NCBI GenBank assembly: GCA_947247005.1
Contig: OX365946.1
Coordinates: forward strand, 47,456,734-47,520,733
Length of the DNA stretch: 64,000 bases
Origin: Spisula solida
Lineage: Eukaryota; Mollusca; Bivalvia; Venerida; Mactridae
Direction of reading: 5' to 3'
Shown here piece by piece: positions 1 to 64,000 of the stretch. Both the position numbers and the translations under genes were made by a program. The notes beneath the pieces were generated by a model. That model searched no databases and was not told the origin of the DNA. It worked only from the letters and a program-made list of their open reading frames with translations. Within the stretch, counting starts at the first letter, position 1, and the number at the start of each line of letters is the position of its first letter.

Positions 1-990
1 TGACTCTAATGAATATAACGGAATAAATCGTACAAACTTGTCAAGTCTTTGTTTAGTGTCGGTGTTTTCATTGTCTCATTGTATATAATAATTTTTCACA
101 TCTAGAACAATAATCGATCCCCATTCACAGTTTATGATAAACTGACATAGTGCAAAGTAAACTCGTATTCATTCACACTTCTTTCACCCGTCGTTTTTGC
201 ATGTGTGATAAACAAGCTTTTGGCATATTTGATGTTTTCAAGGCAGATCGCTAATGAAGGCACGCCAGTAACTCTGTAATAGCACAGATGTAATCCAAAA
301 TGCATTCGTGCACGTTAACGAAGGGAAATAAATAGGACTGAATTAAATAAATCATAATAAAGTGTGTTTACACCGGTGACTCACCCGTGTACGTATGTAA
401 AATAGCCGTGACGGTTGAAATGTTGATTCGTCATTTTACAGTTATGTTTTCTTTTATTTTCATATCACACTTCATTAACATGTCCTATATTGGTTTGTAT
501 AATACGAACAAACAAAGTAAGTGGTGAAATCATAGTTGATCGTACATAAACACCATTTTCTGATGGCCGATATTTACGCAGACGGAAAACTTCGTGAAAA
601 TGTGCCATTCGTGAAAACGCGAAGATTTCCACAACGCGAACTTAACAACTTATACAGTACTACACAGAATCAAATAATTCCCTCTGTAGGGTCAAGACTT
701 GCATTTAGTTGCGATACATGGCACAAAAGTCGGACGGTAGTTGTTATTCTGGTCCCATTTAATTGAAATCCCCTACAGACAATAAGGGATCAATCTGTCA
801 GGGTTTAAATGTATACTTAAATTCTGAGAAAAGTCATTACTCTTGAATGATAATTTAACTTGCCTGTCAAATATTGTGTGACCAATGAATGAAAATTCAA
901 AAGGTGAACCAATTAATAAGTTGCTGAATACACCGCAGACAATCAAAATGAAATGATACATACATATCATACTTTATGACATAAATACAT
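1..990. other. Intergenic, downstream of BCKDHB, no gene seen
   Basis: AT-rich sequence beyond the 3' end of BCKDHB, which runs leftward. The only open stretches are short and show no recognisable domain or splice context. I see no RNA gene or clear repeat boundary here. Confidence 0.5.
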
Positions 991-1030
991 AACAAGAGGG
1001 CCATTGGCCCTAAATCGCTCACCTGATGAC
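991..1030 (+). repeat. Head fragment of an ACAAGAG-type interspersed element
   Basis: AACAAGAGGGCCATTGGCCC followed by a TCGCTCACCTG motif. This matches the starts of the full elements at 7801, 9012 and 57194. Only the head with its short palindrome is recognisable, and the sequence after it does not match the 145-bp core. Confidence 0.6.
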
Positions 1031-1404
1031 TAGCAGTTTAGACAGAATCAGTATTTGTTATGATATATGACCTTAATATTTCATTTAGATTTTACAGTGA
1101 CACACTCTAGGTCAGGTTTAATAAAGAAAGAATTATGAAACATGTTTATAAACTTTTAAGTTACATGCAAAACTTCAAATGACCCTGCAACCCAAAAGTA
1201 GAAAAATGGTTTTTTTAATATCTTTTTAAGAATACATTATGCAGTCATAAACTATTAAGTAAGAGTTTGTTCCCTGGTGATATATTGTAAGAATAATATA
1301 CATTTTAGCAATTACCATGTGACATTTTGTGTATTTGTGATCGAGCAAGATTTGCAATGAAACTGCTGCCATATATATGCTTCGATAAATTTGTTTTATC
1401 AATA

Positions 1405-1997
1405 CAGTCGTTTCGGCTAATTCTGCGCATCGGGTAATTCTGCGCACCCTTATTTGCATATTCAAGGGATCGTTTTTCTTTGGGCCTCGAGTGCTTTTGT
1501 GCATGTTTGTTACGTATGAAAAGTCTTACGATCACAAAAACAGCATCGGATTAGTATTTCTATGAAAATTTGACAAAAATATGTACCAACGGCAATTTTC
1601 AGTAATTAGACATATCACGTGACACATAACTGGAATAAATGCACTTTTCTAATTGATGACAAACTTTCTTTTTTGTCAATTTTATCTTGATGATTTATTC
1701 TTTCTTTACTGTGTTAAATATGTCGTCAGTCAAATCTTTTAAACAGATAAATGCAAATCACAATTCCACATGCGCAGAATTAGCCGACAAAAATTACGTC
1801 ATCTAAACCAGCAGCCATCTTGTTTTGTGATGACATTTGACCTAGTTTGGCATATGTATGACCTTTTGCAATGTTTACATTTGCAAATAAATGTTGTTTC
1901 TATTCAAAAAGCACCCCTATTCATTCTACGAATAAAAAAGTCTCAAATATGGAAGACGGATGCCTCTTAGGTGCGCAGAATTATACCGACAGCACTG
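1405..1997. mobile_element. TIR element (MITE) with TA flanks, 593 bp
   Basis: The left end is CAGT..CGGCTAATTCTGCGCA and the right end is TGCGCAGAATTATACCGACAGCACTG. These are imperfect terminal inverted repeats with a TA dinucleotide on each side (1403-1404 and 1998-1999). The GCGCAGAATTAGCCGAC motif recurs internally near 1773. Size, TA flanks and lack of coding sequence suggest a non-autonomous Tc1/mariner-type element. The superfamily is inferred. Confidence 0.65.
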
Positions 1998-2580
1998 TAT
2001 TTATTTGTTGATTTACGACAAGGGTAAATGTAGTATATCATTATGCTAAGTTCATAGTATCCACCAAGCCTTAATTGGAAGAACTAACTGCTTTGATATA
2101 AACTTTCCAACTAGATTTCCTCTATGTCCTTATATTAATATTAATACTTGTATACTAAAACATCATGTAACTAGACAATGTAAAAATGTTCAAAAAGTGC
2201 GATACTCATGTAAACACACATATACATACAATGTGATATTCACACCATCAAATACGGAGAAACTAAATCAAACACTAGTATACCCCATTATATGTATATC
2301 AAAATACTGGACCTGTCAAGGATTGTCATCAACACAGTTAGGTCTGGATACAGCAACACCCGATATATTGACAAATTTGTATCAATTCATTATATACATG
2401 TACCAACATATTTCTGATCACGACATTTTTCCTAAAAACAAGGAGTACCATTGTATCGACACCTGACTGACTATATAATACACGTCAAGCAAGCACAGGT
2501 CCCGCCTCTTGTTGACATGCGTCATTAAACAAAGATCCCATGAGGAGGATTTTTACATACAAGGAGCAACCACCATACTT

Positions 2581-2700
2581 AGATTAGAGAGACCACTGGA
2601 TCAAGTATTCTGTAATTATTAGATTAGAGAGACCACAGGATCAAGTATTGTGTAATTATTAGATTAGAGAGACCACAGGATCAAGTATTCTGTAATTATC
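2581..2700. repeat. Tandem repeat, 3 x 40 bp
   Basis: Three consecutive 40-bp units beginning AGATTAGAGAGACCAC and ending TGTAATTAT, with only a few substitutions between them. It lies about 280 bp past the BCKDHB stop codon, so it may be transcribed as part of the 3' UTR. Confidence 0.9.
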
Positions 2701-2855
2701 AATCAGACTGAATCAATGCTGACTGACAAACAGACTGACCCACTGATATGTGCACTTCTTCAAATGGTGCATAATTAAACTACAGAATCGTGGCTGAGTA
2801 ACATACAATGTACAGTCATAAAAAAAATATGATAGCGGCACCCTTGCAATGTACC

Positions 2856-2929
2856 ATGTGAGAAATGTAACACATACTAATCCATTAACACTATGTGAGA
2901 AATGTAACACATACTAATCCATTAACACT
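2856..2929. repeat. Tandem duplication, 2 x 37 bp
   Basis: Two identical adjacent 37-bp copies beginning ATGTGAGAAATGTAACAC, immediately 3' of the BCKDHB stop codon on the minus strand. It probably lies in the 3' UTR. Confidence 0.9.
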
Positions 2930-2976
2930 GTCAGTCACTGTTGAAGCAATGGAACTGTTAACACACCAGTCACACC

Positions 2977-3117
2977 TCAATAATTTACAACTTTTTTCAC
3001 AGCCTCGAAAAGTCTCCATTTATCTGGCATATAGAAAGGCTCAAATACGTGAGCAAATGGGGTATCATATCCACATACCCGCTGAATAGGTGCCTCAAGG
3101 TTCAAGAAACATTCCTC
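2977..3117 (-). CDS. BCKDHB: BCKDHB exon 8 and stop
   Basis: Acceptor TTTCACTTGCAG. Encodes [20 protein letters not shown] through [13 protein letters not shown] and a TGA stop. This matches the family C-terminus in sequence and end point. Confidence 0.96.
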
Positions 3118-6100
3118 CTGCAAGTGAAACAGTAAGAAAATATAGTTACATTATAACATGGTTCGTACAGCACTTCTCTAAAAGAAATTCAAGGACTTTT
3201 GAAGGACTTTTGACTCATTTTCAAGGACCAAAAACATGGGTTTGTCATGACAAAAGCATGCATTAAGTGTCTTAAAATCTTGATATAATATTAGAAGCTT
3301 AAGCAATCAGAAGCTCAATGAGGTCATTTGTATCTGTAACTGTTAAGAATGAAGATGACACAATATGGTGGTGTGTTTTGATTTTAGTTGAACACCTGTC
3401 ATTGTTTAGAAATCTTTTAAATGTTTTGCTATTTTAGTCCGTTTTCAGGAAGCATCAAAATGGTTCAATGCCAATTATTCAAAATTTTAGCTTTTTTAAA
3501 ATTCAACTTCTCTTCAAGGACTTTTCGGCAGTTTCAAATTTAAGTACTAGGCATCAAATTCAAGCACTTTTCAAGTCCTTTGGGAAGTCTGTATAAGGTA
3601 CACACACAGCAACGACTCAGCATACTGGTTTGTCAAATGTTCATGGAATTGTATGACCTGTCGCAACTGGGAATCGGAGCATTGTAATGTCACCTTGCCA
3701 ATGAAACTGTTAAGAAGCACAGATATGTGAGACAACAAGTTAGGTACATGGTTCCTAACACATGTTCAGTTTGTTTGCTTGTTTATGCAGTTTAAGACTG
3801 TTTTTGATCAACAAGAACTATTTATTTATATATGGCGCCAACTCACCAAACCAGTTTCCCTGTACTGTATCCTAACCAGTACTTACTTTAAACTTGTCTT
3901 TCAAGAAGGAATCAGCAACTTCTCCGACATAAGGAGGAAAATCAACATTGTAGTCGAATTTTCATAGAAGGGTATATATATGACCTGCTGTGATTTGGAA
4001 TCGAACCAAGATAGCTGGGTTATGGGACCAGCATATTAATCACTGGAACATGTTAAGTAAGAACTGAACTTTAGGGATCAGTATTAGTGCTGTAAATCAC
4101 TTTTTTCGCGAGAGTTTGATTTTCGCTAATATTCGCGAGGATGTGCGTTGACACGCAAAATCATTATTCTAGCAAACATTACACAATGCAAAATCGGCAT
4201 TGGACATTGTCAATGATGCGAATTCAAAATTATCACGTACAATATTGAAATTTTTTGAAAAATTGCGAAATAAAAGTTATGCTAAAAATTAAGTAATTTG
4301 CAGTATCAAATAAACAGCCGCTATTTGTGACAGCTAAACTTAACATATTTACTCAAGGAACTCGATCATGGGAGAGCTTGTTGTTACATTGTGATATAAA
4401 TCGATTATTCAGGTCAGTCACTTGTTTACATAACATTGTGTACATACACATTGCAATTTCTCCTATTAATGTCTTGATTTTAATAGATATATGATGTGTA
4501 TTAGTATGTACCTTTAAGATAGTGAATATTGCAATGTTTGTATACAAGTAACAGACCTAGATAAACAGAACATACATAGAAATATGAAAGCAGACAAAGT
4601 AGAGATGAGGTAATTGTATGGTAGCTGGTACATCTAACCAGAAAAGTGTAAGAATATAGAAATATTGACATTTAAGTAGAAACAAAGATTCTCCTGATGT
4701 GCTGATCTCACAGAAAAGCTGGCATATTGTACAACTAAGACAGAGGCTTTTTTTATTCATATTCCAATGAAATGGACACATATACAATTATTGACATTCA
4801 TGATGCTAACAGGTTATTAGCACAAAGTTCCTATAATGCAAACAGCATTGTTTTAGCCAAATGTCATTGACGCACATAAAATTATTGACATACAAGATGC
4901 TAACAGTTTATTAGCACATAATTCCCATGCCCCAACACATTGTTCCAGCCAAATGGCAAGAATGGGATTGCCTTCAGAATGTTTGAATAATGAATAATAA
5001 CTCCAACAAATTACTGCCTCTCGAAACAGAAGTAAGGCAACCTGAACAATCAGAAATACAGGTACATGTATTCTGTGTTGAAAAGGGACATTAACTTTGT
5101 AAAAACATCCCTGATTACCTCCTCTGGTGTAAATATGCTGATCTAGCTTGACTGTGAGGAAGAATTATGAGTTTGAAGTACAAATCTCCAAAAGATACGG
5201 TAAAATCATCAATATCCATGGGGGATTTAATTTCATGGATTTTGTGGATGACCTTAACCACGAAATCAAATCAACAATGAATAACTATACCAATAAATAT
5301 GTCAAGTTTATAGTATGTCAAGTTCAGTCAGGTATACAACTGGATTTTGGGAAGTTTATTTGCATAATATCAACATGTAATAAAACAATTATTATACCTG
5401 TTTTATTTTTGAATGATTTCTGATACTTTGAGTGAATTTTGACCTTGTCATTTTTCATGAAATCTGAAATCCTAGATATTACGTCTCCCACAAACTGGTC
5501 TTTTTCACTAAAACCACGAAATTGTGTCCCATTGAAATTAAATGAGTTTACAGTATTAAGAAGTTGGGCTTTAAAGCTAAACATAGTAAATTAACTAGAA
5601 ATGTGTCCATAGGACATGGATGCACCTAACGAGTATTTATACCAGTAAATATGTGCAGTTTGCGGTGGCTGCCATACTTGTTTACAAGTTCAGTCAGGTA
5701 GAAGACTGGGTTTTTTGAGAAGTATAAACATGTAAAGAGGCAGTCTAAAAGATAGTTACATCCCCCGTCACATTAATGGATAGTTAACTGTGACCTTGAC
5801 TGTATAGCAGTCAGCCCGGTTGGAACTTGGTTCTGCAAATCACCTCCAGGCATTTAAAAGTAATGGAGCGGACACAAATTGTAAGACTCAAACCTTTGAC
5901 ACTAAAATGTGACCTTGACCTTCAGCCAGCATGGTAGAAACATGGGTTCTGCACACAACTTTCTTTAGTTACACATTTGCTGTCATCATGTAATTCCACC
6001 CAGGTGTTAAAAAGTTATGGAGCGAATACTTAATGTAAGGTTCAAACCTTTGACCTTGAACAGTGACCTTAACCTTGAGCCAGCAGGGTTGGAAGATGGG

Positions 6101-9100
6101 TTCTACACGTCGTCTTTATTAGTTACACATTTGCCATAAATTTCATGTAATTTGGAACAGGCGTTATAGATTTAGGGAGGGGACGAGATTTTGATCACCG
6201 CTCCGACCATTGCGTATCAACAAAATGCACAACAAGGCTTAGTACTAATAACCAATCATGATTTCCAAGAAATAGTGCTGCCAGTATAAAAATACAAAGG
6301 GCAATAACTCCCTTAAAAATGATCCGACCAACATGCGCCTACAATATGCACAACTAGTCTAGGTATTGGTAAGTTGTGCAGAGTTTACAGAAAAATAGCG
6401 TGGACAAAATTATAAGTCGAAAAAACACAGGGCAATAACTCCCTTAATATTAATCCAACCAAAGTTTGCAGACAATATGCACAACTAGACATGGCTCTGA
6501 CACAAAGTATCGTTGAAATCTGATCTATGGTTATAGAGAAATAGCGAGGACACAATTATAAGTCCAAAAACATAGGGCAAATATCAATCCAACCAAAGTT
6601 TGCCGACAATATGCACAACAAAACTTGGCACTGACACAAAGTATCGTTGAAATCTGATTTATGGTTATAGAGAAATAGCGAGGACAAAATTATAAGTCTA
6701 AAAACATAGGGCAAATATCAATCCAATCAGATTGCAGACAATATGCACAACAAAACTTGGCACTGACGCAAAGTATCGTTGAAATCTGATCTATGGTTAT
6801 AGAGAAATAGCGAGGACAAAATTGTAAGTGTATAAAAACATAGGACACTATCTCGCTTAAAATTAATCTGACTAGGAGCATTGAAGATATGAGCCTTGTC
6901 ACTACTAAGTCCCCTTGTGATGGTGAATAACTATGTTGAGTTTTAAGTGGATACCTTTGATAGTCATTGAGAAATTGACATTTTGTGTCAAACATTTAAG
7001 TCAGAAAAGGGGAATAACTCTTATGAAATGCTTTATAGATTAGTTTCCTCTTGTCAGTAGATGTAGGTCATCACATTCCACAAGTGTGTTGACTTAATGT
7101 TGAAAGGTTTGATAATGTTTGAGAAAATTCAGTTTATGTGTCAATTTCTACTAAGTTGAAACAAGGGCATATAACTCCATAAATATATGTCACACGGTTA
7201 CCAGCCTTGTCAGTATGAACTCCCCTTGTGATGGTGAAGAACTTATAATGTTGACTTTCAAGTGGATACCTTTGAGAAAATGACTCAGACAAAAAACTTA
7301 ACAAATGCACTTGCACACACTTGCCCAACCCAAGGCAGACAACACGATAAAATCTCGACTTTTTTCTTCATAAGTTCAGCTCAAAATGATGTTTATTCGG
7401 GTTTAATGCCAATTCTCAACAATATTTCAGTTATGATATATGGCAGCCGATTCACCTCATCAGTTTTTCTGGACTGTATCCTAACCAGTACTTAATTACC
7501 TTCCACAACAAACTAGCAACTTCTCCACATGCGGACGAGTCCGGGAGGTCAATCAACATTGTAGTCCAATTTTCATGAAAGGACCAGTATGAGCTGTGGA
7601 AATTGGGAATCAAACCTAAAGAAAACTGAAGCTTACCTGGACTGCTGTAGCTATTTCTGCAGAATATCCCATAGTCTGTGGAGCTTCATGAGTTATAATT
7701 AAACGACCAGTTTTTATGACAGACTGAAATTAGATACACAAATACATCTGACTACTTGTCTATTGTTAAGTTTAGCTTTCTATATAGTTTCATTAGCAAA
7801 ACAAGAGGGCCCAAAGGACCCTAGGTCGCTCATCTGTTGTAGCAGTACATGCAAGACCTGTGGGTTGACCTAGTTCTTGGCCCCCATATGACACAATATC
7901 GCACTTGACCTAGATTTTGTTGAGATGATCACTCTGACAAAGTTTCATAAGGATTAGGCTAAACTTGTGACCTCTAGTGACTATACAAGGTTTTTCTATG
8001 ACTTGACCTTGTGACCTAGTTTTTGACCCCAGCTGACCCAATATCAAACTTGACCTAGATGTTGTTGAGATGATCATTGTGACCAAGTTTTGTATAGATT
8101 GGGTCAAAATTGTGACCTGTAGTGACTACACAAGGGTTTTTCTATGATTTGACGTTGTGACTTAGTTTTTGACCCTAGATGACCCAATATCAAACTTGAC
8201 CTAGATGTTGTTAAGATGATCATTGTGACCAAGTTTTGTAAAGATTGGCTGAAAATTGTGACCTGTAGTGACTACACAAGGTTTTTCTATGATTTGACAT
8301 TGTGACCTAGATTTTGACCCCGGATGACCCAATATCGAACTTGACCTAGATTTTGTTGTGATGATCATTGTGACCAAGTTTCATAATGATTAGGCCAAAA
8401 TTGTCACCTCTAGTGTCTACACAAGCAAATTGTTGACGGACGGACAACGGACGAAGAGTGATCACAAAAGCTCACTCTGTCACTTTGTGACAGGCGAGTT
8501 AAAAAGTGACAAATCTGCACAAGGTGTATTAACAAGAGCATGACCAACAAGTGCTGGGTGCTAGACTTTCTCGGTCTTGACAGTACCCTTGCTCATCTGT
8601 GAGTGAAAATTGTAAGAGTAACAAGGGCAGATAACAAAGGGTTACCAGCCTTGTCAGTACAGACTCCCCTTGTGATGGTGAATAGACTTTGAGAAATTTA
8701 CGTTTTTCGGGAAAAAATTAAGTCAGAAAAAGGGAATAACTTCTGCATAGATTTGTTTTTCTCTTGTCAGGTGTAGATATAGATCATCACATTCCACAAG
8801 TGTGTTGACTTTCAAGTTGAAAGCTTTGATAGTGTTTGAGAACATTCAGATTATGTGTAATTTGCCACTATTTCTATGTAAGTTGAAACAAAGGCAGATA
8901 ACTCCATAAATATAGGCCACAGAGTTACCGGCCTTGTCAGTATGGACTCCCCTTGTGATGGTGAATAACTATGTTGAGTTTCAAGTGGAAACTGTGATTG
9001 TCTTTAAGAAAATGACTTAGACAAGAGGGCCCAAAGGGCCCTAGGTCGCTCACCTGTCGAACTTGACCTAGATTTTGTTGAGATGGTCATTGTGACCAAG

Positions 9101-12100
9101 TTTTATACAGATTAGGCCGATATTGTGACCTCTAGTGACTACACAAGGTTTTTATATGATTGACCTAATGACCTACTTTTTTTACCCAAGATGACCCAAT
9201 ATCGAACTTGACCTAGATTTTGTTGAGATGATCATTGTGACCAAGTTTCTTAAAGATCAAGCCAAAACTGTGACCTCTAGTGACTACACAAGGTTTTTCT
9301 ATTATTTGACCTTGTGACCTAGTTTTTTACCCCTGATCACCCAATATCAAACTTGACCTAGATTTTGTTGTTATGATCATTGTAAACAAGTTTCGTAACG
9401 ATCAGGTCAAAACTGTGACCTCTAGTGACTACCCAAGGTTTTTCTATGATTTGACCTTGTGACCTAGTTATTTTCCCCAGATGACCCAATATCGAACTTG
9501 ACCTACATTTTGTTGTGTTGATCATTGTGACCAAGTTTCGTAAAGATTATGCTAAAACTGTGACCTCTAGTGACTACACAAGGTTTTTCTATGATTTGAC
9601 CTTGTGACCTAGTTTTAGACCCCGGATGACCCAATATCAAACCTGACCTAGATTTTGTTGAGATGATCATTGTGACCAAGTTTCATAAAGATTAGGCCAA
9701 AATTGTGACCTCTAGTGACTACACAAGGTTTTTCTATGATTTGACCTTGTGACCTAGTTTTTGACCCCGGATGACCCAATATCGAACTTGACCTAGATTT
9801 TGTTGAGATGATCATTGTGACCAAGTTTCATAAAGATTAATTCAAAATTTTGACCTCTAGTGACTACACAAGGTTTTTCTATGATTTAACCTTGTGACCT
9901 AGTTTTTGACCCCGGATGACCCAATATCGAACTTGACCTAGATTTCGTTAGGAGGATCATTGTGACCAAGTTTCATAAATATCAAGTCAAATTTGTGACC
10001 TCTAATGACTACACAAGGTTTTTCTATAACTTGACCTAGTGACCTAGTTTTTGAACCCAGATGACCCAATATCGAACTTGGCCTAGATTTTGTTGGAATG
10101 ATCATTGTGACCAAGTTTCATAAGGATTAGGCTAAAATTGTGACCTCTAGTGTCTACACAAGCCAATTGTTGACGGATGGATGGACGGACGACGGACGAA
10201 GAGTGATCACAAAAGCTCACTCTGTCACTTTGAGACAGGTGAGCTAACAAAAACGTAACCAACGAACAAGCCCACACAGACGATCCGATCACGACAATAG
10301 CTCTTCACACAATCATTTATTATCTGTATTATATATAGGATCCGTCATGAGTTGTATTTGGAGATCAACATTTCTTGAAGTCTAAAAAACACAGGTTATT
10401 AAGCAAACCTTTGTTTTCGTGACAAGTTTAAGAAATGTTGATCCCAAAGACAACAAGTGCTGGATTTTTTTATCACATTACCAATACAGTAACCGAGTCA
10501 AAACAACATCAGAAATAACAAATTTAAGCCGACGACGTTACATTTTGGCGCTGATTAGCTGGTGGCGTCACACATTTGTTATCACACATGTTTGAGAACA
10601 TTGTTCTGTCATTTGTTCTCTCATGGAAACTCATGGTATAGTCCGGAGAACTTGACAATATTCTCGACCTTCTATAAGCATAATTTAACAACATTTACAA
10701 CATTTATTACAATATTTACGACACTGGTTGTATGTTTTCATATGCGGGAAGTATTCCATGAAGATGCACAAGATGAAATACCAACACAAATCTAAAGGAC
10801 CGATATTGCACGATTTTCTCACGGAAATTTATATATTCAATGCAAGAACCTTGTAATATATTCATGCATAAAGGTCAGGATTATGTCACATTATCTGTGC
10901 TATATATATGTGATAAATAAATATGCTTACTTGTAAAATGGTATCCAGATCATAAGGTAGTAGTGTTCTAAGATCTATGATTTCACAGGATACATTAAGC
11001 TTCTCCTGTGCCATAGTGGCCACCTCACGTAAAACATGAATCTGTGTTCCATAGCCAACCATGGTTACATCACTTCCTGGAAAATATCAAATATTCTAAT
11101 TTGACGGACGATTAGCCTATATAGACAAAGATCAAACATAGCGTTGTATAATGTCTGATATATAATGAACAAGACTGCGTTCAATAAACGCTTATGCCCC
11201 CTGTGGAAGCCTTGTCCATAAATAAGTCTAAGTCCAAAATTAGGTCAAGGTGAAGGTTAAATTGGAGTTAGGTGATACTGGCGTGTGGAGAGTGTTCATA
11301 CACAATATCCATGCAAGTATGAAAGCTTTGTAGCAAGCCATATTAATACTAGAAAAAACGGTCAATTTGGGTTAACCAGGACGGACGGACGGACGAACGG
11401 ACGGACGGACGAAAGGACGGACAGGTGAATCACTATATGCCTCCCCATCTATCGATAGGGGGGCATAAAAAGACGTCACGTAAACAAGTGAAGTAAACAA
11501 CATACTCTCGCAAAGTAACACTGGCTTAATATATAATTCTGAGTTTAAATCATGTTACAATTGAAATAAAATATTCAAAAGCCGTAGTATACCTTTTTAT
11601 ACAATAGTTTGACGTTCTGACGCTTGTTATTAACCAAACAGGCCTACGGCCTTCGTGTAAAGCCGTATTCTGGTAAAACCAGGTTTCATAGAAATACATA
11701 TAACGGTATAATTGCTTATAAAAATGTATGTAATTATTTAGGCCTTTCGGTCAAGGATAACCCATGAAAGTGCAAGCACTTATTTCCAATGGGGTCCTGT
11801 TTTTTTGCTGAAGGGACAGCGAGTAGAAGAAAGAGTTGTGATACAAGGAATCCAGGTGCGTTACCCTAGCTCGTTCCGAATAGACTCCTTGGTTCTTTAA
11901 CGTGCCCGGTGTATAGCACCGATACATGCGAGACTACCTCTGGGTTTTCAACCAGTTCATCTCTAGTTGGGTGGGAAACAGCGTTTCAGAAATGACCAAG
12001 TGTCCCGGCCGAGATTCGAACCAGGGACCTCTCGATCAGTAGTCAAGTGCGTTATCCACTTGACCACCATGCCACAAAATTGTAACAAATCAACAAATAT

Positions 12101-15100
12101 AAAAGGTATCCAATGGCGTTTGTATTTACATGTCATTGTACTTATGGTGTTAGTTAGTCATAAAATAGTTGTTCATTGTTATTTGTTTGGTTTTCTTAAA
12201 GATTCTGTGTAAATACACATCTTCTACATGTTATTAGCTATAATGCCGGTACATTAAGTACTAAAACACACTATTTATCAATTGTTGGGACTGACAATGT
12301 CCGAAAATTGATAAAGCAGGTTCTGTTAAAGTTAGGGTTCATCTAATAGTAGAGTAGACAGTAGAGTTCTGCCGGGACCGACAAACCATGCCAGTAAAGA
12401 CAGATTGCCATTAAAAACAGGTTCCGGATAAACCAGGTTATACTGTATGTTTATATGTTTTTTGTATAGATGATGTACTATGTACAAATCTGAATAACTG
12501 TCAGTTCTGCTCTGCTCTGCTCTGCTCTGTTCTGTTCTGTTCTGTTCTGTTCTGTTCTGTTATGTTCAGTATGCTACCCAACAAATTCAGAGGATTCCAC
12601 CTAGAGCTGTCATAAATTCTGTCAAGGTATCAAATGTATATGAGCCAATCTCTAGGAAAACATGCCGTTTCGACAACAATTGATTTTGAGATTTTTCATA
12701 CTCAACAATCAAAATGAAGCAAAATGCAAAAGAAGTTGTGTTAATATCTTGATTTTTAAGGAAGATACAGCTGTTTTTGTAGAGGCCCTGTTCAGAGTCT
12801 TTTGAAGTCACTTTAACAAGTATTTAATAAATACAGTATTTGATCATTTCTCGACATAAACTGTTCAAAATAGTATCTTGTTTTAGAATTGTTTTAATTT
12901 TTAATATATATATTAAAATTGTAAATGTTCGCATTTAGAGAAAGTCTGCAACTGTCTCCTTGTTTCTTAATCAGAGTACCTTATTTGAAATTGGTCACCA
13001 TAGTAACCAAGAAAGTTATTTCAACATAATTCATGAGAATTTAAAGCTAAGATATACAGTAAAACCTTGTTATCTCGAGAACCCATCATGTCAAGACAAA
13101 TGCTCTAGTTAAGCCAGGTGCTTGAAATATCCGAAGTCAATGATGAATTGTGTTATGACTAAGTGTAACTGTGTTTATAATGAAAATGTGTTTGATTCAT
13201 ACATGTATATTTGGTTGTAACTACGAATATTGTCATTATTTTTCAAGTCTATACGCAATTTGAATCTTGTGGACATTTGCCGAATTCAACAAATTGCATA
13301 TTAAAGTCGTAATGAATACTTTTACAGTTAATATCAAACTCTATTTAACGGTTGTAATTAAAGTTTGCATTGGCAAAATGATAATATTAACCTAAGCCGA
13401 TAGATCCTACATGTGTGAACAAACACATACGCACAAAAATAATTTCAAACTTCCAACCCACTTCTTCAAATCGATCAGATAAACTATAATATCCGGATGC
13501 AAAGTCAATCCAGTTTCCAGCACAGGGATACGGCTCATTGAGGTAAAAAACATGCACTGTATTATCTATGATAATTTATTTAGAGAATGATGTTTAGCCG
13601 AATGAGTTATATCCCTGTGTTTTCCAGTTAAAACGCGCGCGACAATTGGGGACATTAAAGCATGTAGGTCTTTTGACTGACTTCAAACGAGCCGCACATC
13701 AAAGAAATTGCTGGTACAGTTAGGGGTAGTGTTACACCAGAGTTCCATACCTCGGTATGAATTTGTCAATCAGCGCATAGTGTTGATTTATTAGACATTT
13801 AATTTTCTACTTTACGAAGACGACGATTTTTTTATTCTTCGGGGTTGTTTGATAAGAATTGGATTTAATAGCAGACTTGATTTACTTCACTTAATATTCG
13901 GTATGGACATGTGAAATTGTACTGTACGTAAGCCTACATTCGCAGGTTTTCATGAAACACGGAACAGGAAAAGTTTTTGACTTGATTTTTACTTGCAGTT
14001 TTATAACGAACAGTGCCTAAATACTTAAGACTCTACATGTACCTTGGTTTATCTTATGACAATTAAAAGTCTGTGCGAGTCAGTACGTTTGAAGCAACGA
14101 TGGTGCGTTAAATAATTCTAGTTCTCGTATGTGTTAAAGTTCCCAATTGTTGCATATTGAACTTGTTCTGAAATGTGTGTGTTGTTTTAATCACGCTCAT
14201 TAATTAAATATCTTCTACTTCGTGTTTAATGTATCAAATCGACAAATACTGAAATCAATGCAGGTGTTAGGGATTACGCTACTGTCATAAAATGTGATTA
14301 TCACGATGTGTGAAAAATACGGACCGTAACAAAATTAAGTCTGACATTTTTCGGAGGTGTGAAAGTTTGCTCGGATAATCGCCTCGAGATAAAGTAACTA
14401 ATCATCGTTGAAAATTGTTGAATAGATTAACACCTGGGCTCAAATTAGACCGGATGCTCGTAATAACTTTACTCAAATAAGAGGGATAAATTAATGTACA
14501 ATATAGAGCTTTGCTGGGACTTTGAAATTTGCTTGAATTAGGCCGGATGCTCGAATAATCGCTGCTCGTATTACCGAGGTTTTACTGTAGTACTATTTGG
14601 ATAAATAGATAATTACATAATTTCAAAATAGCAGGTTTTCCTGGAGACTGGCTCATATACATTTAAAGCATTTGCTTTTTTCTTTTTTGTATGCTTAACA
14701 AGTAAGAATTGCAAGCAATACAGAAGTCCCCTACCGGTTTGAAGCCATTTTCAATGTTTCTGTTGCCATAGCAAACACAATTTTTGTCACAATCAAAATA
14801 TTTTTGGACGTGCATAATCCCCTTATTGACCCCTATCTACATATTAAGTTTCATAAACCTAGCTTGAAAACTGTTTGAGTTATGGCAAAATTCAGATTTG
14901 GGCATATTTTCACTCTTTCTGTCGCCATAGCAACCACAATTTTTGTCACAATCAAAATATTTTAGGACGTGCATAATCCCCTTATTGACCCCTATCTACA
15001 TATTAAGTTTCATAAACCTAGCTTGAAAACTGTTTGAGTTATGGCAGGATTCAGATTGTTTGACGGACAGACTGACTGACGGACTGACTGACTGACGGAC

Positions 15101-18100
15101 AGACGGAGGGCAAACCTATAGTCCCCTCAGGTCAAAAACCGGTAGGGGACTAATAAAGGAATAAAACTGCAGTTGTATTGATTTGGCTGTATTATAGTCC
15201 GGAGAATTTGACACGACTCTCGAACTTTCTTTAGCGTAATTTCACAGCTAATATTATAATGTCTTACTATATTTATAACCCCGGTTGTATATTTTCATAA
15301 GTGGGAGGTATCAGGAAGGCGCTCGATAAGTCATACCAACAAAAATCTAAAGGACCGATATGGCACGTTTTGCTCGCGGAAATTTATATATTCAACACAA
15401 TAACCTTGTAATATATTCATTCATGTCAAATTCTCTGAGCTATATCTGTCATTGCTTGTGTTATACTGCCAACCTAATAGCCATGTGAAATATGGCATTA
15501 CATAATCAACCTGCCCACCTAATAGCCACGTGAAATATGGTATTACATAATCAACCTGCCCACCTAATAGTCACGTGAAATAAAGTATTACACAAGCAAC
15601 TCTAGGCCAACACACTGCAGTGAAGTTCTGTATATACACTGCCCACCAAAAATAAGTATACAGATGTTATTTGCCCACTTACTTGCCTGTATTGATAATA
15701 TTTGCAGAACAGTAAAGCAACAATATATTTGAAGAAACTGAATATTTTTATTTATTAAATGGAAAGGCCATACATTAATTGGTACCCTATGTGCAAAATC
15801 TAAAGTTTTTTTGTCCCTCTTGAGTGGTAACTTTGTCACAAAAAGATGGTAAATTCTGTCTTTTTGATCACATGGTTATTTTAGTTCCAAACATCTTCAT
15901 TTTTATTTCTATTTCCATTTTGACCCATTTAGTAACTGTAGTTTCAGAAACTAGTATAATTATGACCGTCTGATAAACAGATATTGAATAATTTAACCAA
16001 GTTTAATTTTGCAAAAATTATTTACTGTATACTTATTTTTGGTGGGCACTGTAAAGTATCACAACGCTTTGAGATGTGGAAAATTTGTGGAAATTTTGTG
16101 TACTATAATATAGCTTGTTAACATCATGACTGCATTTTTTTTTTAATTTTGTGATATTTTTTCTGTTATGATTGCTTGTAGGAGAACTATCCTAGTTAGG
16201 AACGGTTGATAATGGAACACAGGGAAAACACATAGTTAGAAATAAACCCACAAAATTACAAAACAAATGCAGGAAGGTGATGAAATCAAACAATAATTAT
16301 CTGATGATAGACTAGTTAAGAAATGTTACAATATGTTATATCATCTGTCAGAGCATGGTAAAAGAAATTGGGTCAAAAACTTGTTGTTGTCAAATGGTAT
16401 GGAGTATGTGTGGGAAAACCAGTATGTAGTTTATGAAAATGTATTTGTTAAACAATTTGTTACTAGATTGACTGATCAGTATTTACAGGAATGGACCACA
16501 ACTATTCACGATTGTGCTAAACTGTATTCATATCAAATGTACAAAAGTTCTATTGTTCATGAAACATATCTAGATATTTTAAATGTACGTAAATTTCGAA
16601 GTGCTTTAGCTTGTTTACGTACTTCATCACATGATCTTCGTATTGAAAGAGGACGTTACGAAAATACCCCAAGACATGAACGTATATGTAAACTATGCGG
16701 TTCCGGGGTGGAAAATGAAATGCATTTCGTATTACTTTGTCCAAGCCTATCACAATTAAGATCTCAATATATTCCACCAAAGTATTAAAACAGAGTGTGT
16801 ATGCAATCATTCAATATATTAATGAGCAACAGAAATGAGCGTATTATAAAAAACCTTGCTATGTATGTTTACTACGGTTTTATTGAAAGGAAACGCATGT
16901 TGGCGTCTGCTGTTTGAAATTGGATATTTTTGTCGCGCTCATGTGCTGTAATATAAATCAAAATGTAAGTGTATTTCAAATGTGCTGAATTATGTTTTCA
17001 ATTGTATGTGATATATATGTGTGTATGCATGTAATTGTGTTTACATTTATGCTTGTATTACATATCTATAGATGTATGAATATGTAAAATAATATATGTT
17101 GATTCTGGGCCGGTGGCCGCCATGTCAAATAAAATATTGTCATTGTCATTGATTGGCTATCCTTATTCTCCAATTGAATAAGATCAATATTGAATACCAC
17201 TCCTGGTCATTAGGCTACTTAAGAAAACCTGCCTTCCAGTCTCCTCGGGGAGACTATTTCTTTCCTGGTTGGTGTGCAGCCAACATCTAGACACGGCGCC
17301 CAGAAATATTAAAGATGTACAGACACCGCCCTCACAGGTACCAATTTACACCTTGGTTGAGTCTAGCATTGTGATTAATTCTTACTCAAGAGAAACTAAG
17401 TGGTGGTACAGACGGGATTGAACCTGACACCTCTCCATCCGAAAGCGTGCACCCTACCTCTACGGCCAAAGCTCCCCAATATTTTTATGCAGATTGAGTC
17501 AAAATTAAGAGCATCTTTACCATCTCTTTGTGATCAACTCTTAGGATGGATTGTTGATTTCTTCAACGGAATGTGTTAGCTACAGTACATTAGATTTATT
17601 AGAGATGATCATTTTGACCACCTTTCTTAAGATTAGACCAAATTTGTGACCTATAGTGTCTACACAAGGTAAGTTATTTATTTGACCTAGTGAGGTAGTG
17701 TTTGATCCCAGATGAAAAAGTTTATAAAGATTAGGCCAAAATTGTGACCTCTAGTGTGAACACAAGGTTTTTCTATTATTTGACCTAGTCACCTAGTTTT
17801 CGACCCCAAAAGACCTAATATTGAATAATAATTTGACCCAAATTTTTTTGAGATTATTATTGTGACCAAGTAGAGAATAGGCCAAAATTGTGACATCTAG
17901 TGATTGGCTATCTTTTAATTTAACCTAGTGACATATTTTTACTTGCTGAGTTCATTCATTTTTACTTAAAGATGACACAATATCCAACTTGACCTGGATT
18001 TTGTTCAAATGGCAATTTTTACCAAGTTTCAAAAAGATAGCCAATATTGTGATATTTTCAAGCTGTAGATAAACTGTAGTGCATTTTGGCTTTTTTTGGA

Positions 18101-21100
18101 ACCCATATTTGTCATAAATGACCTTGCTTGAATATGGCAATATGATGTGATCCAGGCCTTATAGTCTAGCTGCAGTTACGCTTCTGAGCACAGATATATT
18201 TCTTTAGCACTCACCTTCTAAAACTATTTCAGCCTTCCCTAGAGGTATTGTATAATCACCAACTGGAACTTCCTCTATAGCAGATCTATATAAGATTTTT
18301 GGTTCAAAAAATATACAAGGGTCCTCTTCCCTAATACAGCTAAGTAGAAGCCCCTTTGCTTGGATAGGTCCTCGAGGCATCACAACCTGCAAATAATCAA
18401 GTTTACTAATCAACATGTTTACCTGCATTGTCATGCAAGGACAAATATAAGCTAATTACTGCTATCAGGTGCCCAGCTCAGTACATGAAAGAAGAACAAG
18501 GTGCTTAACACCATGATCATTACAAGAATTGATATATTCCATGGTTTGTACCTTCCACCTCCCACTTTCCAGAAGATGTTTCCACAGACCAAAGCAGCGA
18601 ACTGTTAGGCTGTTAGCATAGGTCAGAAATGACAAAACAATATATTTAGTAGAACCCAAAGAATTAAATATACAACTAAGAAATAAAACTCACAAACCTT
18701 TATTCCAGCAATGTGTGAAAAGAAAGCTTCCGGGCTCTGTGAATGATATAATGCCCCATGTCCGACAGCTCCACAAGGCGTTCTGATGGTCAATCCACCA
18801 CAATCAAACAAATTACCCGTCCTATATCTAAACTTAGCTGCTTCATTTGTTATTTGATCAAATGCAGGAAATATATAGTCAGCAAATTGTATTTCAGCAA
18901 TGGCTGTTGCCCCTGCTACAGAAAGACCAATTCCAAAAGCTACAATTCCTTGTTCACTAAGTGGACTGTTAAACACACGGTCAGCTCCTGCAATGTTAGA
19001 ATAACAGAAACTGGTCAACAGCATACCTGTCAAGGTACACGCATTGGTGGTCAACAGCATACCTGTCAAGGTACACGCATTGGCGGTCAACAACATACCT
19101 GTCAAGGTACACGCATTAGTGGTCAACAGCGAACCTGTCAAGACACACACATTGGTGGTTAACAGCATACCTGTCAAGACACACACATTGGTGGTTAACA
19201 GCATACCTGTCAAGACACACACACATTGGTGGTTAACAGCGTACCTGTCAAGACACACACACATTGGTGGTTAACAGCGTACCTGTCAAGACACACACAT
19301 TGGTGGTTAACAGCGTACCTGTCTAGACACACACATTGGTGGTTAACAGCATACCTGTCAAGACACACGTAATGGTGGTTAACAGCGTACCTGTCAAGAC
19401 ACACACATTGGTGGTTAACAGCATACCTGTCAAGACACACGTAATGGTGGTTAACAGCGTACCTGTCAAGACACACACATTGGTGGTTAACAGCGTACCT
19501 GTCAAGACACACACATTGGTGGTTAACAGCATACCTGTCAAGACACACACACATTGGTGGTTAACAGCGTACCTGTCAAGACACACACATTGGTGGTTAA
19601 CAGCGTACCTGTCAAGACACACACATTGGTGGTTAACAGCATACCTGTCAAGACAAACGTAATGGTGGTTAACAGCAATGTGTACTTTTAAAGCATTTAA
19701 TGACCTATTTATTAATTTAAGCAATACCAAAGTTGCCCAGAAGTTAACAGAGACAGACAGTATGATAAGGTTCTGTAGAGATTGAGGCAAAATGATTACC
19801 TTTAGAGCGTGTTAACATTGTGGATGACAAACGACAGACATCCAACAATCCATACACCTCATTTTGCACACAAATGAGCACTTAATGAACAGGCAACCTA
19901 TCAAATGACTTGCCAAAGAATAGACTCTGCTAGCAAACAATAACCTGAAATACTGACCGTATTTATCCTTCAGACCAATACTACAACGAAATACACCACC
20001 AAACGCAACATCTTCTCCAAACACCACTGGAAAAAAGGATAATTATAATTAATAAAGAATCATTTTAATTTTCCTGGAAACATACTAGTCTATTCTTCCT
20101 CATCTCTGTTACTTGCAATCTCGAAATACAGTACAACCTTTCTATAGCGCCCCTTTTTAGAGCAACAACCTCTCCTCAACCACACCTTCAAAATGTCTAA
20201 CTTGCATGCAAAAATTTGACCAAAATGCTAACAGAACGAAGGACCTACATGCATGCACATGGTGACTCCAGTATTTATGCCTTTCAAACTTAGTTTGCGA
20301 GGGTATAAAATCTATTCATCAAGATCTTCATGTGAGATTATAAAGTTTTCCATTGAAAATTAGAAAAAAAATTACCAAAGGAATTACGCATTACAAATTG
20401 ATTTGCACCTTAAATTATTTCTACTTGCTTGTAATTAATAACTTTTCTGTTTAAAGGATATTGTGTCAATGCGAAATTATAACTGAGAACCCTTCCTTTA
20501 AGTTTTGTATACTGACCATGCACAGAGAGCCTTATTTGGTCAGACTGTACAAATTATGTGGTAGACATTGTTAGAGCCACAGAACTTAGGCATGGAATTG
20601 CGCATTTAATAAGAAACTAATACATGGTTTCAAAATGAACAAGGCAACCAATGGGCCAATTAGCTATACACTACAGACGACAAAGAGAGTTGAAGCGTTC
20701 GAGAAATTCTTGTGACATAGCCTAACGTCAAAATGCTCCATACGGTATTAGGTGGTATCATGTGAGAGGTACAATACCAGTCATTATGGTATTATTGTGG
20801 ACAAACATAAAATGGCCGGGCTAAATTTAGCCATAGTAAATAACCAGTATAACTTATTCGTTTTCTTCAGGTGCAAAAGGTAAACAAGAATGTTTATGTT
20901 CTAGTACTATTTATAGCCCGGCCAATTTATCTTTGTCCGATTATACCACACCTAAAGTTATACTTGTATATAAATGTGTAGATAAATGTTTTTCCTATCA
21001 CTGTAATAATTCATGATAGTGTTCTGCTTTAAAACATACCAGCATCACATAAGCAGTCTGGGTACTTTTTGACTGTACCACGTATTAAATAATTTTGAAG

Positions 21101-24100
21101 CCATTATTTACCTGCTGTAGGGTCATTGCCTAGAGCCACATCCATGGCACTGTTAACTGACTGAAACAAGTTCATTCTAGATGTTTCACCTGCAAAATAA
21201 ATTGACAGTTATTTTTAAATTTGTGAAATGTTAGGCTCTTTAAGAGGGAAAAATTCCATCATAAATGAGACAAGAGCAATGTTCACATGCCCATCCCTCG
21301 CCGTGTATGTTTGCTACTAACAGGTGTGACAAATAAAGAAGGAAAAAGAGATTAAGTAAATTATTGTATAACCTCGTTTTATCCCCCCCCCCCGGGGGCG
21401 ATGCATTTTGCGAAAAAATAAATCCAGAGATAGTCAGAACTCGTATAAAGGCCCCCCCCCACGATCCACACTATACGACCTCACAGTAAGGCTTACGTAA
21501 CCTAAACATGGAATGTGTGTAAGTCGAATGACGTCATCCGTGTCAATTTTAATCAATACTGAATTGTTAAGGCAAGTTGAAAAAATCTACCGGTTTTCGC
21601 AGCATGGAGTCACGAGGGTCGCATGCCCATCGGTCTTACACACTGTCTTTTAAACTAAAAGCTAAACAGTTTGCCGTACGATAGAAAGGGGAAAACACCA
21701 GGCAGGATATATTAACAACAGAATTAACTTTTTATACAATGCACAACCATCTCGCCAGTAAGAAACAAACAATTAATTGACATGCGCCTAATCGATAGAT
21801 GTAGCAGATCAAAGACGTAGCCGACGCTTGAAGCCGACGTTTGATCTCCGACATCAAACGCTGGAACTTCCCGTACTTGATGTTGCTATACACCCGCCCA
21901 TCAGACGTCAATCTAGGATGTCGTGATAGGATTTAAATGATTGGAGTAAAAAACACAACAAAGTTAGTAGAATAATGTAAAATACTAAGATTATACAAAA
22001 ACATAATGACAAGTTGTACATATTTATTATTACGGTTAACTTTTCTAGCGTTCGCATACACTTTATTGCCAAATGTTTGCCCATATTATCTAAAATCAAT
22101 GAACATCGTTTGACTTTTGTGAGAAAAATATACACCGACTACTTTTACACATCACTTACATCATGATCGGCACGTTTCAGTTTAATAATTGTACACATTA
22201 TAACAGATATAACATTAACATATAATTTGCGTGTTTTCAAATATTTTCAAACTGTGTTTTTACTGACATAGAGGCACAAAGTGATACAGCTATGTAGTCT
22301 CATTACTGTATGTTTACTGATAATTTTGAAAAAATGATTTGTATGTTTATTGTGATAGAGATGTATGTTTATTGTGATTGAAATGCAGTGATTTGCGTTG
22401 TTTCTTAGGACTCTTCAGTGTATTTCAGTAAATTATTTGGTCAAATACTTTCTAAATATTGTACCTAATCATTTTCAAAACGAAATTTACATTCATGTAT
22501 CGATTGTGAAACCGTAAACAACACACCCAAGATTACTTTTTATTGAGCCGTGTTATGAAACTACCTTGATGTGCCAATTATCCATATCTATGGCTTAGAA
22601 TAATAAGGTCGTAACTACAAAAAGCCATTCTGAGAAAAAGTATTTTTAACTTCGGTCTGGTCAACATGACCAGTACCAAGTTTCACAAAATAGGTTCATA
22701 AGATGCGACTAAAGTAGCTGATTTCGAATGAGCAAGGGTCTTATAAGGTTGCCAGCGATATTTACTTCTCTATTAACCGATACGGGTCAATGCCATCAAA
22801 TGATATTCTCACAGCGTAAACGATTAACTAAATAAATGTTTTGTGTGTAATGTATATGGTATTCCTCCATAATATCTGTCCCCATTACAACCGAATGTCA
22901 TGACTTAATGCTTGATCACACCTGATAATTTCATATACCAAAGGAAAGCTTACATTTCAAAGTTTTATTGAATATTTAGTATGACTATGTTACTTTAAAT
23001 GCAACCAAGGAATTAAGATTCCTGAAAAAAAAATTTTTCTCGATAAATGTCAAAGTGACGTCCATATTGAATTTGTTTTCCATGTTCAATTATATAGCTA
23101 GTAATGTATTGCAGTTTTAAAGTGTTTAGAAACAAAACAAAATAGGGATTGGAAAGTGTCATCCATTTGCGATAACCTAAAACTTACGATAGCTACAGCT
23201 GCTTTGGTTACCAGTTGCTAGGCAACGAAACTTTAACACAAACCATAGTTTCTGGCCTTTTACCAAGTAAACAGGCGGCTGGTTTTAAATTGTTTTCTTT
23301 CTAAATTATTCTTTTAAATCCATCCATTGCTTAAGGTGGTTTAGTGTAGACTCTATGCTTCTACTGGTGAATTTAAAACGATCATTTGAAAAGAATGATA
23401 GTAGAAAAACAGTCCTATAAGCGAAAACGTTATGTTTATGTCAGGTTCTGTCGCTGCCTAGAAGCGGGTAACCATAGTACACGTTTTGGTTCAGAATTGT
23501 AATGCAAAATTGAGCTTTTCATGTACTTCAGTGTAATGTATAATGCAGGTACCGAAGTTTTCTGCTGAAAATGTGCAGTATAAGCACTTGAATTCGTGCG
23601 ATGTAACTGAAAGTTTGGCTCAAATCGCGATAAAAAATTGCAATAAGTCGTACACATTAAATTTTAATAATCGCAATAAACATACATAATCAATGCAGTA
23701 AACATACAGTAGCTGCATCACATAGCCGGTTTGTTTTTCACCTCTATCGCAATAAAAACACAGTTTGAAAATATTTGAAAACATGCAAATTATATGTTAA
23801 TGTTATATCTGTTATAATATGTACACTTATTGAAACAAAACGTGTCCAATCACCATGTATATGATGTTTAAAAGTAGCCGGTGGACATTTTTCTCACAAA
23901 AAGTCAAACGATGTTCAATGATTTTATGTAACATGAGCAAACATTTCGGAATGAAGTGTATGCGAACGCTAGGAAAGTTGTGTATGCGAACGCTAGGAAG
24001 TTAATCGTTATATATAATAAGGCAGTGGCTAGCCGTCCGGCACCGGACGACTAGACAGCGAAATTAGTCGTCCGTCAGTGGACTACTAGCAAACGCTACG

Positions 24101-25498
24101 TGCATTGGCTAGAAAACCGTCATTCTATTTCTACGCATTTTGCATCTACCTTATAATAAAGTCAATGCCTTATCTGCAACTATTTTGTGACCTCCAGTAT
24201 ATCTCCGTATATTGTCCGCCATATTAGAATGGTATAAACTGGCACGAAGGAATGCGGACATCGCTGTCGGCATGAGATCTATATATAGTGCAAAAATATC
24301 CAAGTTGATTGAAATGGTAATGCTGTGTTAAAGTTACATACAGTAGCATTATGCTATGCTCATTATGATAAGAAGTAGGTAATAGAGATGTAGAAGAAAT
24401 GGTGTCACAAACAAAGCTAATGTGGCTATTTATTTTTTCATTCGCCGTTTTAATGACACATAATTATATACAAAACAATTCAATTTACAATTGAATTTTT
24501 TATTTGTTTTCATTTTAAATACAACAACAATATACAATAGGGTCTACCATGATAAGATTTATAAACGGCAACATTGTTTTCACACTATTATATAACCAGT
24601 GACATTCCGAACTGCCAATTAATTACCTTACACAACAATTTTGTTTTTTCAGCATGAAGTAAAATACTTCCACAATCCTCATAATACTGTAATTGAAACA
24701 TCCTTTGTTCCCTTACTACTTCTAACTCTATTTCTAATGCCATTTCTAACACACAGCTGCACCATTGCTATTTGTCGCGCTTTATAAAACCCGACAGCGA
24801 TTTCCGCATTCATTCGTGCCAGTTTATACCATTCCAATATGGCAGACAAAATACGGAGGTACACGGGAGGTCACAAAATGGTTGCAGATAAGGGATTGAC
24901 TTGTCTTGCCTATATTCGTAGATTATTATAACCTTTATTATAAGGTAGATGCATAATGCGTAAAAAAGAATGACGGTTCTCTAGCCAATGCACGTAGCGT
25001 TTGCTAGTAGTCCACTGCCGGACGACTAATTTCGCTGTCTAGTCGTCCGGCACCGGACGACTAATTTCGCTGTCTAGTCGTCCGGTGCCGGACGGCTAGC
25101 CACTGCCATATAATAATGAATATGTAAAACTTGTCATTATGATTTCGTATATAAGCATAGTATTTCAAATTATTCAACCAATCTTGTTGTGTTTTTTACT
25201 CGAACCATCTTAATCCAATTACAACACCCTACTTTACATACAGTCGTTTATACGCTGTGGTTATTCTGGATTTGTAAATATTACCCAATTTACAGATTTA
25301 GGGTTCGAAATTTTATGTCGTGACCTTGTCCGAGTGCAAGAAAACAAAGAAACAATTACCATGTTCCTGTAGTAGAGTGTCAGGGAGATATGTAAAGGAT
25401 GCATTTCTGGCCAGTATCATAGGATGACATGCTTTAAGTCGACTGAAATTAGCAAACAAATTGCACGAATGCAATAATCTTCGTCCGACCGCAGCCAT
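2977..25498 (-). CDS. BCKDHB: Branched-chain 2-oxoacid dehydrogenase E1 beta subunit, mitochondrial (8 exons)
   Basis: Beta subunit of the thiamin-dependent E1 component of the mitochondrial branched-chain 2-oxoacid dehydrogenase complex, which decarboxylates the keto-acids of Leu, Ile and Val. Exons read on the minus strand are 25498-25360, 21189-21112, 20026-19958, 18987-18698, 18386-18215, 11076-10931, 7723-7637 and 3117-2977. They join in frame to 373 residues, close to the roughly 390 of vertebrate orthologues. All introns are GT-AG. The N-terminus is rich in Arg, Lys and Ser and lacks acidic residues, as expected of a mitochondrial presequence. Diagnostic stretches are [94 protein letters not shown] and [11 protein letters not shown]. 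The Glu of GED is the family residue that contacts the thiamin cofactor. It diverges from the macro-domain gene across about 2.4 kb. Introns are heavily loaded with repeats. Identity is very secure. The N-terminal ATG is inferred from the open exon and length. Confidence 0.97.
3826..4055 (-). mobile_element. tRNA-derived SINE-like element, copy 1
   Basis: Read on the minus strand, a tRNA-like head has the B-box-like GGTTCGATTCC and an A-box-like AGTGATTAATATGCTGG. A body follows containing the complement of AACCAGTACTTA and ends near TATATGGCGCC. The body matches the copies at 7432-7620 (same strand) and 33850-34041 (opposite strand). Boundaries are approximate. Confidence 0.65.
4788..4965. 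repeat. Diverged tandem duplication, about 94 bp x 2
   Basis: TTATTGACAT followed by GATGCTAACAG, a run ending TTATTAGCACA, then CCAAATG recurs 94 bp later with scattered substitutions and indels. It lies in the last BCKDHB intron. Confidence 0.7.
5190..5565. repeat. Interspersed CGTGGATTT-type MITE-like repeat, copy 1
   Basis: AT-rich segment with repeated forms of AATTTCATGGATTTTGTGG, CACGAAATC and ACCACGAAATT. It resembles the copies near 28134, 34715 and 40418. Ends are uncertain, and short open stretches in it are not gene-like. Confidence 0.5.
5595..7030. repeat. Cluster of ACAAGA-type element cores (TGACCTTGACC and 132-bp units)
   Basis: It begins with GAAATGTGTCCATAGGACAT, a short palindrome that is also seen inverted near 37378. 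Units with GTGACCTTGACC and TGGTTCTGCA follow up to about 6180. Roughly 132-bp units carrying GACAATATGCACAAC (at 6471, 6605 and 6737) and GTTATAGAGAAATAGCG come next. These are non-coding tandem cores. The related text at 6890-7260 looks like a further degraded part. Confidence 0.65.
7432..7620 (-). mobile_element. tRNA-derived SINE-like element, copy 2
   Basis: Shares CTGTATCCTAACCAGTACTT, the CAACTTCTCC block, ATCAACATTGTAGTC and AATTTTCATG with copy 1 at 3826, in the same orientation. A degraded B box (GGAATCAAACC on the plus strand) lies at its right end. It abuts BCKDHB exon 7. Confidence 0.65.
7637..7723 (-). CDS. BCKDHB: BCKDHB exon 7
   Basis: 87 nt, phase 0 at both ends. Encodes [20 protein letters not shown] to AEIATAVQ. 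Donor GTAAGC. Confidence 0.95.
7801..8504 (+). mobile_element. Helentron/pearl-like element with 145-bp core tandems, copy A
   Basis: It starts ACAAGAGGGCCCAAAGGACC, then a TCGCTCATCTG motif. About four core units follow with GAACTTGACCTAGA, GATGATCATTGTGACC and GTGACCTCTAGTG motifs. A short ACGG-rich stretch then leads to a terminal CTCTGTCACTTTGTGACAG hairpin. Hairpin head, tandem core, ACGG microsatellite and hairpin tail resemble the known bivalve pearl and Helentron-associated elements. Family assignment is inference. Confidence 0.75.
8530..9011. repeat. Related ACAAGAG-type repeat, degraded
   Basis: AACAAGAGCATGACCAACAAG is followed by segments shared with 6890-7260 (CCTTGTCAGTA, CTCCCCTTGTGATGGTGAA, TAGATCATCACATTCCACAAG). 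Copy B of the Helentron-like family follows directly. Confidence 0.6.
9012..10248 (+). mobile_element. Helentron/pearl-like element with 145-bp core tandems, copy B (8 units)
   Basis: The head ACAAGAGGGCCCAAAGGGCC contains a GGGCCCAAAGGGCCC palindrome. About eight core units with a period near 145 bp follow; for example TTGACCTTGTGACCTAG at 9596 and 9741. ACGG and ACGACGG microsatellite sequence follows, then the tail CTCACTCTGTCACTTTGAGA and CAGGTGAGCTAA. GCTCACCTGT near the head and ACAGGTGAGC at the tail are subterminal inverted repeats. No protein is encoded. Confidence 0.8.
10249..10930. other. BCKDHB intron, no feature recognised
   Basis: AT-rich intron sequence. GATCAACATTTCTTGAAG near 10362 recurs inverted near 10430, so a small inverted repeat is likely. 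The segment around 10640-10860 resembles one near 15190-15420 (TAGTCCGGAGAA.TTGACA, CTAAAGGACCGATAT), so it belongs to another dispersed repeat. Confidence 0.5.
10931..11076 (-). CDS. BCKDHB: BCKDHB exon 6
   Basis: Acceptor TTTTCCAG and donor GTAAGC. Encodes [18 protein letters not shown] through [11 protein letters not shown], the start of the C-terminal transketolase-like domain. Confidence 0.95.
11155..11470 (+). mobile_element. ACAAGACTGCGTTCAATAAA-type element with ACGG microsatellite, copy 1
   Basis: It starts ACAAGACTGCGTTCAATAAA and carries a core with AGGTCAAGGTGAAGGT and GTCAATTTGGGTTAACCAGG. An ACGG tract at 11378-11427 follows, then a hairpin end CCCCATCTATCGATAGGGG. It has the same layout as the ACAAGAGGGCCC family but a different core. 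Another copy is at 53695-54366. Confidence 0.75.
11735..12076 (-). mobile_element. tRNA-derived SINE-like element (different family)
   Basis: On the minus strand the head near 12076 reads GTGGTCAAGTGGATAACG (A-box-like), then TGGTTCGAATCTCGG (B box), spaced as in a tRNA. A body including TTCTTTAACGTGCCCGGTGT follows on the plus strand. The head is tRNA-like, but no CCA-ready acceptor end is present. Confidence 0.75.
12502..12562. repeat. Pentanucleotide microsatellite CTGCT then CTGTT
   Basis: About four TCTGC units pass into about seven TCTGT units with no interruption. One C-to-T change has spread through the right half. Confidence 0.95.
12639..14657. mobile_element. TIR element TATGAGCCAGTCTCC, copy 1, interrupted by another element
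   Basis: The left end TATGAGCCAATCTCTAGGAA and right end TTTTCCTGGAGACTGGCTCA are inverted repeats of about 30 bp, with TA flanks. Sequences just inside match the 44317-45142 copy (TTGGTCACCATAGTAACC-type block). A separate TIR element occupies 13057-14587, which explains the 2-kb length against 0.83 kb in the other copy. Confidence 0.75.
13057..14587. mobile_element. Nested TIR element CAGTAAAACCT, pogo-like ends, 1531 bp
   Basis: The ends CAGTAAAACCTTGTTATCTC and GAGGTTTTACTG are inverted, with TA at both flanks (13055-13056 and 14588-14589). CAGTRAAACCT ends with TA duplication are typical of pogo-like Tc1/mariner elements. No transposase frame survives. It sits inside the TATGAGCC element. 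Confidence 0.7.
14708..15152 (+). mobile_element. AGTCCCCTACCGGTTT element with core tandem and ACGG-like tail, copy 1
   Basis: The left AGTCCCCTACCGGTTT and right AAACCGGTAGGGGACT are perfect 16-bp inverted repeats. The inside holds two copies of a roughly 158-bp unit (CATAGCAA.CACAATTTTTGT to GTTTGAGTTATGGCA) and a GACGGACTGACTGACTGACG microsatellite. A shorter copy is at 32806-33131. Confidence 0.85.
15466..15600. repeat. Tandem repeat, 3 x 45 bp
   Basis: Three 45-bp units beginning CTGCC.ACCTAATAG and containing CACGTGAAATATGG, with a few substitutions. Confidence 0.9.
15637..16051. mobile_element. TIR element with mariner-like ends, 415 bp
   Basis: The left CACTGCCCACCAAAAATAAG continues TATACAG, and the right end is its complement (CTGTATACTTATTTTTGGTG then GGCACTG). 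TIRs are about 25 bp with TA flanks at 15635-15636 and 16052-16053. The ends resemble Tc1/mariner ends. It is too short to encode a transposase, so it is a MITE. Confidence 0.85.
16305..17152 (+). mobile_element. 3' end of a LINE retrotransposon, 5' truncated
   Basis: A frame at 16333-16788 (open from about 16305) encodes about 150 residues. It is rich in aromatic and charged residues and holds a C-terminal zinc-knuckle-like motif: [20 protein letters not shown] (CxxC, then H and C). This motif type follows the reverse transcriptase in many animal LINEs. A TAA stop and a non-coding 3' region follow, ending in GTCAAATAAAATATTGTC and short ATTGTC repeats, a typical microsatellite-type LINE tail. 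The reverse transcriptase and endonuclease are absent. Which LINE clade it belongs to cannot be told from this fragment. It lies within a BCKDHB intron, antisense to the gene. Confidence 0.8.
17225..17480 (-). mobile_element. tRNA-derived SINE-like element (third family)
   Basis: On the minus strand, TGGCCGTAGAGGTAGGGTG (A-box region) and GGTTCAATCCC (B box) are spaced as in a tRNA. A non-tRNA body follows towards 17225. Confidence 0.65.
17580..18130 (+). repeat. Degraded copy of the 145-bp core tandem
   Basis: Recognisable core motifs (GATGATCATTTTGACCA, TTGTGACCTATAGTGTCTAC, TTGACCTAGTGA) occur with many indels. Neither the hairpin head nor the tail is seen. Confidence 0.7.
18215..18386 (-). 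CDS. BCKDHB: BCKDHB exon 5
   Basis: Acceptor TTATTTGCAG and donor GTGAGT. Encodes [18 protein letters not shown] through KAEIVLE. The exon ends at phase 1. Confidence 0.96.
18698..18987 (-). CDS. BCKDHB: BCKDHB exon 4
   Basis: 290 nt encoding [18 protein letters not shown] through [13 protein letters not shown]. The acceptor CATTGCAG lies only about 25 nt from a 36-bp minisatellite on its upstream side. The intron sequence just upstream is open in the same frame as the exon. Confidence 0.96.
19010..19675. repeat. Minisatellite, 18 copies of 36 bp (three spacings of 38 bp)
   Basis: ACCTGTC recurs 18 times from 19025 to 19653. Spacing is 36 bp except for three spacings of 38 bp, caused by an extra CA in the ACACACA run. 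The plus-strand unit is TTGGTGGTTAACAGC, then RTACCTGTCAAGACACACACA. On the BCKDHB transcribed strand each unit reads TGTGTGTCTTGACAG followed by GTAYGC, an acceptor-like sequence. The array ends about 25 nt from the exon 4 acceptor. The long open frames across it result from the unit length being a multiple of three. Confidence 0.95.
19958..20026 (-). CDS. BCKDHB: BCKDHB exon 3 (GED motif)
   Basis: Acceptor TTTTTTCCAG and donor GTCAGT. Encodes [20 protein letters not shown], including the conserved Glu of the thiamin-binding pyrimidine domain. Confidence 0.96.
20027..21111. other. BCKDHB intron 2, no gene
   Basis: AT-rich. ACAGTACAACCTTTCTATAG near 20130 and the adjacent GAGCAACAACCTCTCC resemble the ends of the small element at 40628. 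ATGGTATTATTGTGGACAAA near 20785 and its partial complement near 20930 suggest a small inverted-repeat element. No coding sequence is seen. Confidence 0.45.
21112..21189 (-). CDS. BCKDHB: BCKDHB exon 2
   Basis: Acceptor TTTTGCAG and donor GTAAAT. Encodes [16 protein letters not shown] and continues to DPTA, the conserved N-terminal part of E1 beta. Confidence 0.95.
21385..21471. repeat. Poly-C tracts with short palindrome
   Basis: Two C runs (about 21385-21396 and 21452-21461) flank CCGGGGGCGATGCATTTTGCG. The first forms a CCCCC/GGGGG hairpin. Run lengths should be treated as uncertain because such tracts are error-prone. Confidence 0.7.
21914..25231. mobile_element. 3.3-kb palindromic (foldback) element, interrupted
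   Basis: The left arm (21914 to at least 22275) is repeated inverted in two pieces: 23745-24020 and 25108-25231. The pieces are split by the Mutator-like element. Matching landmarks are GAGTAAAAAACACAAC with its complement, TTCTAGCGTTCGCATACACT with its complement, AACATCGTTTGACTTTTGTG with its complement, and TTTCAAATATTTTCAAACTG with its complement. The outer ends TAGGATGTCGTGAT and its inverse are compatible with TA flanks. The middle, about 22.4-23.65 kb, has no recognisable coding sequence. Confidence 0.8.
24021..25107. mobile_element. Mutator-like foldback element, about 250-bp TIRs, 9-bp target duplication
   Basis: The ends GGCAGTGGCTAGCCGTCCGG and its inverse continue as inverted repeats for roughly 250 bp. 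The match runs through CTACTAGCAAACGCTACGTG, TTTTGTGACCTCC and TAAACTGGCACGAA. A perfect 9-bp duplication, ATATAATAA, flanks it at 24012-24020 and 25108-25116. Long TIRs with a 9-bp duplication are the hallmark of Mutator-like elements. The right TIR carries one extra internal copy of a GTCGTCCGGTGCCGGACGAC block. No transposase is encoded, so it is non-autonomous. Confidence 0.9.
25360..25498 (-). CDS. BCKDHB: BCKDHB exon 1 (start codon, presequence)
   Basis: ATG at 25498 opens [15 protein letters not shown], a basic presequence-like start. It runs to EH plus one base of Gly at a GTAATT donor. Phase 1 joins exon 2 to give EH-G-ETSRMN. Confidence 0.9.
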
Positions 25499-27937
25499 TT
25501 TGTATAATGAACTGGCGAATTACAAGACAGACACATCGTTATCGTCTACTACCGATGCGAGTCAAGCACAGGATTTTTTCGTGTCTGAATCTCAGGCAGC
25601 ACGTTCAGAATTAAATAGAATAACGTTCATGATCATGAGTTTGTTATCTTATCAACATCATATTGAAACATTCAACTTCCTGGAAATAACATACACTGAT
25701 GGTACAGACAGGATTCGTAAGCGTCTTAGTAACGAAATCATTTCTATTTTCGGTTTCAATTCGTAATACCTAAATATAAATGTTGCCAGCTAGGCCTATA
25801 TAACGACTATTTAGAGCTACATGATTTATCATTCATTATGAAATCAGGTTAGACTTTTGGAAAACGTTGGATTGTTGTTTCGACAGTAAGTGATTTATTC
25901 TGACACTGTATTTGTATTTGTCAATTTTAGACTACAGTACATGTATGTGCTTGAACCTCTCTTGCAGAAACTCCTTGTCTAGCAAGGTGCTACATTGTAT
26001 AATTCACGCCTATTTCACTCAGCCTCCTTATATGGTAATGCGGTATTTCGCTGAATGGGTGAGGTGTGTGTTTGCTTCTTTACTTGTTCCTCCAAATTTT
26101 ATCTTTGACAGTTGGTATCCTGTACACTGTACAGTGTTGTGATCACTGCCATGGTCTGCCATGGTTTTTTGGGATGCGTTAGCCTCTCAATACGATCATT
26201 GCCCATTTCTTAATGTAACCTGAACCGCCTTCAAAAACAATGTGAATACGCTTTTAAGTAGAAACTGTCAACATTCCCAATACTGCTAGATCTACATATG
26301 TTTCTTCAAATATTTAAACTGTTTAATTCAATCAGCAACAAATTTGAAACTGTTCGTTGAATCGATATTGAACTTGTTTAGTAATATGAAAATGATGTGT
26401 TCATCAAATGTCCCGGCTGTATAGCTATTTTAAGAAACTTCAGACCAGGGTCACGTGATGGTTTTATCAATGAATTGTATATCCTCAGAAAAGTACTATT
26501 ACTGTTATACCATCATATGGTGTTGCTATACTAGCTGCTTTCTATAGACTGTGAGGGAAGTGATTACAAGACGGTACTGTAGAATCTGATAATTAGGCGC
26601 ATAGTATTATTTTAAAGCCACTTTTGATATACGCATTCAATACATGTATTCCATATAAATTAATATGCCCCTTTTTAAATTATTTAGATACCAACATGCC
26701 TATATAGTCACATGTGCCTATTTTGACATTCAGGACAAGATCGGCAGTAAGAAAACGAACATTAAACGTGTAAAGTCGGTTTAAGCTTAAGTATAGCAGC
26801 AACCAGATCGCCTCCCATCAGCACTCTCCAGTGCTTTGATTTATACAGATATCTATATAATTTTATACATTGAACCCATTAACAATTAATTATAACATAT
26901 AAATTGTTTTTATAAGCATATATATTTTATCATTTGTCATTATGTTTACTATTACACACACGTGTTATGTTTTAAGTTTATGGTGTTTTGTAATGAGTCA
27001 AAAAGAAGCCTTTATAATTAATTAATCAATATAAATAATAAACTAATGTCATACTGATTTTCATCTAATTTCTTTACAGTTCCTGTAACATTTTTGGTTT
27101 TTGGGAGAGTCATACCGCGGTCAACAGATTGCAGATTTGTGCACATAAATGTGCAACAATAGTCATTTTTTGCGCAGTCAAATGAAAAGCCCTTTCATAT
27201 ATAAATGTATCATTACGGCATGGCTCGTGGCATCAGGTTTTTTAAAATTCACATACAAAATCGCACAACATTGACATGTACCTCAGTGTAAAATTTAATT
27301 GTTTATGAATACAATTGCAAATTATTTCATGTTTGAGTTAAGATAACCAAGTATAACATGTAAAATTGTACGACATGTGCCGACCAGCACTTCTATACAT
27401 CATTGTGATATATAATGCACCAGTCAATATTTTGCCCGCCCTGGGGAGCGGAGGGTGGCCCAGGGGGGATTAGACATTTTTTTGATGTCTAAATTCCCAA
27501 TTTATTCTATTTCGAATGTAAGCGATTTTCTTGGATAACCTACATATAAGCATGATATTGTTTCCTCTTGCGACAGACTCAGATACATTTATATTTCTTA
27601 AAATATAGAATATGGTTTTTCAGAACAAATTGACAATGTTACTTTTAAACCTTTAAATTATTTTTAGATATACCGGGTATGTAAAATATCTGAAATTCTT
27701 AAACAATTAAAAATTTGGTTAGTATTGAAATTGATCATACATATTTTTTTATTTTCCCTTTTTTATAAAAAGGGTGGTATGACTATCAGCAAATCTGACA
27801 GTATCTAAAGTTTCTCATATTTGGAGTTTCTCTAACATTTCTTACACACAATTCTACTAAGCCAAATTAAATCTATTACAGCTATATGTACCATTTGACA
27901 ACCTCTTTAAAAGGAGAACCTCACATTTATTGACATC
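25499..27937. other. Divergent intergenic region between BCKDHB and the macro-domain gene
   Basis: About 2.4 kb separates the two ATGs, which point outward. A shared regulatory region is therefore possible. No clear CpG island or TATA arrangement is seen. An acceptor-like CTATTACAG ends at 27880, 57 nt before the macro-gene ATG, so its first coding exon may follow a non-coding 5' exon somewhere in this interval. Short open frames here look accidental. A GC-rich patch (GCCCGCCCTGGGGAGCGGAG) lies near 27435. Confidence 0.5.
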
Positions 27938-28129
27938 ATGTTCAATGCTACAAAGCTAGAGCAAGTGAAGACACCTGATTGTCCAGCAGTTAGTGTAGAG
28001 GATACAGCTGTAGCAGTTAAAGGATTAAGCTCGGTGGTCGAGGTGGTTTATAAGTTCTGTGACATTAAGGAGTCTATGGTAGAGGCATGGAAGACTGAAT
28101 TCAGCAAGTACATTCCAGATAGAATTCAG
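27938..28129 (+). CDS. Macro-domain gene, coding exon 1
   Basis: ATG in ATCATGTTC. 64 codons, from MFNATKLEQV to SKYIPDRIQ, ending phase 0 at GTAGTG. Frame and phase agree with exon 2. Confidence 0.8.
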
Positions 28130-31100
28130 GTAGTGTTGAAATATTATTTTTCGAGGGAGTTGAAATTATGTTGATTTCTGTTGTTAACTTGACCATGAAA
28201 TCTAATCCCAACGATTGATCGACCTCACAAATACAGAATAGTGTTTTACCCTTCCATGTTTTGCTCTACACGAAATTACGACCCCCAAAAAAATGGATTT
28301 TTTCAAAATCCACAAAATTTAATACCCACAAATATGTGAATTCACTGCACACTGAAATGTTTTAAAAGTAGTTTAACCAGACCCTGATATAGTTTTAGTA
28401 TTAGCGAAGTCTGGGGACATTATAAATTTTGAAAACTTAGGATCCATCTGGTGCATTCTGGGTATTCATTGGTCCTTCATTTGGTACATTAACACCTGGC
28501 AGGTTTTATTACAAAATCAAGCCTATTATAGTCCCTATTCTATAAATTGTCCAAGTTATAATTGTGCAAATGCTCAATTTCTGAGAACTTTTATGGGGAA
28601 TGGTTTAGTAAGTGCTATTTAACAGAAATAGCACAGCGCTAGAGCAATAGAGCTCCTGTAAATAAAAGTCTGCATATTTTATTCTTATTCACATTTAGAT
28701 ATTATTATTAATGATTTCGATATTGATATGTTAGAAACTTTGCTGTGTATGACATGTGTCTATGTTTACCTAGGCAATAGGAGAGATCATGTTTGTATAA
28801 AGATCCATATTCATATGCAAATCTGCCCACCAGCTACTTATTGGATAATGGCAAGTTTTTATTGTTCATTCATCCAATAGATTGCTGGTGGGCATTTTGC
28901 TTATGAATAGGTGATCTCTCCTATAACTTTTTTTATTACATTGTATATTCTTAATTAGGTGTATTAATATTTTTTCTATGCCGAATTGTTTTAAAAATAT
29001 ATGGTAAATGATGGTTTATTTTCAGGTGTACAAAGGAGACATATTTAAATGTGGACCATCTGCTGATGCCATTGTAAGTCAGTTATACACATGTATACTC
29101 AGTGTAGCAATACCATGTGACCATGGGCTACAGATCCAAGTCGAAATTTGCTTCACTTCGAAAACAAAAATAGCCTTAAGTATTGAATAATGATAACAGA
29201 AGTCATTTTACATGAAAGTGCTGTCACTGTACACAAGCCATAATTCTGTCTTTCCAAATTATCTGCCTCTGTAAAAGTTCTTGTCCGGAACATCTTTCCA
29301 AAAATAAAACTATGTCCATGGGTTGGGCTGAAACGATCAAACTAGTATTTTGGATTACCTGGTAGCTTATCTGAGTACACATTAGGTGCGCTTTTGTAAT
29401 TACCCTTTGCCTTTCGTCATAAACAATAATAGACTGTTAAAATTCTTGGGAGTCATATTTATATTAATCAGTTTTGACCCCTCATTCCTGATGTTATCCA
29501 TCACCACAAGGGTATGAGAGAAGAGCAGACAGTTTCCCTTTTTGCTGAGCGCCCTGCAAGGAAATTACTGGTACCATTTTTATTTCGTCTTTGGTATGAC
29601 ACGGCTTGGATGGAATCTGAGACCTCCTGCAATCGAAGCGAATGCTCATGCTAGGCTATTGAGAAAGCATAATTATGAGTTGATATTGTTATTCTGTTGG
29701 TTTTAGGTTTCACCTGCTAACAGTTTCGGCTTTATGGATGGCGGTATCGACATGGCATACAGCCGACATTTCGGATGGCAGATGTAAGAATTTTTCATAC
29801 TTTATCAAGACAAGGGGAGGGTATATATTTAGAGCCAGCTCTCAAAAATCTTAGATTTCTTTATTATTAATCAGCATTACAATTCATATCAAATGGGGCC
29901 ATAAAATTGTAACATTTTGCATGACATCACATTACCATTAATGTTATTTAAACCAATTGTGAAGACTCAGCGTTGTCGGTTGAGTATATATAAAATTTGG
30001 CAAGCAGTTTTAATAGCAATGGAAGAAAGTTGCAACTGAGAAGCTTCTGAGTGTCCTTAGATTCTATGGAGCTATAAGCCTGTCACTAATTTCTGATATT
30101 ATACATGTACTTAACTATATTTATCATTCCTCAAGGAGCACAACTCTGATTTTGTTTGATTAAGCTGACTCATACTTTTGAGTTTTGTCGTCTTCTGACC
30201 TTAATTCCTGCCAGTATTGCAGATTGCTGGAAAAGATTATTAATAATTATACAGTTATTGTACCCCCATCTTTGATGAGGGGGTATATTGCTTTGCACGT
30301 ATCAGTTGGTAGGTCGGTTGGTAGACAAACTTGTTTCCATTCAATAACTCAACCAGAACGCTTTGCCCTAGGATCCTCGAACTTTACATGTGGTCCAAGA
30401 GCCAGGGCACTTTTATTTACTTTTTTGAGCAGGATAAAATATTTATACCACAAGTAGGAGAAAGAAATGTACTTTTCAGACTGCGCGTCTTAGTTGCCAT
30501 ATCCGGGACAAGGGCCTAAAATCCAAGATGGCTGCCAAGATGGCCACCATTTTTAAAAAAAATGACCATTCAAAATGACTGCTGTTAGTCAATACTTTAA
30601 AATTGTTTAAATATCTTACCTGGCTCTTGGACCAATGGAGGTTGGTCATCAACAGTAGATGATCCCTATTGATTTTGAGGTCTGTAGGTCAAGGCCACTG
30701 TGACCTTTACAATATCTGACTATTGGGCTGCCTTGGGGGGCATATGTGTTTTTCAAACATCACTTGCTAATTATGTGTGTCTGGTTAAGTTGAACATGTG
30801 CATAGCTTATTTGTCAAATGTTGTAGCAACTTGACTATCCATCAATATGATTTCTTATTACCTCCGTTTACTGTACAAACTTCTAATACCTTGCACACCT
30901 TTAAAAGTACAAATGTAACTACCTAAAGTGGTAGTCCTCTGTTCAGTAATTTTTTTTTTAATGCCAAGCATAGCCTTTATTTACCAGTCAGCTTTCCACT
31001 GAAATATGGCAGGCATATGTTATATGTGTGCCTCTACCCGGTTTTGAACCCGGGTCACCAGATTAGACGGCAAGTGCGCTAACCATTGAGCTACGGAGGC

Positions 31101-34100
31101 CACGATATATTCACCCATGTATATATTTTGTTTTGTAAATTGCTTGTTTGGTGTATTTATATATACAAGGGTTGTATGATGAATTTGTGGAGTTTTTCTA
31201 TTATTCTGTAATGTTCTGTATGTTGATCATTTTGAAAATTGTACAAATATTGCCACTAAATGTCTGTAATGGATTAAGAACAACTTATTATTTTAATTTG
31301 GTATATTAATAATGTGTCGTCACAGACCCTCAGATGTAGCCATGGAAACATCTCCAGGAGCACTCCATTATTTTTCACGTAGCCTCGTAGGATCTATAAT
31401 AAGCAATAACCTTTCGATGTTTATCACAGCAGTATCAACTTAGAAATATGCACCTATCCCCAATAATGTCAAGTAAAAGTCTAATAATACACTGAGTGGC
31501 TTTGAAAACGCAACACTAATGAAAATCAAAATAGTCAATGTTCTTTCCATCTACATTCGCTACAATGGTTCATTGAACCATGAAACGGATAAAACGAAAA
31601 ATGTAAAATGAATTGATTGGATGATGCAATTATTTTTTATGTAAGGTCAATTTGAATAGTCAATCGATCGACAATTTCGAAAAACACAAAATAAGACGAT
31701 TTACCAATGTGCAATATAGTGGTTGTGAAGTTCCAAAAACACTTGATAGCAATGTTTCAGGGTTACCGAAAAATACTACCAATTTTACAGTCAAGGGGAA
31801 GTAATGCTGGATAGAGATAGAATGAATAAAATCAAATCTTTCTAAATCTAAATTGAACTTTGTATTTATCTGTGTTTTACTTCGTTCTTTTCTGTCTCCA
31901 TGATATGCACAGACACTTGTTCACGAACTGTAAAAGAAGAATAAGTACACATCGGCATCAACAATCTGAAAAACGCCGAAGGACACATGGCATCAAATTT
32001 ACTTTTGTTTATGACATTATTGTTTTATTGTGGTGGTATAGGGTTTTGTCAGATTGTCATGGTCATAAAATTGATTGTTATGCCGTATATCTTAGATAAA
32101 ATGCTGAAAATTTCAGCAAAATTCAATGCATATTGTCAGAGTTATGGGTAAATACATACATGCATACATATAAGCTATAATATAAGTGTAAGTTTTGCGT
32201 TTTCAAAGCCGCTCAGTGTAGGACTTAGTTACTAAATTGTTCATTTAATAAGATACTAATGCAATACATGTCTGCGTATAAGTATTTAGAAATGAATAAG
32301 GTTCCTGATAGGTCTTTTTGCTTTTCACAGAAAAGAAAAAGCAAAACAGAAATTTGAACTTCCAATAAGTTTAATATCAAAATGCTCCATACATTATTTG
32401 GTGAAATCATTTTGAGATGTTGAATATCTGTCATGACGGAACTGATACACCTAAAGTTGTTTACAAAATGTACATGTATTACTAAGTACCGTATTCCCTT
32501 AAATAAAAGCCCCCGGTGGCGAGGCAATTTTCAAAAGGGGGGTATTTATTTGAGGACCTTTTTCAAAAACATTTTTTTTTGATAAAAGGTCTTACTATGT
32601 ACTATAATTTTAAGTGAATCATGTTTGCATATGATTATTCATAGAATAAACCACCAATCAATACATATAAATTGAAGTCTTAAAAATAGTAGGGGGGCAT
32701 TTATTAGGAGGTGGAATGTTTATTCGAGGTATATTTTCGATCACTGAAAGACAATTATGGTTGTGATGTGCTTCTAAACATGCCCAGATAGAACAAGTAA
32801 TTAATAATTGCAAGCAATACAGAAGTCCCCTACCAGTTTGAAGCCATTTTCAATGTTTCTATTGCCATAGCAACCACAATTTTTGTCAGAATCAAAATAT
32901 ATGTTGACGTGCATAATCCCGTTATTGCCCCTTATCCACATATCAAGTTTCTTAAACCTAGCTTGGAAACTGTTTGAGTTATGGCAGGATCCAGATTTGG
33001 GCATATTTTCATTATTTCTGTCTCCATAGCAACCACAGTATTTGTCAGAATCAAAATATTTTTAGACGTGCAAAATCCCCTTATTGCCCCCTAGCCACAT
33101 ACCAAGTTTCAAAAACCGGTAGGGGACTAATAAGCAGTCCTTGAACTTTTTGACTGTCCCTCGTATTTACTATTATATGAACTCTTCTTGTAGGCAGGAA
33201 AGATTACAGAGTGTGATTAGGCAGGATTATGATGGAGAACTTCTAGTGGTAAGTTTTACATATATTACAGTAATAACAATCTATAGGCCTGCATAATGTC
33301 ACATTATTTTGTTAGTGTTGCATTTTTTTCTATGGATCTGTCCGGTTAGCAGTTGAGGGTAATTTTCGAGCAAAAACTATGACCTTTTGCACAAAAGTAT
33401 TAAGTTGCATTGATAGAACACATTTTTCAGCTTAAGTGCCAAAGATAGGATAATAACAGTTGATTTTAACTAGGCCTATGTGTTAACAAATTTTTACTTG
33501 CGCTCTTAGTCACATGTATTAATTACTAAACCATATGTAACTAAGCCATCATACTTCACAGGGCCAAGCTGCGATTATTACAACTGTTGAAAAACACAAT
33601 GCTAACACTGTTGAGTGGTCGAAATACAATGAGGGGAAACCAATAAAGTATCTGATATCTGCTCCAACGATGAGAGTTCCTATGGATGTCTCAGGCACAA
33701 GCAACGCGTATGTGGCATTTAGAGGCATTATTCTTGCTGGTATGTCATTGGCTTCAACAGATATACTCTCATTGTCTGGCACCTGGATAGCTTGATGATT
33801 CAAACAAATTTTCTGTCTCATGGTCATTTCAGAATTTATTAGCCTCAGCTGTAAAGTCCAGTGGTTAGTATGCAGGATTTGTAACCTTTTTGGCAATCTG
33901 GGTTTAATTCCTGGTCACTGCAAGTCATACGCTTCCATGAAAATTTGACAAGTTTCTTGTGGAAGGGTAAGTAATGTTAGTACTGGTTAGGTTAAAGTCC
34001 AGGGAAACGTTATAGGTGAATCAGCAGCAGCTTTATATACTGAAATTCTCTGACTAGCTGGCAGCTCATCTACCAACCACCACAACAGTTGAGTTCTAAC

Positions 34101-37100
34101 ATACCTTTCGCTGAGATTCCAACCTTCAATCTCTTTCTTCAACCCTATAATTATGTTGCAAATAAACAATAGAAATGTCACTTAATCACATTTTATAACT
34201 GTTATAAACTTCAAACCGCCTTATGCACTGAAGAGTGTGAAGAGGACTAAATAAAAAAAAACACAACTTCAAATCTATAATTATGTTGCAAATGAATTAT
34301 TGAAATGTCACTATCGCATTTTATTAATGTTACAAACTTGATATACTGTTTCATTGTGTTAATACTCATACAATACTGTAATTGTCCAAAAAACATATAC
34401 AAAGTCATGTAGATCTACATGTATTTAATTTATTCATTTCAGTGAGAAAGTTCAATGCAGCGAATCCAGAGACACCTATTCGATCAGTGTTATGTCCTGG
34501 TCTTGGTACAGCTGTTGGTTTGATGCCTGCTGACAGATGTGCCTTTCAGGTGACACATATATTTCAACAGGAATAAAAAGGAATAATGCCCACGATTTAT
34601 CGCACTTCCAAAACAAAACATGGTTTTAGGTTTTTCTAGCTCCTGAGTTTAATATTAATTTTGTATAATTAAATGGTATGAATATACCCGGTATATACCG
34701 GTAATACTAGAATAGTAGTAGTACCCCTTCCATGTTTTGTAATCCACAAATTAACGACCCCACGAAAATGGATTTGACTTTACAGTAATATAAATACATG
34801 CTCAATTTACTGTCACTATTGTTGTGGTCACCCTATCATGAAGTGATGGGATGGGCTATTGTGATCATCCTTCATCTGTCGTCTGTCCATCATTTGCTTG
34901 AGTTGTCACTAAAGGTCAAGATTTTGGCCTAATCTTTTTAGCTCACCTGTCACAAAGTGACAGAGTGAGCTTTTGTGATCACTCTTCGTCCGTCGTCCGT
35001 CGTCCGTCCGTCGTCCGTCCGTCGTCCGTCCGTCAACAATTGGCTTGTGTAGACACTAGAGGTCACAATTTTAGCCTAATCTTTATGAAACTTGGTCACA
35101 ATGATCATCTCGACAAAATCTAGGTCAAGTTCGATATTGGGTCATCCGGGGTCAAAAACTAGGTCACTAGGTCAAATCATAGAAAAACCTTGTGTAGTCA
35201 CTAGAGGTCACAATTTTGACTTAATCTTTATGAAACTTGGTCACAACGATCATCTCGACAAAATCTAGGTCAAGTTCGATATTGGGTCATCCGGGGTCAA
35301 AAACTAGGTCACAAGGTCAAATCATAGAAAAACCTTGTGTAGTCACTAGAGGTCACAATTTTGACTTAATCTTTATGAAACTTGGTCACAATGATCATCT
35401 CAACAAAATCTAGGCCAAGTTTGATATGGGGTCATCTTGGGTCAAAAACTAGGTCACTAGGTCAAATCATAGAAAAACCTTGTGTAGTCACTAGAGGTCA
35501 CAATTTTGACTCAATCTTTATGAAACTTGGTCACAATGGTCATCTCAACAAAATCTAGGTCAAGTTTGATATTGGGTCATCTGGGGTCAAAAACTAGGTC
35601 ACAATGTCAAATAATAGAAAAACTTTGTGTAGTCACTAGACGTCACAATATTGGCCTAATCTGTATGAAACTTGGTCACAATGATCATCTTAACAATATC
35701 TAGGTCAAGTTTGATATTGGGTCATCTTGGGTCAAAAACTAGGTCACATGGTTAAATCATAGAAAAACCTTGTGTAGTCACTAGAGGTCACAATGTCGAC
35801 CTTATCTTTATGAAACTTGGTCACAATGATCATCTCAACAAAATCTAGGCCAAGTTTGATATTGGTTTATCTGGGGTCAAAAACTAGGTCATTAAGTCAA
35901 ATCATATAAAAACCTTGTGTAGTCTCTAGAGGTCAAAATATTGGCCTTATCTGTATGAAACTTGGTCACAATGATCATCTCTACAAAATCTAGGTCAAGT
36001 TCGACAGGTGAGCGACCTAGGGCCCTTTGGGCCCTCTTGTTTAAACTTGTTCACAATGATCATCTTAACCTGGGTCCTTGTCTTAACAATATATAGGTCA
36101 AGTTTGATGTTGAGTCATCTGGGATCAAAAACGAGGTTACTGGGTCAACTAATACAAAAGCCTTGTGTTACAGTGTAGTCACTAGAGTTCACAATTTTGT
36201 CAATCAGTAATGTTAATGAAACTTGGTCACAATGATTGTCTCAACAAAGTCTTGCCAAGTTGAATTTTTGATCATCTCGGCCAAAAACTAGGTCACTAGG
36301 TCAAATCCTTGTGAAAAAACTTTTGTTTGCTTAAGAAGCTGTATTTTTCAGTGGATCTTTATGAAAGTTTGTCAGAATGTTCGTTATCAAAGTTGATTTA
36401 GAACATGGGTCATATGGGGTCAACAACTAGGTCACTAGGTCAAATCATAGAAAAAACTTGTGTATGCTATGGACGCTGTAGTTTTCATTGGATCTTCGTG
36501 AATTCGAAAGTTGGTCAGAATGTTTGCATCTGAATGGAATCTAGGTCAAGCTCCAATATGGGTTATTTGTTTGTCTCTATAAAATCTAGGTCAAGTTTGA
36601 ATCTGTCAATATGAAATATAGGTCAAGTTTGAAACTGGGTCATCTGGGGTCAAAAACTAAGTCACAATGTAAAATCTCTGAACAAGCTTGTGAACACACT
36701 AGAGGACACAAGTATGACCCAATCTTCATGATTTTCGTCAGCATGTTTGTATCTATAAAATCTAGGTCAAGTTCAAAACTGGGTCATGTGGGGTCAAAAC
36801 TAGGTCACTAGGTCAAATCTTAGAAAAAGTTTGTCAACACATTAGAGGACACGCTTAGGACCCAATCTTCAAGAAACTTGGTCAAACTGTTTGCCTCAAT
36901 GAAATCTAGGTCAAGTTTGAAACTGGGTTATATGGGGTCAAAAACTAGGTCACAAAGTCAAATCATAACAGAGCTTGCAATAAAGACTGAATTTTCCTGA
37001 ATCTTATTCATTAAATATAAATTATCACTTAGGTCGCCATAGGGGCTTGCATGCACATCTATGACAGGTGAGTGAGCTAGGGCCAAGTGCCCTCTTGTTA

Positions 37101-40100
37101 TTTGGATCCGACCAGTGTTTGTGAAGTTGTAGGCCTTGAAATGATTAAATTTGATGTTATTTTGCTTGTGTTGTCCGTAATTTGAAAACTTATTGTATTA
37201 CAGTCATCAAATTTCATAGGAATGTTAGTCTGCATGTGTTGTTATGCATCTATATATTTTATTCTGATCCAACAAATATAAGCTAAGATGTGGCCGTTGA
37301 AATGAGGAAATTTGATAAATTTTGCATGTGTCACTCATAACTCTAAAACAATTTGAACTACAGTTTTTGAAAATGTCCTATGGACACATTTCTTGTTAAA
37401 TTTCATATTTTGTCAGAAAGCATTTGTTTCTGTCATTTTTCATGGGTCATAGCAGATGTCAACAGGGCCAAATTAAAAATCCTGAATATCGTATGCAGCC
37501 AAACAAAAGGTCTTCAATGACATTGTTTCCATGATTTACTCAGTTTGTATTAAATAAAATCCTTCAGAGCAAATTTAATTTACCAAAACTTTGCCATTTC
37601 CATGATTTACTCAGTTTGTATTAAATAAGATCCTTCAGAGCAAATTTAATTTACCAGAACTTTGCCATTTCCATGATTTACTCAGTTTGTATTAAATAAG
37701 ATCCTTCAGAGCAAATTTATTTTACCAAAACTTTGCCATTTCCATGATTTACTCAGTTTGTATTAAATAAGATCCTTCAGAGAAAATTTAATTTACCAAA
37801 ACTTTGCCATTTCCATGATTTACTCAGTTTGTTTAAATAAGATCCTTCAGAGAAAATTTAATTTACCATAACTTTGCCATTTCTTGTGATATTTTCACAA
37901 AAAAACTTTTTTTTGGTCAGCAGATCATAGCTCTTTTAGAATAGTTAAATCAGGAATTCCTGATAAATCAGTAATTTTGTCTTCCCAAATTGCATTGCAT
38001 GGTCAAGTATCTAATAAACAATAGTAGAGCAGTTAGCGTGGTGGCCACCAAAAATGAAGAATGAAATTCCCCGTTGATTCATAGATTTTTTCCTTACCGA
38101 AAGGTTATTTTCCATGACTGTCTTCGGTGTTCGCAACTCAGAAACAGCTGAAAATATGGCCTCCAACATCCCCTTATACCTTCACCACCAAACTTGTTCT
38201 TATACCTATCTTATAATAAATACATGTTGCTAACAAGTCTGCTTTAGAAATATATCTATTTAATATATTCATAAAGAGAATATACCAGTACACATTTTTC
38301 TATCAAATTTTAGTAAAATTCCCTGAGTTTAGCATTTTCCTTGTTTATGCTGAGTTTGTGACCACCCTGACATTCATTCTTAACGTTAACAGTAGAAAAA
38401 ACTGTTAACACACACTAACACAGTAGTTCATAAAAAATAGTGACTTTGCAAGCTGTCATACAAACAAGTTTGAGGTGTCAGGTCACTTATATTGCTGTAC
38501 TTTTAGATACTGCTTGCCTTTGAAACATTTGAACTGGGAATAGCAGACATGCATCCATTCAATGACTAATATCACTGTACTGTTAGATGTTGCTTGCCTT
38601 TGAAACATTTGAACTGAGAATAGCAGACATGCATCCATTCAATGACTAATATTGCTGTACTTTTAGATACTGCTTGCCTTTGAAACATTTGAACTGGGAA
38701 TAGCAGACATGCATCCATTCAATGACTAATATTGCTGTACTTTTAGATGTTGCTTGCCTATGAAACATTTGAACTGGGAATAGCAGACATGCATCCATTC
38801 AATGACTAGTATTGCTGTACTTTTAGATGTTGCTTGCCTTTGAAACATTTGAACTGAGAATAGCAGACATGCATCCATTCAATGACTAATATTGCTGTAC
38901 TTTTAGAGGCTGCTTGCCTTTGAAACATTTGAACTGAGAATAGCAGACATGCATCCATTCAATGACTAATATTGCTGTACTTTTAGAGGCTGCTTGCCTT
39001 TGAAACATTTGAACTGAGAATAGCAGACATGCATCCATTCAATGACTAATATTGCTGTACTTTTAGAGGCTGCTTGCCTTTGAAACATTTGAACTGGGAA
39101 TAGCAGACATGCGTCCATTCAATGACTAATATTGCTGTACTTTTAGATACTGCTTGCCTTTGAAACATTTGAACTGGGAATAGCAGACATGCGTCCATTC
39201 AATGACTAATATTGCTGTACTTTTAGATACTGCTTGCCTTTGAAACATTTGAACTGGGAATAGCAGACATGCATCCATTCAATGACTAATATTGCTGTAC
39301 TTTTAGATACTGCTTGCCTTTGAAACATTTGAACTGGGAATAGCAGACATGCATCCATTCAATGACTAATATTGCTGTACTTTTAGATACTGCTTGCCTT
39401 TGAAACATTTGAACTGGGAATAGCAGACATGCATCCATTCAATGACTAATATTGCTGTACTTTTAGATACTGCTTGCCTTTGAAACATTTGAACTGGGAA
39501 TAGCAGACATGCATCCATTCAATGACTAATATTGCTGTACTTTTAGATACTGCTTGCCTTTGAAACATTTGAACTTGGAATAGCAGACATGCATCCATTC
39601 AATGACTAATATTGCTGTACTTTTAGATACTGCTTGCCTTTGAAACATTTGAACTGGGAATAGCAGACATGCATCCATTCAATGACTGATATTGCTGTAC
39701 TTTTAGGTGTTGCTTGCCTTTGAAACATTTGAACTGGGAATAGCAGACATGCATCCATTCAATGACTAATATTGCTGTACTTTTAGGTGTTGCTTGCCTT
39801 TGAAACATTTGAACTGGGAATAGCAGACATGCATCCATTCAATGACTAATATTGCTGTACTTTTAGATACTGCTTGCCTTTGAAACATTTGAACTGGGAA
39901 TAGCAGACATGCATCCATTCAATGACTAATATTGCTGTACTTTTAGGTGTTGCTTGCCTTTGAAACATTTGAACTGGGAATAGCAGACATGCATCCATTC
40001 AATGACTAATATTGCTGTACTTTTAGATACTGCTTGCCTTTGAAACATTTGAACTGGGAATAGCAGACATGCATCCATTCAATGACTGATATTGCTGTAC

Positions 40101-41920
40101 TTTTAGGTGTTGCTTGCCTTTGAAACATTTGAACTGGGAATAGCAGACATGCATCCATTCAATGACTGATATTGCTGTACTTTTAGGTGTTGCTTGCCTT
40201 TGAAACATTTGAACTGGGAATAGCAGACATGCATCCATTCAATGACTAATATTGCTGTACTTTTAGATGTTGCTTGCCTATGAAACATTTGAACTGGGAA
40301 TAGAGAAAGACATACTTCATCCTGATAATCTAATGATACCAATGCTACACAGCTGTGCTATGACCGAAGTATGTATTAAATCATCACACTTGTTTTATAT
40401 ACACTTATGTAATACTGTAAAATAATTATTTATTGAGGGAGTTGAATTTTCGTGGATTTTATTGTTGCACTCGACCACGAAATCTAATCCCAACGATTAA
40501 TCGACCTCTCAAATGTCGAACATGTGTTCATCCTATTATGTTTTGTGAATCACAAATTTATGACCCAACAAAAATGCATTTTTATTTAAATCCATGAAAT
40601 TTAATACCCACCAAAATATGTGATTTTACAATAACCTCTCTAGAGCAACACTCGTTGGGAAACATACAGTTTGGTTGACATACATTGGTTGTTGTTCTGG
40701 AGAGGTAAAGTGTATAGTTAATTAGTTACACCTAGAACTCAAATGGCTGCTCTGGAGAGGTTGCACTTTATACATATATAGGTTATTATAGAGGGCTGAT
40801 GGGCATTAAGTTGATATTGGCACACTAGGTTAAAACCCTCGGGTCGCAGCTGAAGTTGTCTCCCTTGTTTAGCAATACCTCGAAAAATTGTGTTGACTTC
40901 ACAGGTACGGGTGCACCAATTCAAAAATGACCAGATATAGTCTTGTTACAGATTTTTGGAAAATGTATAAAAAAACAAATACTGCATAGCTGGTTATTTC
41001 TACAGGGTGTAAATTTCTGCCACGCTGTGGTCCAAGATCAATTTGCAGACTTAAATCTATGTAGAATTAAATCATCTATATAAAATTCTCATGTAGAATA
41101 ATACTAGTTTATAATCTCCAGTCGCCATTTGAGAAGAAATGAAAAATACGCGATAAAAACAGATTGGCGAAATTTATGTCGTAAAATTTCCATTTTACTG
41201 GTCTCATCAAGGGTATTATGTAGAGAGGTTCACAAGATGACTTGTTTATTGCATTGTATTGTTTATTGCGGGTCTGTCGATTGTAACCATGGTAGTACGA
41301 ATGAAGTGTATATTTTTTAAGTAAAAACAGGAAAGAGCATATAATATTTTTATTACCCCCCACAAAGTTTGAAGGGAGTAGCCTTGACAGAAGTCACTAA
41401 AGAAGGAGAATTTTAGCATCTCAGGGGTTTTACTGAGGCATAATGCCAAATCTTTAAAATGAGTTGCAAGTCTGTTTCGGGTGCCATTAGCGCACAGCCC
41501 GTTTCAAACATTGTTATATTGTTAAAATTCCAATCATGGAACTTCAAATGACTATAACTTTGAGAATTCTATGAAGTTTTGTTTCATCAAATAACTTTTA
41601 TTTTGTGCAGAAAAGATAATTCTTTCTCATGCAGCAAATCCGGATTATTCCGGAATTGTAGGACCCTACATGTATACACTGGCAATCATCATCATTGACA
41701 CATGTTAACTTATACTATTCATACTTGAATATTTCAGTACAAAATAAACGAGGAAAATGACAGTCTCCTGAAGTTTAAGAAAGTTGTGAAAGCATCCAGC
41801 ACTGATAAGACTTCTGTCAAGGAGGCAAGGCAAATGGGAAAGGATAAGAATAAGAAAACCGCGCCCGAATCTGAAAAGGATTTACAAGGATCAGCTACAG
41901 CTAGTGAAGATCAAGCTTAG
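27938..41920 (+). CDS. Macro-domain-like protein (8 coding exons)
   Basis: Coding exons are 27938-28129, 29026-29073, 29707-29783, 33194-33248, 33562-33739, 34443-34549, 40267-40368 and 41738-41920. They join in frame to 313 residues with GT-AG introns. Residues 65-106 read VYKGDIFKCGPSADAI, then VSPANSFGFMDGGIDMAYS. This is the macro-domain signature: a beta strand, the ANS Asn, and a Gly-rich GG(I/V)D loop that binds ADP-ribose. Residues near 200-230 (CPGLGTAVGLMPADRCAFQM) correspond to the second phosphate loop (GxGT/G) and C-terminal helix. About 64 residues precede the domain. The last 60 form a Lys/Glu/Ser-rich, probably disordered tail. Macro domains bind or hydrolyse ADP-ribose derivatives; the substrate here cannot be told. 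The sequence looks closer to a subset of stand-alone macro proteins than to vertebrate MACROD or PARP macro domains (from memory, not searched). An AATAAA at 42345-42350 may be its polyadenylation signal. Confidence 0.85.
28134..28355. repeat. CGTGGATTT-type MITE-like repeat, copy 2
   Basis: GAGGGAGTTGAA, AAATCTAATCCCAACGATTG, TCGACCTC and AAATTTAATACCCACAAATA are all shared in order with 40418-40625. The repeat begins within a few bases of the exon 1 donor. Confidence 0.75.
28790..28921. mobile_element. Small palindromic MITE, 132 bp, TA flanks
   Basis: GGAGAGATCA and, further in, ATTCATATGCAAA and TGCCCACCAGC..CTTATTGGAT are inverted in the right half (CCAATAG, GCTGGTGGGCA, TTATGAAT, TGATCTCTCC). 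TA occurs at 28788-28789 and 28922-28923. The whole element can fold into a hairpin. Confidence 0.8.
29026..29073 (+). CDS. Macro-domain gene, exon 2
   Basis: 48 nt, phase 0. Acceptor TTTATTTTCAG and donor GTAAGT. Encodes VYKGDIFKCGPSADAI, the first strand of the macro domain. Confidence 0.88.
29707..29783 (+). CDS. Macro-domain gene, exon 3 (ADP-ribose loop)
   Basis: Acceptor TTGGTTTTAG and donor GTAAGA. Encodes VSPANSFGFMDGGIDMAYS then RHFGWQ, the diagnostic macro-domain loop. Confidence 0.92.
30255..30760 (+). repeat. Interspersed repeat with CCCCCATC/GATGAGGGGG hairpin head
   Basis: It starts GTACCCCCATCTTTGATGAG and continues with GGTAGGTCGGTTGGTAG and TGTGGTCCAAGAGCCAGG. It ends in AGGTCAAGGCCACTGTGACC and GGGGGGCATATGTG. 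The hairpin head and GGGGGGCATA-type end follow the same style as the other ACAAGA families. Short open frames inside are not gene-like. Confidence 0.6.
31030..31100 (-). mobile_element. tRNA-like (Arg-type) sequence, probable SINE head or tRNA pseudogene
   Basis: On the minus strand GCCTCCGTAGCTCAATGGTT is followed by AGCGC and by GGGTTCAAAACCC (B box with T-loop). GTCTAAT lies at the anticodon-loop position. The total length of 71 nt is tRNA-like. The T-arm pairs well, but the acceptor stem has mismatches and the anticodon stem does not pair, so a functional tRNA is unlikely. Confidence 0.6.
31490..32218. mobile_element. TIR element with 24-bp ends, 729 bp, TA flanks
   Basis: The ends CACTGAGTGGCTTTGAAAAC then GCAA and the inverse GCGTTTTCAAAGCCGCTCAG match at 23 of 24 positions. 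TA flanks are at 31488-31489 and 32219-32220. A short internal open stretch (31860-32099) shows no recognisable transposase motif. It is probably a non-autonomous Tc1/mariner-type element. Confidence 0.88.
32487..32720. repeat. Interspersed repeat, CCGTATTCCCTTAAATAAAA type
   Basis: CCGTATTCCCTTAAATAAAA then GCCCCC is followed by GGGGGGTATTTATTTGAGG and, at the far side, AGGGGGGCATTTATTAGGAG with TTTATTCGAGGTA. These look like the two ends of a degraded element with C/G-rich termini. Confidence 0.45.
32806..33131 (+). mobile_element. AGTCCCCTACCGGTTT element, copy 2
   Basis: It shares AATTGCAAGCAATACAGAAG and AGTCCCCTACC at the left, CCGGTAGGGGACTAATAA at the right, and the CATAGCAACCACA core units with copy 1 at 14708. 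The ACGG-like tract is missing. It lies just upstream of macro-gene exon 4. Confidence 0.8.
33194..33248 (+). CDS. Macro-domain gene, exon 4
   Basis: Acceptor CTTCTTGTAG and donor GTAAGT. It completes a Met codon, then encodes QERLQSVIRQDYDGELLV. Confidence 0.88.
33562..33739 (+). CDS. Macro-domain gene, exon 5
   Basis: Acceptor ATACTTCACAG and donor GTATGT. Encodes GQAAIITTVEKHN through KYLISAPTMRVPMDVS to AFRGIILA, then one base of Val. This is the central strand-helix part of the macro domain. Confidence 0.9.
33850..34041 (+). mobile_element. tRNA-derived SINE-like element, copy 3
   Basis: The head CCAGTGGTTAGTATGCAGG (A box) and GGGTTTAATTCCTGG (B box) is followed by CCATGAAAATTTGACAAG, GTGGAAGGGTAAGTAATG and TAGTACTGGTTAGG. 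This is the inverse of the bodies at 3826 and 7432. Confidence 0.75.
34443..34549 (+). CDS. Macro-domain gene, exon 6
   Basis: Acceptor TTCATTTCAG and donor GTGACA. Encodes RKFNAANPETPIRSVLCPG and LGTAVGLMPADRCAFQ, the second ligand-binding loop. It ends phase 0, and the next intron is 5.7 kb. Confidence 0.92.
34715..34795. repeat. CGTGGATTT-type MITE-like repeat, partial copy 3
   Basis: CCCCTTCCATGTTTTGTAAT then CCACAAATTAACGACCCCAC and a TTTACAGTA end match the right halves of the copies at 28134 and 40418. Confidence 0.6.
34938..36044 (-). mobile_element. Helentron/pearl-like element with 145-bp core tandems, copy C
   Basis: Inverted relative to copies A and B. It begins with the tail (AGCTCACCTGTCACAAAGTG, then ACAGAGTGAGC), then the GTCCGTCGTCCGTCC microsatellite, about seven core units, and ends in the head AGGGCCCTTTGGGCCCTCTTGT. 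It is well preserved, so it is a fairly young copy. It lies in the intron before macro-gene exon 7. Confidence 0.85.
36045..37102 (-). mobile_element. Second, diverged Helentron/pearl-like element abutting copy C
   Basis: Core motifs (TCTAGGTCAAGTTTGA, GGGGTCAAAAACTAGGTCAC, TAGAGGACAC) continue with more divergence, to an end ATGACAGGTGAGTGAGCTAG then GGCCAAGTGCCCTCTTGTTA. That is a second head, so this is a separate older element or a head-to-tail compound. Confidence 0.7.
37103..37400 (-). repeat. Degraded ACAAGAAATGTGTCCATAGG-type repeat
   Basis: It ends at AATGTCCTATGGACACATTT then CTTGTTA, the inverse of the head seen at 5592. The body holds TTGATCCAACAAAT-type and AGTTTTTGAAAATG segments with no coding potential. 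Confidence 0.5.
37453..37985. mobile_element. Expanded copy of the CAGGGGTGTCAA element
   Basis: GTCAACAGGGCCAAATTAAA and AATCCTGAATATCGTATGCA at the left, and TTTGCCATTTCTTG, GATATTTTCA and GGAATTCCTGATAAATCAG at the right, match the 267-bp element at 52992-53258. Its centre has become a five-copy 71-bp tandem. Confidence 0.75.
37530..37884. repeat. Tandem repeat, 5 x 71 bp
   Basis: CATGATTTACTCAGTTTGTA starts at 37530, 37601, 37672, 37743 and 37814. The period is 71 bp apart from a single-base deletion in the last unit. Units differ by few substitutions. The array lies inside the expanded CAGGGGTGTCAA element. Confidence 0.95.
38489..40303 (+). repeat. 80-bp tandem array: 23 copies of the exon 7 splice-acceptor region
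   Basis: TGCTTGCC occurs at 38511 and every 80 bp to 40271, giving 23 copies in 1760 bp with no indel. Each unit holds AATGACTAATATTGCTGTAC, then TTTTAG, then about 60 nt resembling the start of macro-gene exon 7 (codons xLLAFETFELGI, then ADMHPFND) and a stop. All 23 keep the AG; copy 2 reads TGTTAG. The last copy, at 40267, runs into the exon that continues the gene. Units differ mainly in the first four bases after AG (ATAC, ATGT, GTGT, AGGC). Reading frames on the opposite strand are by-products. Confidence 0.97.
40267..40368 (+). CDS. Macro-domain gene, exon 7 (last copy of the 80-bp array)
   Basis: Acceptor GCTGTACTTTTAG and donor GTATGT, phase 0 at both ends. Encodes MLLAYETFELGIEKDILHPD and then NLMIPMLHSCAMTE. 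The first 36 nt match the array units. This copy is the only one that continues into a full-length exon with a donor. Confidence 0.88.
40418..40625. repeat. CGTGGATTT-type MITE-like repeat, copy 4
   Basis: It shares ATTGAGGGAGTTGAA, CGTGGATTTTATTG, ACCACGAAATCTAATCCCAA, CGATTAATCGACCTC and AATTTAATACCCACC with the copy at 28134. A TTTACAATA end is present at the right and ACTGTAAAATA at the left. Confidence 0.75.
40628..40760. repeat. Small inverted-repeat element, ACCTCTC ends
   Basis: AACCTCTCTAGAGCAACA and, 70 bp on, GTTGTTCTGGAGAGGT are inverted. A second GCTCTGGAGAGGTTGC follows at 40750. It resembles the sequence near 20130. No coding sequence is present. Confidence 0.55.
41460..41675. 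repeat. GGAATTGTAGGACCC repeat, copy 1
   Basis: GGGTGCCATTAGCGC, TCATCAAATAACTTTTATTT, AGCAAATCCGGATTATTCCG and GAATTGTAGGACCC occur in order. The 45575-45728 and 46335-46490 segments share these blocks. It lies in the last macro-gene intron. Confidence 0.65.
41738..41920 (+). CDS. Macro-domain gene, exon 8 and stop
   Basis: Acceptor GAATATTTCAG. 60 codons from YKINEENDSLLKFKKVV to ATASEDQA, then TAG. Rich in Lys, Glu and Ser and probably disordered. It includes KDKNKK, a possible basic nuclear-localisation-like patch. Confidence 0.8.
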   Translation, partial: YKINEENDSLLKFKKVVKASSTDKTSVKEARQMGKDKNKKTAPESEKDLQGSATASEDQA

Positions 41921-42344
41921 ATGTTTTAACATAATTAGTGATATATAAGGGTGCATAATGGCAAATTTTGTCGCAATATCATCTTAAAAATGTGAAAAAT
42001 AGAGAAAAATTGAATTTCATTGGTTGCCATAGCAACGGTATTGAAAAAAAGTTTTGTCCCCAGAAATCATTTCTATAGGTGAATACTAAAAAGGGGGCAG
42101 TATATTTTCAAAATCTGAGAATGTGAGTGGACGACCATGTTTGATATAACCTGGAACAAATGTATAATATACAATTAATGATTTGGCAAGGCATATATAT
42201 CTGGAGCAACAGCCATAGGCAAACAGAAAGTGTGGTTGTTGTTCAGAGGTTATTAAGCATAAAGTTATGGTCCCGATCTTATGAATTAGACTGGGAAGTA
42301 TATCATACAAAACAGTGGATACCAAAGTCTCCAGATGAAGTATC

Positions 42345-42350
42345 AATAAA
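42345..42350 (+). promoter_or_regulatory. Candidate polyadenylation signal of the macro-domain gene
   Basis: AATAAA 425 nt after the stop codon on the gene strand. No transcript evidence is available, and other AT-rich hexamers exist downstream. Confidence 0.3.
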
Positions 42351-43107
42351 ATTTAAATCTTGAGAATATTGAACCATCGATTAGAGAAGTGAATTGAAAG
42401 CATCAGCACTTGGAGGTTTTTGGCCTTAAAAAAAATGCAAAATCATCACCCTCGATACGGTAATTGATTCTGTTCTAAGGATATAACATATACATTCTAC
42501 AATGGTTGTTTATATCTGTTGATACGTTACTTTAAAGTTTACACTATTGAATAGATGCAATTCGATTTCAATGTGGAATTTATGAAAATACTTGTTCAAT
42601 TTTGTTCAAATATAAGTTGAACACCTCTCATATTTTATTGTTTTGAGAAATCTCTGTTTAAAATTCTGGCCTTCTGCGTAAAGACTTAATAATTCGTTTA
42701 GGAATTAGTGTTTGGGCTACAAGTTCTGCGAGGCCACAACTTATGACATTATAATGACTGACCTGAATAATAGAGTATAGTGATAACACTAGCCTATGTT
42801 AACAAATTGAAATTAAATGCATATTTCATGTCCATTTTTGTCCAATCTTGTGCATATACAGTACTCTTTCAATCTACACTGATAACAAGTGGCCAGTTGA
42901 CCGTACAGTGTTTATATTATCCATGTTTATTAACTGATAAGGCTAGAGTTATCTCCGGTAAGGTATATAGATAGAATCTGACCTCTGGCCCCAATTACAC
43001 TAAAAAACTCTTTAAGTTATTGCTCAGTTGAGTCTGCTATTTTGAATTTATCATGTGACTACAATTGTTACAAGTCTTCTGATGTAGATTGATTTATCGC
43101 TTAAGGT
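42351..43107. other. Intergenic between convergent genes, no feature recognised
   Basis: AT-rich, without repeat boundaries or coding sequence that I can support. Confidence 0.4.
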
Positions 43108-43175
43108 AGGAGTTTGGATGCGGAAAAATTAAATCACGAGTGCGTAGCACGAGTGATTTAATTTTCTGCATCCAA
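43108..43175. repeat. Perfect-looking hairpin, about 24-bp stem
   Basis: GTTTGGATGCGGAAAAATTA then AATCAC is inverted as GATTTAATTTTCTGCATCCA then AAC around GAGTGCGTAGCACGAGT. One base of length difference separates the arms. It may be one end of a foldback MITE. The outer ends were not identified. Confidence 0.75.
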
Positions 43176-44316
43176 ACGAGTGCCTGTGTTTTATTCACCG
43201 ATAATATACAAGAACAGAGTTTTTATTTCAATTCTAAATACGATAATATCCTGCAATATTTAACTGCGCACATTCCATTTTCACCCATTTGACATTGAAC
43301 ATAATTCAACGCTGAAATTGAGTGGCTTATTAGCTGGTACAATTACCACCCTCGTTAACAAAAACGACCTTCGTCATTTTCCGAAAGGAAATAACACATT
43401 TTAAACATTGAAACAATTTTAATAACACGAGTATAGTGTATCTTTTTCATGAAATGAAAAATATAAATGAATTGATTATCAGAAGTTTTTATGAATCTTA
43501 ATTTCGAGAGTATATTGGAGTTTCTAAAAATAGATGCGTCATAGCTGTAACACTGGATACTCGTGCAACTCGCGACCCGTTGACAGTCTTCGAAATTAGC
43601 TTTTCTACAAAATGTAACGATCGCCTTACCCCGGTATGGCGCCCTCGATGTATTTCAGAGGCCACGACATTTTACTTTAGTATTTGTTTACTTTTTACCG
43701 GAAAATAAAATAAATATTTACGAATAGAAATTATTTTTAAAATTGAAAGTCGGTCGAATCGACGGAAATGTGGTTACGAAAACAAGCGCCCTCTGGTGGA
43801 AACTTTTTTTAGACGATACGTCATATAGCTGGTGATGTTGTTAAGGCTATTTTTAGCCTCTTAAACAGATTCTGGATTTCCGACAAAGATAATGATTTAT
43901 CGCGAGTGTAAATACTCGCCAAGTCGGGAGACGTTAATGGAGAATGTTACACGCCCGAATCGAAATTTAACCGCCATGGCGATCGGGCGAGTCCTAATTT
44001 CGAAGACTGCGTTGAAGCTTTTACTATAAAGTTTACGTTCATTCATAAATATGTCACGTGATATGGGGTGTAAATAGTAACAGCCAATTTGATACCATGT
44101 TTTATTGCGGTAATAATAAATGCCCTGTTTTGCTCTATGTGTATATGGATTAATCCGTGGATCGTGTTAGAATAAATTATAATATAGTAGGTGATTTTTG
44201 TATGAAATGCTCATGGAAATCTAACAGTAATGAACAATAGTGAATCTTGTACTTCAGCTTATTATAACAGACTTAAGTTTACTTTAAAACACTATATTCT
44301 GCAAAATCGGACTTTA
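43176..44316. other. Intergenic, no gene
   Basis: Mixed-composition sequence with a somewhat CG-richer stretch around 43540-44000 (TCGCGACCCGTTGACAG, CGCCCGAATCGAAATTTAAC). No open frame or repeat end could be defined. It may be the body of an element whose hairpin lies at 43108. Confidence 0.35.
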
Positions 44317-45142
44317 CATGAGCCAGTCTCCAGGAAAACCTGCTATGTTGACATGATGTAATTACTTTTTGTAACAAGGTTTTCAAAAAGCTCTAACATA
44401 AGAAAAAATACATATGTATTGATTCTATCTTAAACAATTTACCGATATAGTGCTATATCTTAGCTTCAAATTTTCGTATGAATTATGTCGAAGTCACATA
44501 CTTCGTTGCCATGGTGACCAATTTGGAAAAGTACTCCAATTGAGAAAAGCAAGGAGTTATAGTTCGCCGGGGATAACTCTAGCCTTATCAATAAACAAAC
44601 AAAGCAAATTATGAACACTACACAGTCGAATGGCCGCCAGTTTTCAGTGTAGATTTAAAGAGTATATCATTAAAAGTGTATTTACACAAGATTGAACAAA
44701 AAGGAATATCGAAAATGTATTTAATTTTTATTTGTAAACAAAGGCTAGTGTTATCTCCGGCGAACTATAGTAGCTTAAAACAGTAGTAGCCATTCTCTAA
44801 ATCCTAACAATTTCGAATATAATATTTATCTGAAAAATTAAAACATAATTCGAACACGCAATACTATTTTGAACAGTTCATGCAAAGAATTCATCAAAAG
44901 GTTTAATTATGAAGTACTTGTTACAGTCACGTCAAATAACATTCGAATGACGTTTGTGACGTCACACAAAAATATCTGAATAGTGAGTCTACAAAAACAG
45001 CTGTAACTTCCTTAAAACTTGAGATATCAACAAAATTTCTTTTACATTTTGCTTCAATATGATTATTCTTTATAAGTATCGAAAATCTCAAAATCAATAT
45101 TTTTGTCAAAATAGCAGGTTTTCCTGGAGACTGGCTCATATG
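44317..45142. mobile_element. TIR element ATGAGCCAGTCTCC, copy 2, 826 bp
   Basis: The left CATGAGCCAGTCTCCAGGAA then AACCTGCTAT and the right ATAGCAGGTTTTCCTGGAGA then CTGGCTCATATG are inverted over about 30 bp. TA flanks are at 44315-44316 and 45143-45144. An intact family member. No transposase frame is present. The body includes CACATACTTCGTTGCCATGG and TGTAACTTCCTTAAAACTTG. Confidence 0.85.
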
Positions 45143-45574
45143 TATTGCTCTGTAAAATTGGCATCTTGACTGAGAGGAAACAATATATACTAGTATACAT
45201 TTGAGTCATAAAACCCACAAATAGGTTTTTAAGATAGCAGACTCAGCTTAGCATTAACTTAAGTTTTTTCGCGGAATTGGGGCCTGCATAAGCCGTAACC
45301 TATGGGTATATGCTATATGAAGTCTATATCTAAAAGTGCAGTCATGGCTCAATACTCGTTTTCGATCTATATACAAAGTTCTACCTTGTTTGCACGTCAC
45401 AATAACTTGTTTTCAGTATTATATAATATATATACATTGTTTAGTATTTATATCTAGACCAGTTAAATGTTATATGTAAATAAAGTGCTTGAAAGATGAT
45501 GTTTTTATTCACACTATAATAGTGGAGCTAAAAATTGGAAGCATAATGGCCAAACCTGAAAAAAAAGCCGTTGA

Positions 45575-45728
45575 TCTGTTTTGGGTGCCATGGTTCCATA
45601 TTGAACACATATCCCTACACAAAAACACTTGTTTCAAACCTTCTTTTATTGTTAAATTCAGCATTTGAAAGTTCAAGTGACCATAACTTTGTCAATACTT
45701 GTTTATTCCAGAATTGTAGGACCCCTGA
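45575..45728. repeat. GGAATTGTAGGACCC repeat, copy 2
   Basis: TTTTGGGTGCCATGG to CATAACTTTGTCAATACTTG and CCAGAATTGTAGGACCCCTG, as in copies 1 and 3. It is shorter than copy 1. Confidence 0.6.
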
Positions 45729-45732
45729 ATGG

Positions 45733-46350
45733 AACAAGAGCTGTCCACGAACAGCGCGCTCCATTATTCGCAGCGACATGCTAGGATAGTACCATACAAT
45801 TATTATATATTCAAAACAAAATGCTTCATAACAGCAGCATTACCCTCTGCTGTGTAGAGGTTGGGGCTTCTAAGTCGAAAAAGGGGGATAATTTGGACAA
45901 ATTATGCAGGACCGTTACCTACTCATGTGTAGGTCCCCTTGGTCATGAAGGTAAACAAATAAGCATTTCATAGTCCAAAAGGGGGCATAATTTCAACAAA
46001 ATGCTAAATAGTTACCTTCTCCTGTGTAGGGGTTGGAGTCATGATGGTTAACAGGTATGCAAAGTATCAAAGCAATATTTAGAGGTTAAAAAACTTGTAC
46101 CTAATCTTTTAACATTTGCACTAAGTAGAAAAAGGGGGCATAATTTCAACAAAATGCCTGATAGAGTTACCTACTCCTGCATATGGGTTGGGGTCATGAT
46201 GGCAAACAAGTATGCCAAGTATGAAAGCAACATCTCAAAGGACTTAGAGAATATAAGAGGTTAAAAAACCTGTACCTAAACTTTAAGTGTTACGCCGACG
46301 CGGACGCTCGGGTGACTGCAATAGCTCCCTTATTCTACGAATAGTGGAGC
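45733..46350 (+). mobile_element. ACAAGAGCTGTCC-type element with core tandem
   Basis: The head ACAAGAGCTGTCCACGAACA, then GCGCGCTCCATTATTCG, is followed by about three units with AAAAGGGGGCATAATTTCAA and AGTTACCTACTCCTG. It ends in a GC-rich ACGCCGACGCGGACGCTCGG and AGCTCCC..TATTCTACGAATA. It has the same head-core-GC-rich-tail layout as the other families. Confidence 0.7.
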
Positions 46351-46490
46351 TAAAAAAGAACTTTGTATTAAATGTTGACACTTTGTCAATACTTGGGAGT
46401 TTTTCATCAAATAACATATTTTCTGCAGAAAAGTTAATTTGTTCTAGTGCAGCAAATCCAGATTATTCCGGAATTGTAGGACCCTTGTAT
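46335..46490. repeat. GGAATTGTAGGACCC repeat, copy 3
   Basis: AATGTTGACACTTTGTCAAT, TTTTCATCAAATAACA, AGCAAATCCAGATTATTCCG and GAATTGTAGGACCC. It follows directly after the tail of the ACAAGAGCTGTCC element. Confidence 0.6.
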
Positions 46491-47339
46491 AGATAAGTTG
46501 TTGCTCTACAGCAGCTGCTCAGGAGGATGTACTGTTACAGTACAAGTGGGCCAAGATGGGCCAAGATGGCTCTGTATCGCTCACCTGTGCACATTGATCT
46601 AGTAGAACCATATTCAAACTGGACCTTGATTTCGGTTGCAATGGAAACCAGTATTCCGCATGGATTTAAATTATTCAGCTCCTTTTAGAATGACCGCTCA
46701 TGCAACATTGTCACAAATTTGTAATGAAATCTAGCCTGTTTTTGCAGAGAAATATTTTACTGTTTATTAGTTACTGTATATAATTATGTTTTCTAGATAA
46801 AGAGAGAAATGAACCCAACCCACTGGCGGCCACCTTTTTGACGAATCAACTATTTCTGTAAAATGATTTAGAAATCTGGCCAGTGGTTGATTTTTTCTCC
46901 AATTGGTTGCCATAGCAATCTGTGTTCTGCATGGATTACAATTCTTTTAGCTCTTTTTTTAGAAAGAACCAACTTATAAAACCCGTACATCCCGGTGGAG
47001 GGAAGCCGGTATACTGTGATGATCTGGTACATTTTGTAACAAAAATCATTTGCATTCTCACATTCCCCGGTGTACTTTCGGTCTGGAAGAATATTCTATG
47101 AGTTTGACGTTGGTGTAGCTAGAGTGATTCCTGCTTTAGTATGGTGTAGTTATGGAGCAGAGCGGTAGGGCCCCGGTAAAGCATGGTTAGGTCCCGGTTG
47201 TTGTTGGTGGCGTTACGGTGACAGCCTCTATCGCCACGACTGTGACACGCCAGTGTTAGTCCTGGAAGTCGCTAAAGATGATACATGAACTTGGGTTAAA
47301 GGTGGGAACAGCAGTATCAGTTCTAGATTAGGTTGATCA

Positions 47340-47655
47340 AATCACGTCATGATAAGAAATAAGAAGCCAGCTAAGAAATGCGTGCAGGTTGAGCCTGAGG
47401 AACCAAAGCTGAATCGGACTATGATTTCACTGGTGGGAAATCACACCATCACCTCCACCTGAGGTGGTGGAAAGAGAGCCTTCACCTACACCGACACGGT
47501 CTAAAAAGCATCAATAATCGGCTCCACTGCTCTCTCCACAGTCCATATCATACCCGGTATGCTACGGTAGACATAGGGCAGTGATACAGTCCTTCCCCAG
47601 AAGTTCTCGGATTAAGCCGGTTCTCGATATGGCTCCTGGTGACCCCCGGTTTTAT
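47340..47655 (+). pseudogene. Decayed coding relic, gag-like composition, unrecognised
   Basis: This GC-richer patch stands out from its surroundings. One frame reads KPAKKCVQVEPEEPKLNRTM then ISLVGNH. A second, shifted frame reads PPPEVVEREPSPTPTRSKK, then a stop, then SPQSISYPVCYGRHRA and IKPVLDMAPGDPRFY. The Lys/Glu/Pro-rich style and codon-like composition suggest an old protein-coding segment with at least one frameshift and one stop, perhaps the start of a retroelement polyprotein. I do not recognise the family. GC-rich sequence extends left to about 47000. Confidence 0.45.
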
Positions 47656-47665
47656 TAAACATTTT

Positions 47666-48376
47666 AAACAAGAGCTTGTGGCCCTAGGTAGCTCACCTGT
47701 CGTAATAGTTCATAATGGCTTACATGGCGACGTAAGAAATCATTTACAACTTCAAAGAATCAAATTAATGCAGTCTCAGTTGCATGTACAAGGTTATCAC
47801 ATAGTCCTAACCAACGACCTTGTTATTTACATCAGATAACCCATATTGATAGATTAGACCAAAATTGTAACCTCTAGTGCCTATACACAGTTTTTCCTTG
47901 ATTTAACCTATTTGTTACTTGCACTTGACCTAGATTTCATAGACAAACATTCTGACCAAGTTTCATGAAGATTTGGCCATTACTGTGGTCTCTATAGTGT
48001 TCACAAGATTTGACAGTGACCCAGTTTTGAACTTGACCTAGATTTCATAGAGACAAATAGTATGACCAAGTTTCATGAAGATTGTAACTTGTTCACGTTT
48101 TTTCCAAGATTTGACCTAGTGACCTAGTTTTTGACACCACATGACCCACTTTCGAACTTCACCTAGTATTCATAGATACAAACATTCAGACCAAGTTTGA
48201 TGAAGATATGGGTCATAACTGTGACCTCTAGTGTGTTCACAAGCAAGAGTGATCACAAAAGCTCACCTGGTCACTAAAATGTGACATCTAGAGCGTTAAC
48301 AATTGTTGATGGTGCACAAAAGGGCAATCAAAATAGCTCACCTTGAGCACGTTTTGATCAGGTGAGATAAAAATTG
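47666..48376 (+). mobile_element. Diverged Helentron/pearl-like element, copy D
   Basis: The head ACAAGAGCTTGTGGCCCTAG, then a GCTCACCTGTCG motif, leads to core-like units (ACTTGACCTAGATTTCATAG, GACCAAGTTTCATGAAGAT) and GAGTGATCACAAAAGCTCAC. The end GATCAGGTGAGATAAAA is degraded. The ACGG microsatellite is lost. Confidence 0.65.
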
Positions 48377-49834
48377 AAGCAGCAAAAATTCTATCTATGG
48401 TCATCTATACTTTGAGATAGTTAATCTGTACAAGCAAGACTTGTGTAGCTTACATACATTTGAAGGAATTCCAAAACTGTAGAAGTTGCATTCTCACAAG
48501 TGCATTCTCATGTCTTTTACTATAATTATTTTATGCTATAGAGTGAATATAAGAACCGATGGCCAGCATTCTGGAAAAAAAAAATTCAGCACAAATCCTT
48601 CATGCACATTTAAATGTTGAGGATATGGACAATCTATTAAATTGACCTAAGGAACAACAAATTAATATTTTACCATTTTATTTCACAAATTATGTAAGTT
48701 TACCATGTCATTTATTCATTACAACACAAAATATTGGAAATTTAATGACAGAAAGCACATGACATGACCACTGAGAAAACATGATTTATACAACAAAACG
48801 TATGAACACTGCTAAAATGATTACCGTATATGATAACTACAAACGGAGGTGTTGCACGATAGTATCACCACACAGAGCATGAGGATTGCACCACCAATAA
48901 CATCCAGCACAGTTTCATCATTTTAAATATCACTTCAACATAAGGCCAAAAATAAATATTGTTTGTTTCCCCTTCCTGACCCTGGCCCATTAGGGTTGAG
49001 TAGGTAAGTATGTAGATAGGTAAATTTCTTTTTTTAAATGTTTATTTTCAATAATGTTTGTTTTGCCTTGTTACCTGGCTCTAAAAAATTTATTACATAT
49101 TTATTTTGTCTATGGTGGCCTGTGAGGGTGATAGCCCGTCTGAATGGGTCAACAGACATCGTGTATGACTAGTGAGAGCCATTGCAATGCCTGTCTAAAG
49201 AAAATTAACTGTGTGACTACCAAAATAAATTTTGTTAGAAGGGTAAAAAAACGGGACTTTTTGCTCAGGTTGGTCGGAAAGGGAAAACAAGCAATATTTA
49301 TTTTTGGCTTGACTAAAACTTTATGTCCACAGTTGCTAGTTGTTATATATGAATATAATTCTTAGCTTTACATAAAATTCTTGATAATTAATCAAGAAAC
49401 CTGCACATAGTTTTTAATCTACTCCAATCGAATGCAATTAGTTAAAGGTTGTCTACATATTTTAAGTCACAAAACAACAGCATTTTGAACCTCTATCAAC
49501 TATGATCACACAGTTGTTGTTTAACATTGTATCGCCATAATGTTTGTAATTTTAATCAACGATCACACAAGTTGCGTAATTCAGATTTAAATTAAATATG
49601 AAGCAAGAATCTACAGTAACTATAAATTTGGGAAAATCTTGGACATTGTTTTTGATTTTGGCCATTATTCACGAATTCACACCATATACAAATTCAAGAA
49701 CTTCTACAAATATATTCACATAGTAGATTTAACACTGTTGACGTCATACGTTCCAAACATTGAAACATTAGGTTTCTAGGTGCTATAATGTAGACTTGGA
49801 GACACCTGTTTTAAACTATTAAGTTGTCAGAATT
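48377..49834. other. RBBP4 3' flank and probable 3' UTR
   Basis: AT-rich sequence downstream of the RBBP4 stop on the minus strand. Several TTTATT motifs (AATAAA on the gene strand), for example at 49041 and 49089, could serve as polyadenylation signals. No other gene is seen, and the short open frame at 49144-49365 lacks any supporting signal. Confidence 0.45.
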
Positions 49835-62738
<12,904 letters not shown>

Positions 62739-63265
62739 TTATTCAATATGCAATGTTACGGTAGATCAATCAGAATAACTGAGAATATCGTCAGAATCAG
62801 CGAGAATATCGTCAGTGTATTGCGCACACCATGAATCTAAATTTTCACGAGTTTATTTTCTCCAAACAATGTACCTCTTCGCTGTTCTTCGAAAACCTTG
62901 TATATACTTTAAGTCTTTCGGAACAAAAATGATTATACATGCATCTGAAAGACCTTTCAGTGACACATACCAAATTAGTCCATAAATAGCCTCTAAAATG
63001 AGCAAGTGCAAAATTCCATATTTTTCAAATTGGACCTTTTTTTATCTAGGAAAACCCTGTATACTTTTGTATATCTTTAATTTGTGCTGACAAGGAATAT
63101 GCAAACAAATAACGTATTATGGTATATTCCAACGGATAAGTAGAAAAACATTATTGCGTTAATGTTTAACACTAGCTCTATAAATATTGATACATGTGTA
63201 AATACCTAATTTGAATTATACGAGGACCAAGAAAACACGAGTATGTAATGCGATAATACTGGAAA

Positions 63266-63400
63266 CAAGATGGCCCTAGATCGCTCACCCGAGTACCATG
63301 TCTACCTGTGTAAACATGTACAAGCCCCACCCCTGGCAGCCATTTTTTTTTTAACAAATCAACTAAGAAATTAGGAATTTAGTAGAGGGTCACTCAAGGT
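63266..63400 (+). repeat. ACAAGATGGCCCTAGATCGC repeat head and start
   Basis: ACAAGATGGCCCTAGATCGC then TCACCCGAG, with AAGCCCCACCCCTGGCAGCC following. A relative lies at 46555-46870 (GATGGCTCTGTATCGCTCAC, GGCGGCCACCTTTTTGACGA). Confidence 0.55.
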
Positions 63401-63404
63401 GTAT

Positions 63405-63940
63405 TCCAGTGAAATCCGGCCAGCAGATACTATTTTAAGTAATTGACCCATATAGTACTATACCTTAGCTTTAAATTTCCCTATGAATTATGTCGAAAAC
63501 ACATACTTCGTTGCTATGGTGACCAATTTCAGAAAAGTACTCCGATTAAGAAAAACGAGGATTTAGTTGTTTAAAACAGAAGTAGCCTTTCTCTGAATGC
63601 AAACAATTTCGATTTTGATATATATTTTGAAAAGTGAAACATAATTATAAAATTTGGTACTATTTTGAAGAGTTTATGTCAAGAATTGATCAAATGGTGT
63701 TATAATGAAATACTTATTTCAGTTATGTCGAATAACGTTTGAATGACGTTTGCGACGTCACACAAAAAGCTCCGAGTAGGGACTCTACAAAAACAGCTGT
63801 AACTTCCTTAAAACTTGAGATATTAACATAATTTCTTTTGCAATTTGCTTCTTTAACATTATCCTGTAATACTATGGAAAATCTTAAAGTCAATATTTTT
63901 GTCATTATAGCAGGTTTTCCTGGAGACTGGCTCATATACA
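63405..63940. mobile_element. TIR element ATGAGCCAGTCTCC, copy 3, left end missing
   Basis: The body text (CACATACTTCGTTGCTATGG, TGTAACTTCCTTAAAACTTG) and right TIR ATAGCAGGTTTTCCTGGAGA then CTGGCTCATA match 44317-45142. The left TIR is not present, so it is truncated. A lone GGAGACTGGCTCATATA lies at 56623. Confidence 0.8.
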
Positions 63941-64000
63941 AAATTACTGGGAATGGGTGATATATTAAACTCTGGTCATTTGCCACATATGATTACATGT

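Follow-up and report, generated by a model that had tools for sequence, protein, structure and literature searches.

Tandem copies of a splice acceptor and exon start ahead of exon 7 of a macro-domain gene in the clam Spisula solida

Introduction

How an exon start is recognized when it is preceded by 22 near copies of itself, and whether such copies serve a function or merely accompany tandem duplication, is the question raised by a locus in the genome of the clam Spisula solida. The locus lies within a stretch of 64,000 nucleotides (contig OX365946.1, positions 47,456,734 to 47,520,733 of the forward strand), here called the window. Tandem duplications of exon-intron boundaries are known as mirages from the amphioxus genes Adh3 and TnC, the globins and PGBD5, as described in the available text of two reports (PMC3087553, PMC3902484). 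The array presented here is regarded as such a mirage, derived from a boundary-spanning duplication, with the last acceptor presumably the one mostly used, and probably near neutral in effect (probability roughly 0.78). The original prediction for this DNA had named a splicing-regulatory array, a source of alternative 3' ends and the capture of a splice site by a minisatellite; the last of these is the best reading, given the 80-bp register, the units spanning the boundary and the absence of matches elsewhere.

Host gene and structure of the array

Eight coding exons with canonical AG/GT borders, located between 27938 and 41920, join into one frame of 313 amino acids (Table 1). The frame runs through copy 23, in accordance with the claim that the array stands ahead of the genuine exon and that its last copy is the genuine one; the predicted 5.7-kb length of the intron agrees with that measured. 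The protein contains the Pfam macro domains PF14519 and PF01661, with matches ending at residues 217 and 222, and the junction of exons 6 and 7 falls at residue 219/220. Of 7,332 homologues below E 0.001, the best 120 come for the most part from molluscs, the rest of the 120 from brachiopods, nemerteans and further animals, and the top homologue among the matches listed is from Mactra antiquata (66% identity over 92%). In 18 of 20 aligned homologues, chosen from the 120 listed, the part encoded by exon 7 continues; P0010 ends at the start of this part and P0022 (Mya arenaria) shortly after it. Met220 and Ala223 of exon 7 are nearly invariant in the alignment, as are Pro238 and Leu241 at its conserved end. 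A protein search of the genome gave six matches, all within the macro-domain gene, and detected no close second copy; the gene is apparently single-copy.

Table 1. Positions of the array, its decoys and the exons of the host gene in the window
Feature	Position	Strand	Basis and remarks
Coding exon 1, macro-domain gene	27938..28129	+	eight-exon frame
Coding exon 2, macro-domain gene	29026..29073	+	eight-exon frame
Coding exon 3, macro-domain gene	29707..29783	+	eight-exon frame
Coding exon 4, macro-domain gene	33194..33248	+	eight-exon frame
Coding exon 5, macro-domain gene	33562..33739	+	eight-exon frame
Coding exon 6, macro-domain gene	34443..34549	+	eight-exon frame
Intron 6, 5,717 bp, contains the array; donor CAG/GTGACA	34550..40266	+	exon joining
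80-bp tandem array, 23 copies; unit of 43 nt intron end and 37 nt exon-7 start	38485..40303	+	TRF, AG spacing, column comparison
Decoy acceptor and exon-start copies, n = 22	38507..40223; first exon-like base 38507+80k, k = 0-21	+	stop at 63 nt each; first stop 38567-38569
Genuine exon 7, 102 nt, phase 0-0; last acceptor AG ends at 40266	40267..40368	+	eight-exon frame, homologue alignment
Last coding exon 8 with stop	41738..41920	+	eight-exon frame; its junction makes the decoy stops premature

TRF reports the array with a period of 80, 22.7 copies, 97% matches and 0% indels. The 23 copies of AG end at 38506+80k (k = 0..22), every one of the 22 intervals being exactly 80, so that the 23 tandem 80-bp copies in exact register without indel, as first described, are confirmed. 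The exon start is copied as had been claimed, but the exon-derived part is one of 37 nt and not of 36 nt. The AG is kept in 23 of 23 copies and TTTTAG in 22, copy 2 having TGTTAG. The branch-like sequence TGACTAAT occurs exactly in 18 of the 23 copies, while three copies have TGACTGAT, one has TGACTAGT and copy 1 has TCACTTAT; the units thus hold complete acceptor-like sequence, as foreseen. Among copies 2-23, 13 of the 80 columns are variable, including the four columns +1 to +4 of the exon-like part, and the mean pairwise difference is 3 in 80 nt. Over its full 80 nt, copy 4 has the same sequence as the genuine copy 23, with which 14 of the 22 upstream copies agree exactly from -43 to -1. 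Chance is excluded by the length of the run and its exact register. In most decoys the branch-like, pyrimidine and AG motifs are intact. The same would be expected of a regulatory array; because the copies are about 97% identical, this intactness is uninformative on function.

HiFi reads are normally longer than 1.8 kb. From the 31-fold HiFi coverage and QV 62.8 given in the available part of the description of the published Spisula solida assembly xbSpiSoli1.1, single reads should span the 1.8-kb array. Tandem arrays are error-prone, and a wrong copy number or false tandem copies would be one explanation of the locus; it is hardly credible here, since the copies bear distinct interspersed variants and the matching published assembly is of the stated depth and quality.

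Other repeats in the window

The remaining 15 exon ends of the macro-domain gene were compared with the window: 14 have no further copy in it, including the donor of exon 7 with 0 other copies, and the donor of exon 1 has one. Intron 6 also contains a separate array of 71 bp x 5.1 at 37526-37883, some 600 bp before the splice-site array begins. A 145-bp satellite-like family occupies 7866-8425, 9057-10162, 35044-36001, 57250-57678 and 58973-59493 and was also seen near the ABC exon of locus L026 (see below).

On the minus strand, a 36-bp array of 18 units (19012-19677) lies just ahead of an exon of a gene with Pfam transketolase domains, which we take to be BCKDHB-like. Each unit has TTAAC or TTGAC as a branch-like sequence, along with an acceptor and a donor placed back to back as CAG/GT, reminiscent of recursive splice sites, and the last CAG/GT is found 39 nt before the first base of the exon (18987). 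As a second mirage this array was rejected, the unit being unlike the exon edge (P = 0.43). Nine of ten minus-strand exon cores were found; for the BCKDHB-like one there are 15 further matches, for an RBBP4-like one there is one and for the other seven there are none.

Consequences of the use of upstream acceptors

Joining exon 6 to any upstream acceptor brings the extended exon to an in-frame stop after 63 nt (22 of 22 decoys), and this stop precedes the last exon junction by 119-1799 nt in every case, the arrangement of premature stops known from AS-NMD. The encoded ending of 20 codons is [Ile/Met/Arg/Val]LLA[F/Y]ETFEL[G/R]IADM[H/R]PFND. At the position of the Met codon the 22 upstream copies have ATA (11), GTG (5), ATG (3) and AGG (3), and the stop codon across copies 2-23 is TAA in 18, TGA in three and TAG in one. 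Stops well upstream of the last junction lead to nonsense-mediated decay (NMD), a rule established in vertebrates whose strength in bivalves may differ. Because of the distance of 119-1799 nt, transcripts from upstream acceptors should be NMD substrates. As the nearly invariant first Met codon is kept in only three of the 22 upstream copies, they do not appear to be kept up as coding sequence; judged from their sequence, they are decoys and not alternative coding exons.

The source of alternative coding 3' ends that had been proposed is therefore unlikely, each decoy offering a 20-codon ending, a stop and predicted NMD. In its most specific form this explanation would have a stable protein of 239 amino acids (219 residues and a 20-residue ending), with the macro domain preserved and the tail gone. 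Most of the domain would remain, as the end points of the Pfam matches indicate, but the conserved end of exon 7 with Pro238 and Leu241 would be lost, the first codon varies between Ile, Met, Arg and Val, and NMD is expected; such a protein is highly improbable.

Also improbable, if less so, is a splicing rheostat, in which the 22 upstream acceptors would divert transcripts to the premature-stop isoform and copy number would tune the output of the macro-domain protein. That all decoys stop at the same place ahead of the last junction, that variation of the stop codon in copies 2-23 is limited to TAA changing to TGA or TAG, and that 14 of 22 decoys match the real acceptor exactly over -43 to -1 would suit a rheostat. 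The founding copy alone, however, accounts for the common stop, and survival of a stop through two A-to-G transition events is, by reasoning and not computation, fairly likely under neutrality; selection on the common stop codon was accordingly rejected as carrying no weight. The similar arrays in ABC genes described below, moreover, vary in unit, length and consequence.

Origin of the array

The array has a unit spanning the exon boundary, splice signals repeated in the units, and an authentic boundary with its frame retained, all of which are features of mirages. The minisatellite would have been seeded by a founding tandem duplication that fell across the intron-exon boundary. In copy 1 the intron part agrees with that of the other units over only about 22 nt, and the flank further to the left is different, which suggests that the founding event probably comprised about 59 nt (-22 to +37 round the acceptor) and a 21-nt filler, together yielding the 80-bp unit. 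No origin of the filler was found in the continuation of exon 7 (local P = 0.73, anchored P = 0.086), in the left flank (P = 1.0) or in the rest of the window (longest exact match 11 nt); one of these tests took 11 further nt of the unit along. Copy number would then have grown by slippage or unequal exchange. Near copies resemble each other more than far ones (r = 0.32, with 7 of 5000 permutations as high), which fits local duplication and corresponds to the local homogenization of units in mirages.

A search with the unit through the whole assembly (931,988,947 bases in 36 contigs; counts are lower bounds) gave 23 matches, all at the array, and no dispersed unit. An array of transposons or introners was rejected, as in 932 Mb the unit has matches at this locus alone, even though such counts are lower bounds.

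For splicing, the mature mRNA would mostly take the last acceptor, which is expected to win by exon definition as the sole copy adjoining the remainder of exon 7 with its donor. Occasional use of an upstream acceptor would add 80n nt to exon 7 and, as computed, an in-frame stop, presumably leading to NMD.

Recurrence in the genome

Exons of other gene families were screened for similar arrays. The ABC_tran set comprised 19 of 19 matches with flanks of 1.5 kb, including six from frames some 1,550 aa long; the ABC_membrane set comprised 57 of 63 matches with 350-nt flanks, the six excluded ones lying in frames some 1,550 aa long; and the Cpn60/CCT set, with 56 matches, comprised 30 loci (TRF and self-comparison) and 12 further stretches (TRF only). 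Long splice-site arrays were found at 4 of 76 ABC loci (19+57), loci that are non-independent because some come from the same genes and whose flank lengths differ between the sets; the donors of L064, reached via L026, are not counted. In the 30 Cpn60/CCT loci and 12 stretches no splice-site array was seen.

At L026 (ABC_tran) an acceptor and exon start are repeated, and together with the neighbouring L064 there are 61 acceptors (58 TAG, 3 AAG) at spacings of 41 and 29 bp, the last one being genuine. L064 also contains, at 219-1378, 29 donor-type units of mostly 39 bp (33 nt of exon end and GTAAGT), in which GTAAGT is exact in 26 while GCAAGT, GTACGT and GTAAGA occur once each. We take these donors and the acceptors to lie on one intron, from the continuity of the ABC protein and its motif. 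At L022 (ABC_tran, 934-1326) five donors, each an exon end with GTAAAT, stand exactly 81 bp apart on the exon preceding the matched one. In the ABC_membrane set, L110 has eight acceptors at 48-bp spacing, and at L112 there are six donor units with a spacing of 64 bp, one of which lacks GT; both arrays are cut by the edge of the locus. Two-copy acceptor duplications were found at L082 and L128, and at L085 an exon end with donor GTAGGT occurs twice on the gene strand, about 160 bp apart. The array is not unique in this genome, others of the same kind being present at L026/L064, L022, L110 and L112.

With the exon phase taken from the protein frame, all 60 decoy acceptors of L026/L064 run into a stop within 15-126 nt, and the seven of seven in view at L110 do so at 48 nt. 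At L064 (411 codons without stop) and L022, whose donor units measure 39 and 81 nt, the arrays are open in the frame of their exon, so that splicing from a later donor would add repeats in frame; at L112, with its unit of 64 nt, the frame runs into a stop.

Five loci with edge arrays according to TRF (L079, L088, L095, L108 and L119) were rejected, since these arrays are intronic and their units contain no exon sequence. Those of L095 (684-1024), L108 (576-919) and L119 (1-337) start 14-20 nt past the donor site. Self-matches were seen at L087, L098 and L114.

Whether arrays prefer exon edges was assessed on 12 arrays (3 or more copies, period of 15 or more) at the 57 ABC_membrane loci. Two of the 12 span a splice site, which shows no enrichment over random seeding with units of about 50 bp (P = 0.50). 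Six of the 12 either cross a site or stop no more than 20 nt from one (binomial 8e-4, assuming p = 40/370, with edges judged by eye, the counts of 6 and 2 put in by hand and the 20-nt threshold set after looking; three distances have no value, and those of L111 and L124 were measured from the match edge). These six, together with the one ABC intron arrayed at both ends, would be explained if exon edges were hot spots of minisatellite birth through a process linked to splicing or transcription. Site-spanning arrays with exon sequence, however, are no more frequent than random seeding predicts, the sample is small and covers a single gene family, and none was seen in the CCT set. A hot spot is therefore doubtful, and random capture with tolerance is retained as the default.

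Most likely, then, the splice-site arrays of the clam are largely neutral minisatellites seeded on exon edges, of which exon definition picks the last acceptor. A wider view can be put forward as a speculation: mirages may be pervasive in the clam, affecting a few per cent of exons at acceptors and donors alike, as a fast-mutating reservoir of competing sites whose copy number would vary between individuals, tune unproductive splicing and perhaps seed new introns or in-frame repeat insertions. Near-identical acceptors, above all copy 4 and the genuine copy, isolate the effect of position, setting the first-transcribed site against the one nearest the donor, and several arrays in one genome offer a natural test of how the spliceosome ignores decoys. 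The copies can also mislead gene annotation in such genomes.

Comparison with known systems

NAGNAG and other close tandem acceptors lie a few nucleotides apart in one branch-point context. They share competing tandem acceptors with the clam array, which differs in having a branch-like site in each 80-nt unit; with acceptors 80 nt apart, this class was rejected. Poison exons and unproductive splicing (AS-NMD) involve one or few conserved, regulated sites. As in AS-NMD, an alternative acceptor of the clam gene brings a premature stop upstream of a junction; the known cases have one or few regulated sites, whereas the clam has 22 tandem decoys whose use is putative. A human study of 1995 reportedly deals, by its title, with a minisatellite carrying multiple splice donor sites, presumably in the gene IFI6/6-16. 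There, too, a tandem repeat multiplies splice sites inside a gene, but the sites are donors and the gene is mammalian, while the clam unit straddles the acceptor of exon 7. The donor-site type was rejected for the array, since its unit spans an acceptor and the exon-7 donor has no other copy.

The closest match is with the mirages of amphioxus. In the globin genes BflGb6 and BflGb9 of the lancelet such mirages occur, and that of BflGb6 repeats the 3' end of an intron and the 5' part of an exon with the authentic boundary kept; splice signals recur across many units, concerted evolution acts within a cluster, and RT-PCR suggested that regular splicing is undisturbed, according to the available text (PMC3087553, PMC3902484). 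So far as that text goes, the units spanning a boundary, the repeated splice signals and the retained authentic boundary are common to amphioxus and clam, and BflGb6 is one of the described cases that contradict the supposed novelty of the layout (PMC3087553, PMC3902484). The two haplotypes of BflGb6 contain 6 and 3 units, each of 150-160 bp (PMC3087553, PMC3902484, available text), as against 23 of 80 bp here and 61 acceptors with 41- and 29-bp units elsewhere in the clam genome. Length differences and mRNA were observed in the lancelet according to the same text, while the clam array is known from the DNA of one assembly. Literature searches found no mirage in a mollusc among the papers listed, which is weak evidence of absence in print. 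The type itself is already known; what is new is that a mirage is present in a mollusc and that such arrays recur in a single genome. The value of the array thus lies in phylogenetic reach, high copy number and recurrence within the genome: it extends mirages from lancelets to a mollusc and adds raw material for the proposed route from mirage to new intron.
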